Assembly (NCBI GenBank): GCA_903842575.1
Contig: CAIMMM010000127.1
Location: 30,106-94,105, forward strand
Length of the DNA: 64,000 nt
DNA from: an uncultured Bacteroidota bacterium
GTDB lineage: Bacteria; Bacteroidota; Bacteroidia; Flavobacteriales; Flavobacteriaceae
Direction: 5' to 3'
Positions within the stretch are counted from its first letter, which is position 1. Each line of letters opens with the position of its first letter. The notes beneath the pieces were generated by a model, which was given only the letters and a program-made list of their open reading frames with translations, did no database searches and was not told the origin of the DNA. This document shows positions 1 through 64,000 of the stretch, piece after piece. Position numbers and translations under genes: made by a program.

Positions 1-98
1 TATATTATTCCAATTCATCCTTTGTCTTGTAAAGTTTGTTACTTCCCTTTTTAAGAATTACCTCTCCAGAGGCACTTGTATCTCGTGTATTTATAATC

Positions 99-293
99 TT
101 AACTCTTTGTTTTATCTTTTTCAGGAGAGTTGTGGAGTGGCTCGGGATACTTTTTGTTTAATCGATCAATCCATACCGTGAAAGCTTCACGAGCGAATTG
201 AAGTATAATAATTAAAAACCACAGAATAAATAAGCAGCCAATAATGAAACAAATGGTTAGTAATACGTGAAATAATTGGTTTAATTTTTCCAT
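99..293 (-). CDS. Small hypothetical protein with one predicted transmembrane helix
   Basis: 64-aa ORF with strongly hydrophobic N-terminal half (LLTICFIIGCLFILWFLIIIL). Confidence 0.5.
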   Translation of the reverse strand: MEKLNQLFHVLLTICFIIGCLFILWFLIIILQFAREAFTVWIDRLNKKYPEPLHNSPEKDKTKS

Positions 294-411
294 TTGATAT
301 CTTTTCTAATTTAATCTACTCAGTCTTATTCTCTTGGGGGAAAGAGAGGTTCTAAAGATTGAGCTAATTTGACATAGTAAAGCTAGACCCCTTTTTTATA
401 ACCCACAATAC

Positions 412-449
412 CTAGAAATAGTGATTTTTTTACTCACTAGATATAGTGA
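412..449. promoter_or_regulatory. Putative operator: two direct copies of CTAGAWATAGTGA, the second inside the palindrome TCACTA-GATA-TAGTGA
   Basis: Read directly: ctagaaatagtga (412-424) and ctagatatagtga (437-449). Confidence 0.35.
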
Positions 450-581
450 CAAAATGTTTACTCTTTTATAAATAAAAATAAACAAAAATATTTGCCGGGG
501 AGCATTTCTCAATAAAATTATAGCGTTTAGGCATCAAGAGAAAACTTGAAAAATAAAAAAAATTATCGTTTTGGGATGATT

Positions 582-1514
582 TCAGATTAAGAATTTCAAA
601 AATTCAATATTCCTTTTCAATCCTTCCAACTTGGTTCTTTTCACTGCAGAATTTTTAAACACTTTTTGAAAAACATCGGTAGAAATTTCTTCCCAGTCTT
701 TTTTAGCATAGGACAATAATTCGGGGTTTGGATTAAATAAAGGTTCGTTGTGTGCCTTTGAAAATTTATTCCAGGGACAAACATCTTGGCATACATCGCA
801 ACCAAACATCCAATCGTCCATTTTACTTTTCATCTCTGTTGGAATATTATCTTTGAGTTCAATAGTGAAATAGGAAATACATTTACTTCCGTCTACCACA
901 TAAGGCGCAACAATAGCCTCGGTTGGACATGCGTCAATACAAGCTGTACAGGTGCCGCAATGGTCGGTAACGGCATGGTCATACTCCAATTCTAAATCAA
1001 CTATTAATTCGGCTATGAAATAAAAAGAACCCACTTGTTGGGTCAATAAATTACTGTTTTTTCCAATCCAGCCCAAGCCGCTTTTGGCAGCCCAAGCTTT
1101 GTCTAAAATGGGGGCAGAATCTACAAAAGCACGTCCGGAAACATCACCGATTTGGGATTGAATAGAGTCCAATAATTCTTTTAGCTTTTCTTTAATGACA
1201 AAATGATAATCTTGACCATAGGCGTATTTAGAAATTTTATAACTGTCTTCATTTTGAAATTCGGGAGGATAATAATTGAGCAACAGCGAGATGACACTTT
1301 TGGCATCGTCAACAAGCAAGGTTGGATTTAATCGTTTGTCGAAATGATTTTCCATGTATTGCATTTCTCCGTGACGGTTTTGGCTTAACCAATTTTCTAA
1401 TCGTGGTGCTTCTACTTCTAAAAAGCCCGCTTTGGAAATACCACAAGACAAAAAGCCGAGTCTTTTCGATTCGGCTTTTATGAATTGCGTGTATTTATCT
1501 TTGTTATTTATCAA
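582..1514 (-). CDS. queG: Epoxyqueuosine reductase QueG
   Basis: Ferredoxin-type Cys clusters [16 protein letters not shown] and [12 protein letters not shown]; length and overall sequence typical of QueG. Confidence 0.93.
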
Positions 1515-1516
1515 AA

Positions 1517-2539
1517 TTAAAACAGTCCTCCTTGAATATTTGTTTTTACTTTCCCTAAATGCTTATAAGCTTTCTCCGTAACTTCTCTTCCTCTTGGTGT
1601 TCTGATAATAAATCCTTCTTGAATTAAAAAAGGTTCGTAAACTTCTTCTATCGTTTCGCCACTTTCGGATACAGCGGTTGCTAAAGTAGATAATCCCACT
1701 GGGCCTCCTTTGAATTTATCAATAATAGTTACCAAAATTCTGTTGTCCATTTCGTCCAATCCATGTGCATCGACATGCAATGCTTTTAAGGAATAACGTG
1801 CAATTTCGATATCAATATTCCCATTGCCTTTTATTTGAGCAAAATCCCGGACGCGACGTAAAAGCGCATTGGCAATTCTAGGTGTTCCGCGACTTCTTCC
1901 TGCAATTTCTATGGCAGCTTCCATAGATATAGGCATTTTTAAAATGCTAGAACTTCGCTGAACAATTGTGGTTAATAATTCGGTGTTATAATATTGTAAT
2001 CGACTTTGAATTCCAAATCGAGCACGCATTGGAGCTGTCAATAGTCCTGAACGTGTCGTGGCACCAACAAGTGTAAACGGGTTTAAATTAATTTGAACAG
2101 AACGCGCATTGGGTCCCGATTCAATCATAATGTCAATCTTAAAATCTTCCATTGCAGAATATAAGTATTCTTCAACTACTGGACTTAAACGGTGTATCTC
2201 ATCAATGAACAAAACATCTCTTTCTTCGAGATTGGTAAGCAAGCCCGCTAAGTCTCCTGGCTTATCAAGAACAGGACCTGACGTGATTTTTATTCCAACA
2301 CCTAATTCGTTGGCTAAAATATTGGCCAGTGTCGTTTTTCCTAATCCTGGAGGGCCATGAAAAAGAGTATGATCTAGTGCTTCTTCTCTTTGATTTGCCG
2401 CCTCTACAAAAACTTTTAGATTATCCAAAACTTGTTCTTGTCCGGTGAAGTCATCAAAAGTGAGTGGCCTTAATTTTTTTTCGAGGTCAAGTTCTTCGGG
2501 ATTAAAATTATTGCTGGTAGGATCTAGATTTTCATTCAT
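1517..2539 (-). CDS. ruvB: Holliday junction DNA helicase RuvB
   Basis: [25 protein letters not shown] Walker [10 protein letters not shown] Walker B; start trimmed to MNENLDP (the 20 upstream residues look spurious). Confidence 0.96.
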
Positions 2540-2620
2540 AACACAAATATATAACAAAGTTGTCTGTAAATAAAAATGCCTTTCGATTAGGAAAGGCATT
2601 TTGTTATATTTTAAAAGGAA

Positions 2621-4417
2621 TTAGTGATGTAAAACTTCTTCCCCTTCTTTCATAGGTACATTTTGCGGAACAAAATCATCATCATGTCCTGGTTTGCTGT
2701 AATCATAAGGCCAACGGTGAACTTCAGGAATTTCACCTTCCCAGTTTCCGTGGATATGTTTTATTGGCGCTGTCCATTCTAACGTATTTGATTTCCATGG
2801 ATTTTGAACTGTTTTCTTTCCGTAGAATATACTACTAAAGAAATTGTATAAAAACACCAATTGGAAAACACCGCCTACTAAAGCAAACATAGTAATAACC
2901 ACATTTACGTTTTGCAAGTCATCAAATAACGGGAAATTAGTGTTGGTATAATAACGTCTTGGCAGACCGGCCATACCAATAAAGTGCATTGGAAAAAATA
3001 CGCCATAAGCACAAATTGCCGTTACCCAAAAGTGGATGTATCCTAAATTTTTATTTAACATTCTACCGTACATTTTTGGGAACCAGTGGTAAATTCCAGC
3101 AAACATTCCGTAAAGCGCAGAGATTCCCATTACCAAATGAAAGTGAGCTACAACGAAATATGTATCATGAACATTGATATCAAGCGTACTGTCTCCAAGA
3201 ATAATTCCTGTTAAACCACCTGTTATGAAAGTAGAAACCAATCCAATTGAAAACAACATCGCTGGATTTAATTGCAAGTTTCCTTTCCAAAGCGTAGTAA
3301 TATAATTAAATGCTTTTACGGCAGATGGAATGGCAATCAATAAGGTAGTGAAGGTAAACACCGAACCTAGGAATGGATTCATTCCTGAGATAAACATGTG
3401 GTGACCCCAAACAATCGTTGACAAAAATGCAATCGCAATGATTGACATAATCATGGCTCTGTAACCAAAGATTGGTTTACGAGAGTTGGTTGCTATAACT
3501 TCTGATGTAATTCCTAATGCAGGTATTAAAACAATATATACTTCTGGATGTCCAAGGAACCAAAATAAATGTTCAAATAAAACTGGAGATCCACCTTGAT
3601 AATGCAATACTTCACCAGCTATATAGATATCTGAAAGGAAGAAAGATGTTCCAAAACTTCTATCCATTATTAACATCAATGCTGCAGATAATAATACAGG
3701 GAAAGATATAATTCCGATTAAAGCCGTGATAAAGAAAGCCCAAATTGTAAGTGGCAATCTTGTCATTGACATTCCTTTTGTTCTAAGGTTAATTACTGTT
3801 ACCACATAATTAAGTGAGCCTAAAAGTGACGCTGCAATAAATATAGCCATAGAAACCAACCATAAAGTCATACCCATTCCGGAACCTGAAATAGCTTGTG
3901 GCAAGGCGCTTAATGGAGGATATATTGTCCAACCCGCATTGGCAGGGCCCGATTCTACAAAAAGAGAGCAAATCATGACAATACTTGACACGAAGAATAA
4001 CCAATAGGATATCATGTTCAATAATCCTGATGCCATATCTCGCGCACCACATTGCAGTGGGATTAACAAGTTACTGAACGTACCACTTAATGCGGCGGTT
4101 AATACAAAGAATACCATTATCGTTCCGTGAATTGTAACTAACGACAAATAGATTTCGTTTGTCATTACACCATTGGGAGCAAATTTATCTCCTAAAAGGA
4201 AATTGAAAATCTTAAATGATTCTTCTGGCCAAGCCAATTGCATTCTGAAAAGCATTGACATACCCACACCAATTATACCCATAATAATACCTGTTAGCAA
4301 GTATTGTTTGGCAATCATTTTATGATCAATACTAAAAATATATTTAGTAATGAAGGTGTCTTTATGATGATGTTCGTGATCGTGATCGTTTCCGTGATCG
4401 TGAGCTTCTGCTGACAT
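2621..4417 (-). CDS. ctaD: Cytochrome c oxidase subunit I (aa3 type), His-rich N-terminus
   Basis: HDTYFVVAHFHLVMG, WFLGHPEVYI, GHHMFISGM haem-copper oxidase motifs. Confidence 0.95.
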   Translation of the reverse strand: MSAEAHDHGNDHDHEHHHKDTFITKYIFSIDHKMIAKQYLLTGIIMGIIGVGMSMLFRMQLAWPEESFKIFNFLLGDKFAPNGVMTNEIYLSLVTIHGTIMVFFVLTAALSGTFSNLLIPLQCGARDMASGLLNMISYWLFFVSSIVMICSLFVESGPANAGWTIYPPLSALPQAISGSGMGMTLWLVSMAIFIAASLLGSLNYVVTVINLRTKGMSMTRLPLTIWAFFITALIGIISFPVLLSAALMLIMDRSFGTSFFLSDIYIAGEVLHYQGGSPVLFEHLFWFLGHPEVYIVLIPALGITSEVIATNSRKPIFGYRAMIMSIIAIAFLSTIVWGHHMFISGMNPFLGSVFTFTTLLIAIPSAVKAFNYITTLWKGNLQLNPAMLFSIGLVSTFITGGLTGIILGDSTLDINVHDTYFVVAHFHLVMGISALYGMFAGIYHWFPKMYGRMLNKNLGYIHFWVTAICAYGVFFPMHFIGMAGLPRRYYTNTNFPLFDDLQNVNVVITMFALVGGVFQLVFLYNFFSSIFYGKKTVQNPWKSNTLEWTAPIKHIHGNWEGEIPEVHRWPYDYSKPGHDDDFVPQNVPMKEGEEVLHH

Positions 4418-4439
4418 ATGTGTTTCCTTTTTAATTTTA

Positions 4440-5627
4440 TTATTTTTTTACTTCTGCAAGAGCAACAACTGTTGTGTCGTTAGCTAATGTAGCGGAAGTA
4501 TCTTTTGTTGGATTTGCTTTTGTTTCTGCTGCCTTTGCTTCAATAGCTGCATTTTTTACAGCACTAACAATTGTTTTTTGTCCTTGTTCTTTTGCCCATT
4601 TTTTGAAATCTTCTGGTGTGTCTACTACAATTTTCATTTGCATATTATAGTGAGAGGCGCCACAAATTTTATTACATAAAAGAAGGTAATCAAAAGTATA
4701 AGGATCAAGTGCTGTTTGTCCTTTAGCAACTAATTCAATACTTTTCTTTGTTCTTATTGTATTTATTTCAGATACTTTTTGAATCATTGCTGGCAATTCT
4801 CTATACTCTGCTGTGGTATAAATTGGTGTAAAAGAAAAGTTGGTTACCATTCCCGGCACACAATTCATTTGAGCTCTAAAATGAGGCATATAAGCAGAAT
4901 GTAATACATCTTGTGAACGCATTTTGAAGATTACTCTTTTCCCTTTTGGAATATGTAATTCAGAAGAAGTAAAATCATCTTGTGCATTGGCGTCGGATAA
5001 ATCTAATCCTAAAGTGTTTACCCCTTCAATATATCTAACGTTTGCTTTTCCTAAAACATTATCGTCTCCCGAATATCTTGCATCCCATTTAAATTGTTGT
5101 GCATACAATTCGATAACAATAGCATCTTCGGCATCTTCATCAGTAACAAACATAATATTGGTCCAAGCATATAGCCCGTATAGAATTAACCCTGCTAAAA
5201 CGATAGCTGGTATAATACTCCAAATAAATTCCAATCGATTATTGTCGGCAAAATACAAAGCTTTTTGACCTTGTTTTCCCCTATATTTAAAAGTAAAATA
5301 ATGTAAAAGAGCTTGGGTGATTGTTTGAACAAAAAATATTATTGCCATTGATATAATCATCAATCTATCAATTTCAATGCCATGCTCTGAAGCAGAATCG
5401 CTTACTAAAGGAAACTTTCCGCAATATAATACGCTAAGAATAGTGGTCAAATATATAAAGCCTAAAAAGCCAAACATTAAATATCCTTGAATGTTATTGT
5501 CTTTATCGTTTGCAACTTGTGTAGTATTAACATTTTGTCCCACTTGTGCTAAGTCGAATATTTTTGTTAACTGCCATAAGGCAATCGCTAATAAAACTAC
5601 AACTATAAGTACCAAAAGAGTTGTCAT
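4440..5627 (-). CDS. coxB: Cytochrome c oxidase subunit II
   Basis: CuA-site motif CNKICGASHYNM; N-terminal TM helices; adjacent to subunit I. Confidence 0.93.
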   Translation of the reverse strand: MTTLLVLIVVVLLAIALWQLTKIFDLAQVGQNVNTTQVANDKDNNIQGYLMFGFLGFIYLTTILSVLYCGKFPLVSDSASEHGIEIDRLMIISMAIIFFVQTITQALLHYFTFKYRGKQGQKALYFADNNRLEFIWSIIPAIVLAGLILYGLYAWTNIMFVTDEDAEDAIVIELYAQQFKWDARYSGDDNVLGKANVRYIEGVNTLGLDLSDANAQDDFTSSELHIPKGKRVIFKMRSQDVLHSAYMPHFRAQMNCVPGMVTNFSFTPIYTTAEYRELPAMIQKVSEINTIRTKKSIELVAKGQTALDPYTFDYLLLCNKICGASHYNMQMKIVVDTPEDFKKWAKEQGQKTIVSAVKNAAIEAKAAETKANPTKDTSATLANDTTVVALAEVKK

Positions 5628-5646
5628 TTGTTTTTTACTTTAAATA

Positions 5647-6954
5647 TTAATAATGAAAATGTTTGCTTTCTTCAATAAATGGATTTCTTTTTGGAACCAA
5701 AGGCGCTTTTGTTAAAGCGGTGAATACCACAAAAATGAATAATCCTAAGAAGAAAAATACGGATGCAATTTCTGAAATTCCAATAAACCATCTATCGCCA
5801 ACGGTTGCTGGCATAATCATATTGAAAAAATCTATATAATGGCCTAATAGAATAATGGTTCCAGCCATAACAAGTATCCAAGAAACTCTCTTGAAATCGG
5901 TATTAATTAAAATAAGAATTGTGAAAACAAAATTCATAACAAGTGCGCCAAAGAAAGGCAGATTATACACTTCTATTCTTGTTATGAAATAGGTTATTTC
6001 TTCTGGAATATTAGCATACCAGATTAACATAAATTGAGAAAACCATAAGTATGTCCAAAATACACTCATCCCAAACATAAATTTAGCTAAATCATGAATG
6101 TGACTTGTATTTACATTTTCTAAATAACCTTTTGATTTTAAATATAAAGTAATCATACAAATGGTAGTGATACCGCTTACAAAGAAACTTGCAAATACAT
6201 ACCACCCAAATAATGTACTAAACCAATGTGGATCAACTGACATAATCCAATCCCAAGACATAATAGATTCAGTTACGATAAAGAAAACCAAAAACATGGC
6301 CGATATGTTGAAATTCTTTTTATAATTACTATTGTCTGTAGATTCATCTTGAGCCAAGCAATTTTTTCTAGAGAAATATCTGTAAGTATTCCAACCTATT
6401 AAAAATACGGCTGCTCTAATAATCCAAAACGGAAAGTTCAAATAGCCTACTTTACCTTGTAATAATTTATCATGTGCTACTACATCATTATCCAACCAAA
6501 CAAATAAATGATTGTAATGTAATCCGCAAAGGACTAAGAATATAAAAAAGATAACGGAACCAACAGGCAAATAGGCGGTTATTCCTTGCATTACTCTGAA
6601 TAATACGGGTGACCAACCTGCTTGTGCCACTTGTTGAATACCATAAAAGGCTAAAACCCCTAATGAAATTAACAAAAAGAAAATGCAAGCAACGTATAAA
6701 GCTGCCCACGGTTTGTTTTGCAACTGATGTAAAACATGCTCTTTGTGTTCAGCATCGGCTTTTGCATCATGTGCTTCGTGAGTAGAAGCTGTAGCTTCGT
6801 GACCTCCTTCATGATGAGCTTCTTCCGCTTTCAAAATGGTCTCAACATCTTGAATTGTTTTGGGTGCAGTTAAAAAACCATATCCAATTCCAAGTACTCC
6901 AAGAAGCATTAGAATGAATGAGAAAGTTTTTAATTTACTTGAAAATGTATACAT
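5647..6954 (-). CDS. actF: Alternative complex III quinol:cytochrome c oxidoreductase membrane subunit ActF
   Basis: Multi-TM protein in ACIII gene order; His-rich loop. Confidence 0.85.
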   Translation of the reverse strand: MYTFSSKLKTFSFILMLLGVLGIGYGFLTAPKTIQDVETILKAEEAHHEGGHEATASTHEAHDAKADAEHKEHVLHQLQNKPWAALYVACIFFLLISLGVLAFYGIQQVAQAGWSPVLFRVMQGITAYLPVGSVIFFIFLVLCGLHYNHLFVWLDNDVVAHDKLLQGKVGYLNFPFWIIRAAVFLIGWNTYRYFSRKNCLAQDESTDNSNYKKNFNISAMFLVFFIVTESIMSWDWIMSVDPHWFSTLFGWYVFASFFVSGITTICMITLYLKSKGYLENVNTSHIHDLAKFMFGMSVFWTYLWFSQFMLIWYANIPEEITYFITRIEVYNLPFFGALVMNFVFTILILINTDFKRVSWILVMAGTIILLGHYIDFFNMIMPATVGDRWFIGISEIASVFFFLGLFIFVVFTALTKAPLVPKRNPFIEESKHFHY

Positions 6955-6982
6955 AGCTATAACAATCTGTTTGTTCTATAAA

Positions 6983-7546
6983 TTATAATTTGCTTTTAAG
7001 TTCTATCACATAAGCGGCAATTTGCCAGCGCTCTTGTTGACTTAATTGATTGGCATAAGAACCCATTGCGTTCAAACCATAAGTTTGAACATGGAAAATA
7101 CTTCCTTCGGTAATTGTAGGTCTGTCTTTATAACTAGGCACACCAAGGAATTTTTGTTGTTTCACTAATTTCCCTTGACCATCGCCAGCATTACCGTGAC
7201 AAATAGCGCAGTAAATTTCAAAAAGTGCTTGTGCATTTTTCATATCAACTGTTGTTGAATCTAAAGGAGATTTTAGTGTTGCTTTAGCCATTTCATACCC
7301 AGCGGTTGTATTTGGAATTTCATAAGGCACAAAACCTCTTTTTATTGTTCCATCAGGTGGTACTTGACCTACTTTCCCATTTTCTCCAGTAGGAGAATTA
7401 AATGCAGTTGATTCAGCGTTAGTTTCATAACTAATCGGCTCATACATATTTGGCATGTATTGATAGTTCGGATTCAGTTTATCTTGACAAGATGAAACCG
7501 AGACTACTATCCCTAACACCACTATTATTTTAAGTAAACTCTTCAT
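6983..7546 (-). CDS. actE: ACIII monohaem cytochrome c subunit ActE
   Basis: Lipoprotein signal (VSVSSC), single CAICH haem motif, ACIII context. Confidence 0.85.
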   Translation of the reverse strand: MKSLLKIIVVLGIVVSVSSCQDKLNPNYQYMPNMYEPISYETNAESTAFNSPTGENGKVGQVPPDGTIKRGFVPYEIPNTTAGYEMAKATLKSPLDSTTVDMKNAQALFEIYCAICHGNAGDGQGKLVKQQKFLGVPSYKDRPTITEGSIFHVQTYGLNAMGSYANQLSQQERWQIAAYVIELKSKL

Positions 7547-7550
7547 AGCT

Positions 7551-8078
7551 TTATTCGTGCTTATCTATTACTTTAACTTCTACTGCTCCAGTGCTTTTGA
7601 AAAACTTCAAAAGTTCCTCTTCATTGTTGTTAACTGCAACTTCCATTAAGAAATGGTCATCTGTAGTTCTTAAATCTGGATTTTCAGCTTTTTTAAACGG
7701 CCATAATCTGCTTCGCATATAAAAGGTAATAACCATTAGATGCGCTGCAAAAAATACAGTCATTTCAAACATAACGGGAACAAACGCTGGCATATTTTGA
7801 TAATAGGCGAAACTTGGTTTCCCTCCAATATCTTGTGGCCAATCTTGAATCATGATATAATTCATCAAAACTATAGATACCGTTAAACCAAGGCAACCAT
7901 ACATAAAAGCACAAATTGCTAAACGTGTTGGCGCAAGTCCCATAGCTTTATCCAACCCATGAACTGGGAAAGGTGTAAAAACTTCTTCTATATGATGATG
8001 CGCTGCTCTTGTTTTGTGCACTGCATCCATCAATACATCATCGTCATTATAAATGGCGTGTATCACTTTATTACTCAT
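7551..8078 (-). CDS. actD: ACIII DUF3341 subunit ActD
   Basis: Two TM helices, DUF3341-like, ACIII gene order. Confidence 0.85.
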   Translation of the reverse strand: MSNKVIHAIYNDDDVLMDAVHKTRAAHHHIEEVFTPFPVHGLDKAMGLAPTRLAICAFMYGCLGLTVSIVLMNYIMIQDWPQDIGGKPSFAYYQNMPAFVPVMFEMTVFFAAHLMVITFYMRSRLWPFKKAENPDLRTTDDHFLMEVAVNNNEEELLKFFKSTGAVEVKVIDKHE

Positions 8079-9474
8079 GATGTGATTCTTTATTAGCTTC
8101 TCTATTTTTTTTATAATATTCTCCAGACATTTTCAATATTGTTTTAACCTCTGCTTGAGCAATCACAGGGAATGTTCGAGCATATAAAAGGAATAATACA
8201 AAGAAGAAACCTATGGTGCCAATGAAAATTCCAATATCAATAAAGGTTGGCTGGAACATTGTCCATGATGATGGAAGATAATCTCTGTGCAATGAAGTCA
8301 CGATAATTACAAATCGTTCAAACCACATTCCAATATTTACTACGATGGAAATTATGAAAGAAAACAAAATACTTGTTCTCAATTTTTTAAACCACATAAA
8401 CTGTGGAGAAAATACATTACAAGTCATCATCGACCAATATGCCCACCAGTAAGGTCCGGTAGCTCTGTTTAAGAAGGCGTATTGTTCGTATTCTACTCCT
8501 GAGTACCATGCGATGAAAAGCTCAGTAATATAAGCAACACCAACAATAGAACCGGTAATCATAATTACGATATTCATCAATTCAATATGTTGAACCGTTA
8601 TGTATGCTTCAAGATTTGAGACTTTTCTCATAATAATAAGCAAGGTATTTACCATTGCAAATCCAGAAAAAACAGCCCCTGCAACAAAATATGGCGGGAA
8701 AATTGTGGTATGCCAACCCGGAATTACCGAGGTAGCAAAATCCATAGATACAATAGTATGCACAGAAAGTACTAGTGGTGTTGCTAAACCAGCAAGAACC
8801 AAAGAAACTTCTTCAAAACGTTGCCAATCTTTTGCTCTTCCACTCCAACCAAAACTTAAAATGGTATAAATCTTTTTAGTAAATGGGGTTACTGCTCTAT
8901 CTCTAAGCATAGCAAAATCGGGTAATAAACCAGTCCACCAAAACACCAAGGATACAGAAAGATATGTTGAAATCGCGAATACGTCCCAAAGTAATGGTGA
9001 ATTAAAGTTTACCCAAAGTGATCCAAACTGATTTGGTATTGGAACAACCCAATACGCTAACCATGGACGACCCATGTGAATAATTGGAAATATAGCTGCT
9101 TGTATTACAGAGAAAATTGTCATGGCTTCTGCAGAACGGTTAATCCCCATTCTCCAACGTTGACGAAATAATAAAAGTACCGCAGAAATTAGGGTTCCAG
9201 CGTGACCAATACCAACCCACCAAACGAAGTTTGTAATATCCCAAGCCCAACCAACTGTTTTATTTAATCCCCATGAACCTATACCAGTAGATATCGTATA
9301 AACAATACAACTTACTCCCCAAAGGAAAGCTATAAGTGCAATTGAAAATACAATCCACCACTGTCTGTTTGCTCTACCTTCAACAGGTGCAGCGACATCA
9401 ACTGTTACATCGTGATATGATTTATCACCTATAATTAAAGGTTTTCTAATGGGTGCTTCGTAGTGAGACGACAT
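8071..9474 (-). CDS. actC: ACIII NrfD-like quinol-binding membrane subunit ActC
   Basis: Polytopic NrfD/PsrC-like protein; overlaps actD. Confidence 0.9.
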   Translation of the reverse strand: MSSHYEAPIRKPLIIGDKSYHDVTVDVAAPVEGRANRQWWIVFSIALIAFLWGVSCIVYTISTGIGSWGLNKTVGWAWDITNFVWWVGIGHAGTLISAVLLLFRQRWRMGINRSAEAMTIFSVIQAAIFPIIHMGRPWLAYWVVPIPNQFGSLWVNFNSPLLWDVFAISTYLSVSLVFWWTGLLPDFAMLRDRAVTPFTKKIYTILSFGWSGRAKDWQRFEEVSLVLAGLATPLVLSVHTIVSMDFATSVIPGWHTTIFPPYFVAGAVFSGFAMVNTLLIIMRKVSNLEAYITVQHIELMNIVIMITGSIVGVAYITELFIAWYSGVEYEQYAFLNRATGPYWWAYWSMMTCNVFSPQFMWFKKLRTSILFSFIISIVVNIGMWFERFVIIVTSLHRDYLPSSWTMFQPTFIDIGIFIGTIGFFFVLFLLYARTFPVIAQAEVKTILKMSGEYYKKNREANKESHHE

Positions 9475-9480
9475 AATTTT

Positions 9481-9514
9481 ATTTTAGATTTTAGATTTCA
9501 GATTTTAGATTTTA
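9481..9514. repeat. Heptad (ATTTTAG)-type tandem repeat between actB and actC
   Basis: attttagattttagatttcagattttagatttt read directly. Confidence 0.7.
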
Positions 9515-9597
9515 AAAAACCATTTTCCCTACTTATCTATATTTTACAATTATTCCTTTTTTTATTATTGCAATTACATTTATATCAATGCAATTGA

Positions 9598-12500
9598 TTA
9601 TGTATTTCTAACTTTAACATGATAAATAACGTTTGGTCTTGTGCCTACGCTTTCTAATAAATGATACATTCTGTCATCTTCTGCTAATTTAGCAATTTGA
9701 GTTGTTTTATCATTTACATCTCCGAAGACCATTGCTCCATTTGAACAAGCAGCCGAACAAGCCGTTTGAAATTCTCCATCAACAATTACTCTTCCTTCGC
9801 TTTTCGCTGTTAAAATAGTCAATTGTGTTTTTTGAATACACATTGAACATTTTTCCATTACTCCACGAGAACGAACATTTACATCTGGATTCAATACCAT
9901 ACGACCCAAATCGTCATTCATATTATAATCAAACTCGCTGTTTTTGTTGTACAAGAACCAGTTAAAACGGCGTACTTTATATGGACAGTTGTTTGCACAG
10001 TAACGTGTTCCAACACATCTGTTATACGCCATATGGTTTTGACCTTGACGCGAATGTGATGTTGCGGCAACGGGACAAACTGTTTCACATGGTGCGTGAT
10101 TACAATGTTGACACATTACAGGTTGAAATGCTACTTGTGGATTGTGAGCTGGATTTTCCATTTCACTAAAACCTCCAAGCGAACCTTTTTTACCAAATAA
10201 TCCGTCAAAGTTTTCTTTTTTCTCATTGTCTCCAGCAAAAGTGTCTTCCGATGAATAATATCTATCAATACGCAACCAGTGCATATCACGACTTCTTCTA
10301 ACTTCAGATTTTCCTACTACAGGAACATTGTTTTCTGCATGACATGCAATAACACATGAACCACAACCTGTACAAGCATTTAAATCGATAGAAAGATTAA
10401 AATGATGTCCAACAGAACGATCAAACGGCTCCCATAAATCAACTTTTGTAGCTTCTACTTCTTTATGATCTAATGACACCATCGGAACTTCATTCCATTC
10501 TTTAGCATCTTTTGTATTAAAGATTTCAAGGGTAGTTTCTTTAATAATATCGCCTCTTCCCATCAATGTTTTTTGAGACTGAACACATGCAAATTCATGC
10601 TCGCCTGCCGCTTTTACAATTGATGCTGATTGGACATTATTAAAATTATTATATAGAACGTAGGCATTAATACCTACTTGCATTTCTTCTTTTAAAGAAA
10701 CTTTTTTACCATAACCTAAAGCCAAACCTAAAGTCCCTTTTGCTTGTCCTGGCTGAACAATTACAGGCACTTGCATTTTGTTTCCGTTTACAGTAATCGT
10801 AGCGTAACTTCCATTTAAACCTCCGTTTGCAACGATTTTGTTCTCTAATTTTAATGCATCTGCATCAAATTTAGAAACCGTTAAATAGTTATCCCAAGAA
10901 ACTCTTGTAATAGGATCTGGGAATTCTTGTAACCAAGGGTTATTGGCTTGTTGACCATCACCTAAACCGGTTTTGGTATATAAATTTAATTCAAATCCAT
11001 TAGCAGGTTTTGAAGAAGCTAAAGTATTTGCAGCACCACTATAATCTGTTGCCCCAGCTGAATTTGCAGTTGCTACACCAACAGCAATTCCATCATGAAC
11101 TGTTTTGTTCCAAGTAGCTCCGTTAGTATAATTTGCTGAATTCGCTTTTAAATAATCATAATAAGAAGCACTGTTCCCATTACAAGAAAGTAATACTTCT
11201 TGAAATTGTTTGGTGCTGAATAATGGACGAATGGTTGGTTGTGTTAAAGAATAAGTTCCTTTTGTCAACATTAAATCATTCCATGTTTCTAAATAATGAG
11301 GTGCTGGAATAGCAATATTTGTAATAGATGCCGTTTCATCTTCTTTTAATGAATGAGCAACCGATAATTTTACTTTTTTCAATCCAGATACAAAAGCTGA
11401 ACTATTTGCTAAAGTATAAACTGGATTAACGCCACTCATAATTAAGGTATGAACACTTCCCGCATTCATGTCAGCAATTAATTGCGCTACTTTTTCGTTA
11501 GAACCTTTTCTTATTTGTCTGGTTCCAACTGTTGAAAATGCTTCACTAACCAATGCTTGATTAATAGCCAAAACTAATAATTGTGCATTTTTATCTTGAA
11601 TTCCAGAAACCAAAAGACCTTTTGTCCCAGCTGCTTTTAATTGTTGAGCCGCTTTTACAACTACATCTTCGTTATCAACTTTTGAAGTTGAAACAGTTGC
11701 ATTTGTAATAACGTTATATATTTTAACCAAGGCTTGCTTTTGATTTGCAACCGACATCGGCACACGTTTGTCGGCAGCAGCACCAGATAAAGTCATGTTG
11801 GCTTCAAACTGAAAATGTTTTGACATTTTTCCAGCCTGAGGAACTCTTCCTTTTGCATATCCGGAATCATAACTTCCCCCATGCCAATCTCCCAAGAAAT
11901 CTGCATCAAGGGAAACGATGACAGCTGCTTTTGAGAAATCATAATTTGCTAATGCTCTTTCGCCATATACCGTTTCGAAAGCATCCAAAGCTGGAGATTC
12001 TGAAACAGCATCATACATAATATGTTTAGCCGTTGGATTATTTGCAATGAATTCGGCAATTAACTTTTCGGTAGTAGGACTTGCTAAAGTATTGGTCAAT
12101 AAAACAACTTGACCTCCTTTTGCTTTAGCATCTGCCAAACTTGATTTTATTCTTAAATCCGCTTCTGCCCAAGACGCCTCTTTTTGAGCCATTTTGGTAG
12201 TTTTCAAACGCATACTATCATATAATGACAATACAGAAGCATGAACTCTTGCGTTGGCAGCAAAACTGGCACCAGCAACAGTATTATTTTCTATTTTAAT
12301 GGGACGCCCTTCTCTTGTTTTTACTAAAAGATTAGCAAAATCGAAACCATCAAACATGGACGTAGCATAATAATCGGCAACGCCAGGGATAATTTGTTCC
12401 GGTTGTAAAACATATGGAATTGATCTATGAACTGGACCTTCACACGCAGCCAATGAAGCGGCGGCAGTAGTAAATCCAACGTATTTCAAGAAATCACGAC

Positions 12501-12654
12501 GCGTAGTTGATGAAGAGGATAATGAATCTTTGTCTGAAAGAAATTCATCCGTTGGAATGGCTTCCACAAATTCATTATTTCTAAGCGTCTCAACAATAGA
12601 ACTATTTTCGTTTAGTTCTTCAACACTTTTCCAGTATTTTTTGTTTGATGACAT
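9598..12654 (-). CDS. actB: ACIII molybdopterin-oxidoreductase-like/Fe-S subunit ActB
   Basis: TTRRDFLKYVGF twin-arginine-like signal; Fe-S clusters CTGCGSCVIAC, CQHCNHAPCETVC, CVGTRYCANNCPYKVRRFNWF, CSMC. Confidence 0.93.
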   Translation of the reverse strand: MSSNKKYWKSVEELNENSSIVETLRNNEFVEAIPTDEFLSDKDSLSSSSTTRRDFLKYVGFTTAAASLAACEGPVHRSIPYVLQPEQIIPGVADYYATSMFDGFDFANLLVKTREGRPIKIENNTVAGASFAANARVHASVLSLYDSMRLKTTKMAQKEASWAEADLRIKSSLADAKAKGGQVVLLTNTLASPTTEKLIAEFIANNPTAKHIMYDAVSESPALDAFETVYGERALANYDFSKAAVIVSLDADFLGDWHGGSYDSGYAKGRVPQAGKMSKHFQFEANMTLSGAAADKRVPMSVANQKQALVKIYNVITNATVSTSKVDNEDVVVKAAQQLKAAGTKGLLVSGIQDKNAQLLVLAINQALVSEAFSTVGTRQIRKGSNEKVAQLIADMNAGSVHTLIMSGVNPVYTLANSSAFVSGLKKVKLSVAHSLKEDETASITNIAIPAPHYLETWNDLMLTKGTYSLTQPTIRPLFSTKQFQEVLLSCNGNSASYYDYLKANSANYTNGATWNKTVHDGIAVGVATANSAGATDYSGAANTLASSKPANGFELNLYTKTGLGDGQQANNPWLQEFPDPITRVSWDNYLTVSKFDADALKLENKIVANGGLNGSYATITVNGNKMQVPVIVQPGQAKGTLGLALGYGKKVSLKEEMQVGINAYVLYNNFNNVQSASIVKAAGEHEFACVQSQKTLMGRGDIIKETTLEIFNTKDAKEWNEVPMVSLDHKEVEATKVDLWEPFDRSVGHHFNLSIDLNACTGCGSCVIACHAENNVPVVGKSEVRRSRDMHWLRIDRYYSSEDTFAGDNEKKENFDGLFGKKGSLGGFSEMENPAHNPQVAFQPVMCQHCNHAPCETVCPVAATSHSRQGQNHMAYNRCVGTRYCANNCPYKVRRFNWFLYNKNSEFDYNMNDDLGRMVLNPDVNVRSRGVMEKCSMCIQKTQLTILTAKSEGRVIVDGEFQTACSAACSNGAMVFGDVNDKTTQIAKLAEDDRMYHLLESVGTRPNVIYHVKVRNT

Positions 12655-12687
12655 CGTATATAAATATTAGCTTCTTAAATTATTTTA

Positions 12688-14019
12688 TTAATAGTGGCAT
12701 TTACCACATTCTAAACCTCCCATTTGTGCTGCAGTCAATTTGTCTACACCATATTTTTTCGAAAGTTCTGCGTGAATTTTGTCATAGTATTTATTACCTT
12801 CCATTTTTACATCAGTAGTGCGGTGACATTTAATACACCAACCCATGGTTAAAGGGGCAAATTGTTTTTGCACTTCATAAGTTTGAACGGGACCATGACA
12901 TGTTTGACATTCAATACCAGCAACCGTAACGTGTTGTGAGTGGTTAAAATAAGCAAAATCAGGAAGATTATGAATACGTACCCATTTCACTGGGCTTGTT
13001 TTGCCTGTATATTTTTGATTTGCTTTATCCCAACCTACAGCATCATATAATTTTTGAATTTGTTGGTCGTAAAAAGCTTTTGAATGATCTGGTGTTGCAG
13101 TGGTGTCCGAAACTTCAGAAATGTTTTTATGACAATTCATACATACATTTAATGAAGGAATACCAGCATTTTTACTAACACGAGCTGCGGAGTGACAGTA
13201 TTTACAATTAACACCATTACTTCCTGCGTGAATTCTATGTGAATAATGAATAGGCTGTATAGGCTCATAATTTTGGTCAACACCAATTTGCATTACCCAA
13301 CTGTAGAAAAAGAAAGCCCCTGTTAACAATAAGAAAATAGAAGACACCAAAACTAAAAATTGATTTCTAGCAAAAGCTTTCCAAATTGGTAATGTAGCTT
13401 CTTTTTCAGCTACTTCAATGCCATTTAATTTTGCTACTTTGGTTAAAACATTGCTCACAAAAAACAACATAAGAATCAACATTAACATTACAAGTGTTAA
13501 TGCGCCAAGAATGACATCATTTGAAATTCCGTTGTCATTATTAGCTGTTCCAGGAACAGCAACAGTTGCAGGCGGAGGTGGTGCAACTTCGGAAGTATAT
13601 GCTAAAATATTATCCACATCTTGTTTTGACAATTGTGGAAAAGGCGTCATTGGCAACTTATTATTATCTGCAAACAATTTCACAGCATCAGCATCGCCTG
13701 ATTTTATCAGCTCCGAACTGTTAGCTATCCATTTGTAGAACCAGTCTTTTGCATGGCGACCTATTACACCACGAAGTCCTGGACCAGTTGCCTTTCCGTC
13801 TAGCTTATGACAAGCAGCACAATTGGAGTTGAATAATGCTTTCCCAGCTATTGGATCACCACCTGCAGCAGGAGCGACTGTTGCTGCCGGAGCTACTACT
13901 GTTGTTGCAGTTGCTGGCGGAGTTGCTTGAGAAAATGAAGTTAAGGAGAGCGTTAGCATTAAAGCTAAACTGTAAATTATTTTCCTTGATATCGAATTAT
14001 GGTTACCCACTTTTTTCAT
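12688..14019 (-). CDS. actA: ACIII multihaem cytochrome c subunit ActA with an extra N-terminal monohaem domain
   Basis: Six CxxCH motifs: CAACH, CKYCH, CMNCH, CQTCH, CIKCH, CGKCH; TM segment between the first and the remaining five. Confidence 0.9.
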   Translation of the reverse strand: MKKVGNHNSISRKIIYSLALMLTLSLTSFSQATPPATATTVVAPAATVAPAAGGDPIAGKALFNSNCAACHKLDGKATGPGLRGVIGRHAKDWFYKWIANSSELIKSGDADAVKLFADNNKLPMTPFPQLSKQDVDNILAYTSEVAPPPPATVAVPGTANNDNGISNDVILGALTLVMLMLILMLFFVSNVLTKVAKLNGIEVAEKEATLPIWKAFARNQFLVLVSSIFLLLTGAFFFYSWVMQIGVDQNYEPIQPIHYSHRIHAGSNGVNCKYCHSAARVSKNAGIPSLNVCMNCHKNISEVSDTTATPDHSKAFYDQQIQKLYDAVGWDKANQKYTGKTSPVKWVRIHNLPDFAYFNHSQHVTVAGIECQTCHGPVQTYEVQKQFAPLTMGWCIKCHRTTDVKMEGNKYYDKIHAELSKKYGVDKLTAAQMGGLECGKCHY

Positions 14020-14102
14020 ATTGTAAATGATTATCCGCTAATTTGGGAGATTTATACCAATTTAAAGCATAGTAAAATCAACACCTTTATTAAAAACTCG
14101 CA

Positions 14103-14132
14103 CAAAAATACGACTTATGAACTATTCTCAAA
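14103..14132 (-). promoter_or_regulatory. Bacteroidota-type promoter for the act-cox operon
   Basis: Minus strand TTTG-N18-TATTTTTG (TTTG/TAnnTTTG consensus), about 80 bp upstream of actA. Confidence 0.55.
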
Positions 14133-14234
14133 ACCCTAAATATATCTTAAATATCAATTTATATTAATTCTAAATAATGTTTTCTCTTTTCTTTAAATTT
14201 ATAAGTTTTACATTTGCATTAAAATCAATTCATT

Positions 14235-14624
14235 ATGAAAGTTTTAACAAAAATAAAAAGTTTTTCGTTGCTGTTTTTTTTCCTTTTTTTATGCTCAAAA
14301 AGCATAGCGCAGGAAAATAAAATAACGGTAACCCAAGACCCAAAATTTGAACAATTGTTAAATGAAAAGAGAAAAATAAATAGCTCCATAACTGTAAATG
14401 ACCGATATAAGATTCAAATCTACAATGGCGACAATGAAAATTCAAGAAAGAAATTAATTGAATTTAAAAAAGAAAATGTGAATTTTGATGCTACAATTGT
14501 TTTTAGCACACCTATGTATAAAGTATGGGTAGGAAATTTTAAAACACGCATTGAAGCGGAAAAAAACTTAACCGATTTAAAGAAAAAATACCCAACCGCT
14601 TTTTTGATTAAGCCAAACAAATAA
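14235..14624 (+). CDS. Secreted SPOR-domain protein
   Basis: Signal peptide; C-terminal YKIQIYNGD..YKVWVGNFKTRIEAEKNLTDLKKKYPTAFLI. Confidence 0.8.
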   Translation: MKVLTKIKSFSLLFFFLFLCSKSIAQENKITVTQDPKFEQLLNEKRKINSSITVNDRYKIQIYNGDNENSRKKLIEFKKENVNFDATIVFSTPMYKVWVGNFKTRIEAEKNLTDLKKKYPTAFLIKPNK

Positions 14625-15115
14625 TGCCTTTTAAAAAAATAACCATAATTGCGCTAGCACTTTTTTATAGTTTTTTCTTGTTCCTATTATCAACGGATAC
14701 TTTGTTATCGGATATTCTACAAGTAAGACAAAACATTATCATTCATTCCGAAGCGAAGGAAACTTTAGTGCTTTCCAGACAAGCCTGGGATAGTATTGCG
14801 AATAAAAAAGAATTTAAATACAACAACAATTACTATGATGTAAAAGATATTGTTATCTATAAAAACTTTGTAAAAGCGGAAGTGGTTAAAGACATGTTGG
14901 AGCTAATTATTAAAGACATCACGAAAAATTTAAGTGCTAAAGATAAAAAAACTCATTTACTGAATTTTAAGAAATCAATTGTTATTTATTACTCAAAAGC
15001 AACTTCCATTAGCTTTGTTTTTACCTCCAAAATTTTAAAAAATAAATTTTCTTATTGTACCTATAGTAAAAATAAATTTCTCACTTCTCTCTTTCGCCCA
15101 CCCTGTTTTAGTTAA
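14624..15115 (+). CDS. Hypothetical membrane-anchored protein with FRPP near its C-terminus, translationally coupled to the SPOR protein
   Basis: TAATG stop/start overlap; N-terminal TM; C-terminus SLFRPPCFS. Confidence 0.5.
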   Translation: MPFKKITIIALALFYSFFLFLLSTDTLLSDILQVRQNIIIHSEAKETLVLSRQAWDSIANKKEFKYNNNYYDVKDIVIYKNFVKAEVVKDMLELIIKDITKNLSAKDKKTHLLNFKKSIVIYYSKATSISFVFTSKILKNKFSYCTYSKNKFLTSLFRPPCFS

Positions 15116-15219
15116 ATCAAAAACCATTTCGATTTTTGAATTGAAATTATTTTAAGAATGCATTTTTTGTCTTGAAAACAGACAAAGATGTTTTGACGTT
15201 TTAACTAAAATTATAAAAA

Positions 15220-17412
15220 ATGAAAAAATACCTACTCGTATTAATAGCTACGGCTGCAGTTGGTTATGGACAAACGAACATTGATAGCACAAAAGCAAAA
15301 CAATTGGAGGAAGTGTATATTACCACTCCAAAATATTTAAAAAATAAAAAGTTCCTTTCCCAAAAAGCGGAAAACATTTCGAAAAATGAAATAGAATTTC
15401 AAAACTTTCAAAACACAGCCGATGCGTTGTCCAACTCGGGAGATGTAACGGTTCAAAAATCACAACAAGGTGGCGGAAGTCCAGTAATCCGTGGGTTTGA
15501 AGCTAGCAGAATTTTGATTCTTGTGGATGGCATTCGAATGAACAATCTCATTTTCAGAGCGGGACATTTGCAAAATATCATTACCGTTGATGAAAACATG
15601 TTGGAAAACATTGATGTGTTTTATGGGGCTTCTTCTACTTTATTTGGTAGTGATGCCTTGGGCGGAGCCGTTAATTTAACAACCAAAAAAGCACAATTTG
15701 CTTCAGATGGAAAACATTTTTCAAACAATGTGTTGACTAGGTATTCATCGGCAAACCAAGAAAAATCAACTCACTTAAATTTGAATTATGGAACTTCCAA
15801 TTTTGCTTCGCTAACGGCATTCTCCTTGAATGATTTTGGCGATTTAAAAATGGGGAAGAACAAAAATCATCACAATGACTTCTTTGGAGAAAAAGCGTTC
15901 TATGTACAAACTGTAAATGGTATAGATCAATTAGTTGCCAATAACGACAAGTACGTTCAGAAATTTACGGCATACAAACAATATGATTTCATGCAAAAGT
16001 TTGCTTATAAACAAGCCAACGGCAATTTGCACAGTTTAAATTTTCAATATGCTACTACATCCAATATTCCGAGATATGATCGTCTAACGGATTCTGCAGG
16101 AAGCGGTTTGAAAAATGCCGAATGGTATTATGGACCTCAAAAAAGATTGTTGGGCGTTTATAATTTCTCTAAAAATAAAGCCTTTCTCAACAGCGATTTG
16201 TCTTTAGATGTTAGCTATCAAAATGTGGAAGAAAGCCGACACAATAGAAAATTTGGCAATTATAATTTACAAAACCGAACGGAGAAAGTAAACATGTATG
16301 GTATCAATGCCATGTTGAAAAAAGCCTTCTCCAAAAGCGAATTAGTATACGGCTTAGAAACTACGTTTGACGATTTGAATTCATCTGCCTACAGTAAAAA
16401 CATCAATACGGGCGAAACACAAACAATAGATTCCCGTTATCCAAATGGCAAAAATAATGTGTTCCGTGGGGATTTATTCTTGTCTTATAACGAAACGATT
16501 TCTCCAAAAGCCAACTGGAATTTCGGAGGGAGAATTGGTTGTACTTCTTTGAAAAGTACTATTGGAGACAATAGTTTTTTCCAGTTGCCATTTGATAAAA
16601 TTCAGCAAAACAATTTAACCTATAGCGCCACGCTTGGCATAATTTATAAAACCAGTAATACGGTGAGTTTGATTGCCAATATAAGTTCGGGATTCCGCAC
16701 ACCAAACATTGATGATTTGGCAAAAATATTCGAATCGGGCGATGGCACTTTGATTGTTCCCAATGAAAATTTAAAACCTGAAAAAACCATCACGGCCGAT
16801 TTAGGATTTAGAATCACCAGCGAAAACAGGCGTTTCGAATGGGAGAACACCTATTTCTACACGCACATCATTGATGCTATTGTAACCGATACATTTACTT
16901 TCAATGGTTTGAGTACCGTAGATTACAACGGAACGCCAAGTCAGGTTTTTGCTAACCAAAATAAAGGAAAAGCTTTTATCACTGGAATCTCTTCTTCTTT
17001 GAAAGCGTATGTGGTAGATAATTTACTTTTCACCGCGAGTTTCAATTACACCTTGGGTCGAATTTTGAAAGATGGAGAGCAACTTCCACTAGATCATATT
17101 GCTCCTTTTTATGGAAAAATAGGATTCAATTATTCTAAAAAACGCTACGGTTTGGAAGCTTATATGCTTTACAATGGCAAAAAAGACCTTAAAAACTATT
17201 TTCTAAACGGGGAAGACAACGAGCAATATGCACCTCCGGGTGGCATGCCAGCTTGGGAAACCTACAACGCAAAAGGTTCGGTAGAGGTGTTTAAAAACGC
17301 AACCCTTTTTGTGGGTGTGGAAAATATTTTGGACACGCAATACAGAACTTTCTCTTCGGGCATGAATGCTGCCGGAAGAAATTTTTATAGTGGATTGAAA
17401 TACAGTTTCTAA
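15220..17412 (+). CDS. TonB-dependent outer-membrane receptor
   Basis: Signal peptide, plug domain (SPVIRGFEASRILILVDGIRMNN), C-terminal beta strand ending in YSF. Confidence 0.9.
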   Translation: MKKYLLVLIATAAVGYGQTNIDSTKAKQLEEVYITTPKYLKNKKFLSQKAENISKNEIEFQNFQNTADALSNSGDVTVQKSQQGGGSPVIRGFEASRILILVDGIRMNNLIFRAGHLQNIITVDENMLENIDVFYGASSTLFGSDALGGAVNLTTKKAQFASDGKHFSNNVLTRYSSANQEKSTHLNLNYGTSNFASLTAFSLNDFGDLKMGKNKNHHNDFFGEKAFYVQTVNGIDQLVANNDKYVQKFTAYKQYDFMQKFAYKQANGNLHSLNFQYATTSNIPRYDRLTDSAGSGLKNAEWYYGPQKRLLGVYNFSKNKAFLNSDLSLDVSYQNVEESRHNRKFGNYNLQNRTEKVNMYGINAMLKKAFSKSELVYGLETTFDDLNSSAYSKNINTGETQTIDSRYPNGKNNVFRGDLFLSYNETISPKANWNFGGRIGCTSLKSTIGDNSFFQLPFDKIQQNNLTYSATLGIIYKTSNTVSLIANISSGFRTPNIDDLAKIFESGDGTLIVPNENLKPEKTITADLGFRITSENRRFEWENTYFYTHIIDAIVTDTFTFNGLSTVDYNGTPSQVFANQNKGKAFITGISSSLKAYVVDNLLFTASFNYTLGRILKDGEQLPLDHIAPFYGKIGFNYSKKRYGLEAYMLYNGKKDLKNYFLNGEDNEQYAPPGGMPAWETYNAKGSVEVFKNATLFVGVENILDTQYRTFSSGMNAAGRNFYSGLKYSF

Positions 17413-17436
17413 ATCTTTCCCATTATTGCTAAAAAG

Positions 17437-17468
17437 TCCCGTCTCTTTAAAAGGAGGCGGGATTTTTT
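17437..17468 (+). terminator. Rho-independent terminator after the TonB receptor
   Basis: tcccgtctc-tttaaaag-gaggcggga followed by TTTTTT. Confidence 0.75.
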
Positions 17469-17504
17469 GAATAAAGATGTAAGATAATTTCATACATTCG
17501 CTAG

Positions 17505-18125
17505 ATGAAATATTTCATTACACTGCTTCTTCTTGTGAATTTCAATCTTGGTTTTAGTCAGGATTATAAATTTAATCTTCTAACAAAATACATTGTCAAT
17601 CAAGAAGATCGGGAATGGGAAAGAATTGTTTATTCAAACGTTGATGATTCAAATTATTTTCTTTCATTAAATAAAACACAAGATGAAAACTTGGCGTATT
17701 TATCAGATATGAAAAATAAGATTGTTCATCATTTTTATTTTATTGAAAACATAGAAAACGGAGAAATTTATTTTACATTCAAATTTATAAAGTCTGAGAA
17801 ATTAAAGCCTATCTCTTTAACTTCTAATTTTCGATTTAAATTTGAAACAATCAAAGAAGATAGTTCGTTTAAAACAATAAAAATGACTGGTTATAAAAAC
17901 AAAAAAATGACTAAAATTGGTGGGATTTCAGAATTAAAAGTCAAGAAGCATCCTAAAAATTTATTTCCCTTATATCGTTTTAGTTATATGCATCTTTTTG
18001 AATATCGGACTGATATTGATTTAGGTGAAAACTGTATTGTTGAAAGTTCTAAAATTGTTGGGGAACTAAAATTAGAATGTCATCTTGCCTATTATAAAGA
18101 AATAGCCTTAGTACTCAAAATATAG
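17505..18125 (+). CDS. Hypothetical secreted protein
   Basis: 206-aa ORF with Sec signal MKYFITLLLLVNFNLGFSQ. Confidence 0.6.
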   Translation: MKYFITLLLLVNFNLGFSQDYKFNLLTKYIVNQEDREWERIVYSNVDDSNYFLSLNKTQDENLAYLSDMKNKIVHHFYFIENIENGEIYFTFKFIKSEKLKPISLTSNFRFKFETIKEDSSFKTIKMTGYKNKKMTKIGGISELKVKKHPKNLFPLYRFSYMHLFEYRTDIDLGENCIVESSKIVGELKLECHLAYYKEIALVLKI

Positions 18126-18191
18126 AATACCTTCTGAAACCAATATACAGAATTAAAATCTGTTTCCACAAACGAAAGTAAACCCAAAAAA

Positions 18192-18216
18192 AAATCCCGA
18201 TGTCTCGGGATTTTTT
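18192..18216. terminator. Bidirectional terminator hairpin aaatcccgatgtctcgggatttttt
   Basis: Convergent gene ends, GC stem, T/A tracts both sides. Confidence 0.75.
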
Positions 18217-18227
18217 ATATTTAACTA

Positions 18228-21059
18228 TTATTTCAATTTTTTCTTCACTTCCACTTCCTGGAACGCTTCGATGATATCGAGTTGTTCAATTTCGTTGAAG
18301 TTCTTGATTTGGATACCACAATCGTACCCTTTAGAAACTTCTTTCACATCGTCTTTGAAACGTTTCAAGGTTGCTAAATCCCCAGTGTGAATAACAACAC
18401 CTTCTCTGATGATTCTAATTTTAGAGTTTCTGAATATTTTACCGTCAGTAACCATACATCCGGCAATTGACCCCACTTTTGATACTTTAAATATCTCTCT
18501 AATTTCCGCAGTTCCTGTAACTTCTTCTTTGATAACTGGTGACAACATTCCTTCCATCGCATCTTTCAAGTCATCGATAGCATCGTAAATAATAGAATAG
18601 TTACGGATATCAATTTCTTCTTTGTCGGCCAATTGTCGAGCATTTCCAGCAGGACGAACGTTAAATCCAATGATGATGGCATCCGAAGCAGAAGCCAACA
18701 TAACGTCAGTTTCAGTAATCGCTCCAACACCTTTGTGTATAATATTGATTTGAATTTCTTCGGTAGATAATTTAGAGAATGAATCGGATAAGGCTTCTAC
18801 AGAACCATCCACGTCTCCTTTAAGGATAATGTTTAATTCTTTAAATTGACCCAATGCAATACGACGTCCAATTTCGTCTAACGTAATATGTCGTTGTGTA
18901 CGAACGGATTGTTCCCGCATTAATTGAGAACGTTTAGAGGCAATTTGTTTGGCTTCTTTTTCGTCTTCAAATACGTTGAATTTATCACCCGCCGTTGCAG
19001 CGCCATCTAGTCCTAAAACAGATACTGGCGTTGAAGGTCCGGCAACGGTTACTATGTGTCCTCTTTCATCATGCATGGCTTTAATTTTACCATGATGTTT
19101 TCCAGCTAACATATAGTCTCCAATTCTTAAAGTTCCGTGTTGTACCAAAATGGTAGACACATATCCTTTTCCTTTATCCAAGAACGCTTCTACAACTGTT
19201 CCTGAAGCAGGTTTGTTTGGATTCGATTTTAAATCTAACAGTTCCGCTTCTAATAATACTTTTTCCAACAATTCTTTCACACCGGTTCCTACTTTTGCAG
19301 AAATATCGTGTGATTGTATTTTTCCACCCCAATCTTCAACAAGCAAGTTCATCCCTGCTAATCTTTCTTTCACTTTTTCAGGATTAGCGCCTGGTTTATC
19401 AATTTTATTGATGGCGAAAATGATTGGAACACCTGCTGCTTGAGCATGTGAAATGGCTTCTTTGGTTTGTGGCATGATGTCGTCATCTGCTGCAATCACA
19501 ATGATAGCAATATCGGTAACTTGAGCACCACGTGCACGCATCGCGGTAAACGCTTCGTGACCTGGTGTATCTAAGAAAGCAATTTTTTGACCGTTATCCA
19601 AAGTCACACCATAAGCACCAATGTGTTGTGTAATCCCTCCAGATTCACCCGCGATAACATTTTCTTTACGGATATAATCCAATAAGGAAGTTTTACCGTG
19701 ATCGACGTGACCCATTACGGTTACAATCGGCGCTCTAAATACTAAATCTTCTTCTTTGTCTTGAACAACTTGAATAGCATCTTCAATATCTACCGTAATA
19801 AACTCTACTTCATAACCAAATTCATCGGCTACAATGGTTAAGGTTTCTGCATCCAAACGTTGGTTTTGCGTAACCATGATACCCAATGACATACAGGTTC
19901 CAATTACTTTGGTAACCGGCACATCCATCATGATGGCAATTTCACCTACGGTAACAAATTCCGTAACTTTTATTGTTTTACTTCCTTCGTCAATAGCTCT
20001 TTGCTCGTCATCCGATTTTTGACGGTGCGTATCTCTTTTATCTCTTCTATATTTTGCTGCTTTAGACTTACTTCCTTTTCCTTGAAGTCTTTCTAAAGTT
20101 TCTTTAATTTGATTTTTAACTTCTTCTTCGGTAGGCTCTACTTTTTGAACAATAGCTGGTCGAGCGCCTTTTACAAAACCTGGTTTTGCAACAAATTTAC
20201 CACCGCCTGGTCTTGGAGCTCCAGCATTCCCGCCTGGAGTAATTGCAGGTTTTTGACCGTCTGGTCTTGGCTCGCCTGGTTTTGGCGGAATTCTTTTTCG
20301 CTTATTCTTATTGGCATTATTAGCCGCAATTTGAGCTGCATTTTGAGCTGTTGAAGGTGCTATTTTAGCATCTTTTTTAGGCTCTTCTTTTTTCTTTTTA
20401 GGTTTGTTAAACTGAGACAAATCAATTACTTGACCTGTTAAAGTTGCCCCTGATAATTTTTGATATTGCGTTGTGAAATTTTCGTCAACTGGCGCTTCTT
20501 CAATAAGCGTTTCTTTTGCGTTGGAAACTGCATTTTCAGTTGCCTTTTCTTTAGATTTAGCAAGCATCGGAGTTGTTTTTTCTTTAGTTTCTTTTGCGGG
20601 AGAAACTATTTCTATATTTTCAACAACTTCTTTTTTTACTGGTTTTTCAACTTCAGGTTTTGGGGTTTCAACAACGGGTGTTGGTATTACTTTTGGAGAC
20701 AAATCAATGGTCCCTACTTGTTTTGGGGCCGAAATAACTCCTCTGGTAGCTTTTATTACCTCAGATTTTTGACGTTCTTCGTCATGCTTACGCTTGTCTT
20801 CAATTTCTTTTTCTCTTTCAACACGAAGCGCTTCTTTTTCTTTTCTTTTTTCTTCGCCTACTTCTTTCGAGGCTTCTTTATTTCCTTTATCACCCGCGAA
20901 TTGGCCACAAAGAATATTGTATACATCATCAGAAATTTTTGTGTTGGGACTTGCTTCAATAGCAATACCTTTATCTTTAAGATAATCCACAGCTCTTTCT
21001 AAAGAGATGTTCAATTCCCTTAAAACTTTATTTATTCTAATTATTTTTTCTTCAGACAT
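18228..21059 (-). CDS. infB: Translation initiation factor IF-2
   Basis: VTVMGHVDHGKTSLLDYIR, DTPGHEAF, NKIDKPGA. Confidence 0.97.
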   Translation of the reverse strand: MSEEKIIRINKVLRELNISLERAVDYLKDKGIAIEASPNTKISDDVYNILCGQFAGDKGNKEASKEVGEEKRKEKEALRVEREKEIEDKRKHDEERQKSEVIKATRGVISAPKQVGTIDLSPKVIPTPVVETPKPEVEKPVKKEVVENIEIVSPAKETKEKTTPMLAKSKEKATENAVSNAKETLIEEAPVDENFTTQYQKLSGATLTGQVIDLSQFNKPKKKKEEPKKDAKIAPSTAQNAAQIAANNANKNKRKRIPPKPGEPRPDGQKPAITPGGNAGAPRPGGGKFVAKPGFVKGARPAIVQKVEPTEEEVKNQIKETLERLQGKGSKSKAAKYRRDKRDTHRQKSDDEQRAIDEGSKTIKVTEFVTVGEIAIMMDVPVTKVIGTCMSLGIMVTQNQRLDAETLTIVADEFGYEVEFITVDIEDAIQVVQDKEEDLVFRAPIVTVMGHVDHGKTSLLDYIRKENVIAGESGGITQHIGAYGVTLDNGQKIAFLDTPGHEAFTAMRARGAQVTDIAIIVIAADDDIMPQTKEAISHAQAAGVPIIFAINKIDKPGANPEKVKERLAGMNLLVEDWGGKIQSHDISAKVGTGVKELLEKVLLEAELLDLKSNPNKPASGTVVEAFLDKGKGYVSTILVQHGTLRIGDYMLAGKHHGKIKAMHDERGHIVTVAGPSTPVSVLGLDGAATAGDKFNVFEDEKEAKQIASKRSQLMREQSVRTQRHITLDEIGRRIALGQFKELNIILKGDVDGSVEALSDSFSKLSTEEIQINIIHKGVGAITETDVMLASASDAIIIGFNVRPAGNARQLADKEEIDIRNYSIIYDAIDDLKDAMEGMLSPVIKEEVTGTAEIREIFKVSKVGSIAGCMVTDGKIFRNSKIRIIREGVVIHTGDLATLKRFKDDVKEVSKGYDCGIQIKNFNEIEQLDIIEAFQEVEVKKKLK

Positions 21060-21095
21060 AAAATCTAATTAATTTTTAAAACTTAATATGAATGC

Positions 21096-22337
21096 TTATT
21101 CTTCAAATTCTTCTTTTAATATACGCATTACTTCTAGAATAGTTTCCTCTTCCAAATCGGTTCTTCTCACAAGATCTGCAACGTTTTGATTTAAAATGCT
21201 TCTTGCGGTATCCAAACCAATTTTAGCAAACTCGTCAATTACCCAGCCGTCAATTTCATCTGTAAATTCGGTTAATTCAACATCATCTTCTTCGGCAACG
21301 CTTCCTTCTCTTATTACGTCTAATTCGTAACCTGTCAATTGACCTGCTAATTTAATATTATGTCCGCCACGTCCAATAGCTTTTGAAACTTCGTCTAATT
21401 TCAAAAATACTTCCGCACGTTTTGTTTCTTCGTTTATTTTCACGGTTGAAACTTTTGCTGGACTCAATGCTCTTGTAATAAACAATTGAATATTACTAGT
21501 ATAATTAATAACGTCAATATTTTCATTTCCTAATTCACGAACAATACCGTGAATTCTTGATCCTTTCATTCCAACACATGCTCCAACAGGATCAATTCTA
21601 TCATCGTAAGAATCAACGGCAACCTTCGCTTTTTCGCCAGGAATTCTAACCACTTTTTTAATCATGATTAAACCGTCGAAAACTTCTGGAATTTCTTGTT
21701 CAAATAATTTTTCCAAAAATATCTCCGAAGTTCGTGACATGATGATTTGAGGTTTGTTCCCTTTCAATTCAACACTTTCAATAATTCCACGAACATTATC
21801 TCCTTTTCTAAAAAAGTCGGAAGGAATTTGTTTTTCTTTTGGCAAAACAATTTCATTTCCTTCATCGTCAACCAAAATCACAACTCTTGGGCGTACATGA
21901 TGTACTTCGGCGGTGTAAATTTCACCTATTAAATCTTTAAATTGTTTGTAAAGATTTGTATTGTCGTGTTCGTGTATTTTAGAAATTAAATTTTGACGTA
22001 AAGCTAAAATAGCTCTTCTTCCTAAATCAACTAGTTTAACTTCTTCCGAAACTTCTTCTCCAATTTCAAAATCTGGTTCAATATTTCTTGCTTCGGTTAA
22101 TGTAATTTCTTCATTTTCTAGATCCAAATCATCATCTGCCACAACTATTCTTCGTCTCCAGATTTCCATATCCCCTTTGTCAGGATTGATAATAATATCA
22201 AAATTATCATCAGAACCATATTTCTTTTTCAATGCGTTTCTAAACACATCTTCTAAAATAGCCATAAGCGTTACACGATCAATAAGTTTGTCGTCTTTAA
22301 ACTCTGAAAATGAATCGATTAATGCTAAATTTTCCAT
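21096..22337 (-). CDS. nusA: Transcription termination/antitermination factor NusA
   Basis: RIDPVGACVGMKGSRI, S1/KH architecture, operon with rimP/infB. Confidence 0.96.
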   Translation of the reverse strand: MENLALIDSFSEFKDDKLIDRVTLMAILEDVFRNALKKKYGSDDNFDIIINPDKGDMEIWRRRIVVADDDLDLENEEITLTEARNIEPDFEIGEEVSEEVKLVDLGRRAILALRQNLISKIHEHDNTNLYKQFKDLIGEIYTAEVHHVRPRVVILVDDEGNEIVLPKEKQIPSDFFRKGDNVRGIIESVELKGNKPQIIMSRTSEIFLEKLFEQEIPEVFDGLIMIKKVVRIPGEKAKVAVDSYDDRIDPVGACVGMKGSRIHGIVRELGNENIDVINYTSNIQLFITRALSPAKVSTVKINEETKRAEVFLKLDEVSKAIGRGGHNIKLAGQLTGYELDVIREGSVAEEDDVELTEFTDEIDGWVIDEFAKIGLDTARSILNQNVADLVRRTDLEEETILEVMRILKEEFEE

Positions 22338-22346
22338 GCCAAAATT

Positions 22347-22814
22347 TTAATTAAATGTTACTGTAACAACTGCTTCTTTTATTTCTGTATAAGGTAGTTC
22401 AAGTTTTTTTTGAACTGTTTCTTTTCCTTTTCCTATTTTTTTAGGTTCTCTTGCTTCCCAAATTAAAGTGATAAAATCATCATTTGCTTCAATAAGTTCT
22501 GCTTCTATTGTAGTGGTAGCTAGTTTTACAATTAACATTCTACCCACATTTTTTTTGTATTGACGTATTAATTTTATAGGCGAACCTACTCCAAAAGACG
22601 CTACTTCAATAGAAAAATCCTGTTCCTCACGGTCTAAATTATTTTCAACGGCACGACTTACATCAATACAATCTTGCAAATTTACACCATTATCATCATC
22701 TAAAGTAACCGTGATTTTAAAACTATCTGAAATTTTTAAATCAACCAAAAATAATGTTGGCTTTTCTTTTAAAACCTCTTCAAGTAATTGCCCAACTCTT
22801 TCTTTAAATGTCAT
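22347..22814 (-). CDS. rimP: Ribosome maturation factor RimP
   Basis: Length, [10 protein letters not shown] motif, upstream of nusA. Confidence 0.92.
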
Positions 22815-22878
22815 AATTTATAAAAAGAGGGAAGCATTGCTTCCCTCATTATTTAATTTTGTATTGCAAATAACGGTG

Positions 22879-22886
22879 CAAATATA
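22879..22886 (-). promoter_or_regulatory. -7 box TATATTTG for the rimP-nusA-infB operon
   Basis: TAnnTTTG match about 65 bp upstream of rimP. Confidence 0.45.
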
Positions 22887-22982
22887 GTTATTTTTTTATA
22901 AATCAAAATTTATTGCTTGTTCAAAAATAAATTATTACTTTTATTGCCTAAACAGACACTCATTTTACACCAATAAATTAAC

Positions 22983-23807
22983 ATGAAAAAAATCTTAATC
23001 CCCACTGACTTTTCTGAAAATGCCGAATATGCTTTAAAAGTTGCTGCACAAATTGCAAGAGAAAATAATGGTGAAATAATATTATTACACATGCTTGAAC
23101 TGCCTAGCCAGGCTGGCGATGCTGTAGGCAGCGGAAGTGATATTCCTGAAATTATGTTTTTTAAAAATGCTGCAATTGGAAGATTAGAAGATTTGATGGA
23201 TGAAGATTATTTAGAAGGAATTACCGTTTCTCGAGTTGTTCAATTTGACATGGCGTTTGAAGGAATCATGAAAATAAGTCAAATAAACAATATAGATTTA
23301 ATAATCATGGGTTCGCATGGCGCTAGTGGATTTAAAGAAATGTTCATTGGCTCTAATGCAGAAAAAGTTGTTAGAAACTCTGATGTTCCTGTTTTGATAA
23401 TCAAAAAAGAGCAGCCAAATTTTAATGTGGATAATTTTGTTTTCGCTTCCGACTTTACGGACGAAATTAAAAAACCTTTTGAAAAAGTAGTGGAATTTGC
23501 TAATCGATTTGATTCTACTCTACATTTAGTAATGATTACTACGCCAAATAATTTTAAATCTACGCCAATTGCTCAAGATATTATGAATAAATTTGCCGCC
23601 AAATTTAAAATCAACAAATTTGAAACGCATATTTACAACGAAACCAATGTTGAAAAAGGAATTCTAAACTTTGCCGATAGTATTAATGCCGATTTAATTG
23701 GAATGAGTACGCATGGTAGAAAAGGATTGTCCCATTTCTTTAACGGAAGTATTAGCGAAGATTTGGTAAATCACTCTTCACTTCCCGTGATTACTTTCAA
23801 AATCTAA
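22983..23807 (+). CDS. Universal stress protein (two UspA domains)
   Basis: ILIPTDFSENAEYAL...IIMGSHGASGFKEMFIGSNAEKVVRNSDVPVLII. Confidence 0.9.
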   Translation: MKKILIPTDFSENAEYALKVAAQIARENNGEIILLHMLELPSQAGDAVGSGSDIPEIMFFKNAAIGRLEDLMDEDYLEGITVSRVVQFDMAFEGIMKISQINNIDLIIMGSHGASGFKEMFIGSNAEKVVRNSDVPVLIIKKEQPNFNVDNFVFASDFTDEIKKPFEKVVEFANRFDSTLHLVMITTPNNFKSTPIAQDIMNKFAAKFKINKFETHIYNETNVEKGILNFADSINADLIGMSTHGRKGLSHFFNGSISEDLVNHSSLPVITFKI

Positions 23808-23826
23808 GAACACAACGTTTTGAAAA

Positions 23827-23861
23827 TAAAAAAACCTCCCAAATTTTTGAGAGGTTTTTTT
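23827..23861. terminator. Terminator hairpin between uspA and tRNA-Gln
   Basis: aacctc-ccaaatttttga-gaggtt with flanking A/T tracts. Confidence 0.75.
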
Positions 23862-23862
23862 G

Positions 23863-23933
23863 TTGGTCTACAAGGACTCGAACCTTGAAAGACTGCACCA
23901 AAAACAGTTGTGTTACCATTACACCATAGACCA
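23863..23933 (-). tRNA. tRNA-Gln (anticodon UUG)
   Basis: Minus strand TGGTCTATGGTGTAATGGTAACACAACTGTTTTTGGTGCAGTCTTTCAAGGTTCGAGTCCTTGTAGACCA folds as a cloverleaf; loop TTTTGGT gives TTG. Confidence 0.93.
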
Positions 23934-23998
23934 GCTTAGCTTAACGCGAGTGCAAATTTAATACAAATTTTAGTTTACACAAATAAATAGCCATAAAA

Positions 23999-24063
23999 AA
24001 TGTTGTGGTTTTTTATTTCATGTTAAAACAATTTCAATTTACAACTATAATAATCACAACATT
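23999..24063. repeat. Imperfect inverted repeat, AATGTTGTG arms about 47 bp apart
   Basis: aatgttgtggttttttat vs reverse complement of the right arm aatgttgtgattattata. Confidence 0.5.
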
Positions 24064-24165
24064 AGTCCGTTAAAGCACTTGAGAAATTTTTATTTAACTG
24101 CGTTACTTTACGTTAAAAAATTAGTTTCTTTGTATCGTTTAAATAAAACTTCATTTGATAACTAT

Positions 24166-27100
24166 ATGCTGACATTTAACTTTAATAAATGGAATACCAT
24201 TTTAGGTTGGACAACATTTACAATTGCTTTAATTACTTACTCTATTACCGTTGAACCCACGATGAGTTTTTGGGATTGTGGCGAATACATTGCTACCGCT
24301 GCAAAACTAGAAGTAGGACATCCGCCTGGAGCACCTTTATTCCAAATGATTGGTGCTTTTTTCGCCATGTTTGCCACTAGCAAAGAGACCATCGCCTTAA
24401 TGGTTAATATGACATCGGTATTCTCGAGTGCTTTTACCATTTTGTTTCTGTTTTGGTCATCAACCATAGTATTGCGTAAAATAATTTCAAATTATACTGA
24501 AATTACCAAGGATAAATCCATAGTAATTCTTGGAAGTGCATTTGTTGGTTCGTTGGTATTTACCTTTTCGGATAGTTTTTGGGCAAGTGCTGTTGAAGCC
24601 GAAGTATATGCCATGGCTTCATTGTTTATTGCATTACTCTTTTGGTTGGGATTACGCTGGGAACAAGACATGGAAACACCAAGAGGAAACCGTTGGTTGC
24701 TTTTAATTTCATTGGTTTTAGGGCTATCATTTGGCGTTCACTTTTTGGCCTTACTAACCATCCCAGCTATTGGGTTCCTTTATTTCTTTAAGCATTATAA
24801 AACCGTTACTATCAAAAATTTCATTATTGCAAATGTGATTATTGTTGCTGTTTTGTTGTTTATTTTTAAATTATTATTGCCTTATACTTTAGCTTTCTTC
24901 GGAAAAATGGAAATTTTTATGGTTAATAGCATTGGTTTACCATTTAACTCAGGTTCCATTTTTGCTTTGCTTTTAATTGTTGCATTTTTTTATTTTGGAT
25001 TAAAATACACAAGAGAAAAAGGGCATCCATTTTACAACACAATTATACTTTGCATCCTATTTGTATTGATAGGCTTTTCTACTTGGATGATGTTGCCCAT
25101 TCGTGCCAATGCAGATACTGTTATTAATGAAAATAAACCGTCAGATGCCGCCGAAGTTTTGGCTCATTATAACCGAGAGCAATATGGAGTAAATCCTTTA
25201 TTTTACGGACCTCAATATACTGATGCATTTGCAGGGTTAGATGCCGACGAACCTTATCTTGACAAAGCACCAAACTATGAACGAGATTATAAAACCGGGA
25301 AATATGTTGTCGTAAACAACTTTAAAAATGCCGACCAAAATACAGATGACAATCAAAAAGCTATTCTCCCAAGATTATGGAGTACTGAGAATATCGAAAA
25401 CTATATGTCTTTTACCAACGTTCCGAAAATTAAATTAAATCAAGACTATCCTTACGAAGAAGATTTAGCGCAATATGGCGTAAACCTTGACAGCATTAGT
25501 GAAGAGCAAGTTGGGCAAGCTGTTTCTCAACTAAAAGAGGAAATGCAAAAAAATATTAACGAGTTTAAAACGGCTTATGATCAAAAAAAGATAGACAACG
25601 AAGATTATGTTTCTTTTCTAAAAAAATATAGTGATTATCTGATTGTAGAAAAGCCATCTACTTGGGACAATATTAGTTTTATGATTGAATATCAATTTGG
25701 CTATATGTATGGAAGGTATTTGCTTTGGAATTTTGTTGGAAAACAAAACGACATACAAGGGAAATATGATAATCTAGATGGAAATTGGATGAGTGGCATT
25801 AAGTTTATTGACGAACTTCATCTTGGAAATGGCTCACAAACTAATTTACCACAAGATGTGGTAAATAATAAAGGAAGAAATTTTTATTATTTCTTGCCTT
25901 TTTTATTGGGATTAATTGGGTTAATGTATCACGCTCAAAGAGATTTGAAAAGCTTCTATGTCTTACTGGTCTTCTTTTTATTTACAAGTATTGCGCTGAA
26001 AGTATTTCTAAATGAGCGTCCTTTTGAACCTCGTGAGAGAGATTATGCTTTAGTGGGATCGTTCTATGTTTTTGCCATTTGGGTTGGATTTGGAGTTTAT
26101 GCCATTTATGAAATCGTTGCTGAAAAAATTAAATCTAAACTCGTTGGTCCAATTGTTATAGGGGCAACTCTACTTGCGGCACCTGTTTTAATGGCAACTC
26201 AAAACTGGGATGATCACAGTAGAGCCAATAGATATACTGCTACAGCGATGGCGAAAAACTATCTTCAATCGTGCGAACCTAATGCTATTTTATTTACCAT
26301 TGGCGACAACGACACCTTCCCACTATGGTATGCGCAAGAAATCGAAAACGTAAGAACCGATGTGAGAATCGTTAATACTAGTCTTTTCATGACTGATTGG
26401 TATATTGATCAAATGAAAAGAAAAGCATATATCGCAGATGCATTACCTATTTCTTTTAATCATAACCAATATGTTGGCGATAAATTGGATTACATTGTTC
26501 ATATTCCCAAAACCGAAAATCGTTGGAATATTAAAGATTTCATCAGTTTTATTGCCTCCGACGATGAAAGAAGAATGATTGACCTTCAAAATGGACAAAA
26601 AATTCATTTCTTCCCTACAAACAAAATTAGAATCCCAGTTGATAAAAATATAATCATTAAAAACAAAGTTGTTAGTTCAAAATACAACGATTCCATAGTT
26701 CCTTATATTGATGTGAACATCAAAGGAAATCTCTATAAAAACAGATTGATGATGTTAGATGTTATAGCAAACAACGACTGGAAAAGACCTATTTATTTTT
26801 CGGCTGGTAGTTTTGGCGATGATGATTATCTCTGGATGAAAGATTACCTTCAATTGGATGGATTATTATACAAACTTGTTCCTGTAAAAACAAAAGTTGA
26901 CAAAGAAAACCCCTATGATATGGGCCAAATTGACAGTGACAAAATGTATAATTTGGTGATGAATTGGAATTGGGGAAATGGAGACCTTACATCTATTTAC
27001 CATGATCCTGAAACAAGGAAAAATAGTATCTCCTATCGAACAAACATGGCAAGATTAATGGAGCAATTAATCAATGAAGGGGAAATGGATAAAGCTAAAA

Positions 27101-27447
27101 AAGTGATTGATGCTGCTCTTTCCAAAATGCCAATGAATTATTATGGTTATTATACTATGGTAGAACCATTTGCTGGTGGTTATTATGAAGTGGGTGAAAA
27201 AGCAAAAGCAAGAGAACTACTTGAAAAATTAATGACAAAATACAAAGAAAATCTAACCTATTACTCCGGAATTCAACCTTCCATTCAAAATGGCATAGCT
27301 TCCGATATTGTAACCGATATTGAACGTTACAGAAGTTTATTGAAAGTAATGAAGGATAGAGGTGATATAAAATTTTATACTAAAAACAGAGCTGTTTTCA
27401 ACTCTTATGTAAAAAGATTTATGCGATTTGGTCGAGACTTAGAATAA
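24166..27447 (+). CDS. DUF2723 family membrane glycosyltransferase-like protein
   Basis: Polytopic N-terminus with FWDCGEYIATAAKLEVGHPPGAPLFQMIG; start trimmed to MLTFNFNKW. Confidence 0.85.
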   Translation: MLTFNFNKWNTILGWTTFTIALITYSITVEPTMSFWDCGEYIATAAKLEVGHPPGAPLFQMIGAFFAMFATSKETIALMVNMTSVFSSAFTILFLFWSSTIVLRKIISNYTEITKDKSIVILGSAFVGSLVFTFSDSFWASAVEAEVYAMASLFIALLFWLGLRWEQDMETPRGNRWLLLISLVLGLSFGVHFLALLTIPAIGFLYFFKHYKTVTIKNFIIANVIIVAVLLFIFKLLLPYTLAFFGKMEIFMVNSIGLPFNSGSIFALLLIVAFFYFGLKYTREKGHPFYNTIILCILFVLIGFSTWMMLPIRANADTVINENKPSDAAEVLAHYNREQYGVNPLFYGPQYTDAFAGLDADEPYLDKAPNYERDYKTGKYVVVNNFKNADQNTDDNQKAILPRLWSTENIENYMSFTNVPKIKLNQDYPYEEDLAQYGVNLDSISEEQVGQAVSQLKEEMQKNINEFKTAYDQKKIDNEDYVSFLKKYSDYLIVEKPSTWDNISFMIEYQFGYMYGRYLLWNFVGKQNDIQGKYDNLDGNWMSGIKFIDELHLGNGSQTNLPQDVVNNKGRNFYYFLPFLLGLIGLMYHAQRDLKSFYVLLVFFLFTSIALKVFLNERPFEPRERDYALVGSFYVFAIWVGFGVYAIYEIVAEKIKSKLVGPIVIGATLLAAPVLMATQNWDDHSRANRYTATAMAKNYLQSCEPNAILFTIGDNDTFPLWYAQEIENVRTDVRIVNTSLFMTDWYIDQMKRKAYIADALPISFNHNQYVGDKLDYIVHIPKTENRWNIKDFISFIASDDERRMIDLQNGQKIHFFPTNKIRIPVDKNIIIKNKVVSSKYNDSIVPYIDVNIKGNLYKNRLMMLDVIANNDWKRPIYFSAGSFGDDDYLWMKDYLQLDGLLYKLVPVKTKVDKENPYDMGQIDSDKMYNLVMNWNWGNGDLTSIYHDPETRKNSISYRTNMARLMEQLINEGEMDKAKKVIDAALSKMPMNYYGYYTMVEPFAGGYYEVGEKAKARELLEKLMTKYKENLTYYSGIQPSIQNGIASDIVTDIERYRSLLKVMKDRGDIKFYTKNRAVFNSYVKRFMRFGRDLE

Positions 27448-27468
27448 TAAAATTTAAAATATTAGTTG

Positions 27469-27502
27469 CGCCTATCTGAAATTTCATGTAGGCGTTTTTT
27501 TA
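27469..27502 (+). terminator. Terminator after the DUF2723 gene
   Basis: cgccta...taggcg followed by TTTTTTT. Confidence 0.65.
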
Positions 27503-27518
27503 TTAGTACCTTTACACT

Positions 27519-28154
27519 ATGCGTTTCTGGACAAAAACCAATTATTTAGTTAAAAAAATATTCCATAATTATATTTGGGATATTCCAAATAATAAGAATA
27601 AAGTCTACCTCACTTTTGATGACGGACCAACTCCTGAAATTACTGAATGGGTTTTGTCTCAGCTTTGTCAACACAATGCTAAATCTACTTTTTTTTGTAT
27701 CGGCAAGAACATCGAAAAGCATCCAGAAATTTTTAATAAAGTGATTGAAAATGGCCACGCCATTGGAAATCATACTTTCAATCACTTAAAAGGCTGGGAA
27801 ACAGCAACAAAAGATTATGCTGAAGACACTACCCTTTGCCAATCTGCAATTAAAAATCAAAAAGCGTCAATCAGCAATCTATTCCGTCCTCCTTATGGCA
27901 GAATAAAACTTTCTCAATCTAAAGCATTAAGAAAATTAGGCTATAAAATAGTGATGTGGGATGTGTTGAGTGAAGATTTTAACCAAAAAATTTCTCCTGA
28001 AGAGTGTTTACAAAACGTTTTGAAGAATACTCAATCCGGGAGTATCATCGTTTTTCACGATAGCAAAAAAGCGTGGAAAAACTTGGAATATGCATTGCCA
28101 AAAACACTAGAGTTTTTAAAAAATAAAGGATTTGTTTGTGATGTAATAACCTAA
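27519..28154 (+). CDS. Polysaccharide deacetylase (NodB homology)
   Basis: YLTFDDGPTPEIT, AIGNHTFNH, FRPPYGR motifs. Confidence 0.93.
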   Translation: MRFWTKTNYLVKKIFHNYIWDIPNNKNKVYLTFDDGPTPEITEWVLSQLCQHNAKSTFFCIGKNIEKHPEIFNKVIENGHAIGNHTFNHLKGWETATKDYAEDTTLCQSAIKNQKASISNLFRPPYGRIKLSQSKALRKLGYKIVMWDVLSEDFNQKISPEECLQNVLKNTQSGSIIVFHDSKKAWKNLEYALPKTLEFLKNKGFVCDVIT

Positions 28155-28447
28155 AGTTGATCTTGAACGATACCAATCAAAGTGTTAGCATCTAATTCGC
28201 CTGATTGTCTCCAAACCATTTGACCTTCTTTATAAATCATCAAAGTAGGAAGTCCTTTGATACGAAGCGCATCCGCCAATTCTTGATTTTTATCTACATC
28301 GATACGTATGACTTTAGCTTTGTCGCCAAGAGCTGCAGCAACATCTCTAATTACAGGATGCATCGATAAAGAAGATTCATTCCACTCTGTGTAAAAGTCA
28401 ATTAACACAGGTACTTGAGCATTAATAAGTTCTCCAAATTTTGACAT
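28151..28447 (-). CDS. Thioredoxin-fold protein lacking the CxxC active site
   Basis: VLIDFYTEWNESSLSMHP...GLPTLMIYKEGQ; WCGPCK position reads WNESSL. Confidence 0.85.
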   Translation of the reverse strand: MSKFGELINAQVPVLIDFYTEWNESSLSMHPVIRDVAAALGDKAKVIRIDVDKNQELADALRIKGLPTLMIYKEGQMVWRQSGELDANTLIGIVQDQL

Positions 28448-28520
28448 AAAACCAAAATATTATACTTTCTTTTGCAAAGAAAAAGAAACATTAAACAACA
28501 AATGTAGCATTTTTAACTAA

Positions 28521-29756
28521 TTATGCTACTATTTTCCCTTTTTTTAGTTCAAAAACCGTTATTTCGGGCATAATACCAACTCTTCCTGGATAAGCATGAA
28601 ATCCTAAACCGCGATTTACATAGATATATCTACCTAAATTTTCATACAATCCTGCCCATTGTTTGTATACATACTCCACAGGGCTCCATTTAAAAACCCC
28701 TGGAATTTCGATGCCAAATTGAAACCCATGCGTATGACCAGACAATGTTAATTGAAAATGTTTTTCGTGATTCTTAACCACATATTCCCAGTGACTTGGA
28801 TCGTGACTCATTAAAATTTTAAAATCTTCTTTTGTCAAATCGGCTGAAGCCACATTAACATCCCCTCTTTCTCCAAAATGTTTTCCCCAATTTTCAACAC
28901 CAATCAAGGCAATTTCATCATTCCCTTTTTTGATTTTAACATTTTCATTGAGTAGGAGTTTAAAACCAATTTGACCATACAAATTTTTTATGGCAACAAA
29001 GTTCGCTTCCTTTGCTTCTTTTGATGGCCAATCTACATATTCGCCATAATCGTGGTTTCCTAGGACAGAATATTTTCCGAATTTATGTTCTTTAATTCCA
29101 TTAAAAGTGTCAATCCACGGATGCATCTCAGTAGCATGCGTATTCACAATATCTCCCGTGAATAAAATCATATCCGCATTCTGCTCATTAACCAAATCAA
29201 TAGCATACTGGATTTTTTCAGGATTATCAAAACTTCCACTGTGAATATCCGAAATTTGAGTGATTTTAAATCCTTCGAAAGCATCCGGTAAATCGGGGAA
29301 AAACAAGGTTTGTTTTAATACTTTGAAATTGTATTTTCCTATAGTCATTCCGTAAATCAATGACAAGAAGGGAACAGCCGCAATCCCAAGCGCTAACTGG
29401 CTAACAAATCTTCTTCTTTCAGGCAAAAAAGAAGCTTCTTTATCATAATTAGCAAAATAGTTTTTAGATCCTATAAGCAATCGCAAAACATCTTCCAAAG
29501 CCATAAAAAAAGTAATCAATATCTTGGGAATTAAAACCAATAACAACAATCCTAACGTAATCATGGTCATGGAAGTTTGCCCCACTTTTCTATCAAACTT
29601 GGTAAATTCGTAAAATATAAACACAACTGCTGTTAGCGATAACAAAATATAAGTAATTTGAACCCATCTAATTTTGGTGACTGTTTTAATAGCTTGAAAC
29701 GAATAAATTTCTATTACTGCTATTACAAAAAAAAGGATAATCCAGCGAAGTGCCAT
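28521..29756 (-). CDS. Membrane-anchored metallophosphoesterase
   Basis: ITQISDIHSG, FTGDIVN, VLGNHDYGEY, LSGHTHGFQFG. Confidence 0.93.
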   Translation of the reverse strand: MALRWIILFFVIAVIEIYSFQAIKTVTKIRWVQITYILLSLTAVVFIFYEFTKFDRKVGQTSMTMITLGLLLLVLIPKILITFFMALEDVLRLLIGSKNYFANYDKEASFLPERRRFVSQLALGIAAVPFLSLIYGMTIGKYNFKVLKQTLFFPDLPDAFEGFKITQISDIHSGSFDNPEKIQYAIDLVNEQNADMILFTGDIVNTHATEMHPWIDTFNGIKEHKFGKYSVLGNHDYGEYVDWPSKEAKEANFVAIKNLYGQIGFKLLLNENVKIKKGNDEIALIGVENWGKHFGERGDVNVASADLTKEDFKILMSHDPSHWEYVVKNHEKHFQLTLSGHTHGFQFGIEIPGVFKWSPVEYVYKQWAGLYENLGRYIYVNRGLGFHAYPGRVGIMPEITVFELKKGKIVA

Positions 29757-29902
29757 TGTTGAATAATTTCAACAAATTAACGAAGAAAGTTAATGCTAAA
29801 AGTAGTTATTAAACATAATTTAACAATGGTTTAATTTCTATCAAAAAACAAAGGCTACTTTTTGAAAGTTTAACTATTTTTACCATTCCAATTTTTCAAA
29901 CT

Positions 29903-32764
29903 ATGTCAACACAAAAACGTCTTTACCTTCTTGATTCTTACGCCTTAATATTTCGTGGTTATTTTGCATTTATAAAAAATCCCCGAATCAATTCAAAAGG
30001 GATGGACACCTCGGCTATTATGGGATTTATGAATGCCTTAATGGATGTTATCAAACGGGAGAAACCCGACCATTTGGCCGTGGCTTTTGACAAAGGCGGA
30101 AGCACGTATCGTTATGAAATGTATCAGGAATACAAAGCCCATCGCGATGAAACGCCCGAAGCTATAAAAATTGCGGTTCCTTATATTCAAGAATTGCTAA
30201 AAGCCATGCACATTCCCATTATTGAAGTAGCGGGTTTTGAAGCCGATGATTTGATTGGAACGCTCGCCAAACAAGCAGAAAAAGAAGATTACAAAGTGTT
30301 CATGGTGACACCCGATAAAGATTTTGCCCAACTCGTTTCTGAAAATATTTTCATGTACAAACCTGCGCGTATGGGGAACGATATAGAAATATGGGGAATC
30401 CCAGAAGTCTTAGCCAAATTTGAAATTGAACGCCCGGAACAAGTGATCGACTTCCTCGGAATGATGGGCGATGCTGCCGATAACATACCTGGTTTTCCAG
30501 GTGTTGGAGAAGTAACCGCAAAAAAATTATTGAAAGAATTTGGTTCGATGGAAAACCTTTTAGCCAATACCGATAAGCTAAAGGGAGCCCTAAAAGACAA
30601 AATAGAAAACAATAAAGAAAAAGGAATTCTTTCTAAAAAATTGGCAACCATTCTACTCGATTGCCCCGTGACTTTTGACGCTTCTGATTATGAACTCTCT
30701 AAACCGGATGTAGAAAAAACCGACATCCTTTTCAATGAATTGGAATTCCGTCAGATGAAAGCACAGTTTGACAAATATTTTGGAACCGGAAAAGAGTATG
30801 ATGAAATTGATACCAACGGAAACGGGACTTCTAGCGAAACACCACAGCCAACAAAGAAAACACCCGCAAAAAAAACCAACGAAGACCAGTTTGATTTATT
30901 CGGCTTTTCCGATGAGGAAAGCGATGAGCCAAAACTACATTCGTTTTATGCAACTTTAGAGAATACCAATCACAATTACACCATTATTCAAGGAGAATTG
31001 GGCACAAAATTGTTTTTGCAAAATTTAATGATCCAGACTTCTGTTTGTTTTGATACGGAAACCACTGGAATTGACGCCTTGAATGCCGAATTAGTTGGCA
31101 TGTCCTTTTCTTGGGAGAAAAGCTGTGCCTTTTACATTCCGTTTCCGGAAAATCAACAAGAAGCGCAGGTGTTGGCAGATAAATACAAACCTTTTTTCGA
31201 GAATGAGAACATCGAAAAAATTGGGCAGAATATCAAATACGATTTGAAAATCCTTTCCCGTTACGGCGTTCAAATTAAAGGGAAGTTGTTTGACACAATG
31301 ATTGCGCATTACCTCATCAATCCCGATATGCGTCACAATATGGATGTTTTATCGGAAACGTATTTGAAATATTCGCCAAAATCCATTGAGGATTTGATTG
31401 GCAAAAAAGGGAAGAATCAACTATCCATGCGCGATGTGGCGCTGGAAGAAATCAAAGAATACGCTGCCGAAGACGCGGATATAACATGGCAATTAAAAGA
31501 AGTCTTCAGCCCTATTTTAGACAAAGCCGAAACCAAAAAACTATTTGAGGAAATCGAAATTCCGTTAATTCCAGTGCTTGCTGCGATGGAAATGGAAGGC
31601 ATCAACTTGGATGTACCATTTTTGAAATCGATGTCGGTGGATATGCAAAAAGAAATCGATGCGTTTGAACAAAAAATCTATGAAACAGCTGGGGAGAAAT
31701 TCAATTTGGCTTCCCCAAAGCAACTCGGCGATATTTTATTCGACAAACTAAAAATTGGCGGCGCCAAACAAAAGAAAACCAAAACCGGTCAATATGCTAC
31801 TGGTGAAGAAATTTTAAGTTATTTAGAAAAAGACAATCCAATTGTAAAAGATATTTTGGAGTGGCGTCAAATGGTAAAATTGCAGAGCACCTATATTGAT
31901 GCGTTGCCAAATCAAGTGGATTCAAAAACCCATCGTGTGCACACGGATTATATGCAAACGGTAGCAGCAACTGGGCGATTGAGTTCGAATAATCCGAATT
32001 TGCAAAACATTCCAATCCGCACTGAACGCGGACGATTAATTCGTAAAGCCTTTATTGCCCGTGATGAAAATTACACCTTGCTTTCTGCCGATTATTCGCA
32101 AATAGAATTGCGCATCATTGCTGCTCTATCGGGAGAAGAAAACATGATAAAAGCGTTTCAAAACAATGAAGATATCCATAGAAGTACGGCCGCAAAAGTG
32201 TTTAACGTTCCCTTGGAAGAAGTAACCAAAGAGCAACGAAGCAACGCCAAAACCGTAAACTTTGGAATTATTTATGGTGTTTCTGCTTTTGGATTAAGTA
32301 ATCAAACTTCACTTTCAAGAAAAGAAAGCGCGGAATTAATTGATGCGTATTATACTTCGTATCCAAAACTAAAATCATACATGTCCAATCAAGTTGATTT
32401 TGCTAGAGAGAATGGCTATGTACAAACAGTTTTAGGAAGACGTCGTTATTTAAAAGACATCAACTCTGCTAATATGATGGTGAAAAGTGGCGCGGAACGA
32501 AATGCAGTGAATGCGCCAATTCAAGGTTCTGCTGCCGATATTATCAAAATCGCGATGATTAACATCTACAAAAAATTAACTTCTGAAAATTGGAAATCAA
32601 AAATGTTATTGCAAGTACATGATGAATTGGTTTTTGATGTTCACAATTCCGAGATTGAGAAAATTCAACCTATGATTAAGTATGAAATGGAAAATGCTTT
32701 CACCTTAGCCGTTCCGCTAGAAGTGGAAATGGGAATGGGGAGGAATTGGCTGGAAGCGCATTAG
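29903..32764 (+). CDS. polA: DNA polymerase I (5'-3' exo, 3'-5' exo and polymerase domains)
   Basis: FDTETTGIDALNAELVGMSF exo motif; SADYSQIELRI, NFGIIYGVSAFGLS, LLQVHDELVFDV. Confidence 0.97.
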   Translation: MSTQKRLYLLDSYALIFRGYFAFIKNPRINSKGMDTSAIMGFMNALMDVIKREKPDHLAVAFDKGGSTYRYEMYQEYKAHRDETPEAIKIAVPYIQELLKAMHIPIIEVAGFEADDLIGTLAKQAEKEDYKVFMVTPDKDFAQLVSENIFMYKPARMGNDIEIWGIPEVLAKFEIERPEQVIDFLGMMGDAADNIPGFPGVGEVTAKKLLKEFGSMENLLANTDKLKGALKDKIENNKEKGILSKKLATILLDCPVTFDASDYELSKPDVEKTDILFNELEFRQMKAQFDKYFGTGKEYDEIDTNGNGTSSETPQPTKKTPAKKTNEDQFDLFGFSDEESDEPKLHSFYATLENTNHNYTIIQGELGTKLFLQNLMIQTSVCFDTETTGIDALNAELVGMSFSWEKSCAFYIPFPENQQEAQVLADKYKPFFENENIEKIGQNIKYDLKILSRYGVQIKGKLFDTMIAHYLINPDMRHNMDVLSETYLKYSPKSIEDLIGKKGKNQLSMRDVALEEIKEYAAEDADITWQLKEVFSPILDKAETKKLFEEIEIPLIPVLAAMEMEGINLDVPFLKSMSVDMQKEIDAFEQKIYETAGEKFNLASPKQLGDILFDKLKIGGAKQKKTKTGQYATGEEILSYLEKDNPIVKDILEWRQMVKLQSTYIDALPNQVDSKTHRVHTDYMQTVAATGRLSSNNPNLQNIPIRTERGRLIRKAFIARDENYTLLSADYSQIELRIIAALSGEENMIKAFQNNEDIHRSTAAKVFNVPLEEVTKEQRSNAKTVNFGIIYGVSAFGLSNQTSLSRKESAELIDAYYTSYPKLKSYMSNQVDFARENGYVQTVLGRRRYLKDINSANMMVKSGAERNAVNAPIQGSAADIIKIAMINIYKKLTSENWKSKMLLQVHDELVFDVHNSEIEKIQPMIKYEMENAFTLAVPLEVEMGMGRNWLEAH

Positions 32765-32783
32765 AATTTACTTTTTCTAAAAC

Positions 32784-32820
32784 AAAAAAGCCATAAAATT
32801 TATAATTTCATGGCTTTTTT
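32784..32820. terminator. Bidirectional terminator between convergent polA and the DOMON-like gene
   Basis: aaaaaagccat...atggctttttt. Confidence 0.7.
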
Positions 32821-32842
32821 ATTGGTTTTATGCAACGGGAAT

Positions 32843-33598
32843 CTATTCAATTATTAAAGTTTTTGTGGCATTACCGTAGTCGGTTCTGACCACAACTAAA
32901 TAACTGCCTGTTTTTAGGTCAACAATGTTAATTTTGTTTTTATCCCTTGTTATTGTTTCATTTCTTACGACTCTTCCTAAATTATCATAAATTTTAATCA
33001 GAGCTGAATTTATAGACAATGGCAGTTCAATTGAAGTAAATCCCTTTGCTGGATTTGGATATAATTTAAATGACTCAACATTAAATTCTGCTGCACCTAA
33101 ACTAAAATTAACAACTGTAGCGCCACAATTTCCGCCACCATGATAGCCAATTGATAGACTCCCTGCGCGATGTGCCCAAACTAAATTAAGCGATTGTACA
33201 GATGCGCTAAAAACATAATCATTAGAATCACCTGTATCTCTGGCTCTAGTTGCTACTACTGTCCTAACTCCAGTAGCAATAGTATTAGAAGAGACAGACC
33301 AATTTTGAACAGCATCGAGAGGAGGAACAATACCTTGTCCATCAAAAGTTCTATCCGACATATTAATGCCGTCAAAGAGAACTACATCATTCCCAATATC
33401 GTCCATCTGTGTAGAATTGAAAGAAATACCTAACCAATCTGTTGATGGTCCAATCAAAGTTAATGTAACCAATGTACTTGTAATATCAATTTTTGCTGAA
33501 TATCCCGTGGTGAGTGTAATTGTTCCCGTAGAATATGTTTGTCCAAAAAAAGGAATTGTCACAAATAAGGAAAATAAAAGTAAAGTAATTTTTTTCAT
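32843..33598 (-). CDS. T9SS type A sorting-domain protein with DOMON-like domain
   Basis: C-terminal FKLYPNPAKGFTSIELP..LKTGSYLVVVRTDYGNATKTLIIE; DOMON-like DWLGISFNSTQMDDIGNDVVLFDG...AHRAGSLSIGYHGGG. Confidence 0.75.
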   Translation of the reverse strand: MKKITLLLFSLFVTIPFFGQTYSTGTITLTTGYSAKIDITSTLVTLTLIGPSTDWLGISFNSTQMDDIGNDVVLFDGINMSDRTFDGQGIVPPLDAVQNWSVSSNTIATGVRTVVATRARDTGDSNDYVFSASVQSLNLVWAHRAGSLSIGYHGGGNCGATVVNFSLGAAEFNVESFKLYPNPAKGFTSIELPLSINSALIKIYDNLGRVVRNETITRDKNKINIVDLKTGSYLVVVRTDYGNATKTLIIE

Positions 33599-33600
33599 AA

Positions 33601-34134
33601 TTATTTATTTTTAAGGGTTTCTATTAATTTATCATCATTGACAAGAATTGCATAATCAATTGCGGAGTTGCCTCTGTTATCTTTTAAATCTGGATTTGCA
33701 TTAGCTTTAATCAAAATCCTGACAATCTCATAATTTTTAAAAATTGTGGCATATAACAATGCGGAAGTTCCGTTACTATCAATACTATTTACATCAGCTT
33801 TTTTATCAAGAAGCGCATTAACTATTTCAATATTTCCTTTAACGACAGCCGCCATTAAAGGCGTACCCATGCTACTTTTTTGATTAATATCACTTCCGTT
33901 ATTAATAAGAAACTTTGCTACTTCATTATTCCTGTGATAACAGGCCAAGGTTAGTGGGGAATAACCTTCGGTATTAACTATATTAAATGCTTTAGGATTG
34001 ACAGCAATTATCTCCTTGGCTTGAATGAGAGATCCTTTTCTGGCAATTTCAAAAACATCAAGTTTTTCCTGCGCAATAATAAAATTAAAAATAAAAAATA
34101 AAAAAAGTATACTATACAGTTTATTAATTTTCAT
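33601..34134 (-). CDS. Exported ankyrin-repeat protein
   Basis: Signal peptide; repeats GYSPLTLACYHRNNEVAKFLINNGSDIN, GTPLMAAVVKGNIEIVNALLDKKADVN. Confidence 0.88.
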   Translation of the reverse strand: MKINKLYSILFLFFIFNFIIAQEKLDVFEIARKGSLIQAKEIIAVNPKAFNIVNTEGYSPLTLACYHRNNEVAKFLINNGSDINQKSSMGTPLMAAVVKGNIEIVNALLDKKADVNSIDSNGTSALLYATIFKNYEIVRILIKANANPDLKDNRGNSAIDYAILVNDDKLIETLKNK

Positions 34135-34209
34135 AAAACTTTTTTATCCAATATCTGTAGATGAAAAAAAATCAAATTAGTTGCGTTAATGATCTAAAAA
34201 AAAGCTATT

Positions 34210-35229
34210 TTATTTTTTTGTGGAATCGCGTTGGCGTAATTCGGTTTTAATTATAGTAGTTTTAAAAGCCAACTCTTCTTCTTTGCTTTCTAATTTATCA
34301 ATTAACATTTGCGCGGCAACCTCCCCAATTTCAGGGCCGTGTTGACTCACAGTAGATAAACTTGGCGTCATTCTGCGGGACCAAACACCATCTGCAAAAC
34401 CAATTACCGAAAGTTCCTCGGGAATTTTAAGTCCTTTTTTTATTCCTAATTTCATGGCTGTAACTGCAGCGTGTTCGTCTAATGCAAAAATTGCATCTGC
34501 TTTTTTCTTATCGAAAAAATTCGCAACCTTTTCATCAAAATCTATATCATTATCTGAAAGTATAATCAAGTTTTCATCAACTTTGACTCCTTTGTTTTCT
34601 AAAGCTTTATAAAACCCTTTGGCTCTTAATTTTCCAACGCTTAAATTATCAATCGTTGAAAATAAGGCTATTTTTCTGCAACCAGTATTAATTAAATGTT
34701 CGGTTGCATTAACGGCAGATTCAAAATCGTCCACAATTACTTTGTCGCAATTTACTTCCTCAGAAATTCTGTCAAACATAACAATTGGCGTTCCTTCATT
34801 AATGATAGAGGTAAAGTGATTGAATTGTTGCAGCTTCTGGGACTCTTGCGAAATGGAAAGAATAAAACCATCAATGGTCCCATTGCTTAACATTTCCAAT
34901 GCATTAATTTCTTTTTCTAAGGATTCGTTCGAAATACAAGTAATGATATTATACCCTTTTTCATCGGCCACTTTTTCTATACCACTAAACACTTTTGCGA
35001 GAAAAGAATTTAAAATATTGGGGATAATAACGCCAATGGTTTTGGTTCTTCTGTTTTTTAAACTCAAGCCAATAACATTGGGTTTGTAATTTTTGAGTTT
35101 GGCATATTCCTTTACGCGTTGTTTTGTCGGTTCACTAATTTCAGGACTTCCGTTCAAGGCTTTGGAAACTGTAGAAATGGAAACACCCAATTCTTTTGCA
35201 ATTTGTTTTAATGTAGCTTTTGATTTCAT
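34210..35229 (-). CDS. LacI family transcriptional regulator
   Basis: ATLKQIAKELGVSISTVSKALNGSPEIS HTH plus periplasmic-binding-like domain. Confidence 0.93.
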   Translation of the reverse strand: MKSKATLKQIAKELGVSISTVSKALNGSPEISEPTKQRVKEYAKLKNYKPNVIGLSLKNRRTKTIGVIIPNILNSFLAKVFSGIEKVADEKGYNIITCISNESLEKEINALEMLSNGTIDGFILSISQESQKLQQFNHFTSIINEGTPIVMFDRISEEVNCDKVIVDDFESAVNATEHLINTGCRKIALFSTIDNLSVGKLRAKGFYKALENKGVKVDENLIILSDNDIDFDEKVANFFDKKKADAIFALDEHAAVTAMKLGIKKGLKIPEELSVIGFADGVWSRRMTPSLSTVSQHGPEIGEVAAQMLIDKLESKEEELAFKTTIIKTELRQRDSTKK

Positions 35230-35457
35230 TTTGAAGTTGTAAAATGTAAAAATAGCAAAAAAATTCTATTAAAATTAAACGGTTTTCAAATACCCAAATT
35301 AATTAATTTAAGATTTGCCTACAAATATTACTTAAAAAGTTAATTAAAAACCTTTCATAAACCAACCAATTTAAACCGTAAACAGGGATCAAACTAGTTG
35401 TAATGTAGAATTTATAAACGCCTATAAAACAACTACAAAAGAATTTTTATTTTGGTA

Positions 35458-35488
35458 TTTGCTTTTATAATAATTAATTGTACTTTTG
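35458..35488 (+). promoter_or_regulatory. Promoter of rplM-rpsI
   Basis: TTTG-N19-TACTTTTG, matches Bacteroidota TTTG/TAnnTTTG. Confidence 0.6.
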
Positions 35489-35531
35489 CAACCCCTTTAT
35501 TAGGGATGGAATGTTTAATTAAAAAAATATT

Positions 35532-35987
35532 ATGGACGCATTAAGCTACAAGACACAATCTGCAAGCAAAGCCACTGTTACAAAAGAGTGGATCATTGTA
35601 GATGCCGACGGTCATAACTTAGGACGTCTTGCTTCAAAGGTCGCAATGATCCTTAGAGGTAAGTACAAGCCAAGTTATACACCTCACGTCGACTGTGGAG
35701 ATAACGTTATTGTTATCAACTCAGAGAAAATTAACCTTACGGGGAACAAAATGGACGAAAAGACATACATTCGTCACACAGGTTATCCAGGAGGACAAAG
35801 AAGTTTGACGGCAAAAGTTTTGCAATCAAAAAACCCTGCTTTGCTAATTGAAAAAGCAGTGAAAGGAATGTTGCCTAAAAATAAATTAGGAGCGGAACTT
35901 TTCAGAAATCTAAATGTTGTTGTAGGAACTGAGCACAAACAAGGTGCGCAAAAACCTAAAACAGTTAACCTAAACGATCTTAAGTAA
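35532..35987 (+). CDS. rplM: 50S ribosomal protein L13
   Basis: WIIVDADGHNLGRLAS, HTGYPGG, KGMLPKN. Confidence 0.96.
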   Translation: MDALSYKTQSASKATVTKEWIIVDADGHNLGRLASKVAMILRGKYKPSYTPHVDCGDNVIVINSEKINLTGNKMDEKTYIRHTGYPGGQRSLTAKVLQSKNPALLIEKAVKGMLPKNKLGAELFRNLNVVVGTEHKQGAQKPKTVNLNDLK

Positions 35988-36373
35988 TGGGAGCAATTCA
36001 CAAAATCGGAAGAAGAAAATGTGCTGTTGCACGTGTTTATGTTTCAGAAGGAACAGGAGTAATTACTGTTAACAAAAAAGCATTTACTACGTATTTCCCA
36101 ACAGCAACTTTACAGTACAAAGTTTTACAACCAATGTCTATGACAGAAAATGTAACTAACTATGATGTAAAAGTTAATGTTTACGGAGGTGGTTCAACAG
36201 GTCAAGCAGAAGCTGTTCGTATGGCTTTAGCTAGAGTTATGTGTGAAGTAGGTGAAGGAAACAGAGCTATACTTAAACCAGAAGGTTTATTAACAAGAGA
36301 TCCAAGAATGGTTGAACGTAAAAAATTCGGTCAGAAGAAAGCTCGTAAGAGATTCCAATTCTCTAAACGTTAA
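35987..36373 (+). CDS. rpsI: 30S ribosomal protein S9
   Basis: IGRRKCAVARVYV; C-terminal KKFGQKKARKRFQFSKR. Confidence 0.97.
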   Translation: MGAIHKIGRRKCAVARVYVSEGTGVITVNKKAFTTYFPTATLQYKVLQPMSMTENVTNYDVKVNVYGGGSTGQAEAVRMALARVMCEVGEGNRAILKPEGLLTRDPRMVERKKFGQKKARKRFQFSKR

Positions 36374-36380
36374 TAGTGCC

Positions 36381-36405
36381 TGTCTTGTGCTATTCGTACA
36401 AGACA
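36381..36405 (+). promoter_or_regulatory. Hairpin TGTCTTGT-gctattcgt-ACAAGACA between rpsI and rpsB
   Basis: Perfect 8-bp stem read directly. Confidence 0.5.
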
Positions 36406-36543
36406 TATTGATTATAAAATTTAAAAACAATGTTGTTGTTGTCCCGATGCGTCGGGAAATTAGTTTAGCATCTAAATGGTTAAGACCAGATAAACATCGC
36501 TACTTAATCATTGCTAATCAACAGAACGTAAACTAAGAAAAAA

Positions 36544-37428
36544 ATGTCAAACAAAGTAGAAGTAAAAGAATTACTAGAAGCAGGTGTTCACTTCGGACAC
36601 ATGACTAGAAAATGGGATCCAAATATGGCTCCTTACATTTATATGGAGCGTAATGGTATTCACATTATCAATCTATATAAAACCGCAGCAAAAATTGAAG
36701 AAGCGAATGAAGCTTTAAGAAAAATTGCAGCATCCGGTAGAAAAATACTATTTGTAGCTACCAAAAAACAAGCAAAAGATATCGTTGCTGAAAAAGCAGC
36801 AGCTTGCAACATGCCATATATCACAGAAAGATGGCCTGGTGGAATGCTTACCAACTTCGTTACTATCCGTAAAGCCGTTAAAAAAATGGCTACTATTGAT
36901 AAAATGAAGAAAGACGGAACTTTCATGACTTTGTCAAAAAAAGAACGTCTTCAAGTAGATCGTCTTCGTGCTAAATTAGAAAAAAACTTAGGTTCAATCG
37001 CAGAAATGTCTAGACTACCTGCTGCATTGTTCGTAGTAGATATCAAAGCAGAACACATCGCAATAAAAGAAGCTCAGAAATTAAACATTCCAGTTTTTGC
37101 AATGGTGGATACCAATTCCGACCCAAGAGAGGTTGAGTATGTAATTCCATCTAATGATGATGCTTCTAAATCAATTGATAAAATTTTAACTTTAGTGACT
37201 GCTGCAATTGTAGACGGTTTATCCAACAGAAATGCTGATGGTAATCCTGAAGAAGTTACAGAAGAAACTACAGAAGAAACTGTTGCGGAAGTAGTAGCGG
37301 AAGCTGCTGCTCCAGAAGCTGTAGTTGAAGAAGTTACTGTTGCAGAAGAAGTTGCTGTCGAAACTGTAGAAGAAGTTGTAGCAGAGGTTACAGCTCCAGA
37401 AGCAGAAGAGACTAAAACAGAAGAGTAA
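36544..37428 (+). CDS. rpsB: 30S ribosomal protein S2 with long acidic Glu/Val/Ala C-terminal tail
   Basis: LLEAGVHFGHMTRKWDPNMAPYI; about 65-residue tail EEVTEETTEETVAEVV... Confidence 0.96.
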   Translation: MSNKVEVKELLEAGVHFGHMTRKWDPNMAPYIYMERNGIHIINLYKTAAKIEEANEALRKIAASGRKILFVATKKQAKDIVAEKAAACNMPYITERWPGGMLTNFVTIRKAVKKMATIDKMKKDGTFMTLSKKERLQVDRLRAKLEKNLGSIAEMSRLPAALFVVDIKAEHIAIKEAQKLNIPVFAMVDTNSDPREVEYVIPSNDDASKSIDKILTLVTAAIVDGLSNRNADGNPEEVTEETTEETVAEVVAEAAAPEAVVEEVTVAEEVAVETVEEVVAEVTAPEAEETKTEE

Positions 37429-37439
37429 ATACTATTTAT

Positions 37440-37498
37440 AGTCGTTTTGATGGTGCGTGTTTACTTTTGTATGCATTTGCAACAAAACGACTAATTTT
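37440..37498 (+). terminator. Terminator/attenuator-like hairpin between rpsB and tsf
   Basis: AGTCGTTTTG ... CAAAACGACT then AATTTTTT. Confidence 0.55.
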
Positions 37499-37521
37499 TT
37501 AAACTTTAAATAATTGAAAAA

Positions 37522-38346
37522 ATGGCAACAATTACTGCTGCAGACGTAAATAAATTAAGAACAATCACTGGTGCTGGAATGATGGACTGCAAGAAAGCAC
37601 TTGTGGAATCGGATGGAGATTTTGATTTAGCAATTGAAAATCTTCGCAAAAAAGGACAAAAAGTTGCTGCAAACCGTTCGGATAGAGAATCTACTGAAGG
37701 TGCTGCAATTGCAATCGTTAATGCTGATAAAACCGCTGGTGTAGTAATCACATTAAATTGTGAAACCGACTTCGTTGGCATGAATGAAAGCTTCGTTAAA
37801 ATGGCTACTGAAATGGCTAATTTAGCATTGAACTATAAAACTAAAGAAGATTTTTTAGCCGCCGACTTCAATGGAATTACGGTTGCTGAAAAATTAATTG
37901 AACAAACAGGAGTTATTGGAGAAAAATTGGAGATCAGAACCTTCGAAAGATTAGAAGGTGCTTTTATCGGGTCTTACATTCACTCTGGAAACAAAATTGC
38001 AACTTTGGTATCTTTATCAGCTATTGTAACTGGTGGGGATGAAGCAGCAAGAAACGTAGCGATGCAAGCCGCAGCAATGAATCCAATTGCTTTAAACGAA
38101 GCTGGTGTTGATGCTGAAATCATTGAAAAAGAAATTGAAATCGCTAAAGATTTATTGCGTCAAGAAGGAAAACCTGAAGCGATGTTAGAAAATATTTCTA
38201 AAGGAAAAATTCAACGTTTTTACAAAGACAATACTTTAGTTAATCAAGATTATATTAAAGATAGCAGCATGAATGTTGCAAACTATATAAAATCTGTTGA
38301 TGCTAATTTGACTGTAACAGGTTTCAAAAGAGCAGCGTTAGGATAA
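37522..38346 (+). CDS. tsf: Elongation factor Ts
   Basis: ITAADVNKLRTITGAGMMDCKKAL. Confidence 0.97.
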   Translation: MATITAADVNKLRTITGAGMMDCKKALVESDGDFDLAIENLRKKGQKVAANRSDRESTEGAAIAIVNADKTAGVVITLNCETDFVGMNESFVKMATEMANLALNYKTKEDFLAADFNGITVAEKLIEQTGVIGEKLEIRTFERLEGAFIGSYIHSGNKIATLVSLSAIVTGGDEAARNVAMQAAAMNPIALNEAGVDAEIIEKEIEIAKDLLRQEGKPEAMLENISKGKIQRFYKDNTLVNQDYIKDSSMNVANYIKSVDANLTVTGFKRAALG

Positions 38347-38380
38347 TATTTCAGAATTATAATTATTAATTCAACATAGT

Positions 38381-38414
38381 AAACGGCATTTCTTCATTGA
38401 AATGCCGTTTTTTA
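38381..38414 (+). terminator. Terminator after tsf
   Basis: aaacggcatttcttcattgaaatgccgtttttta. Confidence 0.8.
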
Positions 38415-38551
38415 TTTTATCCAAAAAAAAGTAAATTTGAATAGTAGTTTCTTAAAGAAGTTGTGAGTTTCAAATTTAAATTTCATTGTCTTGACGCCAT
38501 TAAATTATCGGAATCATTCAATGATTGGAATACACAAACACCATAATAATT

Positions 38552-39112
38552 ATGCAAACAAAAATTCGATGCGCTTGGTGCGAAAAAGACAATTTATATC
38601 GCGATTATCATGATAATGAATGGGGGAATCCCATTTATGACGATGATAAACTGTTTGAATTTTTAGTATTGGAAACGTTTCAGGCGGGGTTGAGCTGGCA
38701 TATGATTCTCAAAAAAAGAGACAATTTGCGCAACGCATTCGCGCAATTTGATTATAAAAAAGTAGCGCAATTTGGAGAAGAAAAAGTGCAAGAATTACTT
38801 CAGGATGCTGGGATTATAAGAAATCAATTAAAAATAAGAGGCACTATTGCTAATGCTATTGCTTTTATCAAAGTACAAGAAGAGTTTGGCAGTTTCTCCA
38901 AATACATTTGGAATTTCACAGAGGGGAAACCCATTCATAACCATATAAAAAAGATGAGTGACGTTCCTTCTTCCACACCGCTTTCGGATACCATTAGTAA
39001 AGATTTAAAGAAACGAGGATTTAAATTTGTAGGCACCACTGTAGTTTATGCGCATATGCAGGCAACGGGAATGGTGAATGATCATGTGGCGGATTGTTGG
39101 AAAAGAAACTAG
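38552..39112 (+). CDS. tag: DNA-3-methyladenine glycosylase I
   Basis: RCAWCEKDNLYRDYHDNEWGNP; VYAHMQATGMVNDH. Confidence 0.93.
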   Translation: MQTKIRCAWCEKDNLYRDYHDNEWGNPIYDDDKLFEFLVLETFQAGLSWHMILKKRDNLRNAFAQFDYKKVAQFGEEKVQELLQDAGIIRNQLKIRGTIANAIAFIKVQEEFGSFSKYIWNFTEGKPIHNHIKKMSDVPSSTPLSDTISKDLKKRGFKFVGTTVVYAHMQATGMVNDHVADCWKRN

Positions 39113-39232
39113 TTTTCAATCACAGTTTATCAGTTAGTTGTAAAATATAAAGGCAAACTATCAAAAAGACATTAGGATATTATAGCTTATTTATTGCACT
39201 ATAAAAGGTGGTGACTAAGACTATAACGGTGA

Positions 39233-39895
39233 CTAATCTTTCAAAATCCGCATAAAGCTTTCTCTAGAAATTTCAAATGCCCCCAAGCTTTCCAAATGGT
39301 CATTGTGAACCTGGCAATCCAAAAGTTTGTAATGGTTTTCTTTTAATTGTTGAACTAAAGTTACAAAGGCAACTTTACTCGCATTAGGAACAAGGGAAAA
39401 CATACTTTCTCCACAAAAAACATGTCCCAAATCCACGCCATACAATCCGCCAACTAATTGGCCGTTTTCCCAAACTTCTATAGATTTTGCAATTCCTAAA
39501 TTGTGAAGATTTGTATAGGCTTCAATAATTTCAGAAGATATCCATGTTCCTTCTTGCTCTTTTCGTTCCGTTTGCTGACAGTAGGCAATGACTTCTTTGA
39601 AATTTTCATTAAATGTAATGCTGAAAATATTCCTATTTAAAATATTCCTCATACTTTTAGAAACTTTATACGATGCAGGATAAACCACCATTCTTTCCGA
39701 TGGTGCCCACCAAAGTATTGGTTCATCGGGATTATACCAAGGAAATATGCCGCTATTGTAAGCTAAGATTAACCGCTCAATAGACAAGTCGCCACCAACT
39801 GCCAAAACCCCTTCAAAAGAGGCTTCTTCAACAGGTGGAAAATAAAGTTCTTTGGTTATAAAATACATTTTGTTACTCTCAAAATTCAATGGCAA
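39233..39895 (-). CDS. aat: Leucyl/phenylalanyl-tRNA--protein transferase
   Basis: FPPVEEASFEGVLAVGGDLSIERLILAYNSGIFPWYN, FCGESMFS. Confidence 0.94.
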   Translation of the reverse strand: MPLNFESNKMYFITKELYFPPVEEASFEGVLAVGGDLSIERLILAYNSGIFPWYNPDEPILWWAPSERMVVYPASYKVSKSMRNILNRNIFSITFNENFKEVIAYCQQTERKEQEGTWISSEIIEAYTNLHNLGIAKSIEVWENGQLVGGLYGVDLGHVFCGESMFSLVPNASKVAFVTLVQQLKENHYKLLDCQVHNDHLESLGAFEISRESFMRILKD

Positions 39896-39983
39896 TAAAA
39901 AAAGAGTTCAGAAAAATGAGGTAATTACTGCTCTCAAATTTCTAAACTCTTTATGCTTTTCTTTCCTATTCTATTTTTTCTAA

Positions 39984-40364
39984 TTAGAAAGGCAAATCGT
40001 CGTGGTCTTCTTCTTTAAAATCTGTTGCTGGAGCAAAAGCTTCTGCTGCTGGAATTGGCGGCATTTGACCTGTTGCTTGAGCTTCAGCTTGTACTTTTCC
40101 AATTCTCCATCCTTGAATCGTATTGAAATATACCATTTCTCCTTGAGGATTTGTCCATTCTCTCCCTCTTAAGTTAATGTCAATTTTAACTGCATCACCC
40201 ACTTGATAATTATTCAATAAATCACATTTATCTTGAACAAATTGCACCAAAATGTGTTGTGGATATTGCTCATCTGTTGTAACTACAACATCTCTTTTTT
40301 TAAATCCTGATGTCCCCACTTCTTTTGTGGTGTCAATCATTTTAATTTTCCCTACTACTTCCAT
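39984..40364 (-). CDS. DUF3127 family protein with OB-fold-like body and SSB-like acidic C-terminal tip
   Basis: MEVVGKIKMIDTTKEVG...INLRGREWTNPQGEMVYFNTIQGWRI...EEDHDDLPF. Confidence 0.8.
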   Translation of the reverse strand: MEVVGKIKMIDTTKEVGTSGFKKRDVVVTTDEQYPQHILVQFVQDKCDLLNNYQVGDAVKIDINLRGREWTNPQGEMVYFNTIQGWRIGKVQAEAQATGQMPPIPAAEAFAPATDFKEEDHDDLPF

Positions 40365-40366
40365 AA

Positions 40367-41242
40367 TTATCGTTTTGCTAATAGTACTTTCCATGCCGAA
40401 AGTACTTCATTATTATTTAAATATTCTTTTGCTTTTAAATGAATTTTATTTTTGTCGTCAGAACTTAAAACTCCTTTTACAGCAAAATTTTGTTTTACAA
40501 ATATAGTAATTTCTTCTTCTATTGGCAATGCTGCTACATTTCCTAATTTCCCTAAATCATTCCCATTAAAAACGGCACTTTGCATAATAAAAGCAGGAAT
40601 TGCATCTACGCCAATACCAAGTGCCGTCAAAGGTTTTTCGACTTCAAACAGTCCTTGATTGGATCGAGAATACCAATTTCCTCCCAATCGAGAAACCAAA
40701 TCTATTTTATAGGGATCAATCATTCCATTCTCGTCCAAAATTGCTTCTTTGATATGAATTTTTACCACTTCACAAATAATCAAATTTCCGGCGCCTGCTT
40801 CATTTCCTAAGGCAATAATTTCATTAACTTCACATTCAAATTGCACCGGACTTTCTGCTACGCGATATGGCCTTACAATATCTGAAGGCAACATGGTTAA
40901 TCCCGATTTTAGAAATTCATTCACGCCATCGGCGTATTCCGTACTTGATAAGGAAGTTTGTTGCACAATGTCATAATTCACCACATTAATCACGACTTGC
41001 TTGGTTGCTTCGCAATTGATAAGTGTGTGTTTTATCGTGTTATTTCGAACTCTTCGCGCAGGCGAAAAAATCAAAATGGGTGGATTAGAACTGAATACAT
41101 TAAAAAAACTAAAGGGCGATAAATTGGGCTTGCCATTTTTGCCAATTGTACTAGCAAAAGCAATGGGCCTAGGAGCAACAGCACTTTGAAGATATCCTTG
41201 CAATTTTGCCGGAGTTAGTTCTTTGGGTTCAATACTAATCAT
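40367..41242 (-). CDS. Flavin reductase family protein
   Basis: AVAPRPIAFASTIGKNGKPNLSPFSFFNVFSSNPPIL. Confidence 0.87.
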   Translation of the reverse strand: MISIEPKELTPAKLQGYLQSAVAPRPIAFASTIGKNGKPNLSPFSFFNVFSSNPPILIFSPARRVRNNTIKHTLINCEATKQVVINVVNYDIVQQTSLSSTEYADGVNEFLKSGLTMLPSDIVRPYRVAESPVQFECEVNEIIALGNEAGAGNLIICEVVKIHIKEAILDENGMIDPYKIDLVSRLGGNWYSRSNQGLFEVEKPLTALGIGVDAIPAFIMQSAVFNGNDLGKLGNVAALPIEEEITIFVKQNFAVKGVLSSDDKNKIHLKAKEYLNNNEVLSAWKVLLAKR

Positions 41243-41434
41243 AATAATTTGGTCTCAATTTAGTTCAAAAGCATTGTGCTTTGAACTTCTAAATTTTTAT
41301 CGCAAATTAAAAAAATTTGCGAATTTTTAGTTTATTTTTTTTGCTTTCACACAAAAGTAACACCTTTAAAAATACTATTAGAATGGTTTTTACAAAATTT
41401 TCCAACTTTTCTCTATATTTATAAAAAATTAAAG

Positions 41435-42577
41435 ATGCAATTTTCCGAAAGAAGAAACCTTACGCGTTGGATTATCATTATGGCTTCATTTGTCATCGTG
41501 ATTTTAATTCTTTGGAATACTTATGCTTTTTTTCAAATTTTTAAAAATGAAGAACGCGTTAAAATGCAAAATTGGGCGTTGGCCCAAAAAAAAATCAATA
41601 GTGCTGATGCTGATGTTGATGTTGAACTTCCTTTTCAAATAATTCAAGAAGCTTCTATTCCCATAATAGTTACCGAAAAAGATTCGATAATTAACATGAA
41701 TAATATTGACAATGACATTATAAAAGACAAGGACAAATTAAATGCTTTTTTAAAAAAACTAAAAAGTCAAAATGATCCAATTATAATGCAAATTTCTGAA
41801 GGCAAAACACATAATTTATATTATGGTGATTCCTCGTTATTAAACAAATTAAAATATTATCCTATTGCATTAGTATTGATTATTATTTTATTTGGCGCAG
41901 TAGTTTATAACTATTATAAGAGTAGTAAAATGGCAACCCAAAACAAGCTTTGGGCTGGAATGGCAAAGGAAACTGCGCATCAAATTGGCACCCCATTATC
42001 GTCATTAATCGGATGGCTCGAAATTATGAAAGCAGATAATGTTGATGAAACTACCATTCGTGAAATTGAAAAAGACATCACTCGATTGCAAACAATAACA
42101 GATAGATTCTCAAAAATTGGCTCAGAGCCCGTTTTGGAAATGAAAAATATTGTGGGAGAAACCGAGCAGTCTTTTGAATATTTGAAGTCTCGATTTTCAA
42201 AACAAGTAGCTTTTTCTTTTAAAGGTCCAGATTTCCCAATCATGATATCCATCAACCCTATTCTTCACAGTTGGACCATAGAAAATTTGGTAAAAAATGC
42301 TATAGATGCTATGAAAGGAAGGGGGGGGATTTCTGTTGTAATTGAAAACGATGGGGATTTAGTAAAAATTAAAGTCTCTGACACAGGAAAAGGAATCCCT
42401 AAAAACCAATTCAAACGCATCTTCGAGCCTGGTTTTACAACCAAAAAAAGAGGTTGGGGATTGGGATTATCATTGACAAAAAGGATTGTTGAAGAATACC
42501 ACAAAGGCAAAATAAAAGTCCTGCATTCTGAAATAGGAAAAGGAACTACAATACAGGTAAGTTTTAAAAAAACTTAA
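41435..42577 (+). CDS. Membrane sensor histidine kinase
   Basis: H box MAKETAHQIGTPLSSLIGWLE, N box NLVKNAIDAM, G boxes DTGKGIP and KKRGWGLGLSL. Confidence 0.92.
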   Translation: MQFSERRNLTRWIIIMASFVIVILILWNTYAFFQIFKNEERVKMQNWALAQKKINSADADVDVELPFQIIQEASIPIIVTEKDSIINMNNIDNDIIKDKDKLNAFLKKLKSQNDPIIMQISEGKTHNLYYGDSSLLNKLKYYPIALVLIIILFGAVVYNYYKSSKMATQNKLWAGMAKETAHQIGTPLSSLIGWLEIMKADNVDETTIREIEKDITRLQTITDRFSKIGSEPVLEMKNIVGETEQSFEYLKSRFSKQVAFSFKGPDFPIMISINPILHSWTIENLVKNAIDAMKGRGGISVVIENDGDLVKIKVSDTGKGIPKNQFKRIFEPGFTTKKRGWGLGLSLTKRIVEEYHKGKIKVLHSEIGKGTTIQVSFKKT

Positions 42578-42619
42578 AAACGTATTGGAATCCCAACAAA
42601 AAATACGAGATGTTTTGTT

Positions 42620-43009
42620 TTATAAATTAGATTGAATGGCATTAGCCAAAGCTTCAAATTCCTCTTTAGATAAGGAAACTTTATTTTGAAATCGCATCTC
42701 ATCCATTTCGTTTAATGGAATCAAATGCACATGCGTGTGGGGTACTTCAAGACCAATAACAGCAACGCCAACACGTTTGCAAGGCACTGTTTTTTCTAAT
42801 GCAATAGCAACCTTTCTTGAGAATTGCATCAAGCCTAAATACAAGTCTTCATCCATATCAAAAATCTTATTGATTTCCTGTTTGGGAACACAAAGCGTAT
42901 GACCTTTTGCATTTGGATTTACATCCAAAAACGCCAAATAGTTGTCGTCTTCTGCTATTTTGTAGCAAGGAATATCTCCGTTAATTATTTTAGTGAAAAT
43001 GCTGCTCAT
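42620..43009 (-). CDS. HIT family protein
   Basis: HVHLIPL histidine triad. Confidence 0.93.
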   Translation of the reverse strand: MSSIFTKIINGDIPCYKIAEDDNYLAFLDVNPNAKGHTLCVPKQEINKIFDMDEDLYLGLMQFSRKVAIALEKTVPCKRVGVAVIGLEVPHTHVHLIPLNEMDEMRFQNKVSLSKEEFEALANAIQSNL

Positions 43010-43065
43010 ATAGCGTTTTTTTAAGCCCTGCGCCCGGGATGAAACGCTCAGGGTGACAAATAGAA

Positions 43066-43542
43066 TTAATCCCGAGAGATTTCTAAAACTTCAAATTTCA
43101 ATACACCATTAGGCACCGTGATTTCAGCTACTTGCCCAACCGACTTTCCAAGTAATCCTTTTCCTATCGGAGAACTTACCGAGATTTTTCCGGTTTTTAA
43201 ATCGGCTTCGCTTTCGGCAACCAAGGTGTATTTCATTTCCATGCCATTTGCTTGGTTCTTGATTTTCACATTTGATAAAACCAATGCTTTCGAAACATCC
43301 AATTGGGATTCGTCAATCAATCTTGCGTTAGAGTGCACTTCTTCCAATTTAGCAATTCGCATTTCCAACATACCCTGCGCCTCTTTGGCGGCATCATATT
43401 CTGCATTTTCAGATAAGTCTCCTTTATCTCTTGCTTCTGCTATATCTGCTGATGCTTTTGGACGCATTACGCTTTTCATATGGTCTAATTCTTCCCTAAG
43501 TTTTTTTAACCCTTCTGCTGTGTAATAAGATATTGTGCTCAT
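43066..43542 (-). CDS. greA: Transcription elongation factor GreA
   Basis: YYTAEGLKKLREELDHMK, DLSENAEYDAAKEAQ. Confidence 0.96.
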   Translation of the reverse strand: MSTISYYTAEGLKKLREELDHMKSVMRPKASADIAEARDKGDLSENAEYDAAKEAQGMLEMRIAKLEEVHSNARLIDESQLDVSKALVLSNVKIKNQANGMEMKYTLVAESEADLKTGKISVSSPIGKGLLGKSVGQVAEITVPNGVLKFEVLEISRD

Positions 43543-43567
43543 TTTTCCCTCTTTTATATAAATAGAA

Positions 43568-43605
43568 AAAATCCCATCGCAACGGGATTTCTTTTTTCAA
43601 AGATA
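43568..43605 (-). promoter_or_regulatory. greA promoter box (TATCTTTG) followed by a terminator-like hairpin in the 5' leader
   Basis: Minus strand TATCTTTG-AAAAAAG-AAATCCCGTTGCGATGGGATTTTTT. Confidence 0.5.
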
Positions 43606-43703
43606 CTATTTTTTAATTTATTTCAATTTTGTTGCGCTACATTGCACATGTCAAAGTTAAATAAATTAATTTTGTTTCAACAAAGTAATCTAAATAATTT
43701 TTA

Positions 43704-44117
43704 ATGAAAAAATATTTTAGCTTTTTAATAATTTTAGCTTTTACAATAAGTTGTGACACTGGAAGTTTTAATAATAAAAATCCCTATTTACCCAATTATC
43801 CCGTTAATGTAATTATAAATTTGAGCTTGCCTCAATATAGTAATTTGCAATTTGCCAGCAATCATGTAGTGGTTTCAGGTGGTGTAAATGGAATTGTTGT
43901 TTTTAATACCGGGAGCGATTTCGTTGCTTTTGATTTAGCGTGTCCGAATCAGGCTTTAAGCGCATGTTCCACGATGACTATAAATGGGATAAACGCAACT
44001 TGTCCCTGTGACAATGCTGTTTACAGTTTGTTTTCTGGGCAAAGTCCAGGTCTTCAATACCCAATGAAACAATACCGTATTGACAATAGTGGAGGCACTT
44101 TGATTATTTATAATTAA
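43704..44117 (+). CDS. Rieske-fold-like lipoprotein lacking canonical ligands
   Basis: Lipobox TISC; LACPNQALSACSTMTINGINATCPCDNAVYSLFSGQSPGLQYPMKQYRI. Confidence 0.6.
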   Translation: MKKYFSFLIILAFTISCDTGSFNNKNPYLPNYPVNVIINLSLPQYSNLQFASNHVVVSGGVNGIVVFNTGSDFVAFDLACPNQALSACSTMTINGINATCPCDNAVYSLFSGQSPGLQYPMKQYRIDNSGGTLIIYN

Positions 44118-46276
44118 AACTTCATTGTCATTCCTACTAAGAAATTAGTTCCCGCTTGAGGATAATAATAAGGGTATATATCATACATATAGCCATTAGA
44201 GATATATTTTTTGTTGAAAATATTGTTTGCTAATCCCGATAAAACAATAGTTTTGAAAACTGATTTCATCTTAATTTCGTAGGCAATATTTAAATCATTG
44301 ACGAAATAATCGGGTAATTTTGCTTCCGGTAATTCAATATTATTCAAGTATTGCTCGCCCACAAATTTTGACATCCAAGAAATTTGAAAATTATCAATTG
44401 GTTTATATACCAAAATATTCCCTGCAATAACCGACGGCGAATAGGCAATATCTTTGGTGCCAAAATTTGTTCCGGCAACATTTAAGTCCACATTTTTATT
44501 CCTACTTACTGTAACATTCGGATGCATTATAAATTGCTTTGACAATGAAATAGTGGCGTCAACTTCCAAACCCAAACGGTAACTCTTTTCGCTATTGGAA
44601 CGAATTGGATTGCCAACACCGTCCAAATTCCCAGTTAAAATCAGCTGATCTTTGTAGGCCATGTAATAAATATTGGCATTGCATTTTACTCTTTCTGAAA
44701 CATAGCGCCAACCCAATTCATAGTCATCCAGCTTTTCAGGTTTGGCTCCATGCCTATCGGCAGACAGGTTTTCTCCTTCATAATCGGTTCGGTTTGGTTC
44801 CCGATTGGCTTTCGCATAAGAGAAATACAAGGTGTTTTTGGAATTCAATTCATAATTCAATCCTGCTTTTGGGTTGAAGAAATTAAACGTATCATCCACC
44901 AAAGTTGGCCGAATTCCATCCGCTTTATAGTTTACATTTCGGTATTGCAAATCACCAAACAAACTAATTTTTTTTGTGATTTGACAATTGGCTTTCGCAA
45001 AAAATGTCGCGTCAGTTTTGGTTGCGGAATTATCATAATAGTGATCTCCCAGTTCACTTTGTGAAGCATATCTTGCCCAAATAACCCGCCCAAAATGTTT
45101 GCCGTCATATTCGTTCCAACTACCTCCAAAAATCAAATCTAATTTGTCATTTTTGTAGTTTGCCGAAAAAGTTGTTCCATAAAAATTATTGTCCAACCAT
45201 TTTTGACAAATCAAATCGGTTGTAATTTCTGTGGCAATAGGAAATAAACCGTAGTCTGTAAAATCGGCATCTTCTTTATAATTTTCATAGTAGCCTTTCC
45301 CTTTGGTATAATGGAACGCTAGGTTTGTATTCCAATTTTCCGAAACTTTTTCGTTCCAATGCAATTGATAATGGTCTTGTTGATAGTTGTCGGTTTCATT
45401 GGCGTAATAACGTGTATTCCCTAATTCATCGGTAAAAATTCCGGCGGAGTTAAAAGTTCTGTTCGTGATTAATGTTGTTTCATCAATGCCGTTCCAAGAC
45501 TGGTACATTTTTTCGGTTCCGCCAAAAACTAGAGCTTTGATTAGCATTGTTTTTCCAACATAGGTTCCTTGCAAAAAATAGGATTTTAAATCCGATGAAG
45601 CTCTGTCGACATAACCTTGGGAATTAATATTTGACAATCTCCCCGCCAATTCAAAATGATCATTTAGCAATCCTGTACTGAATTTTACAGTGCTTTTTCG
45701 GGTGTTAAAACTCCCCCCAGAATTAGAAATTTCTCCCAAACTTTGTTTTGAATACGAATCGGTTAACATGTTCAAACTGGCACCAAAAGCGCCAGCGCCA
45801 TTTGTAGAAGTCCCAACGCCGCGTTGTAATTGCACGCTTTCAACCGATGAGGCAAAGTCAGGCAAGTCAACAAAATAAGTTCCGCTTCCTTCAGCATCGT
45901 TATAGGGAATTCCGTTTATGGTTACGTTGACTCTAGTAGCATCGCTTCCGCGTACACGAATTCCGGCATAGCCAACACCATTTCCTGCATCGGAAGTTGT
46001 GATAACTGAAGGTAAAAAGTTCATTAAAACGGGAATGTCTTGCCCAAGATTTCGAAACTTAATTTCCTTTTTATCCAAATTACTGAACGAAACCGGTGTT
46101 TTAGTAGTGACACGAACCGCCGAAACGAGCACTTCGTCAAGTTGATTAACTTTTAAAGTGTCTTTTGGTTTTTCTTGGGAAAAAGAGGAGAAAGAAGTAA
46201 GAAGTAAGAGAAAATAAAGCACTGTCTTGCTTCTTGTTTCTTGTTTCTTGCCTTTCAAGTTAAATAAAGTAATCAT
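44114..46276 (-). CDS. TonB-dependent receptor, predicted thiamin(e)-related uptake
   Basis: Plug GVGYAGIRVRGSDATRVNVTINGIPYND; TPP riboswitch immediately upstream. Confidence 0.85.
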   Translation of the reverse strand: MITLFNLKGKKQETRSKTVLYFLLLLTSFSSFSQEKPKDTLKVNQLDEVLVSAVRVTTKTPVSFSNLDKKEIKFRNLGQDIPVLMNFLPSVITTSDAGNGVGYAGIRVRGSDATRVNVTINGIPYNDAEGSGTYFVDLPDFASSVESVQLQRGVGTSTNGAGAFGASLNMLTDSYSKQSLGEISNSGGSFNTRKSTVKFSTGLLNDHFELAGRLSNINSQGYVDRASSDLKSYFLQGTYVGKTMLIKALVFGGTEKMYQSWNGIDETTLITNRTFNSAGIFTDELGNTRYYANETDNYQQDHYQLHWNEKVSENWNTNLAFHYTKGKGYYENYKEDADFTDYGLFPIATEITTDLICQKWLDNNFYGTTFSANYKNDKLDLIFGGSWNEYDGKHFGRVIWARYASQSELGDHYYDNSATKTDATFFAKANCQITKKISLFGDLQYRNVNYKADGIRPTLVDDTFNFFNPKAGLNYELNSKNTLYFSYAKANREPNRTDYEGENLSADRHGAKPEKLDDYELGWRYVSERVKCNANIYYMAYKDQLILTGNLDGVGNPIRSNSEKSYRLGLEVDATISLSKQFIMHPNVTVSRNKNVDLNVAGTNFGTKDIAYSPSVIAGNILVYKPIDNFQISWMSKFVGEQYLNNIELPEAKLPDYFVNDLNIAYEIKMKSVFKTIVLSGLANNIFNKKYISNGYMYDIYPYYYPQAGTNFLVGMTMKF
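46226..46253 (-). repeat. 7-bp tandem repeat (CAAGAAA-type, about 4 units) at the 5' end of the TonB receptor
   Basis: Plus strand cttgcttcttgtttcttgtttcttgcct. Confidence 0.8.
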
Positions 46277-46370
46277 CCGTAAAAAATATTACGAATAAAA
46301 AGAGGTAATTATTCTTTGATTAAAAAATTGGTTGTTTCCTTGACTAATGGATAGCGTGCACACTATTTTT

Positions 46371-46448
46371 TGTCATTTTCCCTTAGCAACATTACTTGCT
46401 CAGGTTCATTGGGTATAATCTCAGCTCGTTATTTAGAGCACCCCTTTT
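46371..46448 (-). promoter_or_regulatory. TPP (THI-element) riboswitch
   Basis: Minus strand GGGGTGCTCTAAATAACGAGCTGAGATTATACCCAATGAACCTGAGCAAGTAATGTTGCTAAGGGAAA contains the conserved GCTGAGA, ACCC, GAACCTGA, TAATG and AGGGAA blocks. Confidence 0.93.
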
Positions 46449-46528
46449 GAGACGGCACAAAGATATATAAAGTATTAAGATTGGAGAATTAAGTAGTAAG
46501 GTTTTTTTATGATGCTTTATACATGGTC

Positions 46529-46930
46529 CTAAAAGTGTGGTTTGCGGCGGGTTTTCTTGATTTCTGATTGATTGCGTTTTTCCTTGATTCTTTTTTCAAT
46601 AACGGAACGTGGAATTCTTGTGGCTTTTCGCTTTTTGACAACAACCAAAGCTTTTTGAATCAATTCTAAAAATCGTTTGGTAACAATGGTTTTATTTTTG
46701 AGTTGACTTCGGTCTTCGTCACAGTTTAAAATCAAAATGGCATCAGCAGTAAATCGGGAAGCGAGTTTGGATAAAAGCAGTTCTTTTTCTTCATCGTTCA
46801 ATGCTTTTGAAGCGTTTAAATCGAACGTCAAAACTACTTTGGAGGAAACTTTATTGACGTTTTGTCCGCCAGCGCCAGAACTTCTCACGGCTTTAAAACC
46901 CAATTCGGAAAGGATTTTTTCTATTTCCAT
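46529..46930 (-). CDS. arfB: Class I release-factor-like ribosome rescue hydrolase (ArfB/YaeJ)
   Basis: RSSGAGGQNVNKVSSKV GGQ motif; basic C-terminal tail. Confidence 0.9.
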   Translation of the reverse strand: MEIEKILSELGFKAVRSSGAGGQNVNKVSSKVVLTFDLNASKALNDEEKELLLSKLASRFTADAILILNCDEDRSQLKNKTIVTKRFLELIQKALVVVKKRKATRIPRSVIEKRIKEKRNQSEIKKTRRKPHF

Positions 46931-48522
46931 TACTGAGGTTGATGCGCAGGTTTTAATAAGTCATTAACGTTTTTTACAGGATTAAAAGTAACCAAAGGAA
47001 CCTCAACAAAAACAGTTATCCATTTTGCCATGGCCCCATTCCAAAGTCCGGGAAGTTCATATCCTTTTAAATCTTTTCCTTTATTATTTTTATGAACAAT
47101 AAAGCCTGTACTATGATCTATGAACTCTATCAGATTAAACTTTTCTCTACGATAATTTTTAATGCCACATACCAAATCTACTGGGTTAAAATGGGTTGCG
47201 TTTGCTAAAATTTTCGCTTGTTCAGGGTTGTTAATATCAACCTGTGAACTTTCAACAATTTGTAAAGAAACATTTCCTTTGGTGCTTTTTATCCAGAAAG
47301 GACCACCACCAGGTTCCCCTTCATTTTTAACCATACCACAAATACGAATAGGCCGATTTAATTTGTTTTTTATACAATCAATTTTGTTAGCCAAAGTATA
47401 TTCGTTGAAATTATCTGTAACACCAATATTCAATTTTTTCTGCATGAAATTGGTAATTAATTCGATGTTTTTTTCATCCACGCGCTGGCTATCAATATCC
47501 TTTAAAATTTGAAAAATTTCTTGTTGCAAATCCAATAAAATTCCAGCCAACCCCTTTTTATAAAACGTAGTCTCTTCAATATGATTTTGGATAACATTAT
47601 CAATATTTTTAATAAAAATTATATCCGCATCTAGCATATTTAAATTATGAATCAATGCTCCGTGCCCTCCTGGGCGAAAAACCAATTGTCCGTTTTCATT
47701 ACGAAAAGGCGCATTATTTATTGTAACCGCTATTGTATCGCTGCTTTTGTCTTGATATGAATAACTTATATGGAGTGTCGTTCCTGATTTTTTTTCTACT
47801 TTTCCCTTTACTTCATCAATAATTTCATTGAATAATTTTTCATGGCTTTCAGAAACCGTAAAATGCAAATGTGAAACCGCATTAGACGCTGCATAAAAAG
47901 CACATTCATTCAAATGCTCTTCTATAGGAGTTGCGATATGGGTGGAATATTTATGGAAATCCAAAGCGCCTTTTGGCATATTAGCAAAATCAAAATGGTT
48001 CGAATCTAGCATCAATTTTATAAAATGATAGCTTTTTTCATGACCTTCAAGTGAGTAATAATTAGCTAATTGCTGTTTTAATTTAGCTTTTACAACTTCA
48101 TAAAACGGAAATTTTTCAATTCCAGCCAAAAAAACGGGAAGGTTTTTATCTTTTTTTCTGTTAATGTAGGCGTTTATCGTTTCGTTTTCATGATCAAATT
48201 CCATTAAGAATTCACTTAAAAACTTAAACATTCTAGAAGCCGCTCCCGAAGCCGGGACAAATTTTTTAAGTTTTAAATTTGATTTTTCTTTATCAAAGAG
48301 AGAGGCATAATTTTGTATTTCTTCTAATGTTAATTTTACAATTCCATCGTCAACTGTTGCTGGTTTGTCTAAACAAATTTTTGGAATTCCCAATTCATAC
48401 AAAAACAACTCCCCTTCAATTTTATCCAAGGAAATACCATGCGCTTTGATTTGCTCAAAGTCGGAATCTGTTAGTCCGTATTTAGTTGTTAAACTCTTTT
48501 TTGTTGTAAAATCTTCTTCCAT
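46930..48522 (-). CDS. DUF4301 family protein with UDPGP-like nucleotidyltransferase motifs
   Basis: FVPASGAASRMFK; RPGGHGALIHNLNMLDADIIFIKNIDNV; EGEPGGGPFWIKS. Confidence 0.75.
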   Translation of the reverse strand: MEEDFTTKKSLTTKYGLTDSDFEQIKAHGISLDKIEGELFLYELGIPKICLDKPATVDDGIVKLTLEEIQNYASLFDKEKSNLKLKKFVPASGAASRMFKFLSEFLMEFDHENETINAYINRKKDKNLPVFLAGIEKFPFYEVVKAKLKQQLANYYSLEGHEKSYHFIKLMLDSNHFDFANMPKGALDFHKYSTHIATPIEEHLNECAFYAASNAVSHLHFTVSESHEKLFNEIIDEVKGKVEKKSGTTLHISYSYQDKSSDTIAVTINNAPFRNENGQLVFRPGGHGALIHNLNMLDADIIFIKNIDNVIQNHIEETTFYKKGLAGILLDLQQEIFQILKDIDSQRVDEKNIELITNFMQKKLNIGVTDNFNEYTLANKIDCIKNKLNRPIRICGMVKNEGEPGGGPFWIKSTKGNVSLQIVESSQVDINNPEQAKILANATHFNPVDLVCGIKNYRREKFNLIEFIDHSTGFIVHKNNKGKDLKGYELPGLWNGAMAKWITVFVEVPLVTFNPVKNVNDLLKPAHQPQ

Positions 48523-49106
48523 TCTAAATAGCCAAAAATGGCAATAATTGTAAATATAAAATATTGGATGCTAGTGAATGAATAGCCTTTATAAAAATAC
48601 AATGGAATTGAAATGATATCGCCAATAATCCATAAAATCCAATTCTCCATTTTCCTTTTTGCCATCAACCACATTCCAACAAAGAAAATTCCCGTGACTA
48701 GTGTATCAACATAAGAAGTCCAATGGGTAAATTTATTAAAAAAAGTATAAACGACAACAACAAATAGGATGGTTAATATAAAAATAATGATTGCCTGCTT
48801 TTTTTCGGCTGTTGTCATTTTGGAAATTGGAAAAACCACAACATCATCTTGTTTTCTAGTCCAATGATACCAACCGTAAATACTCATCACTACATAATAA
48901 AAATTAATCATCATGTCGCCAAGATAGGACCATTTCCAAAACAAATACACATATATTGCCGTATTGATTATACCGGTAGGGAATACCCAAATATTATCTT
49001 TTTTGGCAAACCAAACACTCAATAATCCAAAAATTATAGCACTGATTTCCAAGACTATTTCTTGTATGGGAAAGTTTTTATATTGTTCAAAAATAAAATC
49101 AAACAT
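48489..49106 (-). CDS. PnuC-family vitamin/nucleoside transporter
   Basis: WVFPTGIINTAIYVYLFWKWSYLGDMMINFYYVVMSIYGWYHW; PnuC-like topology. Confidence 0.85.
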   Translation of the reverse strand: MFDFIFEQYKNFPIQEIVLEISAIIFGLLSVWFAKKDNIWVFPTGIINTAIYVYLFWKWSYLGDMMINFYYVVMSIYGWYHWTRKQDDVVVFPISKMTTAEKKQAIIIFILTILFVVVVYTFFNKFTHWTSYVDTLVTGIFFVGMWLMAKRKMENWILWIIGDIISIPLYFYKGYSFTSIQYFIFTIIAIFGYLEWKKILQQKRV

Positions 49107-49819
49107 TAGTCAAAAAAGTTTAGATCGTTCTCGAAAGCGGTTCCAATAACTACCATATCTGCTCCAGCTTTGAATGCGTCATCAATTTCAGTTTTAGAAC
49201 GAATGCCTCCTCCAACGATTAATGGAATAGAAATATTTTCGGAAACTCTTTTTATCATTTCTAAAGGAACTGCATTTTGCGCGCCACTTCCCGCTTCGAG
49301 ATAGATTAATTTATTACCCATAAATTCCCCTGCTTTGGAGGTTTGAGCTACATATTCTGAATTATTTCTTGGCAACGGCTTAGTTTTACTTACTCTTTCC
49401 ACTGCGGTTTTGCCTCCGCTTTCTATTAAAATATAGCCCGTAGAGATGATTTCTAAATTGGTTTTTTCTAATATTGGAATTGCTTGAATTTGATATTCCA
49501 CCAAATAATCTGGGTTGCGTCCCGAAAGTAATATAAGAAATAAAATCCCGTCAGCTTCCGAAGAAATTTGGGATGGATTTCCCGGGAAAAGCAAAATAGG
49601 CAAGGCTGTTTTTTGTTTTAATTGAATAATCAATTCACCTAAGTTATTCCCTTCAAACGAACTTCCTCCAACAAAAATATGCGTTGCCGACGATTGATTG
49701 ATTTTAAAAATCAAATTATCAAGTTGCTCCCAAATAATTTTATCAGGGTCTAACAAGATGGCTAATAATTTTTGATTATTGGACTTGGCGTTTACTATTT
49801 GATGGTAGTTGTTTTTCAT
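49106..49819 (-). CDS. Geranylgeranylglyceryl/heptaprenylglyceryl phosphate synthase family
   Basis: AILLDPDKI, FVGGSSF, PILLFPGNPSQIS, YLEAGSG, IPLIVGGGIRS. Confidence 0.9.
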   Translation of the reverse strand: MKNNYHQIVNAKSNNQKLLAILLDPDKIIWEQLDNLIFKINQSSATHIFVGGSSFEGNNLGELIIQLKQKTALPILLFPGNPSQISSEADGILFLILLSGRNPDYLVEYQIQAIPILEKTNLEIISTGYILIESGGKTAVERVSKTKPLPRNNSEYVAQTSKAGEFMGNKLIYLEAGSGAQNAVPLEMIKRVSENISIPLIVGGGIRSKTEIDDAFKAGADMVVIGTAFENDLNFFD

Positions 49820-50448
49820 TTTTCAAAAACCCAAACCACGGTATAATTTTCAATTTCTTCAAACTGTACTTCAAACGTTACTTTCAAGTTGTTGAAATGT
49901 AGTAATGCACCCGTTTTTTTATCCGTAATTTCAAAAGGCGCAACAAAGATATGATCTTTGAAACTAATGCCTACTTCATTTCTAACCTTGAAAACCGCTT
50001 CTTTAATGCCCCAAATTACAGTCAATTTTGAAATATAATCTGTTTTATTTTCTTTTGTTAAATAAACAAATTCTTCTTCGGCAAATTTATGAGCGATGAT
50101 TTCTATCTTTTCTCTTCGCATTTCCAAATCAATACCAACATTTCGATTACTTATAATAATTACCGAAAAGCCATGGGAATGCGAAATAGATATATGCGTT
50201 CCATTGTGCAAATGGGGTTTGCCAAATTCGTCATAATATAAATCAAAATCCGAGAATCCTGCTACGTTAAGCAATTTTCTGACACTTAAAAACCCTTTTT
50301 GATGACTTTCGGATTTCATGTTTTCTAAACGAGCCAAGGAAACATCTTTTAGAGCAAGTTCCCTAAAAAGTTCATCAAAAGATTCAGTTATTTTCCAAAC
50401 AAAAATTTGAGTTTGTTGGTCTAAAGAAATGGTTTTATATAGCGGCAT
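49816..50448 (-). CDS. 4'-phosphopantetheinyl transferase superfamily protein
   Basis: ISISHSHGFSVIII, VGIDLEM, WGIKEAVFK. Confidence 0.9.
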   Translation of the reverse strand: MPLYKTISLDQQTQIFVWKITESFDELFRELALKDVSLARLENMKSESHQKGFLSVRKLLNVAGFSDFDLYYDEFGKPHLHNGTHISISHSHGFSVIIISNRNVGIDLEMRREKIEIIAHKFAEEEFVYLTKENKTDYISKLTVIWGIKEAVFKVRNEVGISFKDHIFVAPFEITDKKTGALLHFNNLKVTFEVQFEEIENYTVVWVFEK

Positions 50449-50521
50449 TATTGAATTTAGAATTATCTATTTGTTTTTCAGAAAATTAGACGCTTAAACA
50501 AATCACAAAATAACAGAAATC

Positions 50522-50554
50522 TTTGAAAATATAAAAAGATATTTCGTAATTTTG
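50522..50554 (+). promoter_or_regulatory. ahcY promoter
   Basis: TTTG-N21-TAATTTTG. Confidence 0.55.
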
Positions 50555-50587
50555 CGCCACAATTTAAAAAACAAATATACATAATAG

Positions 50588-51904
50588 ATGAGTACACAAA
50601 CATTACCTTATGTAGCTTTTAAAGTGAAAGATATTTCACTTGCAGCTTGGGGAAGAAAAGAAATTGAATTGGCTGAAGCAGAAATGCCAGGTTTAATGGC
50701 TCTTAGAGCAGAATACAAAAACGAACAACCTTTAAAAGGCGCTCGTATTGCAGGATGTTTACACATGACTATTCAAACTGCGGTCTTAATTGAAACTTTA
50801 ATTGCTTTGGGCGCGGAAGTTACTTGGTCCTCTTGTAACATTTTCTCTACTCAAGATCAAGCTGCTGCTGCAATTGCTGCTGCAGGAATTCAAGTTTATG
50901 CTTGGAAAGGTTTGAATGAGCCTGATTTTGATTGGTGTATCGAACAAACACTTTTCTTTGGCGAAGACAGAAAGCCATTAAACATGATTTTGGATGATGG
51001 TGGCGATTTAACGAATATGGTTATTGACCGTTACCCAGAATTGGTTGCTGGAATTAAAGGTTTGAGCGAAGAGACTACAACTGGAGTTCACCGTTTATAC
51101 GAAAGAGTAAAAGCTGGAACATTACCAATGCCAGCTATAAACGTAAATGACTCGGTTACTAAATCGAAATTTGATAACAAATACGGTTGTAAAGAATCGG
51201 CTGTTGATGCTGTTCGTAGAGCAACTGACATTATGTTGGCTGGAAAAAGAGTAATCGTTTGTGGTTATGGTGATGTTGGAAAAGGAACGGCTGCTTCTTT
51301 TAGAGGCGCAGGTTCAATTGTAACCGTTACCGAAATTGATCCAATTTGTGCGCTTCAAGCGGCTATGGACGGTTTTGAAGTTAAAAAATTAAACACTGTT
51401 GTTAAAACTGCCGATATTATTATAACCACTACTGGCAACAAAGACATCGTTTTGGGTTCTCATTTTGAACAAATGAAAGACAAAACTATCGTTTGTAACA
51501 TTGGTCACTTTGATAATGAAATTGACATGGCTTGGTTGAACAAAAACCACGGTGCGTCAAAAATCGAAATCAAACCGCAAGTTGACAAATATACAATTGC
51601 CGGAAAAGACATTCTTATCTTGGCTGAAGGTCGTTTAGTAAATCTTGGTTGTGCTACAGGACATCCAAGTTTTGTAATGAGTAATTCATTCACCAACCAA
51701 ACTTTAGCTCAAATTGAATTGTGGAAAAACAGTGCTGCTTATAACAATGACGTTTATATGTTGCCAAAACATTTAGATGAAAAAGTGGCAATGTTACATC
51801 TTGCTAAATTAGGAGTTGAATTGGAAACGTTACGTGCAGACCAAGCAGAATATATTGGTGTTGGCGTTGACGGACCATTTAAACCGGAATATTATAGATA
51901 CTAA
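50588..51904 (+). CDS. ahcY: Adenosylhomocysteinase
   Basis: [35 protein letters not shown]-terminal FKPEYYRY. Confidence 0.97.
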
Positions 51905-51941
51905 TCGACACTTCTTAGAAAGTTAGATTTTTTGATAATTA

Positions 51942-51976
51942 GAAACCCTTACAGAAAAGTGAGGGTTTTATTTTTA
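51942..51976 (+). terminator. Terminator after ahcY
   Basis: aaaccctt...gagggttttattttt. Confidence 0.65.
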
Positions 51977-52130
51977 TAAAATCTTATTTCTGTCCTATTT
52001 TTTTACATATTTTTAGCATGGAATTAAACCATGTAGTCATACTATTCAAATAAAGAAACAAATGTACGTTGGGAATTTGCCGAAAAGCCAACAAAACTCA
52101 GGAGTAGGCAAAACATAACCTTATATAAAA

Positions 52131-52505
52131 ATGAAAAAAAAATTCTTATTTCTTTTTTTAACTTTTTGCCCCATTTTATTCTTAAGCTGTAGCAATGATG
52201 GTAATTCAAATACTTATCCTGAAAGTACTGTGGGAACTGTATGGTACCGACAAGAAACTGCCAATCAATCAGGACAAGTTGTTATTATAGATTTCCATTT
52301 AACTTTTGAAACCTCAACCACGGGAAATTTAGAAGCTGAAACTTCTGTGGCTGGAACTAATATTTCTCAACATTATAATTTCACATATACTTATTCAAAC
52401 GGAAACGGAGTTGCAAATTTTGAGGACAATAATATTGGAACACAAAATTTTACTATTAATGGCAATAGGTTAAAATTAGATGGTGAAGTATTGGTGAAAT
52501 TATAA
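52131..52505 (+). CDS. Hypothetical lipoprotein
   Basis: Lipobox FLSC; small beta-rich exported protein. Confidence 0.6.
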   Translation: MKKKFLFLFLTFCPILFLSCSNDGNSNTYPESTVGTVWYRQETANQSGQVVIIDFHLTFETSTTGNLEAETSVAGTNISQHYNFTYTYSNGNGVANFEDNNIGTQNFTINGNRLKLDGEVLVKL

Positions 52506-52588
52506 ACCAAATACAACTGTGATAAAAATACATACAAAGAATTTGGAAGCCTACTTTTACTAAAATAAAGCTAAAAATTTACACAACA

Positions 52589-52620
52589 AAAAACCCAATT
52601 CTTTCAAATTGGGTTTTTTA
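52589..52620. terminator. Bidirectional terminator aaaaacccaattctttcaaattgggtttttta
   Basis: Convergent intergenic hairpin. Confidence 0.75.
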
Positions 52621-52656
52621 ATAATATATAGTTAATCACATCTCTAAGGCACATAA

Positions 52657-55017
52657 CTATTCCTTCACAAACTTAATGTTTGCCATTCCTTTATCCGTAT
52701 TCACTTTTATAAAATAAGTCCCAGTTTTTAAGCCTGAAACATCAATAGCCGAAACCACTTCAGTATTAGTAATCGCCAACACAATCTGCCCAAGCACGTT
52801 ATAAATATTAATAGAATTTAATCCTATTGTAGCTTTAGTTTCAATATTCAAAATACTTTGTGCGGGATTTGGATACACGCTGAAAAAAGTACTGAAATCA
52901 AAATCTTGTGTTATCAATGCGGCAATGGTTGTTGTGGCAGTATTAGTAACAATCGGAGCATTATAATCAAAATAAATATTGGCACTGTTGCTGAATGTGT
53001 TTCCAAGAATCAGTGTTGGTTTTGTTTTTATTTTAAAAGCCACATAGCCGTCATTAATTCCCGTTGTAAAAGGAAGATCGATGTTTTCAAAAATGAATTC
53101 CACTTGATTCGTGTTCGTAATTCTCGTCTCAAACGAATGGCTTCCTGTTATCGGTATTAAAGAACTCACATCAAATTTATTGGTGTCAATCATATCTTTG
53201 ACTACTACATTTTGTGCGTTTGCTGTACCATCGTTTTCAAAACGAATCATGTAATGAACGTATTGCCCAACGGCATCGGGTGTTATGGTTGACCCTTCTA
53301 TACAGGTTTTATCATTAGGGTCTAATGAATTTACGACAATTTGTTTTAATAAACTTGTATTGTCAAATGGTATTTCATCACCAGATATAGGAGTAATAAC
53401 AGCTACATAATTTAATTGATATCCAGCATTTACTGGTGGAGTATCTGTTGGGGAGTTTACATGTAGGGTTAAATTTATAGTTCTAGTTTCAAAAGGTTGA
53501 AGAGTACTATAATCCCAGCTCAAGGTGTTTGTAGCTTGATTAGTTATAGCCGGTATTGCCGAAACCAAATTGGATGCCGAACCGTCAAAAGTCAAGGCTA
53601 TATTGCCCGATTGCGTGGTATTCCCTTTGTTTTTATATATGATTTTATAAATAGCATTAAAACCTGGCCTTGGTCTTAGAATTGGCAATATCACAACTTC
53701 TAAATCATTGTGAATGCCGTTGGGCACAATACAAAAGTTTTGAATATATGGACTATTTTGTTCAGGAAAAGTTACTGAAGTCGTTGCGGGAGAAATGCTG
53801 AAATAGGCTGGGTTTTCAAGTAAAGGATTTAAAATTAAAGTTCCAATACCTACTGGAATTGAGTAATTACCTGTTGTATTCTGAATTATATATTGACTAA
53901 TACTTCCAAAGGTCATAAAATATTTCATGTATGGGTAAATACCATCATTGCTATCACAACCGTTATTGTTAGCATCCCAAGTGTTTTGCCCCTGAATAGT
54001 ATAATAAACCCCTCCTGGATTAAAAAAGCAATAGGAATTTACAGTGCAATTAATGTAACCGTATTGATTTACTTTATTTTCAATGGATGTAATTTGATTT
54101 GCATCACAACAAATAAATTCTAGATTAGGATTGTATTCAAAACTAATTGGAAATTCAATTTTTCCATTTTTAATAAATAATCTAGTAAGTTGATTTTGGT
54201 TGCAATTCAATTCCTGAAGGGCAATACATTCTTTAAAATCTAATACTGTTAATTGATTTTGTTGGCAATATATTTTGTTGAGTTTAGTACATCCTGTAAC
54301 ATTTAATGAAGTTAAATGATTCGTTTGGCATTCTAAGGATTGGATATTAATACAACTAGAAACATTTAACGTAGAGATAAAATTATTACTACACAATATT
54401 TGTAAAAGACTTGTACAACCGCCAACATTTAAAGTATATAACCACCCGTCTCTACACCATAAATTTTTAAGATTAGTTAACCCTTGAACATTTAAAGAGT
54501 TCATATTATTGTTATCACAATAAAAAGTTTCAAGATTTGTTAACCCTTGTACATTTAGATTCGTAATATTGTTATTGCCACAATTAAAATAGGTTAAGTT
54601 GCTCAACCCCTGTACATTTATCGACGTGATTTGATTGCCATAACATCTCAAATCTAACATGTTGTTTAATCCAAATACATTTAAAGCTGTTATCTGATTG
54701 CTTTCACAATATAAAAATTGAAGATTGGTAAAACTTAATATCCCTTCCATAGAGGTGATGACAGGATTGGTATTATTTACATTGTTTATATTTAAGTAAC
54801 TTACTTGTTCTGCTTCACTTTGTTGAATTTCCCCATCATTATCAGCATCTATTTTAAAATAGGATGATGCTAAATTTTTAGCAATAGTATTGCTTGAGCT
54901 AGCTGCCAACAATTTTGCCTTAAAATTCGCATCAGGTATATTTACAATCTGAGCATTGAGACTACCCAAAGCAAAAAAGGAGCTGATGATTATCAAAAAG
55001 GAACTTAAATTTTTCAT
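52657..55017 (-). CDS. T9SS-secreted leucine-rich-repeat protein with conserved Cys in repeats
   Basis: About 10 repeats of about 21 aa (LNVQGLTNLETFYCDNNNMNS); C-terminal FSVYPNPAQSILNIETKA..LKTGTYFIKVNTDKGMANIKFVKE. Confidence 0.88.
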   Translation of the reverse strand: MKNLSSFLIIISSFFALGSLNAQIVNIPDANFKAKLLAASSSNTIAKNLASSYFKIDADNDGEIQQSEAEQVSYLNINNVNNTNPVITSMEGILSFTNLQFLYCESNQITALNVFGLNNMLDLRCYGNQITSINVQGLSNLTYFNCGNNNITNLNVQGLTNLETFYCDNNNMNSLNVQGLTNLKNLWCRDGWLYTLNVGGCTSLLQILCSNNFISTLNVSSCINIQSLECQTNHLTSLNVTGCTKLNKIYCQQNQLTVLDFKECIALQELNCNQNQLTRLFIKNGKIEFPISFEYNPNLEFICCDANQITSIENKVNQYGYINCTVNSYCFFNPGGVYYTIQGQNTWDANNNGCDSNDGIYPYMKYFMTFGSISQYIIQNTTGNYSIPVGIGTLILNPLLENPAYFSISPATTSVTFPEQNSPYIQNFCIVPNGIHNDLEVVILPILRPRPGFNAIYKIIYKNKGNTTQSGNIALTFDGSASNLVSAIPAITNQATNTLSWDYSTLQPFETRTINLTLHVNSPTDTPPVNAGYQLNYVAVITPISGDEIPFDNTSLLKQIVVNSLDPNDKTCIEGSTITPDAVGQYVHYMIRFENDGTANAQNVVVKDMIDTNKFDVSSLIPITGSHSFETRITNTNQVEFIFENIDLPFTTGINDGYVAFKIKTKPTLILGNTFSNSANIYFDYNAPIVTNTATTTIAALITQDFDFSTFFSVYPNPAQSILNIETKATIGLNSINIYNVLGQIVLAITNTEVVSAIDVSGLKTGTYFIKVNTDKGMANIKFVKE

Positions 55018-55211
55018 CTTAAATCATTTAAGTGTAAATATAATTTATAAAACAATAAAAAAAAGATTTTTTCTATCCAGAAAACAAAACTTTTAACAAA
55101 ACTATCTGGAAAGCTTATAAAAATAATTATTTCAATTTTAAGTTACAACTAGAGACTAATTGGCGCTCCACCCAAGGGGAACGGACAGCAGTCTATTCGT
55201 AACTAAAAACA

Positions 55212-55243
55212 AGAAACCCACTTCTTTCGAAAATGGGTTTTAA
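55212..55243 (-). terminator. Terminator downstream of rplU-rpmA
   Basis: aaacccacttctttcgaaaatgggtttt. Confidence 0.6.
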
Positions 55244-55264
55244 TATTGTAAAGAAATTGAATCC

Positions 55265-55525
55265 TTATGCTTCAAACGGAAGTATAGAAACATAAGATTT
55301 GTTTTCTCCTTTTTTCTGGAACTTAACCACTCCATCAACTCTAGCATGTAAAGTATGATCTTTACCCATGTAAACGTTTTCACCTGGATTGTGTTTTGAA
55401 CCTCTTTGTCTTACGATGATGTTCCCAGCAATAGCAGCTTGACCTCCATAAATCTTAACGCCTAAACGTTTTGATTCTGATTCTCTACCATTCTTAGAAC
55501 TACCGACACCTTTCTTGTGAGCCAT
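55265..55525 (-). CDS. rpmA: 50S ribosomal protein L27
   Basis: [29 protein letters not shown]. Confidence 0.97.
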
Positions 55526-55548
55526 GACGTATAAGTTTTATATTGTTA

Positions 55549-55980
55549 TTATTCTTGTGTATCTTCTTTTTTAGCCTTTGGCGCTTTTTTCACTTTTGGC
55601 GCTTCAACCTCAACGGCCGGCGCTTCAACTTCAACTACTGCTTTTTTTGGCGCTGCTTTTTTAGCTCCTGTTGCAGATATACCTTCTATTACAATTTGAG
55701 TAAGATACTGTCTGTGACCGTTTCTCTTTTTGTAACCTTTTCTTCTTTTCTTTTTGAAAACGATTACTTTATCTCCTTTTAAGTGTTGTAACACTTTGGC
55801 TACTACTGAAGCACCTTCTATAGCTGGGGCGCCTAAAGTTACATTTCCATTATCATCTAATAAAAGAACTTTATCAAAAGAAACTTTTGAACCTTCTTCA
55901 TTAGTCAAACGGTTAACATAAACCTTTAAGTCTTTGCTTACTTTAAATTGTTGCCCTGCTATCTCTACGATTGCGTACAT
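55549..55980 (-). CDS. rplU: 50S ribosomal protein L21 with Lys/Ala/Val C-terminal extension
   Basis: MYAIVEIAGQQFKV; KKRRKGYKKRNGHRQ; tail AAPKKAVVEVEAPAVEVEAPKVKKAPKAKKEDTQE. Confidence 0.95.
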   Translation of the reverse strand: MYAIVEIAGQQFKVSKDLKVYVNRLTNEEGSKVSFDKVLLLDDNGNVTLGAPAIEGASVVAKVLQHLKGDKVIVFKKKRRKGYKKRNGHRQYLTQIVIEGISATGAKKAAPKKAVVEVEAPAVEVEAPKVKKAPKAKKEDTQE

Positions 55981-56025
55981 AACAATGATGTTTAATTAAT
56001 TTTTTAATACCGACTTTTCGGGATG

Positions 56026-56055
56026 CAAATATATAACAATATATTACACCTGCAA
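56026..56055 (-). promoter_or_regulatory. rplU-rpmA promoter
   Basis: Minus strand TTG-N19-TATATTTG. Confidence 0.55.
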
Positions 56056-56194
56056 CTTCATTAGTAAAAAAATATTTATTAAAAATCAGTGGGTCATAAT
56101 ATTAAAAAATAGCAATAAAAAAAGTATTTTTGATGTAACAAATTTTAGGTTTGGCATACAAACTTTACAATCAACTAGAAAATTGAAATTTTTT

Positions 56195-57523
56195 ATGAAA
56201 AAATCATTAATTGCTTTAAGTACAATGCTTATGATGGGAGGAATTGCTTCTGCTCAAAAGGTAGCTTTTGAGGAATACGATCTGGACAACGGATTGCATG
56301 TAATTTTACACAATGATCCATCGGCACCAGTTGTCATTACTTCGGTAATGTATCATGTAGGTTCCAAAGATGAAAACCCAGAAAGAACTGGTTTTGCACA
56401 CTTTTTTGAACATCTATTGTTTGAGGGAACAGAAAATATCAAACGCGGTGAATGGTTCAAAATTGTATCTTCAAATGGAGGAACAAACAACGCCAACACA
56501 TCGGAGGACAGAACCTATTATTATGAAGTTTTCCCTTCAAATAATACAGAACTTGGGTTATGGATGGAGTCCGAACGACTAATGCATCCCGTAATTAATC
56601 AAATTGGAGTTGATACTCAAAATGAAGTTGTAAAAGAAGAGAAAAGACTTCGTGTAGATAATGCTCCTTACGGAAGTTTAATTGCGGAAGTAAAGAAAAA
56701 CATGTTTAAAGTACATCCCTATCGTTGGGCAACTATTGGCTCCATGGCGCATTTAGACGCTTCAAAATTGGAAGAGTTTCAAGCGTTTAATAAAAAATTC
56801 TATTCCCCAAACAATGCCGTTTTAGTGGTTGCGGGTCAAATTGATATAGCGCAAACCAAAGCATGGGTTCAAAAATATTTTGGCGCAATTCCAAGAGGTG
56901 TTGAAATTAAAAAACAAACTTTTACCGAATCACCAATTACAGAAACTATCAAAGCGAGCTATGAAGATCCAAACATTCAAACGCCTATGGTTGTTGCTTC
57001 TTACAGAACGCCATCAATGAAAACTAGGGATTCGAAAATTTTTGATATGATTTCTACTTATTTAAGTAATGGTAAAAGTTCAAAATTGTACAAAAAAATT
57101 GTTGACGATAAAAAAATGGCCTTACAAATAGGGGCCTTCAATTACAGCCAAGAAGATTACGGGCAGTACATACTTTATGGAATGCCACAAGGTGAAAATA
57201 CAGCTGCCGACCTAATTAGAGAAATAGATGAAGAAATTGTAAAAATTCAAACGGATTTAATTTCCGAAAAAGATTTTCAAAAACTGCAAAACATCAATGA
57301 CAGCAACTATGTAGATAGCAATGCTAGTATTGAGGGTGTAGCCGAAAATTTAGCAACCTATTACTTACTGTATGGTGATGTGAATTTAATAAATACTGAA
57401 ATAAATATCTATCGCTCTATCACTCGTGAAGAAATTAGAGACATCGCTAAAAAATATCTTAATCCAAATCAACGATTAATATTGGATTATGTACCCGCAA
57501 AAGACAAAGCTGACAACAAATAA
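56195..57523 (+). CDS. M16 family zinc peptidase (active HxxEH)
   Basis: HFFEHLLFEGTENI; exported; start trimmed to ATG at 56195. Confidence 0.92.
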   Translation: MKKSLIALSTMLMMGGIASAQKVAFEEYDLDNGLHVILHNDPSAPVVITSVMYHVGSKDENPERTGFAHFFEHLLFEGTENIKRGEWFKIVSSNGGTNNANTSEDRTYYYEVFPSNNTELGLWMESERLMHPVINQIGVDTQNEVVKEEKRLRVDNAPYGSLIAEVKKNMFKVHPYRWATIGSMAHLDASKLEEFQAFNKKFYSPNNAVLVVAGQIDIAQTKAWVQKYFGAIPRGVEIKKQTFTESPITETIKASYEDPNIQTPMVVASYRTPSMKTRDSKIFDMISTYLSNGKSSKLYKKIVDDKKMALQIGAFNYSQEDYGQYILYGMPQGENTAADLIREIDEEIVKIQTDLISEKDFQKLQNINDSNYVDSNASIEGVAENLATYYLLYGDVNLINTEINIYRSITREEIRDIAKKYLNPNQRLILDYVPAKDKADNK

Positions 57524-57533
57524 AAACACAAAA

Positions 57534-59588
57534 ATGAAAAAATCTATTATAGTATTATCAAGCTTGTTTTTAACCCTAATTATGCAAGCACAAGACAGAC
57601 CTCAACCAAAACCTGGTCCAGCACCAAGTATCAATTTAAAAAAACCTGAAACTTTTACAATGCCAAATGGGCTAAAAGTTTTAGTTGTTGAAAACCATAA
57701 ACTACCTAGAGTTTCTTTTAATTTAACCATTGATAATTCTCCTTTTGCGGAAGGGAATAAAAAGGGAGTTGATGATTTAACGAGTAGTTTAATTGGGAAT
57801 GGCTCCATGAAAACTTCAAAAGATGAATTCAATGAAGAAATTGATTTTATTGGAGCCAATATTAGTTTCTTTTCTTCCGGGGCATCCGCAAGTGGATTGT
57901 CAAAATATGCCTCTAGAATATTAGAATTAATGGCCGAAGGTGCTTTATCTCCAAACTTTACTCAAGAAGAGTTTGACAAAGAAAAAGATAAATTAATTGA
58001 AAGTTTAAAAACACAAGAAAAAAGTGTAACCGCTGTAGCGGGAAGAGTGGAAAACGTTTTGGCTTATGGTAAAGATCATCCTGCAGGAGAATATTTGGCA
58101 GAAGCAACTATAAATAATGTTTCTCTAGCCGATGTAAAAGAAAATTATCAAAGTTATTTTGTTCCAGAAAATGCCTATTTGGTTATTGTTGGGGATGTAA
58201 AGTTTAAAGACACGAAAAAAATGGTAGAAAAACTATTTAGTTCTTGGACAAAAGCAACTGCTCCTAAATTAACCTATTCAAACCCTAGCAATGTTCAATA
58301 TACACAAATCAATTTTGTGGATATGCCAAATGCTGTTCAATCGGAAATCTCGATAATCAATACCGTAAACACTAAATTAGCCGACCCAGATTTGTTTCCT
58401 TTAATCTTGGCAAATCAAGTTCTTGGAGGAGATTTTAACGGTTATTTGAATATGAATTTACGTGAAAAACATGGCTGGACTTATGGTTCGTACTCAAGTG
58501 TCGGATTCGACAAATACATTTCAAGTAAATTCAAAGCTAATGCACAAGTAAGAAATGCCGTTACAGACAGTTCTGTTGTAGAGGCGCTTAAAGAAATCGG
58601 AAGAATTAGAACAGAAAAAGTTTCGGAAGAAGTTTTGAATAACGTTAAAGCTGGTTACATCGGGAAATTTGTAATGCAAGTAGAAAAGCCAGAAACCGTT
58701 GCTCGTTATGCTTTAAATATACAAACACAAGGTTTGCCGGCGGATTTTTATGAAAACTACATTAAAAATATTAATGCAGTTACTACCGATGATGTGATGA
58801 GAGTTGCTAATAAATATTTTCTTGCCGATAATTTAAGAATAATAGTTACAGGAAAAGGTTCTGAAGTAATTTCTGGTTTGGAAAAATTAAAAATTCCGAT
58901 GTTCTATTTTGATAAATTTGGAAATCCAACCGAAAAACCAGCTATGAAAAAACCAGCTCCAATAGGAGTAACGGTTAAAACTGTTTTAGACAATTATATC
59001 AAAGCAATTGGTGGAGAAAAAGCAATTGCAACTGTTAAAACTATTTTCTCAACAGGAACCGCAACAATTCCACAAGCTCCAGCACCTTTAAAATACACTT
59101 CTAAAAAAGACGTAAAAGGAAAGTCTTTCTTTAGCATTGAAATGGAAGGTATGGGAGAATTGTCAAAACAAGTAATCAATGAAAAAGGTGGTTATGGTGT
59201 AAATCAAGGTGTGAGAAAAGAATTGACGGCGGAAGAATTTGCTGAGAAAAAAACAGCCGCAACTACTTTTGAAGAAGTTGCATTAGCTAAAAAAACCGAC
59301 TTGGTTTTAGACGGAATTGAAACATTAAATGGAAGTGACGCTTACATTATTAAAAATGGAAAAGCAACTCTTTATTATGACGTAGCTTCTGGATTAAAAG
59401 TTTTAGAATCAAAACTTTTTGAAAAAGGCGATAAAAAAATGACTGTAACAACAAACTATACAGATTATAGAGCCGTAAAAGGTGTTAAAGTTCCATACGA
59501 AATTATAATAAATCAAGGGTTTGAATTGGATTTCAAAATGACCGATGTGAAAATCAACGAAGGTGTATTGGATACCGATTTTCAATAA
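57534..59588 (+). CDS. M16 family peptidase-like protein without HxxEH, with C-terminal LolA/B-like extension
   Basis: Adjacent M16 paralogue (VDDLTSSLIGNGSM in place of HxxEH); about 200-aa C-terminal extension. Confidence 0.88.
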   Translation: MKKSIIVLSSLFLTLIMQAQDRPQPKPGPAPSINLKKPETFTMPNGLKVLVVENHKLPRVSFNLTIDNSPFAEGNKKGVDDLTSSLIGNGSMKTSKDEFNEEIDFIGANISFFSSGASASGLSKYASRILELMAEGALSPNFTQEEFDKEKDKLIESLKTQEKSVTAVAGRVENVLAYGKDHPAGEYLAEATINNVSLADVKENYQSYFVPENAYLVIVGDVKFKDTKKMVEKLFSSWTKATAPKLTYSNPSNVQYTQINFVDMPNAVQSEISIINTVNTKLADPDLFPLILANQVLGGDFNGYLNMNLREKHGWTYGSYSSVGFDKYISSKFKANAQVRNAVTDSSVVEALKEIGRIRTEKVSEEVLNNVKAGYIGKFVMQVEKPETVARYALNIQTQGLPADFYENYIKNINAVTTDDVMRVANKYFLADNLRIIVTGKGSEVISGLEKLKIPMFYFDKFGNPTEKPAMKKPAPIGVTVKTVLDNYIKAIGGEKAIATVKTIFSTGTATIPQAPAPLKYTSKKDVKGKSFFSIEMEGMGELSKQVINEKGGYGVNQGVRKELTAEEFAEKKTAATTFEEVALAKKTDLVLDGIETLNGSDAYIIKNGKATLYYDVASGLKVLESKLFEKGDKKMTVTTNYTDYRAVKGVKVPYEIIINQGFELDFKMTDVKINEGVLDTDFQ

Positions 59589-59607
59589 TCAAATGCTACC
59601 ACAATTT

Positions 59608-59636
59608 AAAGACCGCCATCACTGGCGGTCTTTTTT
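59608..59636. terminator. Terminator aaagaccgccatcactggcggtctttttt
   Basis: Perfect hairpin plus T tract. Confidence 0.8.
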
Positions 59637-60501
59637 ATTTCTTATTAGCCAAATATACCCCTATTAATATAACAAACGCACCCAAAAATTGAATTGGCGT
59701 CAGCATTTCATTATCAAGCATTCCCCAAAAGAAAGCCACAACAGGGATTAGATACGTTACGGATGCCGCAAAAACTGGCGAAGACATTTGAACCAATTTA
59801 AAGAAAAGGATATTGGCAATTCCAGTTCCTACTACAGCCAATACCATTATAAAAAGCATGGCATGTTGCGTTTCTTGGTGATAAATAACTTCGGTAAAAT
59901 CGGCACATAACAATATGACTAAAGCCGGAATAAGCATTATCGAAAAATTACCCGTTGTGATGCTTAAAGGAGTTAGATTGGATAAATATTTCTTGATTAA
60001 GTTAACATTGATAGCATAACAAAGAGAAGCAATAATAACCAAGAATGCATAATAATTATTGTGATTTTCCACGTAACTATTGCCATTCAAAATTAAAACC
60101 GAAGTTCCAATTAATCCAATGATAACACCAAAAAATTGTATTCTCTTGAATCTTAATCCAAAAAAAAGCATACTTACAAGTAATGTATTCAAAGGAGTTA
60201 ATGAGTTGAGAATGGAACTCACCGAACTACTGATTTGTGTTTGAGCAATGGAAAACAAATATACCGGAAGGAAAGTGCCGAATAGTGCTGTTATCGCAAT
60301 GTATTTCCATTGATGTTTAGGGATTTTTGTCACACTTTTGAACCCAATTATCAAAAGAAAAACGGCACAAAAAATGATTCGCAACGAACCCAATTGAAAT
60401 GGATTTAATCCAACCAAACCTTTTTTTATAAGGATGAAGGAACTTCCCCAAATTAGCGCAAGCACTATAAGTAAAATCCATTTTAACTGTTTTGAAAGCA
60501 T
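59635..60501 (-). CDS. EamA/DMT superfamily transporter
   Basis: Ten TM helices, ALIWGSSFILIKKGL. Confidence 0.92.
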   Translation of the reverse strand: MLSKQLKWILLIVLALIWGSSFILIKKGLVGLNPFQLGSLRIIFCAVFLLIIGFKSVTKIPKHQWKYIAITALFGTFLPVYLFSIAQTQISSSVSSILNSLTPLNTLLVSMLFFGLRFKRIQFFGVIIGLIGTSVLILNGNSYVENHNNYYAFLVIIASLCYAINVNLIKKYLSNLTPLSITTGNFSIMLIPALVILLCADFTEVIYHQETQHAMLFIMVLAVVGTGIANILFFKLVQMSSPVFAASVTYLIPVVAFFWGMLDNEMLTPIQFLGAFVILIGVYLANKK

Positions 60502-60600
60502 TGAAATTATTTAGATTGCAAATTTTGTAATTTTTTTGTGATTTATCGATTTTATTTTTTGCTACTTTTGTCAATGAATCCCAATTAAATAATCTTAATC

Positions 60601-60984
60601 ATGAATTTCTCCAAATCGATATTATCCATTGCTATTACTTCTTTGCTTTTTATAAGTTGCAAAGAGGCTCCAAGTGATTCCCCTGCAAACAATCAACTTT
60701 CGAATTCATCCTCTGAGAAAAAAGAAATAGCTGCTGCTGTAAAACCAGAAACAGCCACTTTTCACATTGAAGGAATGAGTTGTGCCATAGGTTGTGCTAA
60801 AACAATAGAAAAAAAATTATCCGAAATGAATGGCGTTCAAAAAGCCGCAGTAGATTTTGATAAAAAAGAAGCCATTGTAGAATTTGACGCCACGATACAA
60901 ACCCCTGAAAAATTAACGCAAGCTGTTGAATCGACAGGTGACGGAGAAACGTATAAAGTTTCTGAAATGAAAACCAAAACGTAA
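60601..60984 (+). CDS. Lipoprotein with heavy-metal-associated (HMA) domain, motif MSCAIGC
   Basis: Lipobox FISC; FHIEGMSCAIGCAKTIEKKLSEMNGV. Confidence 0.85.
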   Translation: MNFSKSILSIAITSLLFISCKEAPSDSPANNQLSNSSSEKKEIAAAVKPETATFHIEGMSCAIGCAKTIEKKLSEMNGVQKAAVDFDKKEAIVEFDATIQTPEKLTQAVESTGDGETYKVSEMKTKT

Positions 60985-61002
60985 TTGTAATTATAATTCA
61001 AA

Positions 61003-61035
61003 TAAAAAAGGAACTCAATTGAGTTCCTTTTTTAT
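61003..61035. terminator. Bidirectional terminator aaaaaaggaactcaattgagttccttttttatt
   Basis: Perfect palindromic stem with flanking A/T. Confidence 0.8.
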
Positions 61036-61601
61036 TTCCACTTGATGGTTTCCAATAAGCGTTTCATGTCATTTTTTACAAAACTTTCAGCTGGTAATAT
61101 AGAGTCAAAATTGGGTTTTGCGTAGAAATATACTGACCCAGTTACAAAATGTTTTACACTATCGGTAGCATAAAATAATGAATTTGTTGCTGCATTTCCA
61201 GTAACATCATAAAACATTCCATAAACTTTTCTTTCAGAATTTATAAACGGTTGTTCTGTAATTTCATCTGCCTTTTGAGTGTGGCGCTTGTATGTTAAGC
61301 TTTGCGCATCACGCAATAAAGCATTAACATCATTATTCACTGTTTTATAAGTGATGTAAATGGTGGCTTTCATTTTTGGATATTCTATAGTGAAACCACA
61401 ATTTTTATCTTCCTTAATAATGGCATCATTATTCATTTCAAATTCAAAAGGACAGTGATTGCTAAATGCCGCATATTCGGCAACTGGATAATCCAATCGC
61501 AACTGGCTTGATGGTTTTGGTAGCACATCATTTTTACAACTTACAACTACGACGAATAGCAATAAGCCAAAAAAAAGACAACTGATTTTTTTATAAATCA
61601 T
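61032..61601 (-). CDS. gldD: Gliding motility lipoprotein GldD
   Basis: Lipobox VVSC; PKPSSQLRLDYPVAEYAAF..CPFEFEMN; start trimmed to MIYKKIS. Confidence 0.88.
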   Translation of the reverse strand: MIYKKISCLFFGLLLFVVVVSCKNDVLPKPSSQLRLDYPVAEYAAFSNHCPFEFEMNNDAIIKEDKNCGFTIEYPKMKATIYITYKTVNNDVNALLRDAQSLTYKRHTQKADEITEQPFINSERKVYGMFYDVTGNAATNSLFYATDSVKHFVTGSVYFYAKPNFDSILPAESFVKNDMKRLLETIKWK

Positions 61602-61623
61602 TAAAGTTTTAAAATTAAAAGTT

Positions 61624-62061
61624 TCAAAACGGCAAATCATTCTCTGGAGCTGCAGTGTTTGGTGTTTCAAAATTAGCTGGTTTTTGATCCGTTGAGGGCG
61701 CATGCCTCATTCCGTCCGCCTCTTTTTTTGTAGATAAAAAAATGAATTCGGTAACTTGAATTTCGGTAATGTATTTTGTTGACCCATCTTCGGCTTGCCA
61801 TTGGCGAGATTTAATTCTGCCTTCAATATAAATTTTATCGCCTTTTGATAAGTATTTTTCACATATTTCGGCAGCTTTGTTTTTCACTACCATGTTATGC
61901 CATTCTGTAGAGGTGATTTTTTCGTTGGTTTGCTTGTTGATATATATCTCATTGGTGGCCAAGGAAAAACGTCCAATGCAATTCCCACCCTCGAAATAAT
62001 GCATTTTTACATCTTCACCAAGGTGGCCTATCAACATAACTTTATTCAAAGTCCCACTCAT
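61624..62061 (-). CDS. ssb: Single-stranded DNA-binding protein
   Basis: NKVMLIGHLGEDVKMHYFEGG; acidic tip ENDLPF. Confidence 0.94.
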   Translation of the reverse strand: MSGTLNKVMLIGHLGEDVKMHYFEGGNCIGRFSLATNEIYINKQTNEKITSTEWHNMVVKNKAAEICEKYLSKGDKIYIEGRIKSRQWQAEDGSTKYITEIQVTEFIFLSTKKEADGMRHAPSTDQKPANFETPNTAAPENDLPF

Positions 62062-62105
62062 TTTGTATCAATTTACTCCTCCAAATTTACATATTTTTTT
62101 GAAAA

Positions 62106-63146
62106 TTAAAACCAATCTTTCTCAATAAAATTATAAATCACAATTGGGTAAGGAAATGTTTTTGCTTTATCACAAACTATTCCATTGGGAATTGTTCCAT
62201 CCACGTATATTTTCCAAAATTTTATATGCAAATGTTGGTGTGAAAGTCTATGAATTATGAGATCTGAATTAAACAGTACGACTTCATTAATAGAATTAGG
62301 AACAACTACCTGATTGTGAATTAATGCTAAAATAGTGGCGTCATTTTCTGGATTTTCGGTTTCAATTACTGGAAATTCATAAAGATTATGCCATATCCCT
62401 TTAGAAGTTCTTTTTTGAATAACCGTTTGATTGGTTTCATCCAAAAAAACCAAGTAATTAAAATAACGTTTGGCGACTTTTAGCTTTTTTAAATTCACAG
62501 GAAGTTCCCCCACTTTTTTCTTTTGCAAAGCCAAACAACTCTCATTAAAAACACAGTTCATACAATTCGGATTTTTTGGAACGCATTGCATAGCGCCAAA
62601 TTCCATTATGGCTTGATTAAAAACATTGGCTTTTCCATCAGGCAATAACTCATTCGCTAAAGCTGTGAATCCTTTTTTGGCTCCAGCCGAAGAGACGTCC
62701 GTTTCAATATCAAAATATCTAGATAATACACGCAAAACATTTCCATCCACAACTGCTACCGATTCATTATAAGAAAAAGCCGCTATGGCAGCAGCGGTAT
62801 AGGTTCCAATCCCTTTTAACTTTAATAAAGATTCGTAATTGTCTGGGAAAACTCCGTTCAATTCAAAGGCTATAAACTGTGCTGTTTTGTGAAGATTTCG
62901 TGCGCGAGAATAGTAACCCAAACCTTGCCAAAGCTTTAAAACATCTTCTTCATCGGCATTTGCTAAATCAAAAACCGTTGGAAAAGCTATTAAAAATTTT
63001 ATAAAATAAGGAGTTCCTTGCGCAACTCTTGTCTGTTGAAGTATGATTTCTGAAAGCCAAATAGGATAAGGATTCGTGGTGTTTCGCCAAGGCAAATCAC
63101 GTTTGTTTTGTAAATACCATTTGAGCAACACTTTAGAAAAATCCAT
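62106..63146 (-). CDS. mutY: A/G-specific adenine glycosylase MutY
   Basis: DLPWRNTTNPYPIWLSEIILQQTRVAQ; LKGIGTYTAAAIAAF; Fe-S Cys cluster CVPKNPNCMNCVFNESC. Confidence 0.96.
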   Translation of the reverse strand: MDFSKVLLKWYLQNKRDLPWRNTTNPYPIWLSEIILQQTRVAQGTPYFIKFLIAFPTVFDLANADEEDVLKLWQGLGYYSRARNLHKTAQFIAFELNGVFPDNYESLLKLKGIGTYTAAAIAAFSYNESVAVVDGNVLRVLSRYFDIETDVSSAGAKKGFTALANELLPDGKANVFNQAIMEFGAMQCVPKNPNCMNCVFNESCLALQKKKVGELPVNLKKLKVAKRYFNYLVFLDETNQTVIQKRTSKGIWHNLYEFPVIETENPENDATILALIHNQVVVPNSINEVVLFNSDLIIHRLSHQHLHIKFWKIYVDGTIPNGIVCDKAKTFPYPIVIYNFIEKDWF

Positions 63147-63205
63147 AATAAATTTTTGGTAAACAAAAGTAAAAGTTTATGTGATTAAATTTTAATGAAT
63201 TATGC

Positions 63206-63237
63206 TTGAAATATTGTTTTTTTAATTCATATATTTG
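63206..63237 (+). promoter_or_regulatory. HU gene promoter
   Basis: TTG-N21-TATATTTG. Confidence 0.5.
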
Positions 63238-63279
63238 CAACCTCAAAAAATTACTCATAAATATTAAATACGCAAGAAA

Positions 63280-63573
63280 ATGACGAAAGCAGATATCGTA
63301 GCGATAATTTCTGAAAAAAAAGGAATTGAAAAAGGAGATGTTCAAGCAGTGGTTGAAACATTCATGGAAGAAGTAAAAACTTCTTTAGAATCAGGAGAAA
63401 ATGTTTACTTAAGAGGTTTTGGTAGTTTTATCATTAAAACTAGAGCTGAAAAAACAGGAAGAAACATTTCTAAAAATACAACAATTAAAATTCCAGCACA
63501 CAATATTCCTGCATTCAAACCAGCAAAAATATTTGTTGAGGCAGTAAAAACTAATACTGAAGTAACGGTATAA
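63280..63573 (+). CDS. hup: HU family DNA-binding protein
   Basis: MTKADIVAIISEKKGIEKGDVQAVVETF; VYLRGFGSFIIKTRAEKTGRNI. Confidence 0.95.
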   Translation: MTKADIVAIISEKKGIEKGDVQAVVETFMEEVKTSLESGENVYLRGFGSFIIKTRAEKTGRNISKNTTIKIPAHNIPAFKPAKIFVEAVKTNTEVTV

Positions 63574-63604
63574 ACTCATTTATTAATCACAAAAACTACA
63601 AAGT

Positions 63605-63697
63605 ATGCCAAGTGGTAAAAAAAGAAAAAGACATAAAGTAGCGACGCACAAACGCAAAAAAAGAGCGAGAGCTAACCGTCATAAAAAGAAAAAGTAG
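63605..63697 (+). CDS. 30-aa highly basic small protein MPSGKKRKRHKVATHKRKKRARANRHKKKK
   Basis: Hand-translated; absent from the supplied ORF track; ATG 32 bp after HU stop and followed by a terminator-like hairpin. Confidence 0.8.
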   Translation: MPSGKKRKRHKVATHKRKKRARANRHKKKK

Positions 63698-63714
63698 TTT
63701 CTAACTACTTTTTT
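63691..63714 (+). terminator. Terminator overlapping the stop codon of the 30-aa ORF
   Basis: aaagtagtttctaactactttttt. Confidence 0.6.
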
Positions 63715-63902
63715 CTTTTTAAAAACGTTCATTGAAATTAGAAGTTAGGATTTTTTAGATTGCATCTAAAACTAACTTCGCCGGGTAAAAAACACCTGTT
63801 AAAAAATGTTTAATCCATCCTTGTAGAAGTTGATGGTTTATAGTTGATGGATTCTGTCCGACAACCAATAACCAACAACCAGCACGGATAAAAATGTACA
63901 AC

Positions 63903-64000
63903 ATGAATAAAGAACTAATCATTAGATCTAGTCCTGATGCTGTAGATTTTGCCTTATTAAAAGATGGAAAACTAATTGAATTACACAAAGAAGAAGAAAA
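63903..64000 (+). CDS. rng: Ribonuclease E/G family protein, N-terminus only (runs off the window)
   Basis: Hand-translated MNKELIIRSSPDAVDFALLKDGKLIELHKEEE. Confidence 0.75.
   Translation, partial: MNKELIIRSSPDAVDFALLKDGKLIELHKEEE

Follow-up and report, generated by a model that had tools for sequence, protein, structure and literature searches.

The TPP riboswitch is a textbook example of how RNA recognizes a pyrophosphate, and no other single riboswitch class is as abundant in bacteria (PMC10043782). In the canonical aptamer the pyrimidine is sensed by the T-loop CUGAGA, and the pyrophosphate is held in an internal loop between helices P4 and P5, where G60, C77 and G78 (numbering of E. 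coli thiM) are highly conserved; of these, G78 is the only one reported to be in direct contact with the pyrophosphate (PMC3764141).

In Bacteroides thetaiotaomicron, thiamin uptake involves the outer-membrane transporter OMthi (BT2390) and PnuT, whose transcript levels are little affected by thiamin (PMC5613172). The locus described here resembles the OMthi locus in the types of leader and genes, with a leader of TPP-riboswitch ancestry 5' of a gene for a (here predicted) outer-membrane TonB-dependent thiamin transporter and with a PnuC-type inner-membrane partner, but the OMthi leader is described as a TPP riboswitch (PMC5613172). The HMP-PP riboswitch (thiS motif) also senses a thiamin-pathway compound other than TPP, as we propose below for the present element, but its fold is unrelated, small and terminator-embedded (PMC6478431); a permissive Rfam scan of the leader gave no thiS-motif match. 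Variant riboswitches (guanine/2'-dG, c-di-GMP/c-AMP-GMP and the ykkC subtypes) share with the present element an old scaffold with a changed binding pocket, and members hidden among sub-threshold or mis-filed sequences, while none of the classes named in the consulted passages of that review is a variant of the TPP aptamer (PMC7266159). A literature search, with subscription papers and preprints outside its scope and hence weak as evidence, found no TPP-aptamer variant of this kind.

The stretch of DNA that was analyzed as a whole (64 kb, referred to as the window) harbors, 5' of a receptor gene, an element that is predicted to work like a TPP riboswitch and descends from one. This element is probably a cis-regulatory switch in which the pyrimidine half of the TPP riboswitch has been kept and the pyrophosphate half lost, and which controls translation of an outer-membrane thiamin receptor. 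The genes and the parts of the element are:

44114-46276, minus strand: TonB-dependent receptor, 720 aa, predicted outer-membrane thiamin receptor (PF07715 plug and PF00593 barrel, over cutoff)
48489-49106, minus strand: PnuC-family inner-membrane transporter, candidate thiamin transporter (PnuT), the sole one in the genome
46361-46455, minus strand: TPP-like element, extent of the RF00059 alignment over the entire model
46379-46453, minus strand: variant aptamer core, GUCUCAAAAGGGGUGC...AAGGGA
46440-46448, minus strand: P2 5' strand within AAAAGGGGU, GGGU pairing with ACCC at 46414-46411; alternatively the anti-P2 strand
46411-46414, minus strand: ACCC, P2 3' strand, invariant across alignments
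46419-46424, minus strand: CUGAGA, T-loop sensing the pyrimidine (HMP ring), intact
46381-46404, minus strand: P4-P5 arm CCU-G-AGCAA-GUAAUG-UUGCU-A-AGG, a helix with one G.A mismatch instead of the pocket

When the 64-kb window was scanned at the Rfam gathering thresholds, a tRNA was the sole match and no TPP riboswitch was found. The permissive scan of the leader gave an RF00059 alignment at 46455-46361 (minus strand) that spans the entire model with a score of 43.5 bits (E = 2.1e-7), i.e., a significant match, which is left uncalled at the standard threshold because the curated gathering cutoff is 54.3 bits. The element is present as a single copy in the 2.67-Mb host genome, where the runner-up (13.9 bits, E = 6.4) is at chance level. 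Canonical TPP switches in Flavobacterium score 65-80 bits with the same model. The low score has one specific, systematic cause, namely that the pyrophosphate pocket has been replaced.

An earlier sequence-only reading had called the leader a TPP riboswitch with the conserved THI blocks and had proposed an RF00059 search as a check. The blocks do occur in order on the minus strand 5' of the receptor ORF, but the last one is non-canonical, and the search yields the full-length sub-threshold alignment but no match at the gathering threshold. The name itself does not hold as stated; the score falls short of the family cutoff, and the residues that bind the pyrophosphate, by which TPP recognition is defined, are missing from this leader and from essentially all of its orthologues, so that filing the element as a TPP riboswitch is unwarranted.

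Compared to the TPP riboswitch (THI element, RF00059), P2, P3, the CUGAGA T-loop, J2-4 GAAC, the L5 loop UAAU and the order of these parts are the same, while the J4-5/J5-4 pocket (C77/G78) is a helix, P1 is minimal and the score falls below the Rfam cutoff. The pyrimidine half is kept in the window as GGGGUGC, GCUGAGA, AUACCC and GAAC, and the UAAU loop, which docks on P3, is present at the level of the sequence. In the same genus, canonical elements have the pattern CCU-GAU-NNNN-loop-NNNN-CG-U-AGG; in the last THI block, the canonical CCUGAU...CGUAGGG is replaced in the window by CCUGA...CUAAGGG, which means that C77 and G78 are gone, while the G60 equivalent is kept. The internal loop is thereby turned into a base-paired stretch interrupted by a lone G.A mismatch. 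Because the half that grips the pyrophosphate is zipped into base pairs, the element probably responds to something other than TPP bound in the conventional manner.

Helix P1 is weak or absent; three base pairs (GUC/GAC) are possible in the window, and these are unconserved among relatives. The sequence UCUC (46452-46449), directly 5' of AAAGGGG, is near-invariant (177 of 193 variant leaders) while its P1 partner is unconserved, and a possible pairing partner within the aptamer is GAGAU. A conserved P1 in which UCUC would form the 5' strand was set aside because the 3' side is unconserved.

The variant occurs all through the genus Flavobacterium and across Flavobacteriaceae, extends to other families of Flavobacteriales and reaches a few further orders. 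For the searches, a covariance model (R2) was built from the variant. At the family level, R2 matched 242 of 251 sampled genomes (229 of 237 genera), mostly with scores in a range occupied by variants only; some 37 matches that scored lower, inspected in part, are a mix of variants with a long P3 (e.g., locus L201) and possible canonical elements. At the order level, 87 of 119 genomes gave matches, and the variant was also found in several members of the same class outside this order (L168, L170, L171, L173 and L175). With R2, canonical elements from the genus reach 21-46 bits, compared to 55-102 bits for most variants and 61.9 bits for the chimera L068 discussed below. A receptor protein search gathered 80 named receptor loci, each of which (80/80) has one variant match 5' of the receptor; an exact scan of the named genomes with a long DNA pattern gave 0 matches.

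The parsed elements fall into form i (CCU-G-P5-A-AGG; 162), form ii (CCUN-G-P5-U-AGG, with a bulged G; 31) and canonical (53). In all 193 variants the CUGAGA and the UAAU-type loop are present (193/193 each) and the G next to P4 (the G60 position) is invariant. C77/G78 are absent in 191 of the 193; the CG preceding NAGG is found in 2/193 variants and in 53/53 canonical elements. In one of the two exceptions (L160) the CG lies inside a fully paired P5, and the other (L182) is better read as canonical. These counts, like those of the base pairs below, are uncorrected for relatedness, although the changes recur in different families.

Pairing in the structure stands at 99.0% over 44 distinct genus-level sequences, and 0 of 500 shuffles attained the covariation score computed for the structure as a whole. 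In the same sequences the pair that replaces the pocket is AU in 22, GC in 21 and GU in one, and unpaired in none; over 41 distinct form-i arms, GC, AU, GU, CG, UG and UA are all found. P4 covaries too (CUUA/UAAG in L042, L069 and L094). P2 (GGGU/ACCC) shows no variation in the alignments, and because it never varies, covariation is silent on this helix. As read from these alignments, a covarying helix replaces the pyrophosphate pocket. Random degeneration of the aptamer was set aside, as the covariation argues against it.

The segment between the promoter and the gene contains the following predicted features:

46458-46465, minus strand: TAnnTTTG -7 promoter box TATCTTTG, assigned by its sequence from the flavobacterial rule
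46342-46374, minus strand: hairpin GAC...GUC between aptamer and platform, of variable sequence in relatives, seen in leader alignment A2
46293-46314, minus strand: hairpin A, GAAUAA (46314-46309)/UUAUUC (46298-46293), with a C-rich loop; in distant families its stem is re-formed from different sequence
46298-46306, minus strand: ACCUCUUUU, anti-P2 partner of AAAAGGGGU by complementarity
46275-46296, minus strand: hairpin B, AUUCGUAA (46296-46289)/UUACGGAU (46282-46275), sequestering the A and U of the AUG at 46276

According to the flavobacterial promoter rule, the box is found at -12 to -5 (PMC9723704), and the transcript is predicted to start at the G of GUCUC (46453). Hairpin A, with the C-rich anti-P2 partner in its loop, overlaps hairpin B. 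Compensatory changes are seen in the stem of hairpin A among relatives, and hairpin B (AUUCGUAA/UUACGRAU), which is 97.9% paired, is likewise conserved with compensatory changes. The short CGTAA/TTACG hairpin noted earlier next to the start codon is real, being the core of the longer hairpin B and part of the predicted expression platform. A terminator platform was set aside, as no U-tract hairpin was seen.

Unconstrained folding of the window leader (RNAfold) gave probabilities of about 0.89 for anti-P2, about 0.10 for P2 and 0.99 for hairpin B. The anti-P2 state is favored in 119 of 132 leaders by a median of 1.8 kcal/mol, such that a modest binding energy could flip the switch. Pair counts for anti-P2 on the MAFFT leader alignment A2 were dropped because a length change (AAA/AAAA and CCCC/CCUC) shifts the columns, and they were replaced by duplex folding of each leader with dinucleotide shuffles; the anti-P2 pairing beats the shuffles in about 70% of the leaders. 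Its letters differ by lineage, i.e., AAAGGGGU/ACCCCUUU, AACGGGGU/ACUCCGU, ACAGGGGUG/UGCCCCUGU, CGGGGU/ACCUCG and AAAAGGGGU/ACCUCUUUU. What sequence and covariation do show is that a helix replaces the pocket, that the P2 and anti-P2 pairings exclude each other, that hairpins A and B are present and that the element is strictly linked to one receptor.

In the mechanism that we propose, the first strand of P2, AAAAGGGGU, would in the ligand-free state pair with the C-rich loop just upstream of the gene. Upon ligand binding, P2 (GGGU/ACCC) would form and release the C-rich loop, which would shift the balance of the overlapping hairpins A (with the C-rich loop) and B (with the start codon). The ligand would be a molecule of the thiamin family, recognized via its pyrimidine ring with the pyrophosphate dispensable, most likely unphosphorylated thiamin, and it would presumably switch receptor synthesis off, which is what one expects of an uptake gene. 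The two states could not be told apart by a nested-fold estimate of how exposed the start codon is; because hairpin B closes the AUG in either state, the folding model is silent on the sign, and the exchange of A and B as well as the sign rest on argument. Translational control is compatible with the OMthi and PnuT transcripts barely responding to thiamin (PMC5613172). In a distant lineage (L196, L197, L200 and L209) there is no evident hairpin B, and about 25 nt separate hairpin A from the AUG downstream of it, such that the output step may differ there.

The same platform is found behind canonical aptamers in L180, L195 and L199. Locus L068 of Flavobacterium (positions 322-393, platform to ~510) has, 5' of the receptor, a 5' strand and platform of the variant type combined with a canonical P4-P5 arm with CG, i.e., it is, as judged from its sequence, a natural chimera produced by a domain swap. 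The platform is therefore older than, or independent of, the change in the pocket. These data also bear on the possibility that TPP is still sensed, with a rearranged P4-P5 arm in which the conserved G, as a mismatch or bulge, binds Mg-pyrophosphate anew, perhaps with lower affinity. This alternative is consistent with the canonical arm on the same platform in L068, with the canonical TPP aptamers that sister lineages have 5' of the same receptor and with the invariant G at the G60 position, but C77 and G78, the latter being the direct pyrophosphate contact (PMC3764141), are replaced by covarying Watson-Crick pairs, and we regard continued TPP sensing as possible yet unlikely. The most likely reading is a translational switch that is predicted to bind thiamin without need of the pyrophosphate.

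All variant elements examined are located 5' of orthologues of the window receptor, mostly with 39-77% identity, which falls below this range in a few distant members. In sister lineages the same receptor is found behind canonical aptamers (L172, L174, L177-L181, L185, L194, L195 and L199), which gives good support to the earlier suggestion that the receptor is linked to thiamin. The host genome points in the same direction; it lacks thiC, encodes thiamin pyrophosphokinase and has one PnuC-family protein, located 2.2 kb upstream of the receptor and 38% identical to transporters behind canonical switches in related species, and on these grounds the host is a predicted thiamin scavenger. Assignment of the receptor as an outer-membrane thiamin receptor, a predicted transport function, is thus supported. 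In Flavobacterium, thiC is found in 57 of 121 genomes, and canonical switches (65-80 bits) track thiC; they are located 5' of thiamin-synthesis (thiC) operons and also 5' of a PnuC-type transporter (L084, L086-L088). Synthesis and inner-membrane uptake are thus under canonical aptamers, and the outer-membrane receptor under the variant, in the same cell.

The gene contexts also bear on the proposal that the switch senses another pyrimidine-bearing compound, i.e., HMP, TMP or HMP-PP, rather than thiamin. Retention of the pyrimidine-binding half as the only half kept would fit such a ligand; the variant is, however, also present in genomes that lack thiC, in which one would not expect intermediates of the synthesis, and the uptake receptor is the only associated gene, which makes this proposal improbable. 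It is very unlikely that the leader is a ligand-blind relic kept as a structured element (e.g., responsive to temperature or to a protein): the start codon does reside in a stable hairpin and ligand binding is a prediction, but structure alone would not require invariant pyrimidine-half ligand contacts in 193 leaders. Still less credible is the original view of an ordinary TPP riboswitch with a score lowered by drift, because, while the pyrimidine half, loop L5 and the arrangement match RF00059, the low score has a single systematic cause that is conserved across hundreds of genomes, the canonical switches found in the same genus reach 65-80 bits, and both the form counts and the covariation of the pocket-replacing helix disfavor it.

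More tentatively, with chances just short of even, the thiamin-sensing switch may represent a widespread flavobacterial class that arose from the TPP riboswitch by closure of its pocket and that responds to thiamin in its unphosphorylated form or to another thiamin compound lacking a pyrophosphate, in which case uptake and synthesis would respond to different signals in the same cell. This arrangement suggests how cells might keep sensing of imported thiamin apart from that of the finished cofactor. A natural, long-conserved pocketless version beside canonical switches in the same genomes allows a direct test of the role of each aptamer half, as well as of the evolution of ligand specificity. 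Annotation at the Rfam cutoff misses the sole thiamin-related switch in many flavobacteria, including the host.

A few further observations concern the neighboring genes and elements. The canonical TPP aptamers 5' of PnuC-family transporters in L084, L086, L087 and L088 are 107-109 nt long, and the loci that were checked (L084, L085 and L088) have a downstream TCATCTCATC with complementarity to GGGGTG, which could give rise to a platform of another kind. In the window, the PnuC-family gene follows genes for GGGP synthase and phosphopantetheinyl transferase (48489-50448), and in L141, from another family, GGGP synthase and PnuC are likewise found near the receptor. Directly behind the receptor, a small converging ORF (43704-44117, plus strand) is conserved in most Flavobacterium loci (40-62% identity) and shows weak similarity to a Rieske-type ferredoxin subunit.
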